In this document: piece by piece, positions 1 through 64,000 of the stretch
How the letters are laid out: each line of letters starts with the position of its first letter
Numbering within the stretch: the stretch's first letter is position 1
Source of the DNA: Nocardioides sp. BP30
Lineage (GTDB): Bacteria > Actinomycetota > Actinomycetes > Propionibacteriales > Nocardioidaceae
Direction: 5' to 3'
NCBI RefSeq assembly: GCF_029873215.1
Contig: NZ_CP123620.1
Span: 2,232,001-2,296,000, forward strand
Length of the DNA stretch: 64,000 nt
Notes under the pieces: generated by a model
What the model saw: only the letters and a program-made list of their open reading frames with translations
The model's database searches: none
Told to the model about the DNA's origin: nothing
Made by a program: the position numbers and the translations under genes

Positions 1-220
1 GCCCGCGGACGCCGCCGACGCGCTCGCCCTGGCCATCACCCACATCTGGCGCGGTGGCGCGCAGAGCCGGATCGAGCAGGCGGTCGCGCGGGCCGATGCC
101 GCCGACGGGAGCGGGTCCGGCGTCGCCGAGCGCAACCGGGCTCGCATCGAGGCCGCTCTCGCGCAGTCGCGCTCGACGCGCGCCCCCCGGTCAATCCGTA
201 CGACGATGGGAACGAAGTGA
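1..220 (+). CDS. ruvC: RuvC Holliday junction resolvase, C-terminal fragment
   Basis: The window opens inside this gene; reading from base 2 gives about 72 codons ending in TGA at 218-220. The first residues, PADAADALALAITH, match the RuvC C-terminal signature that carries the last metal-binding acidic residue. RuvC cleaves Holliday junctions symmetrically after RuvAB branch migration. The stop overlaps the GTG of ruvA by 4 bp, as in many actinobacterial ruvCAB operons. The tail after the conserved core is a low-complexity Arg/Ala stretch. The 5' part lies outside the window, so nothing can be said about the start or the other catalytic residues. Confidence 0.9.
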   Translation, partial: PADAADALALAITHIWRGGAQSRIEQAVARADAADGSGSGVAERNRARIEAALAQSRSTRAPRSIRTTMGTK

Positions 221-816
221 TCGCATTCGTGCGCGGCACCGTGGCCGCGGTGACCCTGGCCAGCGCCGTCCTCGAGGTGGGCGGTGTGGGCCTGGAGCTG
301 ATGTGCACGCCGGCCACCCTGGCCGGCCTGCGCACCGGCGCGGAGGCCACGCTGCCGACCAGCATGGTGGTCCGGGAGGACAGCCTCACCCTCTTCGGGT
401 TCGCCGACGAGGACGAGAAGCAGATGTTCGAGCTGCTCCAGACCGCGTCGGGCGTCGGGCCGAAGCTGGCCCAGGCCATGCTCGCCGTACTCTCGCCGGA
501 CGGTCTGCGGTCGGCCATCGCCGGCGACGACGTGAAGACGCTGACCCGCGTGCCGGGGATCGGCCAGAAGGGCGCCCAGCGGATCATCCTGGAGCTCAAG
601 GACCGCATCGGTGCGCCGACGCGCGCCGCGTCGGCCACAGCTGTCGCGGCGCGGGTCGCGCCGTGGCGCGACCAGGTCACGCAGGGCCTGATGGGCCTGG
701 GCTACCCCGTCAAGGATGCGGAGAAGGCGGTCGAGGCGGTGGCAGACCAGGCCGACGGCACCCCTGACGTCGGCGCGCTGCTGCGGGCCGCGCTTCGCAC
801 GCTGTCGAAGGCCTGA
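217..816 (+). CDS. ruvA: Holliday junction DNA helicase RuvA
   Basis: A 199-residue protein, typical for RuvA. It has an N-terminal OB-fold domain (about 1-62, starting MIAFVRGTV), then two helix-hairpin-helix motifs, one around ASGVGPKLA (residues about 77-85) and one around VPGIGQKGA (about 110-118). The C-terminal three-helix domain that contacts RuvB includes [15 protein letters not shown]. RuvA tetramers hold the four-way junction and load RuvB rings. The GTG start overlaps the ruvC stop by 4 bp, and ruvB begins 2 bases after the stop, so the three genes are very probably one translationally coupled unit. Confidence 0.97.
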
Positions 817-818
817 GC

Positions 819-1895
819 ATGCCGTTCCACGAGGACGAGCTCGAGGCCGCCGAGGGAGCACACCTGCAGCGGCTGACAGCGGCAGAGGCGGAGGGGGACG
901 AGCGCGCGATCGAGGCGGCGCTGCGCCCCCGCAACCTCGACGAGGTCGTCGGCCAGGGCCGGGTGCGGGCACAGCTCGGGCTGGTCCTGGAGGCGGCCAA
1001 GCAGCGTGGGCGTGCACCTGACCACGTGCTGCTCAGCGGGCCTCCCGGGCTGGGCAAGACCACGCTGGCGATGATCATCGCCGCCGAGATGGGCTCGCCG
1101 TTGCGGCTGACGAGCGGGCCGGCGATCACCCACGCCGGTGACCTGGCCGCGATCCTCAGCGGCCTCAACGAGGGCGACGTGCTCTTCGTCGACGAGGTGC
1201 ACCGGATGTCGCGCCCGGCCGAGGAGATGCTCTACCTGGCGATGGAGGACTTCCGGGTGGACGTCGTCATCGGCAAGGGCCCCGGCGCTACGGCCATCCC
1301 GCTCGAGCTGCCACCGTTCACCCTCGTCGGCGCCACCACCCGCGCCGGACTGCTGCCCGGTCCGCTGCGGGACCGGTTCGGCTTCACCGGGCACCTGGAG
1401 TTCTACGAGCCCGACGAGCTCGACCTCATCGTGCGACGGTCCGCGGGCCTGCTGGGCGTCGAGGTCAACGCGGAAGGCTCGGCGGAGATCGCCTCCCGAT
1501 CCCGGGGGACGCCCCGCATCGCCAACCGGCTCCTGCGGCGCGTCCGCGACTACGCCCAGGTCCGGGCCGACGGCATCGTCACGCTCGATATCGCGCGCAA
1601 GGCGCTCGACCTCTACGAGGTCGACCCGTTGGGTCTGGACCGCCTCGATCGCGGTGTGCTCGACGCCCTGTGTCGCCGGTTCGGTGGGGGACCGGTCGGC
1701 ATCTCCACGCTCGCGGTCGCCGTCGGCGAGGAGCGCGAGACCGTCGAGGAGGTCGCCGAGCCGTTCCTGGTGCGCAACGGCTTCCTGGCCCGGACGCCGC
1801 GCGGGCGCATCGCCACGCCCGCCGCATGGGCGCATCTCGGGCTGTCCGCACCGCCGGGCAACGCGAACGGCTGGGAAACACTCCTCGACGAGTGA
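819..1895 (+). CDS. ruvB: Holliday junction branch migration ATPase RuvB
   Basis: A 358-residue AAA+ motor. Walker A is GPPGLGKT (about 74-81), Walker B is VDEVH (about 124-128), the sensor/arginine-finger segment is [17 protein letters not shown], and a C-terminal winged helix contains GGGPVG. It drives branch migration of RuvA-bound Holliday junctions as paired hexameric rings. The ATG lies 2 bp after the ruvA stop. All catalytic motifs are intact and the length is normal for the family. It ends the ruvCAB unit; about 110 non-coding bases separate it from yajC. Confidence 0.98.
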
Positions 1896-1906
1896 GTCGG
1901 ATCCCG

Positions 1907-1943
1907 CAGGACTGCGGTCCTGTCGCGTTGGCACGGCTACACT
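1907..1943 (+). promoter_or_regulatory. Small hairpin and candidate -10 upstream of yajC
   Basis: A perfect 6-bp stem with a 4-nt loop (CAGGAC at 1907-1912, GTCCTG at 1917-1922) is followed by TACACT at 1938-1943, which fits the actinobacterial -10 pattern TANNNT. The transcript would start near 1950 and give a 5' leader of about 55 nt before yajC. I see no clear -35. The hairpin is too short to be a convincing terminator for ruvB. Confidence 0.35.
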
Positions 1944-2004
1944 TGCGCGTCGGCTGGCCGCAGGCCTGCCTGAATCCCCAATTCCTGGAGTCTGAGTATC
2001 CGTC

Positions 2005-2364
2005 GTGGCGCTTCTACCCATCTTCTTCATCGTCATCGTGGCCATGTGGTTCCTGATGATCCGGCCGCAGCAGAGGCGCCAGCGTGAAGCCCAGCAGATG
2101 CAGGCGATGCTCGTTCCCGACACCAAGGTCATGCTGACCTCGGGGATCTTCGGCGTCGTCCGGGAGATCACCGACGACTACGTCCTGGTCGAGGTCGCCG
2201 ACGACATGGCGATCAAGGTCGTCCGTGCGGCGATCGGTCGGGTCCTGCCCGCGGAGTTCGGCGAGCCGACCGAGGAGACCGATCCGACTGCCGAGGCTGA
2301 GACGACCGCCGAGGTCGAGTCCAGCGCCGAGGTCGGTCCCGCCGAGCCGAAGGAGAACGAGTGA
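2005..2364 (+). CDS. yajC: Sec translocon accessory protein YajC
   Basis: A 119-residue protein with one N-terminal membrane helix (ALLPIFFIVIVAMWFLMIRP) followed by the YajC signature region QQRRQREAQQMQAML and the conserved segment MLTSGIFGVV. YajC associates with SecD and SecF in the inner membrane, and both genes follow immediately. The tail (about 85-119) is an acidic Glu/Thr-rich low-complexity segment, as in other actinobacterial YajC proteins. The chosen GTG leaves almost nothing before the membrane helix. The final codons overlap the alternative GTG of secD. Confidence 0.93.
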   Translation: MALLPIFFIVIVAMWFLMIRPQQRRQREAQQMQAMLVPDTKVMLTSGIFGVVREITDDYVLVEVADDMAIKVVRAAIGRVLPAEFGEPTEETDPTAEAETTAEVESSAEVGPAEPKENE

Positions 2365-4121
2365 TGGCACGCAAGACCAGTCGGCCCGGCCGCACCCTCG
2401 GGGTGTTCTTCCTGGTCCTGGCCATCGCCTACGGGCTCGTGGCGCTGGGCGGCAGTTGGAAGCCCGAGCTGGGCCTGGATCTCCAGGGCGGCACCCGGAT
2501 CATGATGATCGCGAAGGGGCACCCCAGCTCCGATGCGATGAAGGAAGCCCGCAACATCATCGACCAGCGCGTCAACGGCTCCGGCGTGACGGCCGCGAAG
2601 GTCACCACCCAGGGTGGCAACCAGATCGTGGTCGAGATCCCCGGCAAGAGTCGCGACGACCTGGTGAACGAGGTCTCCCAGACCGCGCAGCTGCGCTTCC
2701 GCCTCGTCGCCTGCCAGAGCACGTGTGCCACCAGCTCGACCAGCGGTAGCTCCTCCGGTGTTGCCGGCACGGGCACCGCCGGCGGTACGGGCGCCACCGG
2801 CGGCACGGGCGCCACCGGCGGCAGCACCGGTGCCCCGCGCGCCGCCCTCGGCTTCGACCACAAGGCCACCACGAAGGCCGCCGAGAAGGCCAAGGCCAAG
2901 AAGAAGCAGCAGAAGGCAGCCGCCGCCGCGACGCCCACCGCGACCGCCTCGGCCGCGCCGAGCGCCGCGGCGAGCCCCTCGGCCTCCGCGACACCGTCGA
3001 CCTCCGGCACGCCGGACCAGAAGAACGACGTGAGCGTCGATGACGCGGTCGCCTTCATGAACAACCCGCCGGCCGACCAGGTCACCAAGTTCGATGCCTA
3101 CACCTGTCCCACCAGCGGTGCGCCGACCGTCGAGGACAACCCCAGCCAGCCGCTCATCACCTGCGACGCGAGCGGGGTGAAGTACCTGCTCTCGCCGGCG
3201 ATCATCGAGGGCACGCAGGTGAGCGACGCCAGCTCGGGCATCCCGCAGGGCAGCGTCAGCTACGTCGTCACGCTCGACTTCCACAGCGCCGGCCGCAAGG
3301 CGTTCGCCGACGCCACCGGCGCGATCGCCGGCACCAGCCAGCTGTTCGCGATCGTCCTGGACGGTCAGGTCATCTCGGCGGCGACCGCCGAGAGCCGGAT
3401 CAGCGGCAGCGCCCAGATCAGCGGATCCTTCACCCAGGACTCGGCCTCGGCGCTGGCCAACAACCTGAAGTTCGGCGCGTTGCCGGTCTCCTTCGACAAG
3501 GAGAACGGCATCTCGCACACGACGGTCGGTCCCTCGCTGGCGGGCAACCAGCTCTCCGCCGGTCTGTGGGCCGGTGGCATCGGGCTCCTGCTGGTGATGA
3601 TCTACTGCCTCATCTACTACCGGGGCCTCGGCGTGGTCGTGATCGGGTCGCTCATCATCGCGGGCGCCTCGACGTACGCGATGGTGCTGCTGCTCAGCAA
3701 GAGCGCCGGCTTCACCCTCGATCTGCCGGGCATCGCCGGTCTTATCGTGGCGGTCGGCATCACCGCGGACTCCTTCATCGTCTACTTCGAGCGCATCCGT
3801 GACGAGATGCGCGACGGCAAGTCGATGCGCGTCGCCGTCGACGCGGGCTGGCTCCGCGCGCGATCGACCTGTCTGGCGGCGGACGGCGTCTCCATCCTCG
3901 CCGCGCTGATCCTCTACATCTTCGGCGCCGGTGACGTGCGCGGGTTCGCCTTCGCGCTCGGTCTGTCCACGATCATCGACCTGGTGGTGTTCTTCTTCTT
4001 CACCCACCCGATGATCAAGTGGCTGTCGCACTTCAAGTTCTTCAATCGCGGGCACCGGCTCTCCGGTCTCGACGCCGAGGCTCTCGGCGTCGACCGCATC
4101 ACCGTGGGAGGCCGCGCCTGA
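2364..4121 (+). CDS. secD: Protein translocase subunit SecD
   Basis: SecD uses the proton-motive force to help pull preproteins through SecYEG on the periplasmic side. The protein is about 585 residues: membrane helix 1 (about 11-30), the P1 head beginning GLDLQGGTRI, and a C-terminal five-helix bundle containing GITADSFIVYFERIRDEM. The ATG at 2364 is preferred because AAGGAG at 2351-2356 is 7 nt away; an in-frame GTG at 2361 is the alternative. Oddly, the periplasmic part (about 128-222) carries a long Gly/Thr, then Lys-rich, then Ala/Ser/Thr/Pro low-complexity insertion. The stop overlaps secF by 1 bp. Confidence 0.96.
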   Translation: MARKTSRPGRTLGVFFLVLAIAYGLVALGGSWKPELGLDLQGGTRIMMIAKGHPSSDAMKEARNIIDQRVNGSGVTAAKVTTQGGNQIVVEIPGKSRDDLVNEVSQTAQLRFRLVACQSTCATSSTSGSSSGVAGTGTAGGTGATGGTGATGGSTGAPRAALGFDHKATTKAAEKAKAKKKQQKAAAAATPTATASAAPSAAASPSASATPSTSGTPDQKNDVSVDDAVAFMNNPPADQVTKFDAYTCPTSGAPTVEDNPSQPLITCDASGVKYLLSPAIIEGTQVSDASSGIPQGSVSYVVTLDFHSAGRKAFADATGAIAGTSQLFAIVLDGQVISAATAESRISGSAQISGSFTQDSASALANNLKFGALPVSFDKENGISHTTVGPSLAGNQLSAGLWAGGIGLLLVMIYCLIYYRGLGVVVIGSLIIAGASTYAMVLLLSKSAGFTLDLPGIAGLIVAVGITADSFIVYFERIRDEMRDGKSMRVAVDAGWLRARSTCLAADGVSILAALILYIFGAGDVRGFAFALGLSTIIDLVVFFFFTHPMIKWLSHFKFFNRGHRLSGLDAEALGVDRITVGGRA

Positions 4122-5308
4122 TGAGCAAGTTCACCCGTCTCGGCAATCAGCTCTACACCGGCAAGAGGTCGATCGACTTCGTCGGCCGCAAGTGGACCTG
4201 GTACGCCATCTCGGCCGTCGTGATCGTCGCGGCGATCGTCGGTCTCTCGGTTCGTGGGCTCAACATGAGCCTGGAGTTCACCGGCGGCACCCAGTACACC
4301 GTGACCGTCTCGGGCTCGGCCTCGCAGTCGCTGGCCGACAAGGTCCGCAACGCCGTGGGCGACAGCGGTGTCGAGGCAGCCGCCGACCCGACCGTCACCA
4401 CCTCGGGCGCGCACAACCTGATCATCCAGATCAAGTCGGTCTCGACCTCGGAGAACAACACCGTCCTCAAGACGATCACCTCGACCACCGGGGCGAAGGC
4501 CGACGACATCAGCCAGGATCACGTCGGCGCGAGCTGGGGCAAGGAGGTCGCCACCAAGGCGATCCAGGGCCTGATCGTGTTCCTCATCGCGGTGACGATC
4601 TTCATCGCTGTCTACACCCGGCAGTGGAAGATGTCGGTCGCGGCACTGGTCGCGCTGGCGCACGACGTCATCATCACCGTCGGCGTCTACGCGCTGGTGG
4701 GCTTCGAGGTCTCGCCCGCCACCGTCACCGGCTTCCTGACGATTCTGGGCTTCTCGCTCTACGACACGGTGGTGGTGTTCGACAAGATCAAGGAGAACAC
4801 CAAGAACCTGCGCGCCACCAAGCGCTCGTTCGCGGCCGCCTGCAACCTGGCCGTCAACCAGACCCTGGTCCGCTCGATCAACACCTCGATCGTCGCGCTG
4901 ATCCCGGTGGCGGCCATCCTCTGGGTCTCCGCGGTCCAGCTGGGGACCTCCACGCTGAAGGACCTCGCGCTCGCGCTCTTCGTCGGCATGGCGGCAGGTG
5001 CGTACTCCTCGATCTTCATCGCCACGCCGCTGTTCGTGCAGCTCAAGGCGCGCGAGCAGGAGGTCGTGGACTCCGAGCGGCGAGCCGCCCAGCGGGCCAA
5101 GCAGGTCGACCCGTACGCGCACGTGCCGTCCTTCGCCGAGGGCATGGAGGTCGAGGACAACGGCGAGCTGCCGGTGGAGGCGGACCAGCCCGACCCGCAG
5201 CCCTTCCGCGGCCGTACGGCGCCGCAGACCCGCGGCCCGGTCCGTGACAGCGGTGCTGCCGGGCGTCCGCAGCCGTCCCGGCAGACCCGCTCCAAGCGGG
5301 CGAAGTGA
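4121..5308 (+). CDS. secF: Protein translocase subunit SecF
   Basis: A 395-residue partner of SecD. It has the N-terminal helix, the SecF signature NMSLEFTGGTQYTV, and the C-terminal transmembrane block with GFSLYDTVVVFDKIKEN and the repeated INTSI segment. The ATG at 4121 overlaps the secD stop by 1 bp (TGATG), so the two subunits should be translated together. After the last membrane helix there is a hydrophilic, Arg/Pro-rich cytoplasmic tail of roughly 80 residues ending KRAK, common in actinobacterial SecF. The stop overlaps the GTG of apt. Confidence 0.96.
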   Translation: MSKFTRLGNQLYTGKRSIDFVGRKWTWYAISAVVIVAAIVGLSVRGLNMSLEFTGGTQYTVTVSGSASQSLADKVRNAVGDSGVEAAADPTVTTSGAHNLIIQIKSVSTSENNTVLKTITSTTGAKADDISQDHVGASWGKEVATKAIQGLIVFLIAVTIFIAVYTRQWKMSVAALVALAHDVIITVGVYALVGFEVSPATVTGFLTILGFSLYDTVVVFDKIKENTKNLRATKRSFAAACNLAVNQTLVRSINTSIVALIPVAAILWVSAVQLGTSTLKDLALALFVGMAAGAYSSIFIATPLFVQLKAREQEVVDSERRAAQRAKQVDPYAHVPSFAEGMEVEDNGELPVEADQPDPQPFRGRTAPQTRGPVRDSGAAGRPQPSRQTRSKRAK

Positions 5309-5853
5309 GTGCCGTGACGCTGGCGCAGACCCTCGACCGGCTGATCGTCGACGTCCCCGACTTCCCCGAGCCGGGGATCGTCTTCAAGGACATCACGCCG
5401 CTGCTGGCCGATCACGACGGCTTCACCGAGGTGGTGCAGGCCCTGGCGGCCGCCGGCTGCGACGAGTCCGGGCGCCCCATCGTCGACAAGGTCCTCGGCA
5501 TGGAGGCGCGAGGGTTCATCCTGGCGGCGCCGGTCGCCCTGGCGCTCGGCGCGGGGTTCGTGCCGGTGCGCAAGGCGGGCAAGCTGCCGCGCAAGACGCA
5601 CGCGGTGTCCTATGCGCTCGAGTACGGCAACGCCACCTTGGAGCTGCACCAGGACGCGGTCGCTCCCGGCGAGCGGGTGCTGCTGGTCGACGACGTCCTG
5701 GCCACCGGCGGCACCGTCGCGGCCACGGTCGACCTCGCGCGGCGCAGCGGCGCCGACGTCGTGGCGGTCGCGGTGCTGATGGAGCTCGGTGCGTTGGGCG
5801 GTCGCGCCGCGATCGGCGACGACGTACCGGTGCACGCCTTGATGCGGGTCTGA
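5305..5853 (+). CDS. apt: Adenine phosphoribosyltransferase
   Basis: A 182-residue purine-salvage enzyme converting adenine and PRPP to AMP and pyrophosphate. The PRPP-binding motif VLLVDDVLATGGT is intact (about 128-140) and the conserved segments DFPEPGIVFKDITPLL and MEARGFI are present. The GTG at 5305 overlaps the secF stop by 4 bp; a GTG at 5314 is a possible later start. Apt sitting between secF and relA is a conserved actinobacterial order. It is probably cotranscribed with secDF, whereas relA has its own candidate promoter right after the stop. Confidence 0.95.
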   Translation: MSAVTLAQTLDRLIVDVPDFPEPGIVFKDITPLLADHDGFTEVVQALAAAGCDESGRPIVDKVLGMEARGFILAAPVALALGAGFVPVRKAGKLPRKTHAVSYALEYGNATLELHQDAVAPGERVLLVDDVLATGGTVAATVDLARRSGADVVAVAVLMELGALGGRAAIGDDVPVHALMRV

Positions 5854-5876
5854 GCCGCCGGCTGCGGGCTTCTGAC

Positions 5877-5882
5877 TAGACT
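5877..5882 (+). promoter_or_regulatory. Candidate -10 for leaderless relA mRNA
   Basis: TAGACT fits the actinobacterial -10 pattern and lies exactly 6 nt before the relA ATG at 5889. The transcript would then start at or next to the A of the start codon. No Shine-Dalgarno sequence fits in the remaining six bases, which supports a leaderless mRNA. Confidence 0.55.
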
Positions 5883-5888
5883 CGTTGC

Positions 5889-8204
5889 ATGAGTGAGGAA
5901 CGCGCTGTCGCCACCCCGCGCGAGCGGGCGGTGCGCGTGCGCGAGGGCGGGTCCTCGGCGCCGTCGGGCCGAAGCATGCGGGCACGGCTGGCGCGGATGG
6001 GGCAGCGCAACAACGGCGCCAATCCGGTGCTCGAGCCGCTGTTCCGCGCGGTCCGTGCCAACCACCCCAAGGCGGACCTGGCGCTCCTCGAGCGCGCCTA
6101 CGTGACGGCCGAGCGGCTGCACGAGGGGCAGATGCGCAAGAGCGGTGACCCCTACATCACCCATCCGCTCGCTGTCACGACCATCCTCGCCGAGCTCGGC
6201 ATGACCGAGCCGACCCTGGTCGCGGCCCTGCTGCACGACACCGTCGAGGACACGCCGTACGCGCTCGAGGAGCTGCGTCGGGACTTCGGTGACGAGGTAG
6301 CGGTGATGGTCGACGGCGTCACCAAACTGGACAAGGTCCAGTACGGCGAGAACGCCCAGGCCGAGACCATCCGCAAGATGATCGTGGCGATGTCGAAGGA
6401 CATCCGCGTCCTGGTGATCAAGCTGGCCGACCGGCTGCACAACATGCGCACGCTGCGCTACGTGCCGCAGAAGTCGCAGGAGCGGTCGGCCCGGGAGACC
6501 CTCGACATCTACGCGCCGCTGGCCCACCGGCTCGGCATGAACACGATCAAGTGGGAGCTGGAGGACCTCGCGTTCGCCACCCTGCACCCCAAGATCTACG
6601 ACGAGATCGTGCGGCTGGTGGCCGAGCGTGCCCCCTCGCGCGACCAGTTCCTGGCCCAGGTGATCAGCCAGGTGGAGAACGACGTACGCGAGGCCAAGAT
6701 CAAGGCGACGGTCACCGGCCGACCGAAGCACTACTACTCGATCTACCAGAAGATGATCGTCGGAGGTAAGGACTTCTCCGACATCTACGACCTGGTCGGC
6801 ATCCGCATCCTGGTGGCCGAGGATCGCGACTGCTACAGCGTCCTGGGCGTGCTGCACTCGCGCTGGAACCCGGTGCTGGGGCGGTTCAAGGACTACGTCG
6901 CGATGCCGAAGTTCAACATGTACCAGTCGCTGCACACCACCGTCATCGGCCCGCAGGGCAAGCCGGTGGAGATGCAGATCCGCACCTTCGGCATGCACCG
7001 AAGGGCGGAGTACGGCGTCGCGGCGCACTGGAAGTACAAGGAGGACGGCCGGGCCGGCGTCGACACCGACAAGCGTGGCGACGTCGACGACATGAGCTGG
7101 GTCAAGCAGCTGCTCGACTGGCAGTCCGAGGTCGAGGACCCGGGTGAGTTCCTGGAGTCGCTGCGCTTCGAGATGAACCGCGCCGAGGTCTACGTCTTCA
7201 CGCCGCGCGGTGACGTGATCGCGCTGCCGGCCGGATCCACGCCGGTGGACTTCGCCTACGCGGTGCACACCGAGGTCGGTCACCGGACCATCGGGGCTAG
7301 GGTCAACGGCCGGCTGGTGCCCTTGGAGTCCACGCTCGAGAACGGCGACGTGGTCGAGATGTTCACCTCCAAGGCGCCCACCGCAGGGCCCTCGCGGGAC
7401 TGGCTCTCGTTCGTCAAGTCGAACCGGGCCCGCTCGAAGATCCGCGCCTGGTTCACCAAGGAGCGCCGCGAGGAGGCCATCGAGAAGGGCCAGGACGCGA
7501 TCGCCAAGCTGATGCGCAAGGAGGGGCTGCCGCTCAAGCGGTTGATGTCCCACGAGTCGCTGACGCTCGCGGCCCGACACTTCAACATCGCCGACGTCAG
7601 TGCCCTCTACGCCGCGGTGGGGGAGGGCAACCTCTCCGCGCAGGCGGTGGTGCGCCGGGTCGTCGACGAGCACGGCGGTGACCAGGGCGCGGCCGAGGAC
7701 CTCGCCGAGGCCGTCACCATCACCCGCCCGCGCCGTTCGAAGATCGCCACCGGCGGCGACGCCGGCGTCATCGTCAAGGGCAGCGCGGATGTCTGGATCA
7801 AGCTGGCCCGGTGCTGCACGCCGGTGCCCCCCGACCCCATCCTGGGCTTCGTGACCAAGGGCGGCGGGGTCTCGGTGCACCGGCTGGACTGCACCAACGC
7901 GGCCGAGCTGAAGAACCAGCCCGAGCGGCTCATCGACGTGGAATGGGCGCCGACCTCGTCCTCGACGTTCCTGGTCAACATCCAGGTGGAGGCCTTGGAC
8001 CGTTCCCGGCTGCTCTCGGACATCACGATGGCGCTCTCGGACGCGCACGTGAACATCCTGTCCGCCCAGCTGAGCACCTCGCGCGACAGGGTCGCCAAGT
8101 CGCGGTTCTCCTTCGAGATGGCCGACGCCAAGCACCTCGACACGGTGATCAAGGCGGTGCGCAACGTACCGGGTGTGTTCGACGCGTACCGCGTGACCTC
8201 CTGA
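5889..8204 (+). CDS. relA: Bifunctional (p)ppGpp synthetase/hydrolase Rel
   Basis: A 771-residue long RSH enzyme that makes and degrades the stringent-response alarmone. Domains in order: HD hydrolase with HDTVED (about residues 117-122), synthetase with [13 protein letters not shown] and [13 protein letters not shown] ([16 protein letters not shown]), helical/zinc-finger region, and a C-terminal ACT domain. The basic R-x-K-D motif is the type seen in bifunctional enzymes, and both catalytic domains look intact. The stop codon TGA at 8202-8204 is also the last part of a 22-nt-period repeat array. The gene converges on the DUF559 and DUF349 genes beyond it. Confidence 0.97.
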
Positions 8205-8263
8205 CCGACGAGACGTCACCTTCCGCGGGTCGAGAGGTCACTTCTTGCGGGTCGAGTGGCCGC
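8202..8263 (-). repeat. 22-nt-period array, left inverted copy
   Basis: Read on the minus strand this holds two full 22-nt units and a third truncated one: 8242-8263 (begins GCGGCCACTCGACCCGC), 8220-8241 (GTGACCTCTCGACCCGC) and 8202-8219 (GTGACGTCTCG). The last three bases of the array are the relA stop codon. A closely similar array in inverted orientation lies at 9311-9373, so the two frame the DUF559 gene. Confidence 0.85.
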
Positions 8264-8274
8264 CGAAGACCGTC

Positions 8275-9198
8275 TCACCAGCGCCGGGTCGTGTACGTCG
8301 CGGCAGTCAGGGCGCGACGCAGCTCGCCCAGCCACCGATCGAGCTCGGCGCCGGTGAAGTCGCCGCGCTGCACGACGATGGCCGTCCAGCCATGCTCGCG
8401 CAACCATCGTCGGCGGGCGCGGTCGTGGTCGCGCTGCTCGTCGCTCCTGTCGTGGAACTCGACACCGTCGTACTCGACGTAGACGCGCTGCTGCGGGTAG
8501 GCGAGGTCGAGCCGGAAGGTCGGCACGCCGTCGACCTCGATCCACAGCTGCGGCTCCGGCAGCGGCAGCCCGGCATCGTGGATCGCGAGCAGCGTCCAGG
8601 CCTCGCGCGGGGACTCCAGGCGCAGGTCCACCAGTGGCACCAGCTCGCGCAGCTGGACGACACCGCGACGACGTACGAATCGATCGGCGGCCGTCACCAG
8701 GTCACAGGGTTCGAGGGTGTGTCCCCGAGCCAGCGAGCACAGCGCGGCGAACGCCTCCCGACGCCGCAGGTGGCACCCGAGGTCCAGGGCGGTGCGCAGC
8801 GGGGTGGTGACGCGAAGACCGTCGAGCTCCACGATGTCCTCGGGACGGAGGTCGCGGCTGCGTCCGCGCACGCCGGCCAGCCGGCTGCGGGTGTGGCCGC
8901 GCAGCGCGCACGTCTCGATCGGCGCTCCTTGACCCAGCTCGACGGCCGCGTAGGTGTCGGTGCCGTGCAGCCACGCCGCCGTTCGGTCGACGACGACCTG
9001 CGCCGGCCCGACGACCAGGCGCAGGGCAGCAGCCCGCAGCTCGATCGAGTCGGGCGCCGCAGCGGCGACGTACACGCCGCGGACGACGCGGCGCACCTCT
9101 CCGCGCTCGAGCGCTCGGCGCAGATCGCCCGCCGTCAGCCCCAGCTCGGGCAGGGAGGAGAGGTGGAACGGCTCGTTGGTCGTGGTGGTCTCGGTCAT
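8275..9198 (-). CDS. AbiEi-like/DUF559 putative nuclease-fold protein
   Basis: A 307-residue protein. Residues 10-45 (LTAGDLRRALERGEVRRVVR) resemble the winged-helix N-terminus of AbiEi-type antitoxin-domain proteins. The C-terminal part (about 197-295) is DUF559-like, related to Vsr/PD-(D/E)XK nuclease folds, with D231 in RLDLAYP and E242/D244 in VEYDG as candidate metal ligands. Such genes are common orphans in Nocardioidaceae and their function is unknown. The ATG at 9198 has GGAGGG just upstream; a start inside the flanking repeat at 9318 is possible. No toxin partner is adjacent. It sits alone between inverted repeat arrays, which suggests a mobile or repeat-associated cassette. Confidence 0.75.
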   Translation of the reverse strand: MTETTTTNEPFHLSSLPELGLTAGDLRRALERGEVRRVVRGVYVAAAAPDSIELRAAALRLVVGPAQVVVDRTAAWLHGTDTYAAVELGQGAPIETCALRGHTRSRLAGVRGRSRDLRPEDIVELDGLRVTTPLRTALDLGCHLRRREAFAALCSLARGHTLEPCDLVTAADRFVRRRGVVQLRELVPLVDLRLESPREAWTLLAIHDAGLPLPEPQLWIEVDGVPTFRLDLAYPQQRVYVEYDGVEFHDRSDEQRDHDRARRRWLREHGWTAIVVQRGDFTGAELDRWLGELRRALTAATYTTRRW

Positions 9199-9288
9199 GC
9201 CGCCACCCTCCGGTGCCGGCGACGGCCTGACCACCGCCGATCGGCAGGCTGGGGACGACGCTGCCCGCCGTCGTACCTGTGGATGGAA

Positions 9289-9319
9289 AGTGGCCGCTAC
9301 CGAACCGGTAGCGGCCACT
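9289..9319. repeat. Perfect 13-bp hairpin at the cassette edge
   Basis: Bases 9289-9301 pair perfectly with 9307-9319 around the 5-nt loop GAACC; the arms are AGTGGCCGCTACC and its reverse complement. The right arm runs into the first repeat unit at 9311. There is no T-tract on either strand, so it is not a standard intrinsic terminator. It lies upstream of the DUF559 gene, in its 5' region. Confidence 0.8.
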
Positions 9320-9373
9320 CGATCCGCAGGAACTGACCTCTCGACCCGCGAAAACTGACGTCTCGGCGGGTCA
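9311..9373 (+). repeat. 22-nt-period array, right inverted copy
   Basis: Units at 9311-9332 (GCGGCCACTCGATCCGC), 9333-9354 (CTGACCTCTCGACCCGC) and a third, truncated one at 9355-9373 (CTGACGTCTCG) match the minus-strand array at 8202-8263 unit by unit. Its last three bases, TCA, are the stop codon of the minus-strand DUF349 gene. The arrays therefore begin exactly at the stop codons on both sides of the DUF559 gene. Confidence 0.85.
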
Positions 9374-10606
9374 GCTGAAGTCGGCCGAGGCCCGCTTCGC
9401 CATCTCCAGGAACTGCTTGCGCGACTCGAGGTTCTCCTCCAGGGAGGCGATCCGCTTGGCGTCCCCGGCGGCTCGGGCCTTGTCCAGATCCGACTCCACC
9501 TTCGCGATCGCGTCGGTGAGCTTGCTGATCATGTCGTCGGCGCGGGCCGACTTCTCCGGGTCGGACTTGCGCCACTGCTCGTCCTCGACGGACTTGATCG
9601 CCTGCTCGACCTTGCGCATCCGGCCCTCGAGGTCGCGGATCCGCTCCCGCGGCACCTTGCCGGCCGCGTCCCAGCGCTCGGCGAGGTCACGGAAGGCCGA
9701 CTTGGCGGCACCGAGGTCACCGGACTCGATCTGCGGCAGCAGGGCCTCGGCCTCGACCAGCAGCTGCTCCTTGACCTCGGCGTTGGCGGCGAACTCCGCG
9801 TCCACGGCGGCGTTGGCCTCGTCGCGGGATCCGAAGAAGAGATCCTGAGCGCCTCGGAAGCGCTTCCACAGCGCGTCGTCGATGTCCTTCGGGGCCGGGC
9901 CGGCTGCCTTCCACTGCCGCATCAGCTCCCGGTAGCGGCCGGCAGTAGCGCCCCAGTCGGTCGATCCGGCCAGCTGCTCGGCCTCGGCGGCGAGCCGCTC
10001 CTTGACCGCCCGCGCACCCTCGCGCTTCTCGTTGAGCTCGGCGAAGTGCGACTTGCGCCGCCGGGTGTAGGCCGTCCGTGCGGTGGAGAAGCGGCGCCAG
10101 AGCGCGTCGTCGCTGGCACGGTCGATGCGGGGGAGCGCCTTCCACTGGTCGAGCAGCTCGCGCAGCCGGTTGGCGCCGTTGCGCCAGTCGTTGCCCTCGG
10201 CGAGTCGCTCGGCCTCGGCGACCACGCGCTCCTTCTCGGTGCGGGCCTCGGCGGACTTCGCGGCGCGCTCGGCCTTCCGGGCCTCGCGCTGGGTCGCGAT
10301 CAGGGGCGTGAGCGCGTCCAGGCGCGCGGCGAGTGCCGCCAGGTCGCCGACGGCGTTGGCGTCGGTCACCTGGGCCCGGACGTTCTTGATCGACTCGGTG
10401 GCCTCTTCGGGGCTGAGCTTGGCGCCGTGAACCCGCTTCTCGAGCAGCTCGACCTCGAAGGCGAGGGCCGCGTAGCGCTCGGTGAAGAAGTGCAGCGCCT
10501 CCTCCGGCGTGCCCTCGGGATACTGCCCGACCGCACGTTCGCCGTCGGCGGTGCGCACGAAGACCGTGCCTTCGTCGTCGACGCGGCCCCACTGCTCGCT
10601 CGTCAC
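9371..10606 (-). CDS. DUF349 domain-containing coiled-coil protein
   Basis: An Ala/Glu/Arg-rich, largely helical 411-residue protein with several repeats of about 70 residues, each with a conserved tryptophan near LREL..QWKAL, ALWRRF or ALWKRF, the hallmark of DUF349. No enzymatic motif is visible and the function is not established; no signal peptide or membrane helix is present. The GTG at 10606 is preceded by AGAAGGA at about 8 nt. A DUF349 gene between relA and hisS is a known actinobacterial arrangement. The stop codon coincides with the end of the right repeat array. Confidence 0.8.
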   Translation of the reverse strand: MTSEQWGRVDDEGTVFVRTADGERAVGQYPEGTPEEALHFFTERYAALAFEVELLEKRVHGAKLSPEEATESIKNVRAQVTDANAVGDLAALAARLDALTPLIATQREARKAERAAKSAEARTEKERVVAEAERLAEGNDWRNGANRLRELLDQWKALPRIDRASDDALWRRFSTARTAYTRRRKSHFAELNEKREGARAVKERLAAEAEQLAGSTDWGATAGRYRELMRQWKAAGPAPKDIDDALWKRFRGAQDLFFGSRDEANAAVDAEFAANAEVKEQLLVEAEALLPQIESGDLGAAKSAFRDLAERWDAAGKVPRERIRDLEGRMRKVEQAIKSVEDEQWRKSDPEKSARADDMISKLTDAIAKVESDLDKARAAGDAKRIASLEENLESRKQFLEMAKRASADFS

Positions 10607-10654
10607 TGGTCGTCCTTCTCGTCGGCTGATGCTGTGCTGCTCCGGGCTGGCTCT

Positions 10655-10675
10655 CACCCGCGGGTGCCCATCGTA
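10655..10675 (-). promoter_or_regulatory. Candidate promoter and palindrome for DUF349 gene
   Basis: On the minus strand TACGAT (10670-10675) fits a -10 hexamer. The predicted start site lies inside a perfect 12-bp palindrome, CACCCGCGGGTG (10655-10666). A palindrome over the start site is a plausible operator, though a short GC palindrome can arise by chance here. Confidence 0.35.
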
Positions 10676-10714
10676 GTCAGAGGTGTCGATGCGGTGGCGC
10701 CCGGTTGCGCTCGA

Positions 10715-10720
10715 TAGGGT
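10715..10720 (+). promoter_or_regulatory. Candidate -10 for leaderless MBL-hydrolase mRNA
   Basis: TAGGGT sits 6 nt upstream of the GTG at 10727, leaving no room for a ribosome binding site. This is the same spacing as seen before relA, def and several other genes here. Confidence 0.5.
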
Positions 10721-10726
10721 TGTCCG

Positions 10727-11410
10727 GTGTTGATCGCCGGCTTCCCCGCGGGCCCGTGGGGAACGAACTGCTACCTCGCCGCCACCGGTCCGGGGACCGA
10801 GTGCGTCGTGATCGATCCGGGCATGGACGCGGCCGAGGGCATCGCCGCCGTCGTCCGCGAGCACCGGCTCAAGCCGGTCGCCGTGCTGGTGACCCACGGC
10901 CACGTCGACCACATGTTCTCGGTGGCACCGGTCGCCGGGACGTACGACGCCACCGCGTGGATCCATCCCAAGGACAGGCACCTGCTCGCCGACCCGATGC
11001 AGGGCATGTCGCCCGAGACGGCGCGGATGATGCTCGGCGGCGAGCACACCTGGGCCGAGCCCGACGACGTCCAGGAGCTGGCCGACGGCCAGACGCTGGA
11101 GCTCGCCGGCCTGCGGTTCGTGGTCGACCACACGCCGGGACACACCGAGGGCTCGGTGACCTTCCGCTCGCCGTACGGCGCCGACACGGGCATCTCGGAG
11201 GTCATGTTCTCCGGCGATCTGCTCTTCCAGGGCTCCATCGGCCGCACCGACCTTCCCGGCGGGGACCACGCCACGATCCTGCGCAGCCTCGCTGAGAAGG
11301 TGCTGACCCTTCCCGACGACATCGTGGTCCTGCCCGGCCACGGCGAGCAGACCTCGATCGGGCGCGAGCGCGCCACCAACCCGTTCCTGCAGGACCTGAC
11401 GACCCGATGA
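10727..11410 (+). CDS. MBL-fold metallo-hydrolase (glyoxalase II-like)
   Basis: A 227-residue metallo-beta-lactamase-fold protein. The metal-binding motif is HGHVDH (in THGHVDHM, about residue 60), with further ligands in DHTPGHTEGS, FSGDLLF and PGHGEQT. This arrangement is that of hydroxyacylglutathione hydrolase-like enzymes; its substrate in actinobacteria, which lack glutathione, is unknown and might be a mycothiol or other thioester. The family commonly lies directly before hisS in this phylum, as here: only 10 bases separate the stop from hisS, so the two are probably cotranscribed. Confidence 0.85.
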   Translation: MLIAGFPAGPWGTNCYLAATGPGTECVVIDPGMDAAEGIAAVVREHRLKPVAVLVTHGHVDHMFSVAPVAGTYDATAWIHPKDRHLLADPMQGMSPETARMMLGGEHTWAEPDDVQELADGQTLELAGLRFVVDHTPGHTEGSVTFRSPYGADTGISEVMFSGDLLFQGSIGRTDLPGGDHATILRSLAEKVLTLPDDIVVLPGHGEQTSIGRERATNPFLQDLTTR

Positions 11411-11420
11411 GGTTCCCTCG

Positions 11421-12785
11421 ATGACCAAGCCGACGCCGCTCTCCGGCTTCCCCGAGTTCCTGCCAGCGCAGCGTTTCGTGGAGCAGCAGGTGGTCGCCAC
11501 CCTGGCGCAGACCTTCGAGCTGCACGGCTTCGCCAACGTCGAGACGCGTGCGGTCGAGCCGTTGGACCAGTTGCTGCGCAAGGGCGACACCTCCAAGGAG
11601 GTCTACGTCCTCAAGCGGCTCCAGGACGAGGGCGCCGGGGATGCCGGCATGGGCCTGCACTTCGACCTCACGGTGCCGTTCGCGCGCTACGTGCTGGAGA
11701 ACGCCGGCAAGATCGAGTTCCCCTTCCGGCGCTACCAGATCCAGAAGGTGTGGCGCGGCGAGCGGCCGCAGGAGGGCCGGTTCCGGGAGTTCACCCAGGC
11801 CGATATCGACATCGTCGGCAAGGACGTGCTGTCCTTCCACCACGACGTCGAGGTCACCCGGGTCATGCTGGAGGCGCTCGCGCGGCTGTCGGGTGCCGAC
11901 TCGATCGGTCTGCCGGGATTCCGGCTCCAGGTGAACAACCGCAAGCTGATCCAGGGCTTCTACTCCGCGCTCGGCGCCCCCGACGTGGACGAGGTGATGC
12001 GGCTGATCGACAAGCTCGACAAGCTGCCGGTCGCCGAGGTCGGGAAGCTTCTGGTCGCCGAGGCCGGTCTGAGCGACGAGCAGGCGGACCGCTGCCTCGA
12101 GCTGGCCACCATCTCGGCCGGCGACGACTCCTTCGTCGAGCGCGTGCGCGCCCTGGGCGTCAGCGGCGAGCTGCTGGAGGAGGGACTGACCGAGCTGGCC
12201 ACCCTGATCCGCGCCTGCGCGCCGCTCAACACCGACAAGGTGAGCGTGGTAGCCGATCTCTCGATCGCGCGCGGCCTGGACTACTACACCGGCACCGTCT
12301 TCGAGACCCGCCTGGAGGGCTACGAGTCGCTGGGCTCGATCTGCAGCGGCGGCCGTTACGACGCGCTGGCCTCCGACGGGCGTACGACGTACCCCGGCGT
12401 GGGGATCTCCCTGGGCGTGAGCCGCGTGCTCGTGCCGCTGATGCAGCGCGGTCACCTCACCGCGGACCGGCAGGTGCCCTCCGCCGTACTGGTGGCGCTC
12501 AACGACGAGGAGTCGCGGCCGGCCGCGGACGCCGTCGCCACGGCGCTGCGCGCCCGCGGCATCGCCTGCGAGGTGGCCGCGACCGCGGCGAAGTTCGGCA
12601 AGCAGATCCGTTTCGCCGAGCGCCGCGGGATCCCCTACGTCTGGTTCGACACCGCCGAGGGGCACCAGGTCAAGGACATCCGCAGCGGTGACCAGGTGCC
12701 GGCCGACGTACGGACGTGGGAGCCTCCGGTCGAGGACCGGCGTCCGCGGGTGGTGCTGAGCGACCACTCGACCGCCGAGAACTGA
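11421..12785 (+). CDS. hisS: Histidyl-tRNA synthetase
   Basis: A 454-residue class II aminoacyl-tRNA synthetase that charges tRNA-His. Motif 2 is within [22 protein letters not shown], the histidine-specific segment is [13 protein letters not shown], and motif 3 is [10 protein letters not shown]. The C-terminal anticodon-binding domain ends near VEDRRPRV. The last eight codons and the TGA (SDHSTAEN, about 12759-12785) lie inside a 22-nt-period repeat array, so the extreme C-terminus and stop codon appear to derive from the repeat. The ATG is 10 bp after the MBL hydrolase; aspS follows. Confidence 0.96.
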
Positions 12786-12817
12786 CCACTCGACCCGCAA
12801 GAACTGACCACTCAACG
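12760..12817 (+). repeat. 22-nt-period array at the hisS stop codon
   Basis: Units at 12760-12781 (GCGACCACTCGACCGCC), 12782-12803 (CTGACCACTCGACCCGC) and a partial unit at 12804-12817 (CTGACCACTCAACG). The repeat, unit order and truncated third unit match the arrays flanking the DUF559 gene. It begins inside the hisS coding sequence and supplies its TGA stop; the aspS start follows 13 nt after the array. Confidence 0.85.
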
Positions 12818-12829
12818 TTAGGAACAGCA

Positions 12830-14620
<1,791 letters not shown>

Positions 14621-14631
14621 GAGTGCCCGCG

Positions 14632-14666
14632 GCGGCGCCGGAACACGTCCTGTGAAACGGCGCTGC
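14632..14666 (+). terminator. Weak hairpin after aspS
   Basis: GCGGCGCCG (14632-14640) can pair with CGGCGCTGC (14658-14666), one wobble pair, across a 17-nt loop. There is no T-run. The 220-bp region up to the ABC permease otherwise holds only the candidate promoter noted separately. Confidence 0.3.
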
Positions 14667-14723
14667 AACAGGTTGAGACCAGATCGTTACCGGCAGGTGG
14701 TCGCCCGCGGGTGTGGCGTCACT

Positions 14724-14729
14724 TAGAGT
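14724..14729 (+). promoter_or_regulatory. Candidate -10 for peptide ABC operon
   Basis: TAGAGT fits TANNNT and would give a 5' leader of roughly 105 nt before the permease ATG at 14841. No convincing -35 and no obvious regulator-binding palindrome were seen. Confidence 0.35.
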
Positions 14730-14840
14730 CGGAACGGTGCACCAGCCAGCTGCACCGGCTCTCGCGCGACCACAGGGTCCGTGAAGCCGGGTGCGAGGAG
14801 GGGCACCAGTCCGATCGACCCGAGCAGCCACGAGGTACGC

Positions 14841-15839
14841 ATGGCCATCAGCCCCACGGAGACCGAACAGCGCTCCGAGGTCGGAGTCGTCACCGTCGGG
14901 GAGGCGCCGGCAGCCAAGTCGCCCACGCGCCTGGCGGTCGAGCGGTTCCGCAGGGACAAGCTCTCGATGGTCTCCTTCATCGTGGTGGCCCTCCTCGCGA
15001 TCGCTGCGATCCTCGCGCCGCTCCTGGTGCGCCTCGGCGTCCTCGACTACTCCTCGCTGCACCAGAACCTGACCGACCCGGCGAACGGCGGTACGCCGAC
15101 CGGGGCGCACGGCGGCATCAGCTCGCACCACCTCCTGGGCGTCGTGCCGGGCAGCGGCTGGGACGTGCTGTCGCGGTTGTGGGTCGGGGTCGCGTTCTCG
15201 ATCGGGATCTGCCTGTGCGCCACGATCGTCTCCGTCGTCATCGGGACCGTGCTCGGCATCATCGGCGGATACTCGCGCGGATTCGCGGACTCCTTCATCG
15301 GCCGCATCGTCGACCTGACGCTGTCCTTCCCGCAGACCCTGATGCTGCTGGCGCTCTCAGCGCCGATCATCACGCTGTTCCGCAACCACCTGCACCTGCA
15401 GGGGAACCTGGCGAACGCGCTCTACGTCATCCTCGTGCTCGGCTTCTTCGGCTGGCCCTCGGTGCAGCGGCTCATCCGCGGCCAGGTGCTCTCCATCCGC
15501 GAGCGGGAGTTCATCGACGCCGCTCGTTCGCTGGGTGCCTCCAACAGCCGGATCTACTTCCGCGAGCTGCTGCCCAACCTGTGGGCGCCGCTGCTGGTCG
15601 TCAGCACGCTGATGCTCCCGTCCTACGTCTCGGCGGAGGCCGCGCTGAGCTACCTCGGGGTCGGCGTGCAGGCGCCGCTGCCCACCCTGGGCAACGTGCT
15701 CTCGGATGCCACGCAGTGGATCGACGGTGATCCGATCTACTTCTGGATCCCGGCGGTCGTGATCGTGGTCGTGGTCGTCAGCTTCAACCTGCTCGGCGAC
15801 GGTCTGCGCGACGCGCTCGACCCGAAGGCCGGCCGGTAG
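14841..15839 (+). CDS. Peptide-type ABC transporter permease (DppC/OppC-like)
   Basis: A 332-residue inner-membrane permease. A cytoplasmic N-terminus is followed by helix 1 (VSFIVVALLAIAAILAPLLV), a large external loop, and the binding-protein-dependent transport core. The EAA-type cytoplasmic loop contains EFIDAARSLGASNSRIYFRELLPN, where it contacts the ATPases. Placing this permease first, before the binding protein and the DppB-type permease, is not the commonest order. The ATG at 14841 is chosen because it begins a typical hydrophilic lead; an earlier in-frame start is possible. Peptide import is inferred from the family; the substrate is unknown. Confidence 0.88.
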   Translation: MAISPTETEQRSEVGVVTVGEAPAAKSPTRLAVERFRRDKLSMVSFIVVALLAIAAILAPLLVRLGVLDYSSLHQNLTDPANGGTPTGAHGGISSHHLLGVVPGSGWDVLSRLWVGVAFSIGICLCATIVSVVIGTVLGIIGGYSRGFADSFIGRIVDLTLSFPQTLMLLALSAPIITLFRNHLHLQGNLANALYVILVLGFFGWPSVQRLIRGQVLSIREREFIDAARSLGASNSRIYFRELLPNLWAPLLVVSTLMLPSYVSAEAALSYLGVGVQAPLPTLGNVLSDATQWIDGDPIYFWIPAVVIVVVVVSFNLLGDGLRDALDPKAGR

Positions 15840-15911
15840 CCGACCGCCCCCAGAACCCCCACAAGGGAACGTGCGCCGCCCAGCGGGGGCGCCTCAACCA
15901 AGGAGAAACGA

Positions 15912-17654
15912 ATGACGACGAACGGTAGGCGGATCGCCGCCGTGGGCGCGATCGCCGCGCTCTCGGTCGGGGTCCTCTCGGCCTGCGGTGGTGCGGGCAA
16001 CAGCGGCGGTAGCTCCAGCTCTGCCAACAAGGGCACGCTGTACTACCTCACCGCCACCTCCGCGAAGCCCGAGCACCTGGACCCGCAGCGGGTCTACATC
16101 GGTCGCGACATCACCAACCTGTCGCGGCTGGCCTACCGCCAGCTGGTGACGTTCCCCGACACCTCGGACGTGACGGCGGGCACCAAGCCGGTCCCGGACC
16201 TCGCCACCGACACCGGTACCTCGAGCAACGGCGCCAAGACCTGGAAGTTCACGCTGAAGGACGGCGTGAAGTGGCAGGACGGCAAGCCGATCACCTGCGA
16301 CGACCTCAAGTACGGCGCGTCGCGCGTCTTCGCCCAGAGCGTCATCCCCGGTGGCCCGAACTACCTGGTGTCCTACCTCGACGTGCCGACCAACAAGGAC
16401 GGCACCTCGATCTACGCCGGGCCGTACGACAAGACGGCCGCCAACAAGGCCGGCCAGGCCGCCTTCGACAAGGCGATCACCTGCTCGGGCAACACCATCA
16501 CGTACAACTTCAAGAAGCCGTGGCCGGACTTCCCGCTGGCCATCGCCGCGCTGCACATGATGGACCCGTACCGCCAGGACAAGGACCAGGGCGACAAGTC
16601 CAACTACCAGGTCTTCTCCGACGGCCCGTACGAGCTCCAGGGCACCTGGAACGAGAACACCGGCGGCACGTTCGTTCGCAACCCGAACTACGACAAGTCG
16701 ACCGACTCAACCGACATCCGCAAGGCGCTGCCGAACAAGATCGTCTTCCAGGTCGGCTCGACCACCGAGACCATCTCCGACCGGCTCATCGCCGACAGCG
16801 GCAACGACCAGAACGCTGTCACCGACCGCTCCGTGCCGCCGACCCGCTACAGCCAGCTCAAGGGTTCGGTGAACGACCGCCTCGCCACCGTCGAGTCGCC
16901 CTACATCGACTACCTGGCCGTCAACGTCAAGCACATCACCAACCCGATGGTGCGCCAGGCGCTGTACGAGGCGACGAACCAGCAGGGCTGGATCGACGCC
17001 GGCGGCGGCTCGCGCTCCTACAAGCCGGCTCACTCGCTGGTCGCCCCGAGCGTCGTCGGCTACAAGGCGAACCCCGCGTTCGACGCGCCGGAGAGCGGCG
17101 ACGTCAACAAGGCCAAGCAGCTGCTGCAGCAGGCCGGTGTGAAGACGCCGTACCCGATCAACTTCATGTACGAGAAGACCGACACGGCCGACAAGCAGGC
17201 CGCGGTGCTCAAGTCGCAGTGGGAGCAGGCCGGTTTCAAGGTCACGCTGACCGGTATCGACGCCGACAACTACTACACCACCATCGAGAAGCCCTCGAAC
17301 AACGGTGACCTCTACTGGGCCGGCTGGGGCGCTGACTGGCCGTCCGCCATCACCGTCACCCCGCCGCTGTTCGACGGCCGGGTCAACCTGACCAAGGACT
17401 CCACGAACAGCGACTACGGTCAGTACAACGACCCGGCGTTCAACAAGCTCGTGGACCAGGCGCAGAACGCCGCCTCGCTGGACGCGCAGACCACCGCTCT
17501 GCAGGCGGCCGACGCCCAGCTCGGCAAGGACTACGCCTACATCCCGCTGGAGAACCAGATCTTCAACCTCCTGCGCGGTAGCAACGTGACCGGCTACACG
17601 AACACGCCGGCCTCGAACGGCTACCCCGACCTCGGCGGGATCAACGTCAAGTAA
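15912..17654 (+). CDS. Peptide-type ABC transporter substrate-binding lipoprotein
   Basis: A 580-residue family 5 extracellular solute-binding protein. The signal peptide ends with a lipobox (LSAC, cysteine about residue 25), so it should be a membrane-anchored lipoprotein. The body has the typical DppA/OppA layout: KPVPDLATD, WKFTLKDGVKWQDGKPIT near the N-terminus and NQIFNLLRGSNVTGY near the C-terminus. It captures the substrate and delivers it to the flanking permeases. AAGGAG lies just upstream of the ATG. Hairpins upstream (about 15869-15893) and downstream (17662-17752) could raise its expression relative to the membrane components. Confidence 0.92.
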   Translation: MTTNGRRIAAVGAIAALSVGVLSACGGAGNSGGSSSSANKGTLYYLTATSAKPEHLDPQRVYIGRDITNLSRLAYRQLVTFPDTSDVTAGTKPVPDLATDTGTSSNGAKTWKFTLKDGVKWQDGKPITCDDLKYGASRVFAQSVIPGGPNYLVSYLDVPTNKDGTSIYAGPYDKTAANKAGQAAFDKAITCSGNTITYNFKKPWPDFPLAIAALHMMDPYRQDKDQGDKSNYQVFSDGPYELQGTWNENTGGTFVRNPNYDKSTDSTDIRKALPNKIVFQVGSTTETISDRLIADSGNDQNAVTDRSVPPTRYSQLKGSVNDRLATVESPYIDYLAVNVKHITNPMVRQALYEATNQQGWIDAGGGSRSYKPAHSLVAPSVVGYKANPAFDAPESGDVNKAKQLLQQAGVKTPYPINFMYEKTDTADKQAAVLKSQWEQAGFKVTLTGIDADNYYTTIEKPSNNGDLYWAGWGADWPSAITVTPPLFDGRVNLTKDSTNSDYGQYNDPAFNKLVDQAQNAASLDAQTTALQAADAQLGKDYAYIPLENQIFNLLRGSNVTGYTNTPASNGYPDLGGINVK

Positions 17655-17661
17655 CGGCGAC

Positions 17662-17752
17662 GGCGGCGGTCGATGACCTCGGCCGCCGCCTGCCTACCCA
17701 AGTGACTGACATCGGTGCGGGGAGGGACTCGTGAGCGTCCCGCCCCGCACCG
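17662..17752 (+). terminator. Two strong hairpins after the binding-protein gene
   Basis: The first stem is GGCGGCGG (17662-17669) with CCGCCGCC (17683-17690). The second is CGGTGCGGGG (17713-17722) with CCCCGCACCG (17743-17752), extended inside by GGGAC/GTCCC. No T-run follows. In binding-protein operons such structures often protect the upstream mRNA end or partly stop transcription, allowing more binding protein than permease. Confidence 0.6.
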
Positions 17753-17785
17753 GTCGGCCCTGAACGGCAAGGTGCACCCAACCCC

Positions 17786-18799
17786 ATGTTTGCCTACATC
17801 GTCCGGCGAGCCGTGATCGGCGTCGCCCTGCTCATCGTGATGAGTCTGGTGACGTTCATCCTGTTCTTCTCCGGCGCCTTCGACCCGGCCCGCAACGCCT
17901 GCGGCAAGGTCTGCTCGCCGGCCCAGATCGCGCAGACCAAGAAGGCGCTCGGCTACGACAAGCCGCTCGTCGTGCAGTGGGGCAAGTTCCTCAAGGGCGT
18001 CGTCGCCGGTCGCGACTACCCCGACGACCCGGCGCTGCGCAAGGCGAACCCCAGCCTGGTGACGCACTGCGCCGCCCCGTGCCTGGGCTACTCGATGGTC
18101 AACACGACGACCGTCAACAGCGAGCTGAAGTCAGCGGCTCCGGTCTCGATCTCGATCGCGATCGTCGCCTTCGTGCTCTGGATCATCGGAGGCCTGCTCT
18201 TCGGCATCATCGCCGCCATGACCAAGGGCTCGTTCCTCGATCGCGGCATCGTCGGGCTCTCGCTGGTCTTCTACGCGTTCCCGACCTTCGTCATCGGCCT
18301 CCTGCTGCTGCGCTTCGTCGCCATCCGCTGGCAGATCTTCGAGCTGCCGGTCTACGTGCCTTTCACCCAGAATCCTGGGCTCTGGTTGACGAACCTCATC
18401 CTGCCGGCGCTGACGCTCGCGCTGTTCTACATGGCTGCGTACGCCCGGATGAGCCGCGCCTTCATCATCGAGGCCTCAGGCGAGGACTACGTCCGCACGG
18501 CCAAGGCGAAGGGCGTGAAACGAGTCCCGCTGCTGCTCAAGCACACCCTGCGCGCGGCGCTGACGCCGCTGGTGACGATGGCAGGCCTGGACCTGGCCAT
18601 CCTGCTGGGCGGCGCGATCATCACCGAGAACGTCTTCACCTTCCACGGCCTCGGCCTGTTGGCGGTGACGTCGAACTCCCGGCAGGACCTGCCGACGATC
18701 GTCGGCATCGTGCTGCTGCTGTCCGCGTTCGTGATCGTCGCCAACGTGATCGTCGACATCCTCTACGCCTTCATCGACCCCCGCGTGCGGCTGGTCTGA
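17786..18799 (+). CDS. Peptide-type ABC transporter permease (DppB/OppB-like)
   Basis: A 337-residue permease with the DppB-type N-terminus (MFAYIVRRAVIGVALLIVMS), a long external segment with paired cysteines (NACGKVC and HCAAPC), five further helices, and the EAA loop around EDYVRTAKAKGVKRVPLLLKH. It pairs with the permease at 14841 to form the membrane channel. The four external cysteines suggest disulfides in the extracytoplasmic loop. The next gene begins 9 bp after the stop. Substrate specificity cannot be inferred from the sequence. Confidence 0.9.
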   Translation: MFAYIVRRAVIGVALLIVMSLVTFILFFSGAFDPARNACGKVCSPAQIAQTKKALGYDKPLVVQWGKFLKGVVAGRDYPDDPALRKANPSLVTHCAAPCLGYSMVNTTTVNSELKSAAPVSISIAIVAFVLWIIGGLLFGIIAAMTKGSFLDRGIVGLSLVFYAFPTFVIGLLLLRFVAIRWQIFELPVYVPFTQNPGLWLTNLILPALTLALFYMAAYARMSRAFIIEASGEDYVRTAKAKGVKRVPLLLKHTLRAALTPLVTMAGLDLAILLGGAIITENVFTFHGLGLLAVTSNSRQDLPTIVGIVLLLSAFVIVANVIVDILYAFIDPRVRLV

Positions 18800-18808
18800 G
18801 GAAGAAAC

Positions 18809-19903
18809 ATGAGCACACTTGTGAACAACGCTGAAACCGGAAGCTCGGCCGCTAGCGAGGGCTACCTGTCCGTCCGCGATCTGGTGGTCCACTTCCCGAC
18901 CTCCGACGGTGTCGTCAAGGCGACCGACGGACTCTCCTACGACGTCGCGCGCGGCAAGACGCTCGGGATCGTCGGCGAGTCCGGCTCGGGCAAGTCCGTC
19001 TCGAGCTCGGCGATCCTCGGACTCCACCGCGGCACCAACGCCCAGGTCTCCGGCGAGATCCTGCTCGACGGCGTCGACCTGCTGCAGGTCTCCGACGAGG
19101 AGATGCGTCGGCGGCGCGGCAAGGACGTCGCGATGATCTTCCAGGACCCGCTCTCGGCGATGCACCCGTACTACACGGTCGGCAACCAGATCGCTGAGGC
19201 CTACCGGGTGCACAACCACGTCTCGCGTCGCGCAGCGCGGGCCCGCGCGATCGAGATGCTCGACCGGGTCGGCATCCCGCAGCCCTCGCGCCGCGTCGAC
19301 GACTACCCGCACCAGTTCTCCGGCGGTATGCGCCAGCGCGCCATGATCGCGATGAGCCTGATCAACGACCCGGGCCTGCTGATCGCCGACGAGCCGACGA
19401 CCGCCCTCGACGTGACCGTCCAGGCGCAGATCCTCGACCTGCTGCAGGACCTGCAGCGGGAGTTCAACTCAGCGATCATCATCATCACCCACGACCTCGG
19501 TGTCGTGGCCGAGATGGCCGACGACGTCCTGGTGATGTACGGCGGCCGGGCGGTCGAGTACGGCCCCACCGCCGAGATCCTGGTCCGACCGGAGATGCCC
19601 TACACCTGGGGCCTGCTCTCCAGCGTCCCGGACGTCCTGGGCGACACCGACGCGAAGCTGATTCCGATCCCGGGCAACCCTCCGAGCCTCCTGCACCCGC
19701 CGAGCGGGTGCGCCTTCCACCCGCGCTGCACGCACCGCGACAAGGTGCCGGGGAACCTGTGCTTCACCGAGCTGCCCGAGCTGTTGCCTGTGGCGGAGGG
19801 CCGCAACCACACGAAGCGATGCCACCTCGCCAACCCGGACGAGGTGTACGCGATCGAGGTACTTCCCGAGATCGCGCCCGACCTGGTGGAGGAGCAGGGA
19901 TGA
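18809..19903 (+). CDS. Peptide-type ABC transporter ATP-binding protein (DppD/OppD-like)
   Basis: A 364-residue cytoplasmic ATPase with Walker A GESGSGKS (about 55-62), the signature [10 protein letters not shown], Walker [13 protein letters not shown] and the H-loop ITHD. The C-terminal oligopeptide-family region has the cysteine-containing segment [15 protein letters not shown], which in some relatives holds an iron-sulfur cluster. It works as a heterodimer with the following ATPase. A GAGGAAGAAA ribosome-binding region precedes the ATG, and the stop overlaps the next start (ATGA). Confidence 0.93.
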
Positions 19904-21096
19904 GTGCCGACAACGACCTGAAGGTCTCGGGGCACACCGCTGTCACGGCCGACCCGTCCGCACCGCCGGTGCTCACGGTCAACGACCTGCAGATGCACTT
20001 CCCGGTCAAGAGCCCCGGGGTGATCCGGCGTACCGTCGGCGCGGTCAAGGCCGTGGACGGGGTCTCCTTCCAGGTGCCGACCAACGGCTCGCTCGGGCTG
20101 GTGGGCGAGTCCGGCTGTGGCAAGTCCACCACCGGCCGGCTGATCACCCGGCTCTACGAGCCGACCGACGGGTCGATCGAGTTCGAGGGCCGCGACATCG
20201 CGCACCTCTCCCAGCGCCAGCTGCTGCCGCTGCGGCGCGAGATCCAGATGATCTTCCAGGACCCGGCGACCTCGCTGAACCCGCGGCACACCGTCGGCTC
20301 GATCATCGGCGCGCCCCTGGAGATCCACAAGGTGCTGCCGAAGGACAAGATCCTCGGCCGCGTCCAGGAGCTGCTCGAGATCGTCGGGCTCAACCCGGAG
20401 CACTACAACCGCTACCCGCACGAGTTCTCCGGCGGTCAGCGTCAGCGCATCGGCATCGCCCGCGCCCTGACCCTGCAGCCGAAGCTGTTGGTGGCCGACG
20501 AGCCGGTGTCGGCTCTCGACGTGTCGATCCAGGCGCAGGTGATCAACCTGCTCCAGGACCTGCAGCGGGAGTTCGGCATCGCGTTCCTGTTCATCGCCCA
20601 CGACCTCGCGGTGGTGCGGCACTTCTGCCCCGAGATCGCGGTGATGTACCTGGGCAAGATCGTCGAGATCGGCGACCGCGAGAGCATCTACAACCACGCT
20701 CACCACCCGTACACGCAGGCACTGCTCTCTGCCGTGCCGGACGTCAAGCAGGCCACGCTCGGCGGCCGCCGCGAGCGCATCCGGCTCACCGGCGACGTGC
20801 CGAGCCCGATCAACCCGCCCTCGGGCTGCCGGTTCCGCACCCGCTGCCCGATCGCCAAGGAGATCTGCGCGAAGGTCGAGCCGCCGCTGCTGCAGATCGG
20901 CCCGACGCACAAGGTGGCCTGCCACTTCCCGGGCGAGATCGGCAAGGCGCCGGAGACGCCGGTGACCTCGCGTCTGCTGGGCGTGGACGACTACGGCACC
21001 CCCGACCCGGGCGCCAGCCCGGTCGAGCTGCCGACGGGACCGAGCTTCAGCAACACCTGGTTCGACCTCGGGAACCGCACCATCCATACTGCGTAG
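19900..21096 (+). CDS. Peptide-type ABC transporter ATP-binding protein (DppF/OppF-like)
   Basis: A 398-residue second ATPase with Walker A GESGCGKS, signature [10 protein letters not shown], Walker [14 protein letters not shown]-loop IAHD, and the C-terminal oligopeptide-family segment [15 protein letters not shown]. The ATG at 19900 overlaps the previous stop by 4 bp, so the two ATPases are translationally coupled in a 1:1 arrangement. It closes the importer operon; rarA starts 2 bases after the stop, so some read-through into the housekeeping genes is likely. Confidence 0.93.
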
Positions 21097-21098
21097 TC

Positions 21099-22559
21099 GT
21101 GGAGGGGCTCTTCGAGATCGCCGACGAGCCGTCGCGTGGTTCGCGTACGCCGGAGGGCGGGTCCCTCTCCGACGCCGACCACGTGGCGGCTCCACTGGCG
21201 GTGCGGATGCGTCCGCGCACGCTCGACGAGCTGGTCGGACAGGAGCAGCTGCGCGCGCCCGGCTCGCCCCTGCGGCAGTTGATCGAGGGCGACCAGTCGC
21301 TCTCGCTGCTGCTGTGGGGCCCGCCGGGGACGGGCAAGACCACGATCGCCTCGATCGTCTCGCGGCAGACCGATCGCCGCTTCGTCGAGGTCTCCGCCGT
21401 CAGTGCCGGGGTGAAGGAGGTGCGGGCAGCGATCGACGCCGCCCGGGCCGACCTCGTCCGCACCGGCCGCGAGACGGTGCTCTTCGTCGACGAGGTGCAC
21501 CGGTTCTCCAAGGCCCAGCAGGACGCGCTGCTGCCGGGGGTGGAGAACCGCTGGGTGACGCTGGTAGCGGCCACCACCGAGAACCCGTTCTTCTCGGTGA
21601 TCAGCCCGCTGCTCTCCCGCAGTCTGCTGCTGCGACTGGAGTCGCTCACCGATGACGACGTACGGGGCGTGCTGCGACGCGCGCTGACCGACGAGCGAGG
21701 CCTCGCCGGCCGGGTCACCATCGCCGAGGAGGCGCTGGAGCACCTCGTGCGGCTGGCAGGAGGCGACGCGCGGCGCTCCCTGACCTACCTGGAGGCGGCC
21801 GCGGGTGCGGCGCTGTCGATGGCGCCCGGTGGCGCTCCGCGCACGACGTCGACCGATTCGACCGGGTCGACCGATTCGACCGATTCGACCGATTCGACCG
21901 AGCCGGTCGAGGCTCCTGTCGAGATCACCCTCGAGGCGGCGGAGACGGCCGTCGACCAGGCGGCGGTGCGCTACGACCGCCAGGGGGACCAGCACTACGA
22001 CGTGGTCAGCGCCTTCATCAAGTCGGTGCGCGGCTCGGACGCCGACGCCGCGCTGCACTATCTTGCCCGGATGCTCGAGGCGGGGGAGGACCCGCGCTTC
22101 ATCGCGCGGCGGCTGATGATCCTGGCCAGCGAGGACATCGGCCTGGCCGACCCGACGGCACTGCAGACAGCCGTCGCGGCGGCCCAGACGGTGCAGCTGA
22201 TCGGCCTGCCCGAGGCACAGCTGACACTGGCGCACGCCACCATCGCCCTCGCGGTGGCGCCCAAGTCCAACGCGGTCACGACCGCGATCTTCGCGGCGAT
22301 CGCCGACGTGAAGGCCGGCCGGATCGGTCAGGTTCCCTCCCACCTGCGCGACGCCCACTACGGCGGCGCGAAGAAGCTGGGCCACGGTGCCGGCTACAAG
22401 TACGCGCACGACGAGCCGTTCGGCATCGCCGAGCAGCAGTACGCTCCGGACGCCGTCGAGGACGCCGCCTACTACCAGCCGACCAGCTACGGCGCCGAGG
22501 CGGCGGTCAAGGAGCGCTGGGAACGGATCCGCGCGATCATCCGTGGTGGTGCGCGATAG
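21099..22559 (+). CDS. rarA: Replication-associated recombination AAA+ ATPase RarA
   Basis: A 486-residue MgsA/RarA/WRNIP1-family clamp-loader-like ATPase acting at stalled forks. Walker A is GPPGTGKT, Walker B is FVDEVHRF, sensor 1 is GATTENP-like ([11 protein letters not shown]), and the C-terminal tetramerisation region has [20 protein letters not shown] and [15 protein letters not shown] Thr-Asp-Ser tripeptide repeat encoded by a 9-bp tandem repeat (about 21850-21902) is inserted between the AAA+ lid and the C-terminal domain. The GTG start lies 2 bp after the transporter ATPase. Confidence 0.95.
21850..21902 (+). repeat. 9-bp in-frame minisatellite inside rarA
   Basis: About six tandem 9-bp units of the form TCGACCGAT encode Ser-Thr-Asp repeats, one unit carrying GGG (Gly) and the last GAG (Glu). 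Three adjacent units are identical in sequence. Because the unit is a multiple of three, copy-number changes would lengthen or shorten the linker without a frameshift. Confidence 0.85.
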
Positions 22560-22562
22560 GGT
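22557..22562 (+). promoter_or_regulatory. Candidate -10 overlapping the rarA stop
   Basis: TAGGGT lies 8 nt before the ATG at 22571; its first three bases are the rarA stop codon. The following gene would have an almost leaderless transcript of its own in addition to any read-through. Confidence 0.4.
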
Positions 22563-22570
22563 CGGGGGCC

Positions 22571-23158
22571 ATGACCGCGCTCTCGATCACCCTCGCCCTC
22601 GTGGCGGTGGTCGCGGCTGCCCTGGCGCTGGTCGCGGTGATCGCCGGACGCCGCGCGCTGACAGCGGCGTCACGGCGCGAGCAGGTCGCGGAGCAGGACC
22701 TCGCCGAGATGCGCGAGCGCCTCGCCGTACTCGAGCAGAGGACGAGGCCCGGTGCGCGGTCAGGGGGCGACGCTGAGTCAGCCGACGACCGCGAGTTCGT
22801 GATCACCAGGCTCGGCTCCCTCGAGGCTCTCGAGGCGGACGGCACCGACCGCGCGCCGGCGCAGGTGAGCCTGACAGCGCCCGCCTTCGCGGACGCGGTG
22901 CTGCGCGAGACAGTCGTGCAGACGGCATCGCTGGCGCACGGGCTGCGGCGCGCGCTTGCGCCCGAGACCCGCAACCGCATCCGGTTCGAGATGAGGCGCG
23001 AGCTCAAGCGCAGTCGCAAGGAGCGCAGGCTGGAGGCCAGGGAGGCGCTGCGGGAGTACCGCGCCCGGCGCCGCGCCGGCAGCGGCCCGACGACCACCCC
23101 GACGACCGCCCCGGCGCCCGGCATGGCCGCCGAGGAACCCGACGCGGGGGTGGCCTGA
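22571..23158 (+). CDS. Membrane-anchored coiled-coil hypothetical protein
   Basis: A 195-residue protein with one N-terminal membrane helix (about 4-27, alternating Ala/Leu/Val), then a charged helical segment (REQVAEQDLAEMRERLAVLEQ) that probably forms a coiled coil, a variable linker, a conserved-looking core (FADAVLRETVVQTASLAHGL) and a very basic Arg/Lys tail ending in a Thr/Pro-rich stretch. No known enzyme motif. The position between rarA and alaS is where actinobacteria often carry small membrane proteins of unknown function. The next gene starts 2 bases after the stop. Confidence 0.7.
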   Translation: MTALSITLALVAVVAAALALVAVIAGRRALTAASRREQVAEQDLAEMRERLAVLEQRTRPGARSGGDAESADDREFVITRLGSLEALEADGTDRAPAQVSLTAPAFADAVLRETVVQTASLAHGLRRALAPETRNRIRFEMRRELKRSRKERRLEAREALREYRARRRAGSGPTTTPTTAPAPGMAAEEPDAGVA

Positions 23159-23159
23159 G

Positions 23160-23461
23160 ATGCGCCGGGGTCTGTGGTTCGCCGCCGGCGCCGGTGCCGG
23201 GCTCTACGCAGCGATCCGCGGTCGCCGGGCCGCCGAGGCGTTCACCCCCGACGGGCTGCGCGATCGCTGGCAGGCGCTCGGTCTCGGCGCCCGGCTCTTC
23301 CGCGAGGAGGTGGCCGTCGGCAAGGCCGACGCCGAGGTCCGGCTCCGCGAGCGGTTCGCCCCGTCCCCCGACTCCACGCCGCAACTGACCAGCGGTCTCG
23401 ACACGCCGTCGCTCGTTCCCCACGACGGCGGCTCGACCCACGAACGCAAGGATGGCAAGCA

Positions 23462-23465
<4 letters not shown>
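23160..23465 (+). CDS. Small hypothetical protein upstream of alaS (DUF6167-like)
   Basis: A 101-residue protein starting MRRGLWFAAGAGAGLYAA, a Gly/Ala-rich helix that may insert in the membrane, followed by a basic amphipathic region and a Pro/Ser-rich tail. Its size, N-terminus and location directly before alaS match the actinobacterial DUF6167 family, whose function is unknown; the assignment is by pattern only. The TGA overlaps the GTG start of alaS by 4 bp, so translation of the two genes is coupled. Confidence 0.65.
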
Positions 23466-26179
<2,714 letters not shown>

Positions 26180-26189
26180 GCGGGATCGG

Positions 26190-26681
26190 GTGAGCGCGCG
26201 CTTCGGCGTACGCCTCGGCATCGACCCGGGCGACGCGAGGATCGGGGTGGCGCGCAGCGACCCCTCCGGGTTCCTCGCCACCCCGGTGGAGACGGTCAAG
26301 CGCGGTCGCGGCGACCTGGCCCGGCTGAAGGCGATCGCGGACGAGATCGCGGAGGAGTCGACGCTGCTCGAGGTGGTCGTCGGGCTGCCCCGCTCGCTCA
26401 AGGGAGGGGAGAACCCGGCGACCGCGAAGGTGCGCGACTTCGCCGCCGCGCTGGCCCGCCGGATCCGGCCGGTGCCGGTGCGCCTGGTCGACGAGCGCCT
26501 CACCACTGTCAGCGCTGAGGCTATGCTGCGAGATCGCGGCCGCAAGGGGCAGGACCGCCGCTCGGTCGTCGACCAGGCGGCCGCCGTCCTGATCCTGCAG
26601 CACGCATTGGATACCGAACGCGCCTCGGGTGACGCGCCCGGAGAGATCGTCGACCTCGAAGGAGACACTCCGCATGAGTGA
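26190..26681 (+). CDS. ruvX: Putative Holliday junction resolvase / pre-16S rRNA nuclease YqgF
   Basis: A 163-residue RNase H-fold protein with the first acidic ligand in LGIDPGDARIGVA, the conserved VVGLPRSLKGGE, VRLVDERLTTVSAE and SVVDQAAAVLILQ segments. The family (RuvX/YqgF) is implicated in 16S rRNA 5' maturation in E. coli and was named for a RuvC-like fold. The alaS-ruvX-mltG order is widely conserved in actinobacteria. Its 3' end overlaps mltG by 8 bp. Confidence 0.92.
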   Translation: MSARFGVRLGIDPGDARIGVARSDPSGFLATPVETVKRGRGDLARLKAIADEIAEESTLLEVVVGLPRSLKGGENPATAKVRDFAAALARRIRPVPVRLVDERLTTVSAEAMLRDRGRKGQDRRSVVDQAAAVLILQHALDTERASGDAPGEIVDLEGDTPHE

Positions 26682-28194
26682 CGAGCAGGATCGTCACGGC
26701 TTCGCGCCCGAGCCGCCCCGGCCGTATCGGGGTGATCCGCTGAGCGACCCCCTGAGCGACCCGCTGAGCGACCCGCTGCCCGATGAGGAGGCCGAGCGCG
26801 GGGGAGCCCTTCCCCCGTACGCCGCCGGCGACACCGGCACCCGCGCCGTTCCGATCGTGCCCTTCGAGGACGAGCCGGCCCCGGAGTCGACGTACGCCGC
26901 CGAGGCACCTCGCCCCGGCGGTGCGCACGCCGCCGAGCAGCCGGCCGAGTACGCCGAGGAGGGCTACGCCGACCAGGGCTACGCCGACCAGGGGGCGGTG
27001 GCCGGGTCGACACAGCAGCCGAGCGAGGATGCCGAGGCCGAGGACGGGCAGTACTTCCTCGACGACCACCTCGAGTCCGACGGGGATCGCGGCGGCCGCC
27101 GCGCCGGCCCGCGCCGTACCCGCCGTGGCCGCGGTCTTCCCGGGTGCCTGGCCGCCCTGGTCGCGATCGTGGTCGTGGTCGGTCTGCTGGCGCTCGGCGG
27201 GGCCAAGGGCTACTCCTTCCTCAAGGACCACCTCGGCGGTGCCGCCGCCGACTACGCGGGCCCCGGCACCGGCAGCGTGACCTTCGAGGTGCACAAGGGC
27301 GACAGCGCCACGGTGATCGGCCGCAACCTCAAGAGCGCCGGCGTGGTGCAGTCCGTGGGCGCCTTCATCGACGCGGCCCAGGCCAATCCCGACTCCGGCA
27401 GGATCCAGGTCGGCTTCTACCAGCTCAAGAAGCAGATGAAGGCCTCCGACGCCCTCACCGTGCTGGTGAACCCGAAGAGCCTGATCAAGACGGTGGTCGT
27501 CGTCCCGGAGGGCGCGCGGGTCGCGCAGATCGTCTCGACGATCGTGGCCAAGACCGACATCACGAAGGCGGACGTGGTCGCCGCGCTCAAGAACGGCTCC
27601 GCGCTCGGGCTGCCCGCCGAGGCCAAGGGCAACCCGGAGGGCTACCTCTTCCCGGCCACCTACACCGTGGTGCCGGGTGAGACGGCCGCCGAGTTGCTCA
27701 AGCAGATGGTCGCCAAGGGCACCGAGGTGCGCAAGGAGCTCAACCTGGACACCGCCGCCGCGAAGGTCGGGCTGACGCCCGAGCAGGTCGTCACGGTGGC
27801 CAGCATCCTGGAGTACGAGGCGAGCCGGAACCAGGACTACCCGAAGGTCGCGCGCGCGATCTACAACCGGCTCAAGGCGAACATGCCGTTGCAGTCCGAC
27901 GCGACCGTCTCCTACGCCAACAACGTCAGCGGGGAGATCTGGACCACCCAGGCGATGCGGCAGAACGCCTCGCCGTACAACACCTACCAGCACACCGGCC
28001 TGCCGCCGGGCCCGATCGGCAACCCGGGCGAGACGACCCTCAAGGCGGCGCTCGACCCTGCCAGCGGGCCCTGGCTGTACTGGGTGGTCGTCAACCTGAA
28101 GACCGGCGAGACGGTGTTCTCCACCACGCTCGCCGAGCACGATGCGGCGGTACAGCGCTTCCAGCAGTACTGCAAGACCTCGGACGCCTGCTGA
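26674..28194 (+). CDS. mltG: Endolytic murein transglycosylase MltG
   Basis: A 506-residue YceG-family enzyme that cuts nascent glycan strands and so ends peptidoglycan polymerisation. A long acidic cytoplasmic N-terminus (about 1-150) is followed by a basic patch and one membrane helix (CLAALVAIVVVVGLLALGG). The extracytoplasmic domain contains SILEYEASRN with the predicted catalytic glutamate, and NTYQHTGLPPGPIGNPG. The N-terminal region is unusual in having tandem DPLS and YADQG repeats. The ATG at 26674 has AAGGAG 9 nt upstream and overlaps ruvX. The stop overlaps the aroE ATG by one base. Confidence 0.93.
   Translation: MSDEQDRHGFAPEPPRPYRGDPLSDPLSDPLSDPLPDEEAERGGALPPYAAGDTGTRAVPIVPFEDEPAPESTYAAEAPRPGGAHAAEQPAEYAEEGYADQGYADQGAVAGSTQQPSEDAEAEDGQYFLDDHLESDGDRGGRRAGPRRTRRGRGLPGCLAALVAIVVVVGLLALGGAKGYSFLKDHLGGAAADYAGPGTGSVTFEVHKGDSATVIGRNLKSAGVVQSVGAFIDAAQANPDSGRIQVGFYQLKKQMKASDALTVLVNPKSLIKTVVVVPEGARVAQIVSTIVAKTDITKADVVAALKNGSALGLPAEAKGNPEGYLFPATYTVVPGETAAELLKQMVAKGTEVRKELNLDTAAAKVGLTPEQVVTVASILEYEASRNQDYPKVARAIYNRLKANMPLQSDATVSYANNVSGEIWTTQAMRQNASPYNTYQHTGLPPGPIGNPGETTLKAALDPASGPWLYWVVVNLKTGETVFSTTLAEHDAAVQRFQQYCKTSDAC
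26734..26781 (+). repeat. 12-bp tandem repeat in mltG N-terminus
   Basis: Four consecutive 12-bp units of the form GACCCGCTGAGC (first unit GAT-, last ending CCC) encode Asp-Pro-Leu-Ser repeats in the cytoplasmic tail. The unit length keeps the frame if copy number changes. Confidence 0.85.
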
Positions 28195-29075
28195 TGGGGA
28201 TGCGCTGCGCCGTGCTCGGCGACCCCGTCGAGCACTCGCTCTCGCCGGTGCTGCACCGAGCCGGGTACGACGCCCTCGGGCTGGACTGGCACTACGAGCC
28301 GCGGCAGGTGCGCTCGGGCCACCTGCCGCAGTTCCTGGCCTCGCTCGGCGAGTCCTGGCGCGGGCTCTCGCTCACGATGCCGCTCAAGCGCGAGGCGCTG
28401 GCGCTGGTCGAGGACTGCTCGCTGCGCGCCCGCCTCGCCGGGGGCGTCAACACGCTGGTCCGCACGACCTATGGCTGGGCGGGCGACAACACCGACTACC
28501 CGGGTGCCGTCGCCGCCGTGCGCGAGAGGTACGACGCACCGATCCGCAGGGGCGCCGTGCTGGGAGCGGGTGCCACCGCCGGCTCGACCGGCCTGGCCCT
28601 GGTCGAGCTCGGCGCGCGCTCGATCTCCCTGCTGGCCCGCGACGCCGTCCGGGCCGAGGAGAGCCGGGCCGTGATCGCCGCCCACCCGAGCCGGCCGGAG
28701 GTGCGGATCGAGCCGCTGGAGGCGCGGCCCGACGTGGACGCACTGGTCTCCACGATCCCGGTCGCGGCGCAGGTCGCCCCGCTGGTCGCCGCCTGGCGCG
28801 ACGTGCCCCTGCTCTTCGAGGTCGTCTACGACCCGTGGCTCTCCCCGCTGATGGCCGCCGCGACCGGCACCGTCGTCAGTGGGCTGGACCTGCTGGTGCA
28901 CCAGGCGGTGCTCCAGTTCGAGCTGTTCACCTCCTCACCGGCGCCCCTGGCGGCGATGCGGGCGGCGGGTGAGGCGGCACTGGGGCTCGCTCCGGCCCAT
29001 CCGGCGAGCGCGACCGAGCCGCTTGCCGACGAAGGTCCCGACCACACCGCCGAGCGCGCCGACCTCACGGTGTGA
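28194..29075 (+). CDS. aroE: Shikimate dehydrogenase
   Basis: A 293-residue NADP-dependent enzyme reducing 3-dehydroshikimate to shikimate. The shikimate-binding HSLSP (about 17-21), catalytic lysine in TMPLKREAL (about 65), NTLVRT and GDNTDYPG are present. The nucleotide-binding turn reads GAGATAGST, a slight variant of the usual GAGGA. The C-terminal 25-30 residues are a variable Ala/Pro/Glu tail. The ATG shares one base with the mltG stop, and its stop overlaps the next GTG. It is the first of five shikimate genes here (E, C, K, B, Q), interrupted only by a prepilin-peptidase gene. Confidence 0.93.
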   Translation: MGMRCAVLGDPVEHSLSPVLHRAGYDALGLDWHYEPRQVRSGHLPQFLASLGESWRGLSLTMPLKREALALVEDCSLRARLAGGVNTLVRTTYGWAGDNTDYPGAVAAVRERYDAPIRRGAVLGAGATAGSTGLALVELGARSISLLARDAVRAEESRAVIAAHPSRPEVRIEPLEARPDVDALVSTIPVAAQVAPLVAAWRDVPLLFEVVYDPWLSPLMAAATGTVVSGLDLLVHQAVLQFELFTSSPAPLAAMRAAGEAALGLAPAHPASATEPLADEGPDHTAERADLTV

Positions 29076-29812
29076 GCGTGCTGGACGCCTCGACCGGGCT
29101 GGCCGGGCTGCTCGCCCTCGCCGTACCGTCGGGCATCCGGCGGCTGCCCGAGCCGCCGCCCGAGGTGCTGCCCGAGTCGCCGGAGGACGACACCGCGCTG
29201 GAGCGGATGCTGCGGGCGGAGGGGCCGAAGGAGAGCTATCTCCGGGTGGCGGCGCTGCCGGGACTCGCGCTGTGGTCCGCAGTCGTGGGTGTGGTCGCCG
29301 ATGTCGCGATCGGGCTGCGGTTGGGCGACCACCCGGTGACGTGGGTGATCGCCCTGCTGATGCCGGTGCTGATCCTGCTCGCGGTCGTGGACTGGCGCAC
29401 CCGGCTGCTGCCGCGGCTGGTGGTGCTGCCCGTGACAGCTGTGCTGGTGGTGCTGGCGCTGGTCGAATGGCTCGTCGGCCGCGAGACCGACGTGCTGGTC
29501 CGGACGCTGGTGGCGGGACTGGTGGCGCGATCGGTCTTCTGGGTGCTGTGGTTCATCCGGCGCGCCGGCATGGGCTTCGGCGACGTCCGCCTGGCCGCGC
29601 TGCTGGGCCTGGTGCTCGGCCGGTTGGGCTGGAACCACTGGTTGCTGGGCCTGTACGGCGGCCTGGTCCTGTTCGGGGTCTTCGGGCTGACGCTGACGAT
29701 CGTCCGGCGCGACCGGGCCACGCTGAAGCGGGCCTATCCGTTCGGGCCGTTCATGATCGGCGGCACCCTGCTCGGCGTCCTACTCGGCGGATCCGTGCAC
29801 CTGCTGGCGTGA
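29072..29812 (+). CDS. Prepilin peptidase (A24 family)
   Basis: A 246-residue polytopic membrane protease. The two catalytic aspartates of the A24 family are in [11 protein letters not shown] and [10 protein letters not shown], and the C-terminal FGPFMIGG motif is present. It lacks the N-terminal cysteine-rich methyltransferase domain of classical PilD, as is usual for short actinobacterial versions. It would cleave leader peptides of type IV pilin-like or Tad/Flp proteins, but no pilin genes are in this window. Its place inside the aro operon, with a 4-bp overlap to aroE, is a conserved oddity of actinobacteria rather than a functional link. Confidence 0.88.
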
Positions 29813-29834
29813 GGGCCGTGGGAGGATGAGGCCC

Positions 29835-31013
29835 ATGTTGCGCTGGCTCACCGCGGGGGAGTCCCACGGCCCGTCCCTGGTCGCGATCCTGGAGGGTCTT
29901 CCTGCCCACGTCCGGATCACCTCCGAGCAGATCGGGGACGCGTTGGCGCGCCGCCGGCTGGGCTACGGTCGCGGCGCGCGGATGAAGTTCGAGCGCGACG
30001 AGGTCACCCTCGTGGGCGGCGTCCGGCACGGCGAGAGCCAGGGCGGACCGATCGCCATCGAGGTCGGCAACACCGAGTGGCCCAAGTGGGAGACGGTGAT
30101 GTCGGCCGACCCGGTGGACCCGGACGTGCTGGACAAGCAGGCCCGCAACGCACCGCTCACCCGGCCGCGTCCCGGCCATGCCGATCTGGCGGGCATGCAG
30201 AAGTACGACTTCGACGACGCGCGTCCGATCCTGGAGCGCGCCTCCGCCCGCGAGACGGCCGCTCGGGTGGCGCTGGGTGCGGTCGCGGCCGCCTTCCTGG
30301 AGCAGACGGTCGGCGCTCGCATCGTCAGCCATGTCATCGAGCTGGGTGGCGTGCGCACCACCGGCACCGTCCTGCCCGGGCCCGAGGACGTCGCACGGCT
30401 GGACGAGGACCCGGTGCGCTGCCTGGACGCCGACAGCTCCAAGCTGATGGTGGAGCGGATCGACGAGGCCCACAAGGACGGCGACACGCTCGGCGGGGTC
30501 GTCGAGGTCGTCGTCCACGACCTGCCGCCCGGCCTCGGCTCGCACGTGCACTGGGACCGCCGCCTCGATGCGCGGCTCGCCGGCGCCCTGATGGGCATCC
30601 AGGCGATCAAGGGCGTCGAGGTCGGTGACGGCTTCGAGCTCGCCGCCACTCCCGGCAGCCAGGCGCACGACGAGATCCTCGCGACCGACGGTGGCATCCG
30701 GCGCGCGTCGGGCCGCTCCGGCGGCACCGAGGGCGGCATGACGACCGGCGAGGTGCTGCGCGTGCGAGCGGCGATGAAGCCGATCGCGACGGTGCCCAGG
30801 GCGTTGCGCACGGTCGACGTCGCCACCGGCGAGGAGGCCGTCGCACACCACCAGCGCAGCGACGTCTGCGCCGTACCCGCTGCAGGCATCGTGGCCGAGG
30901 CCATGGTCGCGCTGGTGCTGGCTGACGCGGTGCTGGAGAAGTTCGGCGGTGACTCCGTCGCAGAGACCAGCCGCAACGCCGAGTCGTACCTGGCCCACCT
31001 CCGCTACCGATGA
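29835..31013 (+). CDS. aroC: Chorismate synthase
   Basis: A 392-residue FMN-dependent enzyme forming chorismate from EPSP. The family signatures [11 protein letters not shown] at the N-terminus, [13 protein letters not shown], and [15 protein letters not shown] are all present. The ATG at 29835 is chosen because it begins at MLRWLTAGE and has GGAGG 9 nt upstream; an ATG three codons earlier is less likely. The stop overlaps the aroK start (ATGA). EPSP synthase (aroA), which makes its substrate, is not in this window. Confidence 0.97.
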
Positions 31014-31522
31014 CCGGCCCGCGTGCGGTGCTCGTCGGCCCGATGGGCGCCGGCAAGACGCTCGTCGGCAGGCTGCTGGCCGAGCGCTGGGAGATCCCGG
31101 TCCGCGACACCGACGAGGACGTCGAGGCGATCGTCGGCAAGAGCGTGCAGGACCTCTTCGTCGACGAGGGTGAGGCGACCTTCCGCGACCTGGAGAAGAA
31201 GGCCGTGGCCGTTGCCCTGGCCGAGCACGAGGGCGTCCTCTCGCTCGGCGGCGGCGCGGTGCTCGACCCGGAGACCCGGCAGTTGCTGGCGGGTCATCGG
31301 GTGGTCTTCCTGCGCGTCGGTCTGGCCGAGGCGTCCAAGCGCGTCGGGCTCGGACAGGGCCGGCCGCTGCTGCTCGGCAACGTCCGCAGCCGGATCAAGA
31401 CGATCCTGGAGGAGCGGGCGCCCATCTATGAGTCGGTAGCCGTCCTGGTGGTCGACACCGACGGTCGTCGACCCGACGAGATCGCCGCCGAGATCGCCAC
31501 CCACCTCGAGGAGCTGTCGTGA
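31010..31522 (+). CDS. aroK: Shikimate kinase
   Basis: A 170-residue P-loop kinase phosphorylating shikimate at the 3-OH. Walker A is GPMGAGKT (about 10-17), the shikimate-binding DTDEDVE follows (about 33-39), then GGGAVLDPE, and the lid contains [10 protein letters not shown] with its essential arginine. It overlaps aroC by 4 bp upstream and aroB by 4 bp downstream, a clear sign of coupled translation. Confidence 0.96.
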
Positions 31523-32604
31523 GCACCGTCATCAAGGTCGGCACGTCGTACGACGTCGTCATCGGCCGCGATCTGGCCGACCGGCTCCCGGGCCTCCTCG
31601 GCGACGGCGTCCAGCGGGTCGCCCTGCTCTACGCCGGCGAGCTGGGGCGGTACGCCGAGCCCGTGCTGGACGTGCTCGTCGAGCACTACGAGGTGCTCGC
31701 CCTCGGCCTCCCGGACGGGGAGAGCGCCAAGACCACCGCCGTCGCCGACGACTGCTGGGCGGCACTGGGGGAGAAGGGCTTCACCCGCTCCGACGCGGTC
31801 GTCACCTTCGGTGGCGGCGCCACCACCGACCTCGGTGGCTTCGTCGCGGCGACGTGGCTGCGGGGCGTCCGGGTGGTGCACGTGCCCACGACGCTGCTGG
31901 CGATGGTCGACGCGGCGGTCGGGGGCAAGACCGGCATCAACACCGCCGCGGGCAAGAACCTGGTCGGCGCGTTCCACGAGCCGGCGGGTGTGCTGTGCGA
32001 CCTCGCGCTGCTGGAGACGCTGCCCGAGGCCGAGTTGGTGGCGGGACTGGGCGAGGTCGTGAAGTGCGGCTTCATCGCCGACCCGGAGATCCTGGCGATC
32101 GTCGAGCGCTCGAGTGCCCTGAGCGCCGGTTCACCGGAGCTCGCCGAGCTGGTCGAGCGGGCGGTGCGGGTGAAGGCCGAGGTCGTCGCCGGCGACCTGC
32201 GTGAGACCGGGGGCCGCGACGGCCACCCGGGCCGCGAGGTGCTCAACTACGGCCACACGCTGGGGCACGCGATCGAGAAGCACTCGGGGTACGCGATGCG
32301 GCACGGCGAGGCCGTCGCGATCGGGTGCGTGTACGCCGCGGAGATCGCGGCCCGCTCCGGCCTCATCGACGCCGACCTGCTGGCCCGGCACCGCTCGGCG
32401 TTCGCTCGGGTGGGCCTGCCCACGACGTACCCGTGGGGCGAGTACTTCGGTTCCTTCGACGACCTGATCGGCGCGATGCGGGTGGACAAGAAGGCGCGCG
32501 GCTCGGTGCTGCGGTTCCTGGTGCTGCGCGGTCTGGCCGACCCGACCATCCTGGCCGGTCCCGACGAGCAACTGCTCCGTGACGCGTTCGAGGCGCTCGC
32601 ATGA
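31519..32604 (+). CDS. aroB: 3-dehydroquinate synthase
   Basis: A 361-residue NAD- and zinc-dependent enzyme converting DAHP to 3-dehydroquinate. It shows [48 protein letters not shown] and the zinc-ligand segments [11 protein letters not shown] and [10 protein letters not shown]. The GTG start overlaps aroK and the stop overlaps the aroQ ATG. All metal and substrate residues I can recognise are intact. Confidence 0.97.
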
Positions 32605-33026
32605 GGGTGCTGGTCCTCAACGGACCCAACCTGGGTCGGCTCGGCAGGCGGCAGCCCGAGATCTACGGCCGCACGACCCACGCCCAGCTGGTGGCGCTGT
32701 GCGTGGAGTGGGGTCGCGAGCTCGGCCTGGAGGTCGAGGTCCGCCAGACCAACCACGAGGGGGAGATGGTCGACTGGCTCAATGCCGCGGCCGACGACCA
32801 CGTGCCGGTCGTGCTGAACGCGGCGGCGTGGACGCACTACTCCTACGCGGTCTATGACGCGTGCGCGCAGCTGGAGGCGCCGCTGGTGGAGGTGCATCTC
32901 TCCGACCCGGACGCCCGCCCGGAGCGGTGGCGGCACTTCTCGGTGGTGCGGCCGCACGCGGTCGCCGTGGTCAAGGGGCTGGGCGTCGAGGGTTACCGCG
33001 AGGCGCTGGAGATCATCGCGCGATGA
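32601..33026 (+). CDS. aroQ: Type II 3-dehydroquinate dehydratase
   Basis: A 141-residue dodecamer-type enzyme converting 3-dehydroquinate to 3-dehydroshikimate. [17 protein letters not shown] holds the catalytic arginine and tyrosine, [15 protein letters not shown] and [13 protein letters not shown] form the active-site loops, and EVHLSDP carries the catalytic histidine. The sequence AAAWTHYS is the variant seen in a subset of actinobacterial AroQ rather than the commoner PGAYTHTS. The gene overlaps aroB by 4 bp and ends the aro operon; the DNA just downstream changes abruptly to an A-rich segment. Confidence 0.93.
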
Positions 33027-33033
33027 GGGCGCT

Positions 33034-33065
33034 GTACAAAAATGATCTGATGTAGTACAAAAGTG
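33034..33065 (+). repeat. A-rich 11-nt direct repeat upstream of secreted-protein operon
   Basis: GTACAAAAATG (33034-33044) recurs as GTACAAAAGTG (33055-33065), centre to centre 21 nt, two helical turns. The first copy begins 7 bases after the aroQ stop. The segment is the most A/T-rich few dozen bases noticed in the window. It is a candidate operator, or a trace of horizontally acquired DNA, ahead of the gene at 33106. Confidence 0.7.
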
Positions 33066-33105
33066 TCAGGTTCTCGTTGAGGAGGGCCACGACGCTGGAG
33101 GAACC

Positions 33106-33582
33106 ATGAGGAGACGGTTAGCCCTTCTCGCGCCCGCGGCCCTTGGTCTCGTCCTGGCGGCCGGCTCACCGGCTCTCGCCCTGACGTACGGAACCCAGGC
33201 GCACCCGATCCGGGCCGAGGACAGTAGCGACGACGGCAACGCGTGGTTCTACGGGTCGATGTACGTGAACAACGGGCAGACGTTGCACAACGCCTACCAC
33301 TTCCGGGACTCCGCGCCCGGCGGGAACGCCGCCTACGTCACGACGTCGTACTACTTCTACGAGAACTGCAGCTACGACCCGGACGACGGGTCGGGCTGGT
33401 GTGACGTCGGTGGTTCCGACCGGAGCAGCGAGACCACCTCCGGCAACTGGCTCTCCGAAGCGGACGCGCACGACCTCGACCCGGGAGCCGATCGGGGACG
33501 GATGAAGAGCCGTGTGTGCGAGAAGCAGGCGCACGCGTTCGACGACTGCAGCAAGTACGTCATCGGCACCTTCAGCTACTGA
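33106..33582 (+). CDS. Secreted four-cysteine protein of unknown function
   Basis: A 158-residue protein with a classical Sec signal peptide: RRR, a Leu/Ala-rich core, and a probable cleavage after SPALA (residue about 25). The mature part of about 133 residues is rich in Tyr, Asp, Ser and Gly and has four cysteines at 88, 99, 138 and 148, spaced C-x10-C and C-x9-C, likely two disulfides. I do not recognise the family. It lacks the typical lactococcin 972 features I know. CTGGAGG lies 5 nt before the ATG. Only 3 bases separate its stop from the ABC ATPase gene, so it is probably made together with that transporter. Confidence 0.75.
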   Translation: MRRRLALLAPAALGLVLAAGSPALALTYGTQAHPIRAEDSSDDGNAWFYGSMYVNNGQTLHNAYHFRDSAPGGNAAYVTTSYYFYENCSYDPDDGSGWCDVGGSDRSSETTSGNWLSEADAHDLDPGADRGRMKSRVCEKQAHAFDDCSKYVIGTFSY

Positions 33583-33585
33583 TCG

Positions 33586-34326
33586 ATGCGACTCGAACTC
33601 GATCGCGTCACGCACACCTATCCCGGCTCGCGGGCGCCGGCGATCGTCGAGGTCTCAGCGGTCGTGCCGCCGGGGATCACCGGCCTGATCGGCATCAACG
33701 GTGCCGGGAAGTCGACGCTGCTGAACATCCTGTCCCGTGGCATGCCTCCCAGTGCGGGCGCCACCGTCCTCGACGGCACCGATATCTACCGCGGCGGCCG
33801 CCGGGCGACAACAGGTCGGATCGCGCTGATGCCCCAGGACTTCCGGGTGGCGGGCGAGGCACGTGTCGAGGATGTGCTCCTGTACTGCGCGTGGTTGAAG
33901 GGCGTCCCGGGAGCATTGGCGCGCGAGCGCGCCGCCGACGTGCTCGAGCGGGTCGACCTCGGCCCGCAGCGCTTCGAGAAGATCGGGCGTCTCTCCGGGG
34001 GCATGCGCCGCCGTGTCGCACTGGCGCAAGCGCTGATCTCGTGCCCGCGGCTGGTGCTGCTGGACGAACCCACCACCGGGCTGGACCCGGCGCAGCGAGC
34101 GCAATTGCGCCGGCTGGTGATCGATGAGTTCTCCGGAACCGACGCCATCGTGATCCTCAGCAGCCACCTCATGGAGGACGTCGAGGCGACCTCGGACAAC
34201 GTCATCCTGCTCCACGAGGGAGTGCTGCGATTCGCGGGGAGCATCGAGGAGTTTCGCCGGGTCGACGGTGAGGTCGTCGACGCGGAGGCCGCCTTCCTGC
34301 GTCGCATCATGACGGCCGCCCCATGA
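33586..34326 (+). CDS. ABC transporter ATP-binding protein
   Basis: A 246-residue ATPase of the CcmA/BcrA-like exporter type: Walker A GINGAGKS (about 35-42), Q-loop in LMPQDF, signature GRLSGGMRRR, Walker B LVLLDEPTTGLD and H-loop SSHLMED. It would power the membrane proteins encoded next. It begins 3 bases after the secreted-protein gene and overlaps the following gene by 4 bp (ATGA). The likely roles are export of, or protection against, a peptide, or cell-envelope remodelling; the sequence alone does not decide. Confidence 0.85.
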   Translation: MRLELDRVTHTYPGSRAPAIVEVSAVVPPGITGLIGINGAGKSTLLNILSRGMPPSAGATVLDGTDIYRGGRRATTGRIALMPQDFRVAGEARVEDVLLYCAWLKGVPGALARERAADVLERVDLGPQRFEKIGRLSGGMRRRVALAQALISCPRLVLLDEPTTGLDPAQRAQLRRLVIDEFSGTDAIVILSSHLMEDVEATSDNVILLHEGVLRFAGSIEEFRRVDGEVVDAEAAFLRRIMTAAP

Positions 34327-35567
34327 GGACGGCGGCACGGCGGACCCTGCTGACCTGGCCGCAGTGGGTCTCCTACCTGGCAGTCCTCCACGTCGTCGGG
34401 TGGATCTCGATCCTCTCCTCGACACGCGACTGGGTCGGTTCGTGGAAGATGGCCTACGACTGGGTCGCTGGATCGTTGCTCGTGGTCGGTCCGGTCGCCG
34501 CGGGCATCACGGCGTTCAGCTACGCGCGGTTGAAGGACTCCAGCGCCGTCACCCTCGTCAGATCCAGCAGCCGAGCAGCGGCATGGGCCTTCCCGGCTCT
34601 CCGCATCTGGCTGGCGTACGGCGCCAGCACGGCGCTCCTCGCGCTCGAAATGACCCTCCTGGCGCTCGCCCGGGGAGTTCCGGTCGCTCCTGTCCAGCTC
34701 ATCAACGTGCCCTTCCTCGCCGCACTCAGCCTGGGCCAGGTCCTGGCCGGCGCCTCCCTCGGGCTCGTCCTGCACGAGGTGTGGGCGGGTGTCCTCGCCG
34801 TGGGTGCTGCGTTCCTGGCCTCGGTGCTGGCAGGCATCGGTCTGCTTCCCCCGATCTTCGTTCCGGGCTCGACCACCGGGACGCTCGTCGGCCAGACCTA
34901 CCGTCCGGCGGCGATGGCACTGCTGGCCGTGAGTGCCGCCGGACTGTGCGTGGTGCTCGGGGCGGCGGTGTCCCGGTCGTTCGGTTCGCGCCGCCGATGG
35001 CTGGCTTCCGCGGTGGCCGTGGCAGGCCTGGGCGCCTTCGCCGTCGGCTACACCCCGCACCTCGACCTCGACGGTCGCCTGCAGGACGCCACCGTCCGGT
35101 ACGAGTGCCGAGGCCACGACCCGGCCCTCTGCGTGGCGAGCGATACGCCGTTGACGGCCGACGAGGGAGCTGCAGCGCTCAGGCGGCTCGCCCGGCCCCT
35201 GGTCGCCGTCGGTGTACCTCTGCCGGACCGGTGGGTCCAGCTGCTCCCGGGGAGCCGCGAGGACCGCCGCGACGGGGTCTTCACGTTCACCAACAACGCC
35301 AACGCGACCGGAAGGCTGCGGGTCGACGACGTCGTCCACTCGCTCGCGATGCCCGCCGGGTGCGTCTTCGGCGCCTCCGAGCCGGAGGGGTCGATCGATG
35401 CCCGCGGCCTCCTCGCCACCTGGATCGCGCTGCGCAACCACGTCGACGTCGCCGTGGATCGCAGGACGAAGGCGTGGGTCGACTCGCCCGACTCCCTGGC
35501 CTGGGTCAGGACCACCTACGCGGAGCTTCGCGCGTGCGCGCTCACCCGGCTCTCGCTGCCGGCATGA
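34323..35567 (+). CDS. ABC-2-like membrane protein with extracytoplasmic C-terminal domain
   Basis: A 414-residue protein. The first half (about 10-245) has six or seven hydrophobic helices, including SLLVVGPVAAGITAFSYA and AVGAAFLASVLAGIGLL. The second half (about 246-414) is soluble, begins at HLDLDGRLQDATVRYEC, and carries four cysteines (YEC, LCV, GCV, RAC), as expected of an oxidised external domain. It resembles actinobacterial ABC permeases with a C-terminal ectodomain of unknown function. It overlaps the ATPase gene by 4 bp and the next membrane-protein gene by 4 bp. No peptidase motif is evident. Confidence 0.7.
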   Translation: MRTAARRTLLTWPQWVSYLAVLHVVGWISILSSTRDWVGSWKMAYDWVAGSLLVVGPVAAGITAFSYARLKDSSAVTLVRSSSRAAAWAFPALRIWLAYGASTALLALEMTLLALARGVPVAPVQLINVPFLAALSLGQVLAGASLGLVLHEVWAGVLAVGAAFLASVLAGIGLLPPIFVPGSTTGTLVGQTYRPAAMALLAVSAAGLCVVLGAAVSRSFGSRRRWLASAVAVAGLGAFAVGYTPHLDLDGRLQDATVRYECRGHDPALCVASDTPLTADEGAAALRRLARPLVAVGVPLPDRWVQLLPGSREDRRDGVFTFTNNANATGRLRVDDVVHSLAMPAGCVFGASEPEGSIDARGLLATWIALRNHVDVAVDRRTKAWVDSPDSLAWVRTTYAELRACALTRLSLPA

Positions 35568-36103
35568 GCCTTCTCGCCGTCCTCCGCACGTGGAAGGTGC
35601 CCACCGCTGCCTTCGCCGTCGTGGTGACGGTGACGCTCAGCTGCCTGCTGGGAGGCTCCCGGGTCTCCCTGCCCGGTGTGCGCGGGGGCATCGCCGTCGT
35701 CCAGTTCGTGCCGTTCGCCCTCAGCGCGTGCGTCGCGGGCACCTGGGTGAATGCGTTCGCCTTCCTCGAGGAGCGGGGCATGAGGAGCCCGGCAGCCGTG
35801 CGCGCCGTCCGAGGCTCGCTCTCCCTCGGGCTCGCGGCGCTGGGCGCTGTCGCGATCTCCGGGCTGCGGGCAGCCCCACCCGAGAGCCTGGCCCTGTCCT
35901 TGGCCTGCCTGGCAGCGGGGATCGGCACGGTGCGCCGGTCCGCGATCGCCTCCTGGGCGCTGCCGCTGTGCATCAACTACGCCTACTACGCGGCCCGGAT
36001 CGATGACGGGGGTACGCGAGCCGCGCTGGTGGCGTCGTCGATGCTGATCGTGCTGGCCGTCGCGGTCTATGCCTGGGCGCCGCAGACGCTGACGGCCGGA
36101 TAG
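35564..36103 (+). CDS. Small polytopic membrane protein, probable permease partner
   Basis: A 179-residue hydrophobic protein with about five membrane helices and a short Arg-containing cytoplasmic loop (EERGMRSPAAVRAVRGS). It overlaps the preceding permease gene (ATGA), which suggests the two form the membrane part of one transporter. I recognise no specific family. Its last 37 bp overlap the 3' end of the convergent YczE gene on the opposite strand. Confidence 0.65.
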   Translation: MSLLAVLRTWKVPTAAFAVVVTVTLSCLLGGSRVSLPGVRGGIAVVQFVPFALSACVAGTWVNAFAFLEERGMRSPAAVRAVRGSLSLGLAALGAVAISGLRAAPPESLALSLACLAAGIGTVRRSAIASWALPLCINYAYYAARIDDGGTRAALVASSMLIVLAVAVYAWAPQTLTAG

Positions 36104-36774
36104 GCATCGGACTCCGCTTCCTCAGCGACCTGATCCTGGGTGGGGGCGTCGAGGGCGACGATCCACGTCGGGAGGAGGACCTGCGTCAGGGGTCCGATGG
36201 CCAGGGCGAAGACGACGGTACCGACGCCGATGGGGCCGCCGAGGAGCAGGCCGACCACGACGACGGAGATCTCCAGAGCGGTGCGGATCAGCCGGATCGA
36301 GAGGCCGGTACGGCGGACCAGCCCGGTCATGAGGCCGTCGCGAGGGCCGCGGCCGAACTGGGCGCCGATGTAGAGCGCCGTCGCGAGGGCGCACAGCCCC
36401 ACGCCGGCGAGCATGAGGAGGACCCGCGCGATCTGGTGGTGCGGTGGGTGGACCACGGCCAGGGTGAGATCGGTGCTGGGGCCGATCAGCAGGGCGTTGG
36501 CGATCGTGCCGATGCCGGGCTTCTCGCGCAGCGGGATCCAGAACAGCAGCACGACGAACGACATGATCACCAGCACGGTGCCGAGGTCGAGGCCGGTGTG
36601 GCCCACGATGCCGAGGTGCAGGACGTCCCACGGTGCGACACCGTCGTTGCCGCGCACCATCAGACCCAGCGAGACGCCGTAGAGCCACAGCCCCACCAGG
36701 AGCTGGGTCAGGCGGCGGGGGAGGCGGCCGGCCCGCAGCTGGGCGAGCGGGCCGAGATCGGCGAGCGTGGTCAT
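36067..36774 (-). CDS. YczE-family integral membrane protein
   Basis: A 235-residue protein with five or six hydrophobic helices. YczE-like segments include GVSLGLMVRGNDGVAPWDVLH, LLFWIPLREKPGIGTI and GAQFGRGPRDGLMTGL; this small-gly-rich pattern belongs to the YitT/YczE family. Function is unknown. The gene is divergent from a MocR-type regulator 52 bp away, the known YczE/YczR arrangement, so its expression is likely controlled by that regulator. The 3' end runs 37 bp into the convergent membrane-protein gene. The ATG at 36774 gives a short cytoplasmic lead. Confidence 0.85.
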   Translation of the reverse strand: MTTLADLGPLAQLRAGRLPRRLTQLLVGLWLYGVSLGLMVRGNDGVAPWDVLHLGIVGHTGLDLGTVLVIMSFVVLLFWIPLREKPGIGTIANALLIGPSTDLTLAVVHPPHHQIARVLLMLAGVGLCALATALYIGAQFGRGPRDGLMTGLVRRTGLSIRLIRTALEISVVVVGLLLGGPIGVGTVVFALAIGPLTQVLLPTWIVALDAPTQDQVAEEAESDAYPAVSVCGAQA

Positions 36775-36791
36775 GACCTCAGCATCATCCA

Positions 36792-36834
36792 GATTGGACT
36801 GTCGCTAAATAGCCAATCGTGGAAGAGTGGACTG
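36792..36834. promoter_or_regulatory. Candidate YczR operator in the divergent spacer
   Basis: The 52-bp spacer holds an inverted repeat, GATTGG (36792-36797) and CCAATC (36813-36818), around an AT-rich core. It also holds a direct repeat TGGACTG at 36795-36801 and 36828-36834. MocR proteins often bind direct repeats that include an inverted component, so this is a plausible binding site. Confidence 0.5.
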
Positions 36835-38293
36835 CATGCATCGGTCCATTCCGTCGCGGCGGCTCGTCGAGCTGCTCGGCGTCTTCGAACGCACGCCGGC
36901 CTACGTCGGCCTGGCCGACGCCCTCACGGTCCTGATCGGCGACGGCCGGATCGCCCTCGACGTCCGGCTGCCGAGCGAACGCGATCTCGCCGCCGGGCTC
37001 GGCGTCTCCCGCACCACCGTCACCCGCGCCTACGCGTTGCTCGTCGAGACGGGGTTCGCGGTGGCGACCCGCGGGGCCGGCACGTTCACCCGGGTACCCG
37101 GTGGCCGCTCGCGGGCGCACGACCAGGCCCTCACGCCTTCACGGCACAGCGGGGTGATCGACCTGACCTGTGCGGCGGCCACCGCGCCGCCGGGCATCGC
37201 CGAGGCCTACGCCGCCGCAGCCGCGGAGCTGCCGGCGTACCTGGGCGGCCACGGCTACTTCCCGGTCGGCCTGCCTGCGCTGCAGGAGGCGATCGCCGCG
37301 ACGTACGCCGAACGGGGGCTGCCCACCCGGCCGGACCAGATCATGGTGACCTCCGGTGCGCTGGGCGCGGCTGCCGTCGCCGCACAGGCGCTGGTCGGCA
37401 CCGGCGATCGGGTGCTGGTCGAGACGCCGACCTACCCAAACGCCGCCGAAGCGCTGCGCCGAGCGGGCGGCCGGTTGGTGCCCGTTCCGGTGGACCCCGA
37501 CGGCTGGGACCTGGACGGCACGATCGCCACCGTGCGGCAGTCGCGCCCGCGGGCGGCCTACCTCATGCCAGACTTCCAGAACCCCACCGGTCTGGTGATG
37601 AGCGGCCCGGAGCGCGAACGGCTCGGAGCCGCCCTCACCCGGGCGGGCACGGTCGCCATCGTGGACGAGGCGCACCAGGGGCTCGCCCTCGACGGCCAGG
37701 AGATGCCGCCGCCGCTGGCCCGGTTCGCGCCGGGCGCGGTGACGATCGGAAGCGCGTCCAAGCTCTTCTGGGGCGGTCTGCGGATCGGGTGGCTGCGGGT
37801 TCCCGACGAGGTGACGATGGACCGGCTGGTGGCATCGCGGCTCTCGGTCGACCTCGGCTCTCCGCTGATCGAGCAGTTGGCGATGGTGCGGCTGCTGGCG
37901 GACCCGGGCCCGCTGCGGGCGGCGCAGGTGGACCGCCTGCGCCGGCAGCGGTCCGCGCTGGTGGCGGCGCTGTCCGAGCGGCTCCCGGCCTGGGAGGTCC
38001 GGGTTCCGGCGGGCGGCCTGTGCCTGTGGTGCCGGTTGCCGGTCCCCGCCGCCTCCACCCTGGTCGCCGCCGCGGAGCGGGGCGGGGTAGCGATCGCCGC
38101 CGGGCCGATCTTCGCCGTCGACGGCGGCCTGGAACGTTTCGTCCGCATCCCCTACGCGCGCCCGGAGGCCGAGCTGGTGGCGGCCGTCGAGGTCCTCGCC
38201 GAGGTGTGGGCCGAGGTGAGCAGGAGCCGTACGGTCGAGCGGGCGGCGGGGCGGACGGCACGGCGGGCCTCCGACCGGGTCATCGTGGCGTGA
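36827..38293 (+). CDS. MocR-type (GntR/aminotransferase fusion) regulator, YczR-like
   Basis: A 488-residue chimera. An N-terminal GntR winged helix (about 25-90) contains LPSERDLAAGLGVSRTTVTR. A class I aminotransferase-like domain follows, with MPDFQNPTG, DEAHQG and the PLP-lysine region SASKLFWGGLRIGW. Such proteins use PLP or an adduct as effector; the YczR subgroup is paired with yczE. The start is either the GTG at 36827 or the ATG at 36836, both inside the presumed operator, which suggests autoregulation. The stop lies in a 22-nt-period repeat array, and the C-terminal tail is a basic extension after the conserved fold. Confidence 0.88.
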   Translation: MDCMHRSIPSRRLVELLGVFERTPAYVGLADALTVLIGDGRIALDVRLPSERDLAAGLGVSRTTVTRAYALLVETGFAVATRGAGTFTRVPGGRSRAHDQALTPSRHSGVIDLTCAAATAPPGIAEAYAAAAAELPAYLGGHGYFPVGLPALQEAIAATYAERGLPTRPDQIMVTSGALGAAAVAAQALVGTGDRVLVETPTYPNAAEALRRAGGRLVPVPVDPDGWDLDGTIATVRQSRPRAAYLMPDFQNPTGLVMSGPERERLGAALTRAGTVAIVDEAHQGLALDGQEMPPPLARFAPGAVTIGSASKLFWGGLRIGWLRVPDEVTMDRLVASRLSVDLGSPLIEQLAMVRLLADPGPLRAAQVDRLRRQRSALVAALSERLPAWEVRVPAGGLCLWCRLPVPAASTLVAAAERGGVAIAAGPIFAVDGGLERFVRIPYARPEAELVAAVEVLAEVWAEVSRSRTVERAAGRTARRASDRVIVA

Positions 38294-38352
38294 GCCGGCG
38301 GGGACGGAGGCCCGAGTCGGCGGAGACGCAGGCCCGAGTCGGCGGGCGCGGT
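38287..38352 (+). repeat. Second-type 22-nt-period array at a stop codon
   Basis: Three 22-nt units: 38287-38308 (contains the TGA of the regulator gene), 38309-38330 and 38331-38352. The last two share GGCCCGAGTCGGCGG exactly at their 5' ends, and the first has five mismatches to the second. On the minus strand the core reads GACTCGGGCC, which falls in the same phase as CACTCGACCC of the arrays near relA and hisS. It may be a diverged relative. Confidence 0.65.
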
Positions 38353-38377
38353 TTTCCGCAGCACCCCGGCCCGGCGA

Positions 38378-38383
38378 TAGACT
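38378..38383 (+). promoter_or_regulatory. Candidate -10 for efp
   Basis: TAGACT fits TANNNT and would give a 5' leader of about 80 nt. A TTGACA is also present (38428-38433) but without a matching -10 at the right distance. The 174-bp spacer otherwise contains only the repeat array. Confidence 0.4.
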
Positions 38384-38467
38384 CGGCCGCTGGTGCCGGG
38401 CGTTCGCGCCCGAGCCCACCTGTTCTCTTGACAACCTGCATCTGAAACGAAGGCTGGCGCGCACTCC

Positions 38468-39034
38468 ATGGCAACCACGAACGACCTGAAGAACGGCATG
38501 GTTCTCAACATCGACCGCCAGCTCTGGCAGGTGGTCGAGTTCCAGCACGTCAAGCCGGGCAAGGGCCCCGCGTTCGTCCGCACCAAGCTGAAGAACGTGG
38601 AGTCGGGCAAGAACGTCGACAAGACGTTCAACGCCGGCACGAAGGTCGACGTCGAGACGGTGGACCGCCGTACGTTCCAGTACCTGTACAACGACGGCAC
38701 CAACTACGTGTTCATGGACGTGCAGGACTACGAGCAGATCGAGGTCACGCCCGAGATCATCGGCGACGCCGCGAACTTCCTGCTGGAGAACGCCGAGGTC
38801 ATCGTGGCCACCAACAACGGCCGGGTGCTGTTCGTCGAGCTCCCGCCGTCGGTCGAGCTGACGATCACCTACACCGAGCCCGGCGTCGTCGGCGACTCCG
38901 CCACCGGCCGGACCAAGCCGGCCACGCTGGAGACCGGTGCCGAGATCCAGGTTCCGCTGTTCATCGAGAACGGCGAGAAGATCAAGGTCGACACCCGCGA
39001 CGGCGGCTCCTACCTCAGCCGCGTCAAGGGCTGA
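38468..39034 (+). CDS. efp: Translation elongation factor P
   Basis: A 188-residue EF-P that helps ribosomes through polyproline stretches. It has the KOW-like domain I with loop KPGKGPAF (lysine at the tip), OB domain II, and the C-terminal signature [13 protein letters not shown]. No EpmA/YmfI-type modification genes are visible nearby. The order efp-nusB-...-pyrR is conserved in actinobacteria; nusB starts 2 bases after the stop. Confidence 0.97.
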
Positions 39035-39036
39035 CG

Positions 39037-39441
39037 TTGTCCGCACGCTCCAAGGCCCGCAAGCGCGCCCTCGACCTGCTCTTCGCGGCCGAGGCACGCG
39101 GCGCCTCCGCGTCCGACCTGCTCGCCGAGCAGGTCGCCGAGGGCGAGCTCAACAACCCCTACACCGCCACGCTCGTGGAGGGCGTCGTGGCCAGGCAGGC
39201 GACGATCGACGAGATCATCGGTCGCTATGCCCAGGGCTGGACCCTGGACCGGATGCCCGCCGTGGACCGCAACGTGCTGCGACTGGGCGCGTGGGAGCTG
39301 CTCTTTGCCGACGACGTGCCCGAGCACGTGGCCCTGAGCGAGGCGATCGAGCTGGTCCGCGACCTGTCGACCGACGAGTCGCCGACCTACGTCAACGGCG
39401 TGCTCGGTGCGATCCAGCGCGACAAGGCCAGCCTGGTCTGA
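39037..39441 (+). CDS. nusB: Transcription antitermination factor NusB
   Basis: A 134-residue all-helical RNA-binding protein that, with NusE (S10), binds boxA and supports rRNA transcription. It shows SARSKARKRALDLLFAAEARG at the N-terminus (basic boxA-binding helix), LDRMPAVDRNVLRLGAWEL and SPTYVNGVLGAI. It starts with TTG, 2 bp after the efp stop; no ATG or GTG gives the conserved N-terminus. A strong hairpin terminator follows the gene. Confidence 0.94.
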   Translation: MSARSKARKRALDLLFAAEARGASASDLLAEQVAEGELNNPYTATLVEGVVARQATIDEIIGRYAQGWTLDRMPAVDRNVLRLGAWELLFADDVPEHVALSEAIELVRDLSTDESPTYVNGVLGAIQRDKASLV

Positions 39442-39483
39442 GCCGGCGGCGGGTCGCCCCGCGCCACACCAGTACGACGAAGA

Positions 39484-39516
39484 ACGAGCGCCCGGGCGGA
39501 TCGCCCGGGCGCTCGT
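39484..39516. terminator. Bidirectional hairpin between nusB and HTH gene
   Basis: A perfect 15-bp stem, ACGAGCGCCCGGGCG (39484-39498) with its complement (39502-39516), around the 3-nt loop GAT. AAGA precedes it and TCT follows. It sits between two convergent genes and could act on both strands. Confidence 0.8.
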
Positions 39517-39537
39517 CTGCCTGCGACGTACGTCGGC

Positions 39538-39786
39538 TCAGGCCGGCCAGATCAGGTCGACGCGGATGTCGTGGAAGAGCTCGTTCGGGTCGATCCCGAT
39601 GGCGGCGGAGAGCCGCAGGTACTTCGAGATGCCGCTGTCGGTCTCGCCCCGCTCCATCCGGGCGATCTGGGTCACGCCCAGGCCGCTGCGGCGCGCGACC
39701 GCGTCCTGGGTGAGGTGGCGGCGCACGCGCTCGGCGCGCAGGTTCGAGCCGATCTGCTCGAGAAGCTCAGAGGTGGGAGAGGCCAT
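39538..39786 (-). CDS. Small XRE-family HTH protein
   Basis: An 82-residue protein that is little more than a lambda-repressor-like helix-turn-helix: RAERVRRHLTQDAVARRSGLG followed by VTQIARMERGE. It would bind DNA as a dimer; the target is unknown. The ATG at 39786 starts near the fold; an in-frame GTG at 39822 would add 12 residues. Upstream, near 39822-39835 on the minus strand, two CTGGTG copies 8 nt apart (CTGGTGTTCTGGTG) may be an autoregulatory site. It is divergent from the oxidoreductase gene and could control it. Confidence 0.8.
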   Translation of the reverse strand: MASPTSELLEQIGSNLRAERVRRHLTQDAVARRSGLGVTQIARMERGETDSGISKYLRLSAAIGIDPNELFHDIRVDLIWPA

Positions 39787-39933
39787 GGCCGGACAAGCCT
39801 CTCGACATCCGATGCGACTCACCAGAACACCAGTGTGCTGATACCGCCCGATTGTGCTCGCTCAGGGGTGTGCTCGGCGTCCAGGAGGGCTGACACGGCG
39901 CCTCTCGCCGCTCTCGGCCCGGCGCGCGCTGGG

Positions 39934-39939
39934 TACCGT
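39934..39939 (+). promoter_or_regulatory. Candidate -10 for leaderless oxidoreductase mRNA
   Basis: TACCGT lies 6 nt before the ATG at 39946, with no room for a ribosome-binding site. The divergent 159-bp spacer toward the HTH gene includes the CTGGTG direct repeat. Confidence 0.45.
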
Positions 39940-39945
39940 CGTGCT

Positions 39946-40962
39946 ATGCGAGCTGTCGTCTACTCAGAGCCCGGTCCCTCCTCCGTCCTGCGCGTGGTCG
40001 AGCGTGAGGTGCCCGAGCCGGGACCCGGCGAGGTGCGCGTCCGGGTGGTGCGCGCCGGCGTGAACCCGACGGACTGGAAGCAGCGGGCGGGCGGCACCTA
40101 TCCGGCCCTGCCGTACGAGGAGATCACACCCGGGCAGGACGGGGCCGGCACGATCGATGCCCTGGGGGCGGGCGTGTCGGGCGTCGCCGCCGGCGACCGC
40201 GTCTGGCTCCACATGGCCCAGCACGGGTCGGCCTACGGCACCGCCGCCGAGTACGTCGTCGTACCGCTGCACAAGGCCGTGCCGCTGCCGCCCGCGGCGT
40301 CGTTCGACCTCGGTGCCTCGCTGGGCGTGCCCGCGGTGACGGCCCATCGGGCACTGACCAGCAGTGCCGACGCCGACCGGATCGCACCGGGGACCCTCGC
40401 CGGACGCACCGTCCTGGTCCAGGGCGGCGCCGGTGCGGTCGGCAACGCCGCGATCCAGCTCGCGCACTGGGCGGGCGCGAACGTGATCACCACCGTCAGC
40501 AGCGCCGAGAAGGGCGCGCTGGCCGCCGCGGCCGGCGCCGATCATGTCGTCAACTACCGCGAGGAGGATCCGGAGGCGGCGATCCGGCGGATCGCGCCCG
40601 ACGGGGTGGACCTGGTCGTCGAGGTGGCGCCTGCGCAGAACAACGATCTCGACCGGGCCGTGATCCGCAACGGCGGCACGATCGCCATCTACGCCAACAA
40701 CGGCGGCGACGAGATGACCCTGCCGCTGCGCGCGACCTTCTCGCTCAACCTGCGCTACCAGTTCGTGCTGCTCTACGGCGTGGCTCCCGAGCTGCTGGCG
40801 GCTGCGGCCGAGGACATCACCGCGGCGCTCGCTGCCGGCGCTCTCGGCGTCGGCGAGGAGCAGGGCATGCCGCTGCACCACTACAGCCTCGAGCGAGCGG
40901 CCGAGGCACACGATGCGGTCGAGGGTGGCGTGGTGGGCAAGGTGCTGCTCGACCTCGCGTGA
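39946..40962 (+). CDS. NADPH:quinone reductase-like MDR oxidoreductase
   Basis: A 338-residue medium-chain dehydrogenase/reductase of the zeta-crystallin (quinone oxidoreductase) group. A GroES-like domain (VNPTDWKQRAGG, TPGQDGAGTIDALG) is followed by the NAD(P)-binding domain with VLVQGGAGAVGNAAIQLA. The structural zinc cysteines of alcohol dehydrogenases are absent, as expected for this subgroup. The physiological substrate is unknown. It may be regulated by the divergent HTH protein. The pyr leader follows 47 bp after its stop. Confidence 0.88.
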   Translation: MRAVVYSEPGPSSVLRVVEREVPEPGPGEVRVRVVRAGVNPTDWKQRAGGTYPALPYEEITPGQDGAGTIDALGAGVSGVAAGDRVWLHMAQHGSAYGTAAEYVVVPLHKAVPLPPAASFDLGASLGVPAVTAHRALTSSADADRIAPGTLAGRTVLVQGGAGAVGNAAIQLAHWAGANVITTVSSAEKGALAAAAGADHVVNYREEDPEAAIRRIAPDGVDLVVEVAPAQNNDLDRAVIRNGGTIAIYANNGGDEMTLPLRATFSLNLRYQFVLLYGVAPELLAAAAEDITAALAAGALGVGEEQGMPLHHYSLERAAEAHDAVEGGVVGKVLLDLA

Positions 40963-41009
40963 GCCTGGCGTCGAGCCAGCGGAAATGGTGCGCCGCGAAG
41001 CGGCCGGGC

Positions 41010-41067
41010 TAGGCTGAGCGCCGTTCGACATTCCTTTAAGAGCCGTCCTGTGAGGCGGAGAAGGAGG
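41010..41067 (+). promoter_or_regulatory. Promoter -10 and PyrR-binding leader of pyrR-pyrB-pyrC
   Basis: TAGGCT (41010-41015) is a -10 candidate. It is followed by a short leader with CCTTTAAG (41033-41040) and GTCCTGTGAGGCGGAG (41045-41060), which ends in the AAGGAGG ribosome binding site. GTCCTGTGAGGC matches the known PyrR anti-terminator/binding-loop consensus. The PyrR site abuts the ribosome binding site, which fits PyrR blocking translation initiation, as reported in mycobacteria. An almost identical leader precedes carA. Confidence 0.8.
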
Positions 41068-41075
41068 TCTTCGCC

Positions 41076-41654
41076 GTGACGGCGAACCCTGACGAGGGCC
41101 GGATCGTCCTCGATGCCGAGGACATCGCGCGTGCGCTGACCCGCATCTCCCACGAGATCCTGGAGCGCAACAAGGGTGCGGAGGACCTGATCCTGCTGGG
41201 CCTGCAGACCCGGGGCGTCCCGCTCGCCCGGCGCATCGCCGAGAAGATCTCCGAGGTCGAGGGGATCGGCATCGCCACCGGAAGCCTGGACGTCACGATG
41301 TACCGCGACGACCTGCGCAGCAACCCCACCCGCACCCCGCACCGCACCGAGCTTCCCGGCGCCGGCATCGACGGCAAGACCGTCGTGCTGGTCGACGACG
41401 TGCTCTACTCCGGGCGCACCATCCGGGCCGCCCTGGACGCGCTCTCCGACCTCGGCCGCCCCGCTGTGGTGCGCCTCGCCGTACTCGTGGATCGGGGGCA
41501 TCGCCAGCTGCCGATCCGGGCCGACCACGTCGGCAAGAACCTGCCGACAGCGCGCGCTGAGCGGGTCCGGCTCAGCCTGGTCGAGGTCGACGGCCTCGAC
41601 GAGGTGCGCATCACCGAGCAGCCGGGGCAGCCGGGGCAGGAGTCCGCGCGATGA
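41076..41654 (+). CDS. pyrR: Pyrimidine operon regulator / uracil phosphoribosyltransferase PyrR
   Basis: A 192-residue PRT-fold RNA-binding regulator. The PRPP motif [18 protein letters not shown] is intact and [16 protein letters not shown] and [11 protein letters not shown] are typical. With UMP or UTP it binds the leader RNA and lowers pyr expression; many homologues also have weak uracil phosphoribosyltransferase activity. The GTG start is 8 bp after an AAGGAGG that lies next to its own PyrR-binding motif, so autoregulation is expected. The stop overlaps pyrB by 4 bp. Confidence 0.95.
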
Positions 41655-42601
41655 CCCGCCACCTGCTGAGCATCGACGACGTGAGCGTCGCCGACATCCA
41701 CCAGCTCTTCGAGACCGCAGCCGAGATGCACGACGTGCAGCGCCGCGAGGTCAAGAAGCTGCCCGCGCTCCGGGGTCGTACGGTGATCAACCTGTTCTTC
41801 GAGGACTCCACCCGGACGCGATCCAGCTTCGAGATCGCCGGCAAGTGGCTCTCGGCCGACGTCATCAACCTCTCCGCGAAGGGCTCCTCGACCTCCAAGG
41901 GGGAGTCGCTGCGCGACACGGTCCTGACGGTCACCGCGATGGGCATCGACGGCCTCGTGATGCGCCACTCCGCCTCGGGGGCGGCGCACCAGGTGGCCGG
42001 GTGGCTCGACATCCCGGTGATCAACGCCGGCGACGGCATGCACGAGCATCCGACCCAGGCCCTCCTCGACGGGTACACGCTGACCCGCCGCCTCGGGTCG
42101 CTGGAGGGCAGGCACGTCGTCATCGTCGGCGACCTGACCCACTCGCGGGTGTTCCGCTCCAACATCAAGTCGCTGACCAAGCTCGGGGCGAGGGTCACGG
42201 TCGTCGCACCGCCGACGCTGATGCCCAGTGGCGTGGGGGCCTGGTCCGAGCAGGCCGGCTTCGCCACGTCGTACGACCTCGACGCGGTGCTGCCGGAGGC
42301 CGACGCGGTGATGATGCTGCGGGTGCAGAAGGAGCGGATGTCGGGTGGGTACTTCCCCTCGCCACGGGAGTACACGGTCGGCTACGGCCTCACCCGCTCG
42401 CGGTTGGACCTGCTCAAGCCAGGCACCCCGATCCTGCACCCGGGCCCGATGAACCGTGGCCTGGAGATCGCCGCCGACGCCGCCGACGCGGCCGACAGCC
42501 TGATCCTCGACCAGGTCTCGGCCGGCGTAGCCGTCCGGATGGCAGTGCTCTACCACCTGCTCGCCGGAGAGGCGGCATCGAACTCGGGGGGAAGCCGATG
42601 A
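41651..42601 (+). CDS. pyrB: Aspartate carbamoyltransferase catalytic subunit
   Basis: A 316-residue ATCase that joins carbamoyl phosphate and aspartate, the first committed pyrimidine step. The carbamoyl-phosphate motif STRTRSSFE, the [11 protein letters not shown] segment and the HPGPMNRG tail motif are present. No pyrI regulatory chain is seen, so it should be the unregulated trimer or a complex with DHOase. It overlaps both pyrR and pyrC by 4 bp. Confidence 0.96.
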
Positions 42602-43896
42602 CCGACCTGCTGATCAAGGGCGCCTCGATCCTGGGGCAGCGCACCGCCGACGTGTACGTCGAGGACGGTGTGGTCAGTGCCGTGGGGACGTCGGCCGGCT
42701 CGGCCCGCGAGGCCGGGCGCGTCGGGCAGGTCGAGACCGTCGACGCCGACGGCCTGGTGCTGCTGCCCGGCCTGGTCGACCTGCACACCCACCTGCGCGA
42801 GCCGGGGCGCGAGGACGCCGAGACGGTGCTGACCGGCTCGCAGGCAGCCGCCGCGGGCGGCTTCACCGCCGTGCTGGCGATGGCCAACACCACGCCCGTC
42901 ACCGACACCGCCGAGGCCGCCGAGCGCGTGCTGGACCTGGGCCGGGCCGCCGGCCTGGTGGACGTGCAGCCGGTGGGCGCCGTCACCAAGGGGCTGGCCG
43001 GCGAGGAGCTCGCCGAGCTCGGCCTGATGGCGCGGTCGCGTGCCCGCGTGCGGGTGTTCTCCGACGACGGCCGGTGCGTCGGCGACGCACGGGTGATGCG
43101 GCGGGCGCTGGAGTACGTCAAGGCGTTCGGCGGCGTCGTCTCCCAGCACAGCCAGGACCCGGCGCTGGCGCCGCACGCCGCGTGCTGCCACGAGGGACCG
43201 CTCTCCGGAGAGCTCGGGCTGCCCGGCTGGCCGGGCGTGGCCGAGGAGGTCATCGTGGCGCGCGACGTGATGCTGGCGCGCCACACCGGCTCGCGCGTCC
43301 ATGTCGCGCACGTCTCCACCGCCGGCTCGGTCGAGGTGGTCCGCTGGGCCAAGGCGCAGGGCATCGCGGTGACGGCGGAGGTCACCCCGCATCACCTGCT
43401 GCTGACGACCGACCTGCTGCGCGACTACGACCCGACGTACAAGGTCAACCCGCCGCTGCGCCCGGCCGAGGACGTCGAGGCACTGCGCGAGGCACTGGCC
43501 GACGGCACCATCGACGCTGTCGCCACCGACCACGCACCGCACGCCCGTCACGACAAGGAGCACGCGTTCGTCGACGCGGCGTTCGGGATGCTCGGGCTGG
43601 AGACGGCGCTCTCGGTCGTGACCTCGGTGATGGTGGAGTCCGGTCGTCTCGACTGGGCCGGTGTCGCGCGGGTCATGTCGACCGCGCCGGCCGGGATCGC
43701 CGGCCTGGAGGCCCACGGGCGTCCCATCGCCGTCGGTGAGCCCGCGAACCTCACCCTCCTCGACCCGTCGCACAGCTACGCGGTGGACCGCGAGGAGTCG
43801 CTGTCGCTCTCGCGGAACAACCCCTGGCACGGGCGCACGCTGACCGGCCGCGTGGTCGGCACCTGGCTGCGGGGCACGCGCACCTTCGGCGGCTGA
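42598..43896 (+). CDS. pyrC: Dihydroorotase
   Basis: A 432-residue type I dihydroorotase of the amidohydrolase superfamily, converting carbamoyl aspartate to dihydroorotate. Metal ligands are in [24 protein letters not shown] and ATDHAPH, with KVNPPLRP for substrate. The ATG overlaps the pyrB stop by 4 bp. It ends the first pyr unit; the remaining pyr genes resume 1.3 kb downstream after an insertion of two unrelated genes. Confidence 0.95.
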
Positions 43897-43907
43897 GCGC
43901 CGCGGGT

Positions 43908-43913
43908 TAGCCT
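43908..43913 (+). promoter_or_regulatory. Candidate -10 for leaderless DUF1810 mRNA
   Basis: TAGCCT, 6 nt before the GTG at 43920, repeats the spacing seen before other leaderless candidates in the window. Confidence 0.45.
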
Positions 43914-43919
43914 CGAGGG

Positions 43920-44351
43920 GTGAGTGACGACTTCGAGCTGGACCGCTTCCTCGCCGCCCAGGCCGGCGGGGTGCACGAGCAGGCGCTCGCCGAGCTCAGG
44001 GCGGGCCGCAAGACCAGCCACTGGATGTGGTTCGTCTTCCCGCAGGTGGCCGGGCTGGGCTCCTCGCCGACCGCCCAGCGCTACGCGATCGGCTCGCTGG
44101 CCGAGGCCCAGGGCTACGGGGCGCACCCGGTGCTCGGCCCGCGGCTGCGCGAGGTGAGTGCGGCGGTGTCGGTCTTCGACGGTACGCCGGAGGAGCTCCT
44201 CGGCGGGATCGACGCTGCGAAGCTGCGCTCGTCCATGACGCTCTTCGAGGCCGCGGCACCGGACGAGCCGCTCTTCGCCGAGGTGCTGGAGCGGCACTTC
44301 GGCGGCTCGCGGTGCGAGCACACGCTGCGGTTCATCGCCGAGCACCCCTGA
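43920..44351 (+). CDS. DUF1810 family protein
   Basis: A 143-residue soluble protein with the DUF1810 signature at DFELDRFLAAQ, a pattern like ELRAGRKTSHWMWFVFPQ, and SPTAQRYAIGSLAEAQGY. The function is not established. It lies between the two halves of the pyrimidine cluster with its own putative promoter and a strong terminator, so it looks like an independent insertion rather than a pathway member. The last residues, RFIAEHP, are echoed in a small downstream reading frame. Confidence 0.88.
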   Translation: MSDDFELDRFLAAQAGGVHEQALAELRAGRKTSHWMWFVFPQVAGLGSSPTAQRYAIGSLAEAQGYGAHPVLGPRLREVSAAVSVFDGTPEELLGGIDAAKLRSSMTLFEAAAPDEPLFAEVLERHFGGSRCEHTLRFIAEHP

Positions 44352-44354
44352 GCG

Positions 44355-44404
44355 AGAACGTGGAGTGTGGTGCGCACCAGGTGCGCACAAGACTCCACGG
44401 TTCT
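44355..44404 (+). terminator. Long hairpin after the DUF1810 gene
   Basis: AGAACGTGGAGT (44355-44366) pairs with ACTCCACGGTTCT (44392-44404) apart from one bulge. Inside, GTGCGCACC (44370-44378) pairs perfectly with GGTGCGCAC (44380-44388). It begins 4 bases after the stop codon. It lacks a long T-tract but is by far the strongest fold in this interval. Confidence 0.75.
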
Positions 44405-44426
44405 GCCAGGGTGATGCGGGTGGGCG

Positions 44427-44522
44427 ATGTGTTCTCGGACAAGCCTCGAGTTAGCCCTGTGCGATCGGGCGCCGTTCCACCAGATCGGATTCGCCTGGCA
44501 GTTGGTCGCGGAGCACCCCTGA
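44427..44522 (+). other. Possible gene remnant or 31-codon small ORF
   Basis: A 31-codon frame ends LVAEHP and TGA. Its last 20 bases, GTCGCGGAGCACCCCTGAGC with the stop inside, nearly repeat the end of the DUF1810 gene (IAEHP, TGA). No ribosome-binding site is visible. It may be a leftover of a partly duplicated or deleted gene between the terminator and the DUF1697 gene. Confidence 0.3.
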
Positions 44523-44536
44523 GCCTGCTCGACCGC

Positions 44537-45067
44537 TCAGTTCATCTTCTTCAGGATCCGCGCCAGCGTCAGCGGGGTGCGCGAGGTGGTCTGCTTGCGG
44601 TAGGCGCGGTCGAGCCACTTCATCACCTCGGGGCCGCCCGTCACGGTGGTGTCGTGGATGGTGCACAGCGCCCCGTCGACCATTCCGATCACCTGCACGC
44701 CGGGCTGCTCGGGCGGCGTGGGTGCTGAAGCCGGCGGCTCCTTGAAGTACGTCACCAGCTGGTAGGACGCCTTGCCGTGCGGGGTGTCGCCGAAGGGACG
44801 CTGATCGAGCAGGTGGGCGATCTGCTCCGCCGAGCGCACCACCGTCATCGCGCTGAAGCCGCGCAGCTCGGGCCAGGCCGCCTCGATGCGCCTGCCGAGC
44901 TCGTCGGTGTCTGCGCCGCCGGGGGCGCTGAAGACGATGTTGCCGCTGCTGATCACCGACAGCACGTCGGTGAACCCGAGCTCCTCCAGCACCCCGCGCA
45001 GCGACTCGTTGGACTTGCGCGGGTCGCCGGGGCCGATGCCGCGGATCAGGGCCGCGTAGCTCGTCAT
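44537..45067 (-). CDS. DUF1697 domain-containing protein
   Basis: A 176-residue soluble protein with the DUF1697 pattern: TSYAALIRGIGPG at the N-terminus, LEELGFTDVLSVISSGNIVFSA in the middle and WLDRAYRKQTTSRT near the C-terminus (normally NWRT/TTRN). Function unknown. It is on the minus strand, divergent from carA. Its ATG is 6 nt from ACGGTA (45074-45079), the reverse complement of TACCGT, suggesting a leaderless mRNA. Together with DUF1810 it separates the two pyrimidine units. Confidence 0.87.
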   Translation of the reverse strand: MTSYAALIRGIGPGDPRKSNESLRGVLEELGFTDVLSVISSGNIVFSAPGGADTDELGRRIEAAWPELRGFSAMTVVRSAEQIAHLLDQRPFGDTPHGKASYQLVTYFKEPPASAPTPPEQPGVQVIGMVDGALCTIHDTTVTGGPEVMKWLDRAYRKQTTSRTPLTLARILKKMN

Positions 45068-45108
45068 GGGGTCACGGTAGCGATGCCGGACCGCCCTCGC
45101 CCGGCTGA

Positions 45109-45166
45109 TAAGGTCACGGCGAACCGAACATCCTTTAAGCACCGTCCTGTGAGGCGGAGAAGGAGG
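45109..45166 (+). promoter_or_regulatory. Promoter -10 and PyrR-binding leader of carA operon
   Basis: TAAGGT (45109-45114) is a -10 candidate. The leader at 45131-45166 matches the one before pyrR base for base over 33 of 35 positions, including TCCTTTAAG, CCGTCCTGTGAGG and CGGAGAAGGAGG. The PyrR-binding loop again abuts the ribosome binding site of the GTG start at 45172. Confidence 0.8.
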
Positions 45167-45171
45167 CCCGG

Positions 45172-46308
45172 GTGCACAGTCGTGCCGCCACCCCTGCACT
45201 GCTCGTCCTGGAGGACGGGCGCACCTTCCACGGTGAGTCCTACGGCGCCGAGGGGGAGACCTTCGGCGAGGCAGTCTTCGCGACCGGCATGACCGGTTAC
45301 CAGGAGACGCTGACCGACCCGTCCTATCACGGCCAGGTCGTGGTCCAGACCGCGCCGCACATCGGCAACACCGGTGTGAACGACGAGGACCCCGAGTCCA
45401 AGCGGATCTGGGTCGCCGGCTACGTCGTCCGCGATCCCGCCCGCGTCCCGTCCAACTGGCGCTCGCGCCGGACGCTGGACGAGGAGCTGAGGGCCCAGGG
45501 CGTCGTCGGGATCTCCGGCATCGACACCCGTGCCCTGACCCGGCACCTGCGCGAGCGCGGCTCGATGCGGGTGGGCATCTCCACCCAGGAGACCGACCCC
45601 GGGAGCCTGCTGGCGAAGGTGCAGGCCGCCGCCGAGATGGCCGGCTCGAACCTCTCGGACGCCGTCTCCACCCCGCAGGCCTACGTCGTCCCGGCCCAGG
45701 GCGAGAAGCGCTTCACCGTCGCCGCCCTCGACCTCGGCATCAAGGACATGACGCCGCACCGGATGGCCGAGCGCGGCATCGAGGTGCACGTGCTGCCGGC
45801 GACCAGCTCCATCGACGACGTCCTCGCCGTGCGACCGGACGGCCTCTTCTACTCCAACGGCCCCGGCGATCCGGCCGCCACCACCGGCCAGATCGAGGTG
45901 CTGCAGGAGGCGCTGAGCCGCGACCTGCCCTACTTCGGGATCTGCTTCGGCAACCAGCTCTTCGGCCGCGCCCTCGGCTTCGGCACCTACAAGCTCAAGT
46001 ACGGTCACCGCGGCATCAACCAGCCCGTCCAGGACCTGACCACCGGCAAGGTCGAGGTGACCGCGCACAACCACGGCTTCGCCGTCGACGCGCCGACGGA
46101 CCGGGCGACCACGACGCCGTACGGCGAGGCCCGTGTCAGCCACGTCAACCTCAACGACGACTGCGTCGAGGGCCTGGAGTTGCGTGATGCGGAGACCAAC
46201 CGACTGAAGAGCTTCTCGGTCCAGTACCACCCGGAGGCCGCGGCGGGACCGCACGATGCGGCGTACCTCTTCGACCGTTTCGTCAGCCTGCTCGAGGGGA
46301 CCATCTGA
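45172..46308 (+). CDS. carA: Carbamoyl-phosphate synthase small subunit
   Basis: A 378-residue glutamine amidotransferase chain supplying ammonia to CarB. The N-terminal domain has [15 protein letters not shown] and [15 protein letters not shown]. The class I glutaminase domain has the nucleophile in [16 protein letters not shown] and the His-Glu pair in [13 protein letters not shown]. The F-G-N form of the nucleophile motif is normal for actinobacteria. The GTG start follows the PyrR-type leader. It overlaps carB by 1 bp (TGATG). Confidence 0.96.
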
Positions 46309-49300
46309 TGCCGAAGCGCGAAGACATCACCTCCGTCCTGGTGATCGGGTCCGGCCCGATCGTGATCGGCCAGGCCTGCGAGTTCGACTACTCCGGCACC
46401 CAGGCGTGCCGGATCCTCAAGGCCGAGGGCCTGCGGGTCATCCTGGTCAACTCCAACCCGGCGACGATCATGACCGATCCGGAGTTCGCCGACGCGACCT
46501 ACGTCGAGCCGATCACGCCGGAGTTCGTCGAGAAGGTCATCGCCAAGGAGCGCCCCGACGCGATCCTGCCCACCCTCGGCGGCCAGACCGCTCTCAACAC
46601 CGCCACGGCGCTGCACGAGAACGGCGTGCTGGAGAAGTACGGCGTGGAGATGATCGGCGCCTCCTTCGAGGCGATCCACCGCGGTGAGAACCGCGAGCTG
46701 TTCAACGACATCGTGCGCAAGGTCGGGGGAGAGGTCGCCCGCTCGTTCGTCTGCCATTCGATGGACGAGGTGGAGAAGGCGACCGCCGAGCTGGGCTTCC
46801 CGGTCGTGATCCGGCCCTCGTTCACGATGGGTGGGCTGGGCTCCGGCATCGCCTACGACGCCGAGGACCTGCACCGCATCGCCGGCGCCGGGCTGTCGGC
46901 CTCGCCCACCACCGAGGTCCTCATCGAGGAGTCGATCCTGGGGTGGAAGGAGTACGAGCTGGAGGTGATGCGCGACCGTGCCGACAACGTCGTCATCATC
47001 TGCTCGATCGAGAACTTCGATCCCGTCGGGGTCCACACCGGCGACTCGATCACCGTCGCCCCGGCGATGACACTGACCGACCGGGAGTACCAGCACCTGC
47101 GCGATCTCGCCATCGGGATCATCCGCGAGGTCGGCGTCGACACCGGCGGCTGCAACATCCAGTACGCCGTCAACCCCGCCGACGGCCGCGTCATCGTCAT
47201 CGAGATGAACCCGCGCGTCTCCCGGTCCTCCGCGCTCGCGTCGAAGGCGACCGGCTACCCGATCGCGAAGATCGCGGCCAAGGTCGCCGTCGGCTACACG
47301 CTCGACGAGATCGCCAACGACATCACCGAGGTCACCGCCGCCTCCTTCGAGCCGACGCTCGACTACGTGGTCGTGAAGGTGCCGCGGTTCGCGTTCGAGA
47401 AGTTCCCGACGGCGGACGCCACCCTGACCACGCACATGAAGTCGGTCGGCGAGGCGATGGCCATCGGCCGGAACTTCACCGAGGCGCTCAACAAGGCGCT
47501 GCGCAGCCAGGAGAAGAAGGATGCGCAGTTCGACTTCGCCACCCGGATCGAAGCGGACCTCGCGAGCCTGCTCGAGCAGATCGAGGTCCCGCACGACGGT
47601 CGCCTGCAGCAGGTGATGCTGGCGATCCGTGCCGGCGCGACGCCCGAGCAGATCTTCGACGCGACCAAGATCGACCCCTGGTACGTCGACCAGCTCTTCC
47701 TCATCCACGAGGTGGCCACCGCCGTGGAGACCGCGGCCGAGCTCGACGCCGCCACGCTGCGGCTGGCCAAGCGGCACGGCCTCTCCGACGTGCAGATCGC
47801 GCAGATCCGCGCGATCAGCGAGGACGAGGTCCGCGCGGCGCGCTTCGGCCTCGGTGTGCGACCCGTCTACAAGACGGTCGACACCTGCGCCGCCGAGTTC
47901 GCCGCGAAGACGCCGTACCACTACTCCTCCTACGACGAGGAGACCGAGGTCGCGCCCCGCGAGCGCCCGGCGGTCCTGATCCTCGGCTCCGGGCCCAACC
48001 GGATCGGTCAGGGCATCGAGTTCGACTACTCGTGCGTGCACGCCGCCCTGGAGCTGTCCAAGATCGGCTACGAGACGATCATGGTCAACTGCAACCCGGA
48101 GACGGTCTCCACCGACTACGACACCTCCGACCGGCTCTACTTCGAGCCGCTCACCTTCGAGGACGTGCTCGAGATCGTCGAGGCCGAGCGTGCCGCCGGC
48201 CCGATCGCCGGCGTGATCGCCACCCTCGGTGGTCAGACCCCGCTCGGCCTGGCGCAGCGGTTGCAGGACGCCGGCGTCCCGATCGTCGGCACCTCGCCGG
48301 AGGCGATCGACCTCGCCGAGGAGCGCGGCGCGTTCGGCCGGGTGCTCGCCGAGGCCGGCCTGGTCGCGCCGAAGCACGGCACCGCCGTCTCCTTCGAGGA
48401 GGCGCGCGAGATCGCGCACGAGATCGGCTACCCAGTCCTGGTCCGCCCGTCCTACGTGCTGGGCGGTCGCGGCATGCAGATCGTCTACGACGACGAGGCA
48501 CTGCACACCTACATCGACGCCGCGATGGGCGAGATCGGCATCACCGCCGAGCGTCCGGTGCTGGTCGACCGGTTCATCGACGATGCGGTCGAGATCGACG
48601 TGGACGCGCTCTACGACGGCACCGAGCTCTTCCTCGGCGGCGTGATGGAGCACATCGAGGAGGCCGGGATCCACTCCGGGGACTCCTCGTGCGCGCTGCC
48701 GCCGATCACGCTGGGCCGCTCCGAGATCGACCGGATCCGTGCGGCCACCGAGGCGATCGCGGCCGGGGTCGGCGTCCGGGGCCTGATCAACATCCAGTTC
48801 GCGCTCGGTGCCGACGTGCTCTACGTCATCGAGGCCAACCCGCGTGCCTCGCGCACGGTGCCGTTCGTCTCCAAGGCGACCGGCACGTCGCTGGCCAAGG
48901 CGGCGGCCCGGGTCATGCTCGGGGAGTCCATCGCGGACCTGCGCAAGGCCGGGGTGCTGCCCGCCGAGGGCGACGGCGGCGTGTTGCCCGCCGACGCTCC
49001 GATCGCGGTCAAGGAGGCGGTGCTGCCGTTCAACCGGTTCCGCACCAAGGAGGGCCAGTTCGTCGACACCGTTCTCGGCCCGGAGATGAAGTCGACCGGC
49101 GAGGTGATGGGCTTCGACGCCGACTTCGGCAAGGCGTTCGCGAAGGCACAGGCGGGCTCCTTCGGCCCGCTGCCGACCAGCGGCAAGGTCTTCGTCTCGA
49201 TCGCCAACCGGGACAAGCGGACGATGATCTTCCCGGCCCGCGTCCTGGCCGACTACGGCTTCGAGATCCTGGCGACCGAGGGCACGGCCGAGGTCCTGCG

Positions 49301-49616
49301 CCGCAACGGCGTCCCCTCCACGGTCGTGCGCAAGCACTCCTCGGGGATCGGGCCGGACGGGGAGAAGACGGTCGTGGGGATGATCCTCGACGGCGAGATC
49401 GACCTCATCGTCAACACGCCGAACGGGTCGGCCACCGGCGCGCGAGCCGACGGCTACGAGATCCGCTCCGCGGCCGTGCTGTCAGGCACACCCTGCATCA
49501 CCACCGTCCAGGGTGCTGCAGCGGCGGTGCAGGGCATCGCGGCGCTGCGGGCCGGTGGGATCGGCGTACGGTCGCTGCAGGAGTGGGCGGCGCTGGGCTC
49601 CGGCGAGGCGCGTTGA
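46308..49616 (+). CDS. carB: Carbamoyl-phosphate synthase large subunit
   Basis: A 1102-residue enzyme making carbamoyl phosphate for pyrimidines and arginine. The two homologous halves each carry an ATP-grasp domain: [20 protein letters not shown] near the start and [20 protein letters not shown] near residue 563. The allosteric MGS-like domain forms the C-terminal 130 residues. Length and motifs are normal. It is coupled to carA upstream and pyrD downstream by single-base overlaps. Confidence 0.97.
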
Positions 49617-50692
49617 TGCCGGGTCCGTACCGGCTGCTCTTCGACCAGTTCCTGGTCCGTTCCGACCCGGAGGAGGCGCACCATCGCGCCTTCGCCGCCA
49701 TCCGGGCGGCGGGCCCGGTGCTCTCCCGACGGTCGTTCCCGGGCACCCCGGTGAGGGCGATGGGGCTGAGCTTCCCGAACGCCTTCGGTCTGGCCGCGGG
49801 CTTCGACAAGAACGCACTCGGCATCGACGCTCTGGCCGGGCTCGGCTTCGGCCACGTCGAGATCGGCACCGTCACCGGCGAGCCGCAGCCGGGCAACCCG
49901 CAGCCCCGGCTGTTCCGGCTGGTCAACGACCGCGCCGTGGTCAACCGGATGGGCTTCAACAACGACGGCGCCGAGGTCGTCGCAAACCGCCTGCGGCACC
50001 GCGCCGAGCGACTGGCCCGCCACCCGCAGCGGCAGCGGCCGGTGCTCGGCGTCAACATCGGCAAGACCAAGGTCGTCCCGGAGGACGACCAGGCGGCGGT
50101 CGAGCGTGACTACGCCAAGTCCGCCCGGCTGCTCGCGCCGTACGCCGACTACCTCGTGGTCAACGTCAGCTCGCCGAACACACCGGGTCTGCGCACCCTG
50201 CAGTCGATCGAGCGGCTGCAGCCGCTGCTGGAGCACGTACGGCGTACGGCTGACGCGTCGACGCAGACCCGGGTCCCGCTGCTGGTCAAGATCGCTCCCG
50301 ACCTGGCCGACGAGGACGTCCTCGCGGTGGCCGACATGGCGCTGGCGATCGGGCTGGACGGCATCATCGCGACCAACACGACGATCAGCCGTGACGGGCT
50401 CCGGGCGCATCCGCACGAGCTCAGCGAGATCGGCGCCGGCGGCCTGTCGGGCCGTCCGCTGCGTCCGCGGGCTGTTGAGGTGATCCGGATGCTGCGCGAG
50501 CGCGTCGGCGACCCTGCGACGGACTCAGGCCGACGGCGCCTGACCCTCATCGGAGTGGGCGGCATCGAGACCGTCGAGGACGCGCGGGAGCGGCTGCGTG
50601 CCGGTGCCGACCTGCTGCAGGGCTACACGGCGTTCATCTACGAGGGTCCACTGTGGCCGCGGCGGATCGCGAGAGGACTGAGCCATGGCTGA
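49616..50692 (+). CDS. pyrD: Dihydroorotate dehydrogenase (class 2, quinone)
   Basis: A 358-residue flavoenzyme with an N-terminal membrane-associating helical region ([17 protein letters not shown]), the class 2 segment [19 protein letters not shown], the catalytic serine in [14 protein letters not shown] and [15 protein letters not shown]. It oxidises dihydroorotate to orotate using menaquinone at the membrane. The ATG overlaps the carB stop by one base and its end overlaps pyrF by 8 bp. Confidence 0.95.
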
Positions 50693-51518
50693 GCGCCCGA
50701 CGTTCGGTGAGCGGCTGCATGCCGCCGTCCAGGCCCGCGGGCCGCTGTGTGCGGGCATCGACCCGCATGCGGCCCTCCTGAGTGCGTGGGGGCTCGAGGA
50801 CGATGTGGCGGGGCTGGAGCGGTTCGCCCTCACCGCGGTCGAGGGGCTGGCGCCGTACGTCTCGGTGATCAAGCCCCAGAGCGCCTTCTACGAGCGATTC
50901 GGCTCGCGCGGGATCGCGGTGCTCGAGCGGGTCATCGACGAGTCGCGGGCGGCGGGTGCGCTGGTGCTGCTCGACGTCAAGCGAGGGGACATCGGCTCGA
51001 CCTCGCAGGCGTACGCCGACGCCTACCTCGACCCCACCTCACCGCTCGGCTGTGACGCGATCACCGTCAGCCCGTTCCTGGGCTTCGGCTCACTCGACCC
51101 CTTCGTCGACACGGCGCGCCGCTTCGATGCGGGTCTGTTCGTGCTCGCCCTGACCTCGAACAAGGAGGGACCCGAGGTGCAGCGCGCGGTCACCGAGACC
51201 GGGGAGAGCGTGGCGGCGCGGATGTTCGACCACCTGGCGGCGCTCAACCACGGTGCCGAGCCGCTCGGCTCGTTCGGGGCAGTGGTCGGCGCGACGATCG
51301 GCGACGCGGGCACCGCGCTGGGCTTCAACGGGCCGATCCTGGCGCCCGGCTTCGGTGAGCAGGGCGGTACCGCCGCCGACATCGGGCGGATCTTCGGCGA
51401 CCTGCCGGTGTTGCCGTCCTCCTCGCGGAGGCTGCTGCGGCACGGCCCCGACGTGGGCGCCCTGCGCGACGCCGCGCTGGCGACCAACGCCGAGCTCCTC
51501 GAGTCCGGGCCGCGCTGA
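50685..51518 (+). CDS. pyrF: Orotidine 5'-phosphate decarboxylase (actinobacterial/type 2)
   Basis: A 277-residue member of the mycobacterial-type subfamily. GIDPHAALLSAWG and the catalytic LLDVKRGDIGSTSQAYADAYL (Asp-Lys-x-x-Asp) are evident. It produces UMP. The ATG lies 8 bp inside pyrD. pyrE, the intervening step, is absent from the window, so the pathway is incomplete here. The next gene starts 3 bases after its stop. Confidence 0.95.
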   Translation: MAERPTFGERLHAAVQARGPLCAGIDPHAALLSAWGLEDDVAGLERFALTAVEGLAPYVSVIKPQSAFYERFGSRGIAVLERVIDESRAAGALVLLDVKRGDIGSTSQAYADAYLDPTSPLGCDAITVSPFLGFGSLDPFVDTARRFDAGLFVLALTSNKEGPEVQRAVTETGESVAARMFDHLAALNHGAEPLGSFGAVVGATIGDAGTALGFNGPILAPGFGEQGGTAADIGRIFGDLPVLPSSSRRLLRHGPDVGALRDAALATNAELLESGPR

Positions 51519-51521
51519 GCT

Positions 51522-52016
51522 ATGACGCACCTGATCTTCCGCGCGTCCACGCGCCGACGGAGTGCGTCGAACCTCGGACGGGCGGTCGCGGGTGCTGTCC
51601 TCGTCGCGGGGCTGGCCGGACTGGCGGCGTGCGGTGGCTCCTCCGCCGACGCCTACTGCGGCAGCGTCAAGGACAACCAGGCCAAGCTGTCGAAGATCCT
51701 CGGCAACGGGGGAGAGGCGGCGCTGATCGACGCGCTGCCGACCTTCCGCACCCTGCAGGCGAAGGCGCCCGGCGACATCCGGCCCGACTGGGACGTCGTG
51801 GTCAAGCGGCTCTCCGCCCTGCAGGGAGCGCTCTCCGACGCCGGCATCGACCCCGACACCTACGACGCCAAGAAGCCGCCGGCCGGCGTCAGCGCCGCCC
51901 AGCAGCAGGCCGTCGCCGCGGCCGCGACCGCGCTGGGGAGCGCGGCGACGGCCACCGCACTCGATGCCGTCCAGCAGCAGGCTCGCGACGTCTGCCACAC
52001 GCCGCTGTCCCTGTAG
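51522..52016 (+). CDS. Small lipoprotein of unknown function
   Basis: A 164-residue protein with an Arg-rich N-terminus, a hydrophobic core and the lipobox LAAC (cysteine about 37), followed by GGSSADAYCG. The mature part is helical, Ala- and Gln-rich, with two more cysteines (near 46 and 159) that may pair. No family recognised. It follows pyrF by 3 bases, so it may be expressed with the pyrimidine operon, but nothing ties it to nucleotide metabolism. A new -10 candidate lies between it and the mIHF gene. Confidence 0.7.
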   Translation: MTHLIFRASTRRRSASNLGRAVAGAVLVAGLAGLAACGGSSADAYCGSVKDNQAKLSKILGNGGEAALIDALPTFRTLQAKAPGDIRPDWDVVVKRLSALQGALSDAGIDPDTYDAKKPPAGVSAAQQQAVAAAATALGSAATATALDAVQQQARDVCHTPLSL

Positions 52017-52062
52017 CGCCGGAGCGGACGGGGCCGCCGTTGCCGCCTCGGAGGGTTCTGAC

Positions 52063-52068
52063 TAGATT
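52063..52068 (+). promoter_or_regulatory. Candidate -10 for mihF-gmk-rpoZ
   Basis: TAGATT fits TANNNT and would give a leader of about 45 nt before the GTG at 52120. The following genes (mIHF, gmk, rpoZ, coaBC) are closely packed and probably share this transcript. Confidence 0.45.
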
Positions 52069-52119
52069 GGCGCGGACCGCACCCCGCCCCCTCATCACGA
52101 CACCATGAAGTAGGACTCT

Positions 52120-52440
52120 GTGGCACTTCCTCCGCTCACCCCCGAACAACGTCAGGCCGCCCTGGAGAAGGCCGCGGCCTCTCGGCGGGAGCGGGCCGAG
52201 GTCAAGAACCGGCTCAAGAGCTCGGGCGCCACCATCCTGGAGGTGATCAAGGAGGGCCAGGCCAACGACGTGGTCGGCCGGATGAAGGTCCTCGACCTCC
52301 TCCAGGCGATGCCGGGGCTGGGCAAGGTCCGTGCGCGCCAGGTGATGGAGCGGCTGGGCATCGCCGAGAGCCGCCGGGTCGCCGGTCTCGGCGCCAAGCA
52401 GATCGCCGCCCTGGGCGAGGAGTTCGCCGGGCGTGAGTGA
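52120..52440 (+). CDS. mihF: Integration host factor, actinobacterial type
   Basis: A 106-residue nucleoid-associated protein unrelated to proteobacterial IHF. It shows the typical [32 protein letters not shown] and the helix-two-turn-helix core [20 protein letters not shown]. It binds and compacts DNA and assists phage L5-type integration in mycobacteria. The location directly before gmk is diagnostic. The GTG start is chosen because it gives [11 protein letters not shown]. It overlaps gmk by 8 bp. Confidence 0.96.
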
Positions 52441-53080
52441 GCCTGACCTCGCCGCGCCGCGTCCTGCCGGGAGCCGGTTGGCGGTGCTGGCCGGCCCGAC
52501 GGCCGTCGGCAAGGGCACGGTGGCCGCGGCCATCCGCTCGGACCATCCGGACGTGTGGATCTCGGTCTCCGCGACCACCCGGCCGCCGCGACCGGGCGAG
52601 GTCGACGGCGTGCACTACTGGTTCGTCTCCGAGGAGGAGTTCGACCGGATGATCGCCGCCGACGAGCTGCTGGAGTGGGCGACAGTGCACAAGGTGGCCC
52701 GCTACGGCACTCCCCGCAGGCCGGTGGAGGAGGCGCTCGCGGCCGGTCGCCCGGCACTGCTGGAGATCGATCTCCAGGGCGCGCGACAGGTCCGCCGTAC
52801 GCTCGACCGGATCCCCGGCGTCGAGGCGCTGTTCGTCTTCCTCGCCCCGCCGTCGTGGGAGGAGCTGGTGCGCCGGCTCGTCGGCCGCGGCACGGAGAGC
52901 GAGGCCGAGCGGGAGCGCCGGCTGGAGACGGCGAGGGTCGAGCTTGCCGCCGAGGCCGAGTTCGACGTGACCATCGTCAACCGTGAAGTTCGTGCCGCTG
53001 CGGCCGAGTTGGTAGCCTTGATGAAGCTGGGCGTGGGTGACCACGCCGGCGACCCCGATCCGAAGACCAGTGAGGCTTAA
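52433..53080 (+). CDS. gmk: Guanylate kinase
   Basis: A 215-residue kinase converting GMP to GDP. Walker A reads GPTAVGKGT (usually GPSGVGKGT), followed by [20 protein letters not shown] (GMP-binding) and [13 protein letters not shown]. The lid region has [11 protein letters not shown]. The GTG lies 8 bp inside mihF. It ends with TAA two bases before rpoZ. Confidence 0.95.
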
Positions 53081-53082
53081 CC

Positions 53083-53415
53083 GTGGCTGCTCCCGCAATC
53101 GACGCCCAGGGCGTGACCAACCCGTCGATCGACGACCTGCTCACGAAGACCGACAGCAAGTACAAGCTGGTCCTCTACAGCGCCAAGCGCGCCCGCCAGA
53201 TCAACGCCTACTACTCCCAGCTCGGTGAGGGCCTGCTCGAGTACGTCGGTCCCCTCGTGGACACCCACGTCCAGGAGAAGCCGCTCTCGATCGCGCTGCG
53301 CGAGATCAACGACGACCTCCTCACCTGCGAGGACGTCGACCCGGCCGAGCTCGCCGCCGAGGAGTCCGCAGCTCGTGCAGCCGCGGCGGACGACCCGTTC
53401 GCCGCGAGCGAGTGA
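53083..53415 (+). CDS. rpoZ: DNA-directed RNA polymerase omega subunit
   Basis: A 110-residue protein with the omega core [41 protein letters not shown] and [11 protein letters not shown]. It helps beta-prime folding and, in some bacteria, ppGpp binding, which is of interest given Rel at the other end of the window. The tail is acidic and Ala-rich. The GTG follows gmk by 2 bp. The 3' end contains the most likely start of coaBC. Confidence 0.95.
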
Positions 53416-54694
53416 GTCGGCGCTGACCATTCACCACGCCGCGTCGGCCGCTTCCCCGTCGGGGGAGCGGCCGGACGTCGTTCAGGGGCCCGCACAGCGC
53501 GTCGTCCTGGGTGTCTCGGGTGGCATCGCCGCCTACAAGGCGGCCGAGCTGCTGCGCCGGTTCACCGAGCACGGGTACGACGTCACGGTCGTGCCGACCG
53601 CTTCGGCGTTGGAATTCGTCGGCGCCCCGACCTGGGAGGCACTCTCCGGCAAGGCGGTGGCCACCGATGTGTTCGAGAACATCACCGAGGTCCCGCACGT
53701 GCGGCTCGGGCAGAGCGCCGACCTGGTGGTCGTGGCTCCCGCCACGGCCAACACGCTGGCGCGCGCCGCGCACGGCCTCGCCGACGACCTGCTGACCAAC
53801 ACCCTGCTGACCGCTCGCTGTCCGGTCGTCTTCGCCCCGGCGATGCACACCGAGATGTGGGAGCACCCGGCGACCCGCGACAACGTCGCGACGCTGCGCC
53901 GTCGCGGCGCCGTGGTGATCGACCCGGCCGAGGGCCGGTTGACCGGCAAGGACACCGGCAAGGGCCGGCTTCCCGATCCGGCCGAGATCTTCGAGCTGTG
54001 CCAGGCGGTGCTTGCCCGCCGCGGTGCCAGCGACCTGGCCGGTCGGCATGTCGTGGTCAGCGCCGGTGGCACCCGGGAGTACCTGGACCCGGTGCGCTTC
54101 CTGGGCAACAGGTCCAGCGGGCTGCAGGGCTACGCGATCGCCCGGGCCGCCGCCGCTCGGGGCGCGGAGGTCACCCTCGTGGCCGCCAACGTGTCCCTGA
54201 CCGATCCGGCCGGCGTGAAGGTGCTGCACGTCGAGACGACGGCACAGCTGCACGACGCGATGCTGGCGGCGGCAGCCGACGCCGACGCGGTCGTGATGGC
54301 CGCCGCGCCGGCAGACTTCCGGCCGACCGACGTATCGGAGGCGAAGATCAAGAAGGCCGCCGACGGGTCGGCCCCCACGATCGAGCTCGCCCAGAACGCC
54401 GACATCCTCAAGGAGCTGAGCCAGCATCGCGGCCGCGCCGGCCAGGTGGTCGTCGGCTTCGCCGCCGAGACCGGCGACGCGACCGGCTCGGTCCTCGAGC
54501 TCGCGCGCGCCAAGCTGGCCCGCAAGGGCTGCGACCTGCTGGTCGTCAACGACGTCAGTGGCGGTGCCGTGTTCGGCAGCGCCGAGAACGAGGCGGTCAT
54601 CCTGGGCTCCGACGGCACGGCCGCGGAGGTCCCCCAGGGCAGCAAGAGCGCCCTGGCCCAGGTGATCGTGGATCACATCGTGGCACGGCTCTGA
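53375..54694 (+). CDS. coaBC: Bifunctional phosphopantothenoylcysteine decarboxylase/synthase
   Basis: Makes 4'-phosphopantetheine for coenzyme A. The CoaC flavin domain starts [20 protein letters not shown] and includes [19 protein letters not shown] and [13 protein letters not shown]. The CoaB half starts about residue 220 with [20 protein letters not shown]. The start is uncertain: between the rpoZ stop and the conserved core there is no in-frame ATG, GTG or TTG. The GTG at 53375, inside rpoZ, with GAGGAG about 10 nt upstream, gives 439 residues. A CTG at 53423 is the alternative. Confidence 0.9.
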
Positions 54695-54716
54695 CCGACG
54701 CGCTCAGAGCGACCGC

Positions 54717-54722
54717 TACGCT
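54717..54722 (+). promoter_or_regulatory. Candidate -10 for metK
   Basis: TACGCT would give a leader of about 30 nt containing the ribosome-binding site (CGGAG, 54747-54751). The leader is too short for a SAM riboswitch, and I see none. Confidence 0.4.
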
Positions 54723-54758
54723 AACCGCACTCATCCGATCAAGAAACGGAGCACATTC

Positions 54759-55958
<1,200 letters not shown>

Positions 55959-55977
55959 TCGTCTTCTGCGGACCTGC

Positions 55978-56014
55978 GAGTCGGCGCATCCTCGAGGCGA
56001 GGATGCGCCGATTC
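55978..56014. terminator. Bidirectional hairpin between metK and MHYT-GGDEF-EAL gene
   Basis: A 16-bp stem, GAGTCGGCGCATCCTC (55978-55993) with GAGGATGCGCCGATTC (55999-56014), one wobble pair, and a 5-nt loop. It lies between convergent genes, 20 bp from either stop codon. Confidence 0.85.
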
Positions 56015-56033
56015 GCGTTCCACGGGTCGGGCG

Positions 56034-58079
56034 CTACTCGGCGTGGCTCAGCTGACCGGAGAGCAGGATGTCGGCCATCGCCGTGGGCCGTCCGAACAGG
56101 AAGCCCTGGGCCTCGTCGCAGCCGGCCTGGCTGAGCAGGGCGAGCTGGTCGTCGGTCTCGATGCCCTCGGCGAGCACGGCCATCCCGAAGGTGCGGCCCA
56201 GGGACAGCACCGTCTGGATCAGCTCGACCGTCTGCTGCGGCGTGCCGCTCCCGGAGAAGAACGACCTGTCGATCTTGATCCGGTCGAACGGGAAGGTCCG
56301 CAGCGCGTCCAGGGAGGAGTAGCCGACGCCGAAGTCGTCGAGCGCGACGCCGACCCCCAACGCCTTGACCTCCTCGAGCGTGCGCAGGGCGTTGTCCCGG
56401 TCGGTGAAGACGGCCGTCTCGGTCATCTCCAGCTCGAGCCGGTCGGCGGGCAGCCCGGTCTCGGCCAGCACCTCGCGCACGGTCTGTGCCAGCCCCGGCT
56501 CGCTGAGCTGGACCGCCGAGACGTTGACCGAGAGCCTGTACGGCGGCTCCCAGCGGACCGCCTCGGCGCACGCCGTGCGCAGCACCCACGCACCGATCGG
56601 CACGATGAGTCGGGTCTCCTCCGCCAGCGGGATGAAGTCGGTGGGGGAGATGACGCCCTGCTGCGGGTGCTGCCAGCGGAGCAACGCCTCGTAACCGCGG
56701 GCCTCGCCGGTCTCCACGGCCGTCTGCACCTGGTAGTGCAGGAACAGCTCGTCGCGGGCGAGCGCCTCGCGCAGGTCGGCCGACAGGCCGCGCAGCGACC
56801 GCGTCCGCCCGTCGATGGCGGCGTCGTACAGGCACACGTTGTGGAGCGGGTCGCTCTTGGCGCGGTACATCGCCAGGTCCGCGTTGTTGACCAGCGCCTC
56901 GGCGTCGTCGGCATGGTCGGGGAAGACGGCGGCGCCGATACTCGCCCGAGGCACGATCGCGTCCTTGCCGATCTGGATCGAGGGGGCGAGGACGCGGCGC
57001 AGGTTCTCGAGGAAGGCGGTCAGCTCGCGGTCGCCGTCGAGCCGGCACAGGGCGACGAACTCGTCACCGCCCATCCGCGCGATGAAGGCGCCCTCCTCGT
57101 CCTGGGTGAGCTCGGCCATCCGGGCGCCGAGCACCCGGAGCACCTCATCGCCCGCCGGGTGCCCGCGCAGGTCGTTGATCTCCTTGAAGTTGTCCACGTC
57201 GATGACGATCAAGCCGAGCCGGCCGCCCTGCTGGATGGCCCGGTCGATCTCCACCTCGAGCCGGTCGTTGAGACTGGCGCGGTTCGGGAGCCCGGTCAGG
57301 ACGTCGTACATGGCCAGCCGGCGGAAGCGCTCCAGGGAAGCCGTCCGGGACCGGTCGTCGATCAGGTAGCCGACCATCCCGGCGCCGATGGTGACGAACG
57401 ACATCGCGGCGATGGCCACGGCCAGGACGTACTGCGAGCTCTGATCCATCGGTGTGCCGGCTCCGGCCATCGCGCCCATGCCGGACCCGTGGTGCATGGA
57501 CGCCATGCCGGTGAAGTGCATGAGGACGACGGAGGCCGCGAAGAGCAGGCACATCCGGTTCGCACCGTGGCGCGCGCCCGAGCAGGCGGCCCGCAGGGCG
57601 AGGACCGCCGGGACGATCCCGAGCGCCACCGAGAGAGCGATCAGCGCGGGGTCCCACGACATCGAGCCGGGCATGTGCATGGCGCTCATGCCGACGTAGT
57701 GCATCGCCGAGACGGCGAGGCCGACGACGGCGCCGCCGAGCGCCGGTCGTGCCGGCAGGCGCGGGGCGCCGGCGGCCAGCAGGAACCCGGCTGCGCTACC
57801 GGCGACGGCGATGAGCAGCGAGACGCCGGTCATCGTCCAGTCCAGGTCCATCTCCACGCCGGGCCGGTAGCCGAGGATGTCGACGAAGTGCGTGCACCAG
57901 ATGGTCACGCCGCTGGAGAGCGCTGTGAGCAGCAACCAGGCGCCGCGCTGGTCGCCCTCGCCGTCGATCAGGCGTTGGAAGAAGCGGGAGGTGGCCCAGG
58001 CGCCCGCCAGGCACACGAGAGCCGCGACGCCGACCAGCGCTAGGCTGTGGTCGGCCACGGCGCCGTGGTTGATGGTCAT
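56034..58079 (-). CDS. MHYT-GGDEF-EAL cyclic-di-GMP turnover protein
   Basis: A 681-residue membrane sensor/enzyme. The N-terminal MHYT domain (about 1-230) has seven helices with the motif repeats THFVDILGYRPG, MHYVGMSAMH and MHFTGMASMHHG, thought to bind copper and sense a gas or redox signal. The GGDEF domain keeps RMGGDEF, so cyclase activity is possible; no RxxD inhibitory site is visible in front. The EAL domain keeps YEALLRW, VNVSA, EMTET, DDFGVG, KIDRSF and AEGIE, so phosphodiesterase activity is also likely. The ATG at 58079 places the start just before the first helix. It diverges from priA. Confidence 0.92.
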   Translation of the reverse strand: MTINHGAVADHSLALVGVAALVCLAGAWATSRFFQRLIDGEGDQRGAWLLLTALSSGVTIWCTHFVDILGYRPGVEMDLDWTMTGVSLLIAVAGSAAGFLLAAGAPRLPARPALGGAVVGLAVSAMHYVGMSAMHMPGSMSWDPALIALSVALGIVPAVLALRAACSGARHGANRMCLLFAASVVLMHFTGMASMHHGSGMGAMAGAGTPMDQSSQYVLAVAIAAMSFVTIGAGMVGYLIDDRSRTASLERFRRLAMYDVLTGLPNRASLNDRLEVEIDRAIQQGGRLGLIVIDVDNFKEINDLRGHPAGDEVLRVLGARMAELTQDEEGAFIARMGGDEFVALCRLDGDRELTAFLENLRRVLAPSIQIGKDAIVPRASIGAAVFPDHADDAEALVNNADLAMYRAKSDPLHNVCLYDAAIDGRTRSLRGLSADLREALARDELFLHYQVQTAVETGEARGYEALLRWQHPQQGVISPTDFIPLAEETRLIVPIGAWVLRTACAEAVRWEPPYRLSVNVSAVQLSEPGLAQTVREVLAETGLPADRLELEMTETAVFTDRDNALRTLEEVKALGVGVALDDFGVGYSSLDALRTFPFDRIKIDRSFFSGSGTPQQTVELIQTVLSLGRTFGMAVLAEGIETDDQLALLSQAGCDEAQGFLFGRPTAMADILLSGQLSHAE

Positions 58080-58206
58080 CGAACGTGCCTCACGAAGAGC
58101 CCCATGGTCTGTGCCGCACCCGGGCGGGGGTTCGGCGTTGTCTCCTGTCCCCGCGGGCACAGCCTTCGGAGGCTACCATCGGCGGGTCCGGGCCGAAGCT
58201 GAATCG

Positions 58207-58225
58207 AGCGGTGTCGGACACCGCT
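58207..58225 (+). promoter_or_regulatory. Palindrome upstream of priA
   Basis: AGCGGTGT and ACACCGCT form a perfect 8-bp inverted repeat around CGG, 15 bp before the priA ATG. TACCAT (about 58177-58182) is a possible -10 for priA. This could be an operator in the divergent spacer, or simply a small hairpin in the leader. Confidence 0.4.
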
Positions 58226-58240
58226 GGTAGAACTGCGCGC

Positions 58241-60310
58241 ATGACCGCCCCGGGCTCCGACGCCGATCAGCTCCTCGAGCTGCCTGGCTTCGTCCGGGAC
58301 CGGGTCGCCGAGGGGCGTGCCAAGGCGCGGGCCACCAAGCAGCGCAAGGCCGCCGAGGCCCAGATCACCGAGCGGGACCCGGTCGCGCAGGTCCTGGTCG
58401 ACCTGCCCCTGGCTCACCTCGACCGGCCCTTCGACTACGCGGTGCCGGTCGCGATGGACGAGCTCGCCCGTCCCGGGGTGCGGGTCAAGGTGCGGTTCGC
58501 GGGGCAGGACGTCGACGGCTACCTCCTCGCGCGGGTCGCCCACAGCGACCACCCGGGCAGGCTCGCGCCGCTGCGCCGCGTCGTCAGCGCCGAGCGGGTG
58601 CTCTCCCCGCAGGTGGCGTCGTTGACGGCGACGATCGCGGAGCGGTACGCCGGGACCCGCTCCGACGTCCTGCGCCTGGCCGTGCCGGCCCGGCACGCCA
58701 CCGCCGAGCGGGAGACCTCGACGCCGGCCCCGACCGCAGCGCGCTGGGATCCGGCGGCCGCCGAGGAGGCGTGGGCCGGTCACGAGCCGGGCGGCGCCTT
58801 CCTGCGCCATCTGCGCGATGACGGCGCGCCGCGGTCGGTGTGGCACGCGGCCGCCGGCACCGACTGGCCCTTGCTGCTCGCCCAGGCCGCGGCGGCGACG
58901 CTGGCAGGCGGTCGGGGCAGCCTGCTGGTGGTGCCCGACCGCAAGGCGGTGGCGCGGCTCTCGGCGGCGTTGGGCAGGGTGCTCGGGCCCGGTCACCACG
59001 TCGCCCTCACCGCCGACGCCGGGCCCGCCGAGCGCTACCGCTCCTTCCTCGCGGTGTCTCGTGGCGCGGTGCGCGTCGTGGTCGGGACGCGCGCCGCTGC
59101 CTTCGCCCCGGTCCACGATCTCGGTCTGGTGGCGCTATGGGACGACGGTGACGACAACCATGCCGAGCAGCGGGCGCCCTACCCGCACGCCCGCGAGGTG
59201 CTGCTGCTGCGCGCGGCGCAGGAGCGGGCCGCCGCGCTGATCGGCGGTTTCGCCCTCACCGTCGAGGCCGACCAGCTCGCCCGCACCGGCTGGGCGCACC
59301 CCATCGCGCCGAGCCGCGCGCTGGCGCGTGGCCGGGCGGTGGTCGGCGTCACGGGAGCCACCGACTTCGACCTCGAGCGCGATCCGCTGGCCCGGGTCTC
59401 GCGGGTGCCGCGCGACGCCTTCGCGACCATCAAGAGCGCGCTCGAGCTCGGGCCCGTGCTGGTGCAGACGCCGCGGCGTGGCTACGCGGCAGCGCTGGCC
59501 TGCGACACCTGTCGTACGCCGGCGCGCTGCCGCGCATGCACCGGCCCGCTGCAGCTGACGGGCCCTGTCACGCCGCCGCGCTGCCGCTGGTGCGGCACCC
59601 AGGCCGACGCCTGGGCCTGCTCGACCTGCGGCGGCCACGGGCTGCGGGCCCCGATCGTGGGTGACGCCCGCACCGCCGAGGAGCTCGGCCGGGCGTTCCC
59701 CGGCGTGCGGGTCGTGACCTCCAGCGGGGATCGGGTGCTGGAGACGGTGCCCGGGCGGCCTGCGATCGTGGTGGCCACCCCCGGAGCGGAGCCGGCTGCG
59801 GAATCGGGCTACGCGGCGGTGCTGCTCCTCGACACCTGGCTCGCGCTGGGCCGGCCCGACCTGCGCACCGAGGAGGAGGCGCTGCGGCGCTGGAGCAACG
59901 CCGCCGGGCTGGTCATGCCGGCCGGCCGGGTGCTCCTGGTCGGCGATCCCGCCCACCCCGCGGTGCAGGCGCTGGTGCGCTGGGACCAGCCCGGCTTCGC
60001 CGCCCGCGAGGCCGAGCAACGCGCGTTGGCCCACCTCCCCCCGGCGAGCCGACTCGCCTCGCTGACCGGCGATCCCGGCGCTCTCGCCGATGCCCGGACG
60101 CTGCTGACCCTGCCCGAGCACGCCGAGCTGCTCGGCCCGGTGCCGGTCGACGAGCAGGAGGAGGGCGAGGAGGGGGAGCAGCGCCTGATCGTGCGGGTCC
60201 CGCGCACCGAGGGTGCCGCCCTGTCCGCGGCCCTCGGTGAGCTGCAGCGGCTGCGCTCGGCCCGGCGGCTGGAGGCCGTCCGCATCCAGGTCGACCCGCC
60301 GAGTCTGTGA
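58241..60310 (+). CDS. priA: PriA-like primosomal protein, helicase-inactive
   Basis: A 689-residue homologue of the replication-restart protein PriA. The N-terminal DNA-binding domain (VDLPLAHLDRPFDYAVP, GVRVKVRFAGQDVDGYLL) and the eight-cysteine zinc module (CDTC, CRAC, CRWC, CSTC, about residues 420-470) are intact. Helicase motifs are not: there is no GxGKT Walker A, and where DEEH is expected the sequence reads WDDGDDNH. Loss of ATPase motifs is known for actinobacterial PriA, which probably acts only as a structural restart factor. The order metK-priA-def-fmt is conserved in the phylum. Confidence 0.9.
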   Translation: MTAPGSDADQLLELPGFVRDRVAEGRAKARATKQRKAAEAQITERDPVAQVLVDLPLAHLDRPFDYAVPVAMDELARPGVRVKVRFAGQDVDGYLLARVAHSDHPGRLAPLRRVVSAERVLSPQVASLTATIAERYAGTRSDVLRLAVPARHATAERETSTPAPTAARWDPAAAEEAWAGHEPGGAFLRHLRDDGAPRSVWHAAAGTDWPLLLAQAAAATLAGGRGSLLVVPDRKAVARLSAALGRVLGPGHHVALTADAGPAERYRSFLAVSRGAVRVVVGTRAAAFAPVHDLGLVALWDDGDDNHAEQRAPYPHAREVLLLRAAQERAAALIGGFALTVEADQLARTGWAHPIAPSRALARGRAVVGVTGATDFDLERDPLARVSRVPRDAFATIKSALELGPVLVQTPRRGYAAALACDTCRTPARCRACTGPLQLTGPVTPPRCRWCGTQADAWACSTCGGHGLRAPIVGDARTAEELGRAFPGVRVVTSSGDRVLETVPGRPAIVVATPGAEPAAESGYAAVLLLDTWLALGRPDLRTEEEALRRWSNAAGLVMPAGRVLLVGDPAHPAVQALVRWDQPGFAAREAEQRALAHLPPASRLASLTGDPGALADARTLLTLPEHAELLGPVPVDEQEEGEEGEQRLIVRVPRTEGAALSAALGELQRLRSARRLEAVRIQVDPPSL

Positions 60311-60327
60311 GCAGGCCCGGTCCTCCC

Positions 60328-60333
60328 TAGACT
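60328..60333 (+). promoter_or_regulatory. Candidate -10 for leaderless def mRNA
   Basis: TAGACT lies 6 nt before the def ATG at 60340; the intervening CTCCCC is not a ribosome-binding site. Confidence 0.5.
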
Positions 60334-60339
60334 CTCCCC

Positions 60340-60885
60340 ATGGCCATCCAGCCCATCCGCCTCTTCGGCGATCCCGTGCTGCGCCGCCGCGCGACGGAGG
60401 TCGTCGACTTCGACAAGGAGCTGCGTCGGCTCGTCGAGGATCTCACCGAGACCATGCTCGACGCGCCGGGCGCGGGTCTGGCGGCACCTCAGATCGGCGT
60501 CGGCCTGCGCGTCTTCACCTGGTACGTCGACGGCGAGGTCGGCCACCTCGTCAACCCGCAGCTCACCCTGTCCGAGGAGTGCCAGGACGGTGGCGAGGGC
60601 TGTCTCTCGCTGCCCGGCCTGACCTACGACACCCGGCGCGCGATGCATGTCGTCGCCAACGGCTTCACCATGCACGGCGACCCGGTCACCATCGAGGGCT
60701 CCGAGCTGCTGGCCCGGGCCATCCAGCACGAGACCGACCACCTGGACGGCGTGCTGTTCATCGACCGGCTCGACGAGGCCGCGCGCAAGGCGGCGATGCG
60801 CGACATCCGCTCCTCGGAGTGGTTCGGTCTCGACCGCCCGACCGTGAAGGTCAGCCCGCATCCGATGTTCGGCACCGGACGATGA
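60340..60885 (+). CDS. def: Peptide deformylase
   Basis: A 181-residue metalloenzyme removing the N-formyl group from nascent proteins. The three motifs are GAGLAAPQIG, EGCLSLPG (metal-binding cysteine) and QHETDHLDG (HExxH). Length and spacing are of type I/III actinobacterial form. fmt, encoding the enzyme that adds the formyl group, follows 21 bp later. Confidence 0.96.
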   Translation: MAIQPIRLFGDPVLRRRATEVVDFDKELRRLVEDLTETMLDAPGAGLAAPQIGVGLRVFTWYVDGEVGHLVNPQLTLSEECQDGGEGCLSLPGLTYDTRRAMHVVANGFTMHGDPVTIEGSELLARAIQHETDHLDGVLFIDRLDEAARKAAMRDIRSSEWFGLDRPTVKVSPHPMFGTGR

Positions 60886-60906
60886 CCCGCCTGGAGAGGG
60901 CCTGAG

Positions 60907-61830
60907 ATGCGCTGTGTCTTCGCCGGCACCCCCGAGGTGGCGCTGCCGTCCCTGAACGCCCTGGCGGCCAGCGGCCACGAGCTCGTCGGCGTGGTGACCC
61001 GTCCGGATGCGCCGTCCGGCCGCGGCCGGAGGCTGGTCGCCTCGCCGGTGGCCCAGCGCGCCGAGGAGCTCGGCGTACCCGTGCTCAAACCCGACCACCC
61101 GCGCGACCCGGGCTTCCAGGAGCAGCTCCGGGCGCTGGCACCCGAGGTCTGCCCGGTGGTCGCGTACGGCGCGCTGCTGCCGCAGAGCGCCCTGGACATC
61201 CCCGAGCACGGCTGGGTGAACCTGCACTTCTCGCTGTTGCCGGCCTACCGCGGCGCGGCTCCGGTGCAGCGTGCGATCTGGGAGGGCGAGGAGATCACGG
61301 GCGCCACCACGTTCCGGATCGTCAAGGAGCTCGACGCCGGGCCGACCTTCGGCCTGATGACCCAGATGGTCCATCCCGATGACACCGCCGGGAGCTTGCT
61401 GGCGAAGCTCGCCGAGGGCGGTGCCGGACTGCTCGTGGCGACCCTCGACGGCATCGCCGAGGGAGCGCTGGTCGCCCGCGAGCAGCCGACCGACGGGATC
61501 TCCTACGCCGCCAAGATCACCCCCGAGGACGCCCGGATCACGTGGTCCCAGCCCGCGGCCGGCATCGAGCGGCAGATCCGGGCGTGCACGCCGGCGCCGG
61601 GTGCGTGGACGCTGCTCGACGGTGAGCGGTTCAAGGTCGGTCCGGTCCAGCTGACCGAGGAGGAGCTCGCGCCCGGCACGCTCGAGGTGCGCAAGAGCGA
61701 GGTGCTGGTCGGCACCGGGAGCGTCGCGGTCCGGCTGGGACTGGTCAGGCCCTTCGGCAAGAAGGAGATGGCCGCCGCTGACTGGTCGCGGGGGGCACGG
61801 GTGGGTTCGGGTGTCCGGTTCGGGGCGTGA
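60907..61830 (+). CDS. fmt: Methionyl-tRNA formyltransferase
   Basis: A 307-residue enzyme that formylates initiator Met-tRNA using 10-formyl-THF. It has [16 protein letters not shown], the catalytic [20 protein letters not shown] (Asn and His), and a C-terminal OB-like domain with [11 protein letters not shown]. The stop lies 20 bp inside rsmB, so translation of the two is coupled. Confidence 0.96.
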
Positions 61831-63193
61831 CCCGGGGCGCGGTCGGGGACGGGGCCGCCGCCCCGGTACGCCGCCGCGTGGTGGCCGCGCGCCCGTCGAC
61901 CCGGCTCGGCTGGCGGCCTTCGAGGTGCTCAAGGCCGTCCGGGTGGAGGATGCCTACGCCAACCTGGTGCTGCCGCACGTGCTCGGCCGGCTCGGGCTGA
62001 GCGGGCGGGACGCGGCCTTCGCCACCGAGCTCGCGTCCGGCACCCTGCGCGGCCAGGGCACCTACGACGCCATCCTGGCCGGCTGCGTCGACCGGCCGCT
62101 GGCCAAGGTCGAGGCCAAGGTGCTCGACGCGCTGCGGCTGGGCACCCACCAGCTGCTCGCCATGCGGGTGCCCACCCACGCCGCCATCGCCACGACCGTC
62201 GACCTGGTGAAGTCGAAGGTCGGTCCCGGCGCCGGCGGCTTCGCCAACGCCGTGCTGCGCAAGGTCGCCGAGCGCTCGATGGCGGAGTGGACCGAGGGGA
62301 TGGCGCTGCCGGAGCGGACGTCGCACCCAGCGTGGATGGTCGAGCTGCTGCGCGACGCGCTCGACGTCCCCGACGAGCTCGAAGCGCTGCTGGCAGCCGA
62401 CAACGCGCCGCCGCGGGTCACCCTGGTCGCGCGCCCCGGACGCGCGAGCCGGGCCGAGATCGAGGGCGAGCCCACCACGTTCTCGCCGTACGGCGTGAGG
62501 CTCGCGGGCGGCTCGCCGCTCGAGGTCCCGGCGGTGGCCGAGGGCCGCGCGGGTGTGCAGGACGAGGGCTCCCAGCTGGTCGCGCTGGCCCTGGCCCAGG
62601 CGCCGGTGAAGGGTCGCGACGAGCGCTGGCTGGACCTGTGCGCCGGCCCTGGCGGCAAGGCGGCGCTGCTCGACGCGCTCGCCGCCGAGGCCGGTGCGGT
62701 GCTGATCGGCAACGAGCGGCAGCACCATCGCGCCCGGCTGGTGCGCGCCAACGGCGTCGCGCGGGTGGTGGCCGCCGACGGCATCCGTCCGCCGTTCGCG
62801 CCGGGCACGTTCGACCGGGTGCTGGTCGACGCACCGTGCAGCGGGCTCGGCGCGCTGCGGCGCCGTCCCGAGGCACGCTGGCGCCGGCGCCCCGCCGATG
62901 TCACCGAGCTCGTCCCGCTCCAGCGTGACCTGCTCCGTTCCGCGCTCGACCTGACCCGCCCCGGTGGCGTGGTCGTCTACGCGACCTGCAGCCCGGTGCT
63001 GGCCGAGACCCGTGACGTCGTCGTGGCCGTCGTGAGCGAGGACCCGGGGGTGCTGCTCGAGCCGGTGTCGGGGGCGGCCGGCGACGTACCCGATGCGCGC
63101 GGGCCGCTGCCGGGCACCGTGCAGCTCTGGCCGCACCGGCATGGGACCGACGCGATGTTCATCGCGGCGCTGCGCAAGGAGGAGTCGCGATGA
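61811..63193 (+). CDS. rsmB: 16S rRNA (cytosine-5) methyltransferase RsmB
   Basis: A 460-residue protein with a basic Gly/Arg-rich N-terminal tail, a NusB-like RNA-binding domain (about 30-150), and a SAM-dependent methyltransferase domain: [35 protein letters not shown] and [10 protein letters not shown] with the catalytic and resolving cysteines. It methylates C967-equivalent of 16S rRNA. The GTG at 61811 overlaps fmt by 20 bp; the exact start within the low-complexity tail is unsure. Confidence 0.93.
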
Positions 63194-63807
63194 GCAGCTA
63201 TCCCACGTTCTTCCTCTTCGCCGTGCTGGTCGCGCTCGCCCCGGGGCCGGACACGTTCATCACCCTGCGGGTCACCGTCGCCGGCGGTCGCGAGCGCGGG
63301 CTGTGGACGGTGGCCGGCATCATCGCGGCCAACGTCGTCCTCGGTGTGCTGGCCGCGACCGGTCTCGGTGCGGTGATCCGCGACGCCCACACGCTCTTCG
63401 ACGTGTTGCGCTGGTTCGGGGTGCTCTACCTGGCCTGGCTCGGCCTGCAGGCGGTGTGGGCCGGCCTGCGCGGTGACGGGGGCGGCTGGAGCTCCGGCGG
63501 CAGCGCCCGGATGGCTCCGCACGCGGCGATGCGCCAGGGGTTCGTCTCGACGTTCACCAACCCCAAGGCGCTGGCGTTCTACCTCGCCGTGCTGCCGCAG
63601 TTCGTCAGCGCCTACGCCGGCTTCGTCGAGCTGATGGCCTACGCCCTGACGTTGGCCGTCCTCGGCGCGATCTACCTGATCACCATCACCCTGGTGGCGC
63701 ATGGCGCGATGACCTTCATCAGCCGGGAGCGGGTGCGCCGGGGCATCGACGCCGGTGTGGGCGTGATCATGCTCGGCTTCGCAGCGGCCCTGGCGCTGGA
63801 CAACTGA
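63190..63807 (+). CDS. LysE/RhtB-family amino acid exporter
   Basis: A 205-residue membrane protein with about six helices and the family motif ALAPGPDTFITLR near the N-terminus and GFVSTFTNPKALAFYLAVLPQF in the middle. It would export an amino acid or related metabolite; the specific substrate cannot be told. The ATG overlaps the rsmB stop by 4 bp, although the function is unrelated. A hairpin follows. Confidence 0.92.
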   Translation: MSSYPTFFLFAVLVALAPGPDTFITLRVTVAGGRERGLWTVAGIIAANVVLGVLAATGLGAVIRDAHTLFDVLRWFGVLYLAWLGLQAVWAGLRGDGGGWSSGGSARMAPHAAMRQGFVSTFTNPKALAFYLAVLPQFVSAYAGFVELMAYALTLAVLGAIYLITITLVAHGAMTFISRERVRRGIDAGVGVIMLGFAAALALDN

Positions 63808-63814
63808 GCGGGCG

Positions 63815-63854
63815 GTGAGTCTCGGCGTGGTCTCCGGGCCGCGCTGAGACCCAC
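63815..63854 (+). terminator. Hairpin after LysE-family gene
   Basis: GTGAGTCTCGGCG (63815-63827) can pair with CGCTGAGACCCAC (63842-63854), one mismatch and one wobble, over a 14-nt loop. An alternative inner fold GGTCTC/GAGACC is possible. No clear T-run. Confidence 0.5.
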
Positions 63855-63871
63855 GACACCGGTGCGCTGGC

Positions 63872-63877
63872 TAGGCT
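63872..63877 (+). promoter_or_regulatory. Candidate -10 for leaderless ligD-like mRNA
   Basis: TAGGCT is 6 nt before the GTG at 63884, again with no space for a ribosome-binding site. Confidence 0.45.
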
Positions 63878-63883
63878 CGCACC

Positions 63884-64000
63884 GTGCCGTCATCACCGCC
63901 GTCCGTCGAGATCGAGGTCGACGACCGTGTCGTCAAGGTGACGAACCCGGACCGGGTCTACTTCCCGCAAGCGCCCGGCTTCGAGGGCGGGGCGACCAAG
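63884..64000 (+). CDS. LigD polymerase-domain protein, N-terminal fragment
   Basis: Thirty-nine codons are visible before the window ends. The sequence EIEVDDRVVKVTNPDRVYFP closely follows the start of the LigD primase/polymerase (PE/POL) domain used in bacterial non-homologous end joining. Whether it is a stand-alone polymerase or fused to a ligase cannot be seen. The neighbour would be expected to be a ku or ligase gene. Confidence 0.75.
   Translation, partial: MPSSPPSVEIEVDDRVVKVTNPDRVYFPQAPGFEGGATK

Follow-up and report, generated by a model that had tools for sequence, protein, structure and literature searches.

A block of DNA between relA/spoT and a DUF349 gene in Nocardioides sp. BP30 probably exemplifies a layout that recurs elsewhere, in which a lone nuclease gene is bracketed by an inverted palindromic repeat, the same repeat is scattered at stop codons without the gene, and the encoded protein acts on the repeat in a REPtron-like manner. 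The evidence suggests a partnership between nuclease and repeat that has not been previously recognised.

Within the window, meaning the whole 64,000-nucleotide stretch that was analysed, the relA/spoT reading frame (5889-8204, plus strand; stop codon 8202-8204; Pfam RelA_SpoT, HD_4, TGS and ACT_4) converges on the DUF349 gene (9371-10606, minus strand; stop codon 9371-9373; Pfam DUF349, 2.1e-55). Between them, Pfam, PADLOC and an AF2 model place a gene for a 307-residue AbiEi-like protein with a predicted DUF559/MTES_1575 (EDxHD/Vsr-like) nuclease domain (8275-9198, minus strand). The left arm of the inverted repeat (8205-8263, plus strand) has units at 8214-8234 and 8236-8256 that point away from the relA stop, and the right arm (9311-9369, minus strand) has units at 9318-9338 and 9340-9360 that point away from the DUF349 stop. 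Each arm is 59 nt long and consists of two full units and one partial unit, with weight-matrix scores of 27.6 and 33.8 on the left and 30.6 and 34.0 on the right. The arms are 88% complementary and 1047 nt apart, and TRF reports a 22-nt period in both, confirming the inverted 22-nt-period arrays that the initial annotation had described around the AbiEi-DUF559 gene. Its further claim that the arrays start at the stop codons of the neighbours needs some adjustment: they abut the relA and DUF349 stops but do not contain them. On the inner side of the right arm lies a hairpin at 9289-9319 (no strand assigned), found as an inverted repeat and by DNA folding, with a perfect 14-bp stem and a 3-nt loop. 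A 9-bp sequence, AGTGGCCGC, was read by eye at 8255-8263 (plus strand) and as a direct copy at 9289-9297. This direct repeat around the insert is a possible target-site duplication; by eye, it is not conserved in two relatives (L035 and L076).

A third array of the same repeat family lies at 12767-12810 (minus strand), with the hisS stop codon (12783-12785) inside its first unit. Allowing up to 3 mismatches, the 22-nt unit pattern matches the window 5 times against a mean of 0.00 in 100 shuffles, and 4 of these matches are in the two arms or are neighbours of the hisS array. The arrays gave no support for a CRISPR reading, as no spacers separate the head-to-tail units.

Inverted-repeat framing recurs generally among DUF559 relatives. 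Of those recognised by protein similarity, 13 of 14 are framed, one of them counted after correction of its gene end, compared with 0 of 137 control genes; by locus the tally is 13 of 15, with 14 after a later addition. Each locus has its own unit, common to its two arms, and at the ctaA/ctaB junction the gene is kept in three species with units that differ. Nocardioides SLBN-35 and two Arthrobacter each carry scattered copies of their own framing repeat elsewhere in the genome, and searches for these repeats in unrelated genomes gave no matches or chance matches. An early reading, in which DUF559 relatives were array-free and terminators made the association coincidental, was reversed once the relatives' own units were sought; it had gone wrong because only the unit of the window was sought and the relatives have other units. 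Several loci count against the proposal. Two did not pass the framing test, namely L033 (27) and a Nonomuraea relative, L352 (22-25), and at three others the inverted score is close to the direct score (inverted/direct: L353, 50/52; L355, 53/49; L051, 66/66), so that each side of the gene may hold a complete element instead of a split arm.

Across the BP30 genome, the unit of the window is scattered in about 60 clusters (64 counted). Intergenic DNA holds 55 of the 64; 51 of these 55 have a stop codon no more than 25 nt away, and 25 are palindromes. The initial annotation had taken genome-wide arrays with no link to DUF559 as grounds for rejecting its idea; only the first half applies, as the arrays are common throughout the genome but are linked to DUF559. 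For the b-type unit, 197 matches against 80 for the backwards control are weak evidence of dispersal, as the control matches may share the same arrays. Genome G137 counts against the proposal, with 35 matches of the window's unit and no DUF559 gene with such arms recovered.

The placement of these elements bears on a rival explanation in which the palindromes are host bidirectional terminators or 3'-end hairpins and DUF559 genes merely land in convergent junctions. Of the 55 intergenic clusters, 34 lie at convergent junctions, compared with 5 of the window's 58 gene pairs (p 2e-9). All four complete elements subjected to folding fold strongly as single strands (z -7 to -13). Split arms in this genome also enclose three ordinary, unrelated genes (NUDIX, PemK-like and AAA_33), which counts against the nuclease-repeat proposal. 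Nor is such flanking confined to DUF559 genes: inverted flanks occur at 2 of 27 DUF222 loci outside this genome and G049 (L304, 89; L307, 217), and this too weighs against the proposal. However, eight other inserts at the relA/DUF349 junction, by eye not nucleases, score 18-26 like controls, whereas DUF559 and GIY-YIG inserts at the same junction are framed. Each gene's arms also carry a private unit, which in the genomes sampled is dispersed in the same genome. Passenger genes among terminators are an unlikely explanation.

The protein itself falls below family thresholds. The DUF559 assignment of the initial annotation is upheld only in part, as the window protein scores 18.1 bits against a Pfam DUF559 cut-off of 20.6 and 25.7 against an MTES_1575 cut-off of 38.2, with AbiEi_4 also below its cut-off, but some relatives exceed the DUF559 cut-off. 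PADLOC reports an AbiEi match (8.5e-11), and the AF2 model (mean pLDDT 89.8) matches PDB entries 3r3p and 6y8q in fold. The best structural match of the nuclease domain is 3r3p, the EDxHD homing endonuclease I-Bth0305I. The protein is predicted to combine an AbiEi-like N-terminal part with an EDxHD/Vsr-like DUF559 nuclease domain. The candidate nuclease residues proposed earlier (D231, E242 and D244) proved invariant in 13 aligned sequences, that of the window included. The AbiEi domain, its structural match to 6y8q and the array 5' of the gene could also be taken to mean that the protein is an AbiE-type antitoxin or autoregulator with the arrays as operators for its AbiEi part. This explanation is very improbable: the gene is directly flanked by relA and DUF349, with no AbiEii toxin, the same kind of array stands behind the gene, and the scattered arrays sit at stop codons and not at promoters.

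The initial annotation had also envisaged a mobile cassette, which remains conjectural. BP30 and the two nearest genomes found (G049 and G111) keep the gene at the same relA/DUF349 junction, so it shows no recent movement, an observation that counts against the proposal. The expected empty junction is missing from the two nearest genomes, but junctions lacking the DUF559 gene do occur in more distant species. Among the 104 fetched junctions of the genus, the gene is absent at 75, and 13 more are of ambiguous state; palindromic arrays without the gene stand at the junction in other species (L079, L256 and L230). An empty allele with the same unit as the window's block was not found.

The solo palindromes can also be read as targets of a homing endonuclease, whose gene would be copied into the middle of them by break repair while the palindromes spread for unrelated reasons. 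The structural match to a homing endonuclease domain agrees with this account, as do the gene-free palindromic arrays at this junction in other species, the direct repeat flanking the insert and arms that resemble the halves of one palindrome with the inner hairpin left at one side. The account leaves unexplained the tens of genome-specific solo copies and the differing units at one place, and by eye L045 and L353 seem to be flanked by a complete palindrome at either end. This account is improbable.

Framing extends to a second kind of nuclease. A small GIY-YIG protein is framed at 7 of 7 Nocardioides loci. Outside Nocardioides the picture is mixed: 60 plasmid records matched, 8 were fetched and 3 of the 8 have inverted flanks above 34, with the direct score exceeding the inverted score at 2 of those 3. 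Other candidate partners were rejected. DUF222-HNH genes have inverted flanks at 0 of 20 copies in BP30 and G049, a set without three G049 matches that were fragments or lay at the end of a contig. A 22-nt array does lie 5' of the gene in all 20 (18 by TRF, the other two by eye), and in 2 of 28 DUF222 loci in other genomes of the genus. The window protein has no DUF222 match in Pfam, and no DUF222 site of the genome falls inside the block. A RAYT partner was sought through PF01797 (HUH Y1 transposase), which has no match in this genome and matches 5 of 14 control genomes. A viral origin found no support either: a pattern matched 80 stretches of viral contigs, none encoding a relative.

In the proposed nuclease-repeat mechanism, the AbiEi part would recognise the protein's own repeat and the DUF559 part would nick or cut it. 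Repair of the breaks from other copies could then spread and homogenise the repeat, and the same repair could keep the gene between its two arms. Solo elements may persist beside stop codons because they do little harm there, where they might act as bidirectional terminators. A broader reading, with somewhat less than an even chance of being right, gives the intergenic palindromes of actinomycetes a partner: they would belong to a class of systems in which a lone nuclease, paired with a repeat family of its own, fills the role that RAYT transposases have for REPs. At least two unrelated folds (AbiEi-DUF559 and small GIY-YIG) would have taken on that role, and fast co-evolution of enzyme and repeat would explain why the unit differs between related genes at the same site. 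If true, DUF559/AbiEi and small GIY-YIG genes gain a testable function, and genes with a fixed place but a changed unit offer natural enzyme-repeat pairs for recognition tests.

Several known systems share parts of this arrangement. An EDxHD/Vsr-like nuclease fold is predicted here as in I-Bth0305I (3r3p), but identity is only 9%, and the gene of the window lies between palindromic arrays and is fused to an AbiEi-like domain. The AbiE type IV toxin-antitoxin system shares the N-terminal AbiEi part; here, however, no AbiEii nucleotidyltransferase toxin is adjacent and a nuclease domain is added. REP13E12/DUF222-HNH elements (PMC10589994), which are multi-copy nuclease-type genes, have 22-nt arrays on the 5' side in BP30 and G049, but their copies lack inverted repeats on both sides and their protein is absent from the block. 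CGTC-tagged REPs, one large class of bacterial palindromic repeats, are found mainly between convergent or unidirectional genes and, according to a survey (PMC3733652), appear to lack a dedicated transposase. The BP30 palindromes resemble them in placement. The CGTC REPs differ in being reported mostly from alphaproteobacteria, and no nuclease is named for them in the material cited. If nucleases of other folds own dispersed repeats, this gap has a candidate answer.

The closest likeness is to REP/RAYT systems, or REPtrons, in which TnpA-REP and its cognate REPs comprise a mostly single-copy nuclease gene with palindromes nearby, palindromes dispersed intergenically and cognate repeats for each enzyme, with no evidence of gene mobility in the part of PMC8266576 cited here. 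A gene bordered by inverted palindromic repeats is also found here, and the same repeats are dispersed and mostly intergenic, in other genomes as well. Since framing by inverted repeats is far commoner among DUF559 relatives than among controls, and the genomes tested carry dispersed copies of the framing repeat, the initial comparison with REP/RAYT, a nuclease-type gene with its own repeats, is largely supported. The enzyme differs, with an AbiEi and EDxHD/Vsr-like protein predicted here in place of the HUH Y1 transposase described for REP/RAYT. The repeats seem to differ as well. Theirs bear a GTAG or CGTC tag at the foot of the palindrome; GTAG is absent from the consensus of 26 unit copies (2 of 28 were dropped), and CGTCA, a possible counterpart of the CGTC tag, occurs in 8 of 26 and GGTCA in 18 of 26. 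The elements here combine head-to-tail units of about 22 nt, with a GTYGAG-like hexamer read by eye, and an inverted array. Nuclease and repeat may form a REPtron-like pair built around an unrelated enzyme.

The window spans positions 2,232,001-2,296,000 of a genome assembled as a single contig of 4,278,108 bases. Within it, the DUF559 gene (8275-9198, minus strand, 307 codons) is the sole gene between two convergent neighbours, relA (plus strand, stop codon at 8202-8204) and a DUF349 gene (minus strand, stop codon at 9371-9373). Two arms of 59 nt, 88% complementary to each other, bracket the gene at 8205-8263 and 9311-9369. They repeat with a period of 22 nt a unit that reads roughly GGTCA-SNNNNN-GCGGGTCGAG-W, with a variable middle stretch (26 copies), and the right arm also retains a complete 14-bp hairpin at 9289-9319. 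A third array of this repeat (12767-12810) straddles the stop codon of hisS, its first unit coding for the end of HisS and providing the stop codon itself. A further 22-nt array at 38292-38346 starts at a stop codon and precedes the next gene; by eye it resembles the b-type unit found at a paralogue of the DUF559 gene, and the b-type pattern has no match within the window at up to three mismatches.

The initial annotation had read the block as a mobile or repeat-associated cassette. A link between DUF559 genes and such arrays first seemed absent, since the window's unit was present at the orthologous locus only. When any 22-nt array was searched for, inverted arrays were found on both sides of the gene in seven of ten non-orthologous loci of the genus and family (L036-L042), the unit varying between loci and being common to both sides of each gene. 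In N. silvaticus (L037), for example, GTTGATTCCTCCCTCGTGGCGG x3.9 precedes the gene and its inverse x3.4 follows it. As a measure of framing, the 350-nt flank preceding a gene was aligned with the reverse-complemented 350-nt flank following it. The sample comprised 15 loci, L031 being that of the window and L032-L045 those of 14 relatives found by protein similarity. Thirteen of the 15 scored 52 to 123, against a median of 24 and a maximum of 34 for 137 control genes from the window and loci L035-L045 (Fisher 4.8e-17; 4.9e-16 for the 14 relatives alone; 1.1e-14 counted by junction, 10 of 11 as grouped by eye). Outside these 13, L040 scores 69 with its gene end corrected, and L033, with two c-type units (3 mismatches) before the gene and two better ones after it, scores 27, below the control maximum. 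Two other loci, L076 (37) and L327 (35), lie barely above the controls. The association is supported for arrays of each gene's own unit, and not for the window's unit outside the orthologous locus.

That each gene has its own repeat is seen within single genomes as well. The paralogue in this genome, L032, has b-type arms, a unit with 197 places in the genome against a high count of 80 in the backwards control. In G049 (Nocardioides sp. Iso805N), 19 stretches around b-type arrays were inspected, and these include another DUF559 gene, L327, which shares 78% identity with L032. Both share a junction and homologous flanks with L038 of N. nematodiphilus, where the DUF559 gene adjoins ctaB (Pfam UbiA in L327) and, on the other side, what we take to be ctaA. 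The units at this junction differ, being GTTGAGTCGGGCCTGCGTCCGG in L032, GTTGAGTGATGGGTCCGTCCCG in L327 and GCTGACCTGGCCCTCGCGCACC in L038; L327 also carries, by eye, one b-like unit. In G151 (SLBN-35, the genome of L036), a 20 x 20 kb sample contains two palindromes that together comprise nine copies of the G151 unit, with none backwards and with control equal to signal at four mismatches, and none of five units from other genomes. A protein search gave two relatives in Arthrobacter, 34% and 31% identical, whose inverted flanks score 50 and 53. The repeat of the first, with a period of 31 and not 22, has 16 places in one replicon, and that of the second has 7 places on one replicon and 6 on another of its strain, own arms included in each case; each repeat has one chance match elsewhere among 72,556 plasmid records. 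Two solo elements, that is, copies of the repeat without the gene, were located in 250 kb of sequence from the first replicon, both between convergent genes (NCBI annotation). The first begins 8 nt past the panC stop and extends to about 6 nt from that of the ribokinase gene; the second has one end 3 nt away from the stop codon of an agmatine deiminase gene. Of two further relatives, one from Tsukamurella passes the framing test (score 55) and one from Nonomuraea does not.

The relA/DUF349 junction allows a matched comparison. A relA match was obtained in 207 genus genomes, and junction DNA was compared for 104 loci, with one label set by hand. Three carry a DUF559 gene of the window's type, 13 a gene of a second DUF559 family in the opposite orientation (framing 66-125), 75 no DUF559 gene, and 13 are unclassified. 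The 75 have a median gap of 194 nt and, in several (L079, L256, L230, L086), palindromic arrays. Sixteen junctions without DUF559 have a gap above 450 nt: eight hold genes judged by eye to be non-nuclease (framing 18-26), three hold GIY-YIG genes (69, 127 and 236) and five have no predicted gene. Across the 104 loci the junction is a hotspot, occupied by two DUF559 families on opposite strands, by GIY-YIG genes, by other genes, which by eye are of collagen-like and membrane type, or by palindromic arrays alone. As for how the DUF559 gene came to lie between palindromic arms, homing, in which the gene is copied into palindromes, appears quite improbable.

The three GIY-YIG inserts have a Pfam GIY-YIG match, and a search with their proteins over all fetched loci returned seven loci, three of them among the five junctions without a predicted gene. 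These lie at relA/DUF349 junctions (L241, L225, L232, L218, L057, L252) and in G151 (L340). In all seven, inverted palindromic repeats that differ in sequence from those above frame the small gene (scores 37-236), with L252, at 37, barely above 34, and with a direct-repeat score exceeding the inverted-repeat score in L057 and L340. Outside Actinomycetota, three of eight fetched relatives are framed (two Methylobacterium, S. meliloti pSymB). In DUF222-HNH, a third family of nuclease type, inverted flanks occur at none of the 20 genes assessed (of 23 matches) in this genome and G049, and at two of 27 DUF222 loci of other genus genomes, L304 (89) and L307 (217). The multi-copy DUF222-HNH genes of this genome and G049 (L261-L284) have a common leader of about 250 nt with a 22-nt-period array directly 5' of it; these arrays are of several unit types, and the neighbour gene is divergent in some.

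Among 215 genus genomes, four stand apart in their matches to the window's unit: this genome with 86, G049 with 87, G111 with 41 and G137 with 35. The others reach at most 19 among the genomes listed, and the backwards controls range from 0 to 10. A gene of the window's type at relA/DUF349 occurs in three genomes, namely this one, G049 and G111, the relatives in the latter two being 71% and 67% identical, arms included. G137, despite its 35 matches, is not among the three, and its DUF559 gene (L083) carries arms of another kind.

In this genome, GGTCASNNNNNGCGGGTCGAG with one mismatch allowed has 86 places in 60 clusters, against 1 in the backwards control. Weight-matrix scoring of 55 fetched stretches, with genes predicted by a script trained on the window, gave 64 clusters: 34 at convergent, 19 at tandem and 2 at divergent junctions, and 9 in predicted coding sequence. 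Convergent junctions are over-represented (34 of 55 clusters vs 5 of 58 gene pairs of the window, p 2e-9). Proximity to a stop codon is the rule for the 55 intergenic clusters: in 51 the distance is at most 25 nt, and the median is 8 nt for the 53 that have a flanking stop. Of 74 arrays this close to a stop codon, 60 have a unit that points away from it. As a rival account of the gene's position between its arms, passive residence in terminators is unlikely in our view, though less so than homing. Both orientations are present in 25 intergenic clusters, always plus then minus and never the reverse, and 30 are one-sided. Long single-stranded DNA hairpins are predicted in all four complete solo elements folded, two of them from this genome (z -7 to -13). 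Split arms of the window's repeat also enclose three ordinary genes of this genome (NUDIX, PemK-like, AAA_33), at G000:C1 1585466-1586150, 3376290-3376838 and 1307633-1308425.

Arms within one element are more alike than those of different elements: across 25 palindromes, the differences at five variable positions number 1.92 within and 2.86 between elements, and none of 20,000 permutations was as extreme. Of 55 stretches of this genome, 24 have a match among 49 array stretches from G049; for L123 and L150 the match runs wholly or in part through DUF222-HNH paralogues, and elements more degenerate than the search pattern escape the comparison; some orthologous elements show joint change of both arms, e.g. 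L155/L187 and L117/L173. In a REPtron-like pairing of gene and repeat, which is the more probable reading, the AbiEi part may bind the repeat and the nuclease part may open it, whereupon repair from other copies would spread and homogenise it.

No description of a DUF559 gene-repeat pairing was present among the matches listed in a literature search limited largely to openly available full texts. Since most subscription papers fall outside that literature, the absence of a published description is not proof of novelty. One paper combining DUF559 with palindromic or intergenic terms has, by its abstract, a different subject, as has one combining Nocardioides with REPs; DUF559 with repeats or flanks, and actinobacterial REPs with nucleases, gave no papers in the literature searched. 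In the REPtron, as described in PMC8266576, a nuclease gene lies between inverted palindromic repeats, with solo copies scattered elsewhere. A search of this genome gave no Y1 transposase, and the enzyme is of a predicted fold different from that of REP/RAYT; the REP/RAYT-like concept of the initial annotation is partly borne out, in the framed nuclease-type gene with dispersed repeats. With a nuclease gene flanked by its palindromic repeat in opposite orientations and solo copies dispersed, the parts fit a REPtron-like pair with an enzyme of another predicted fold.
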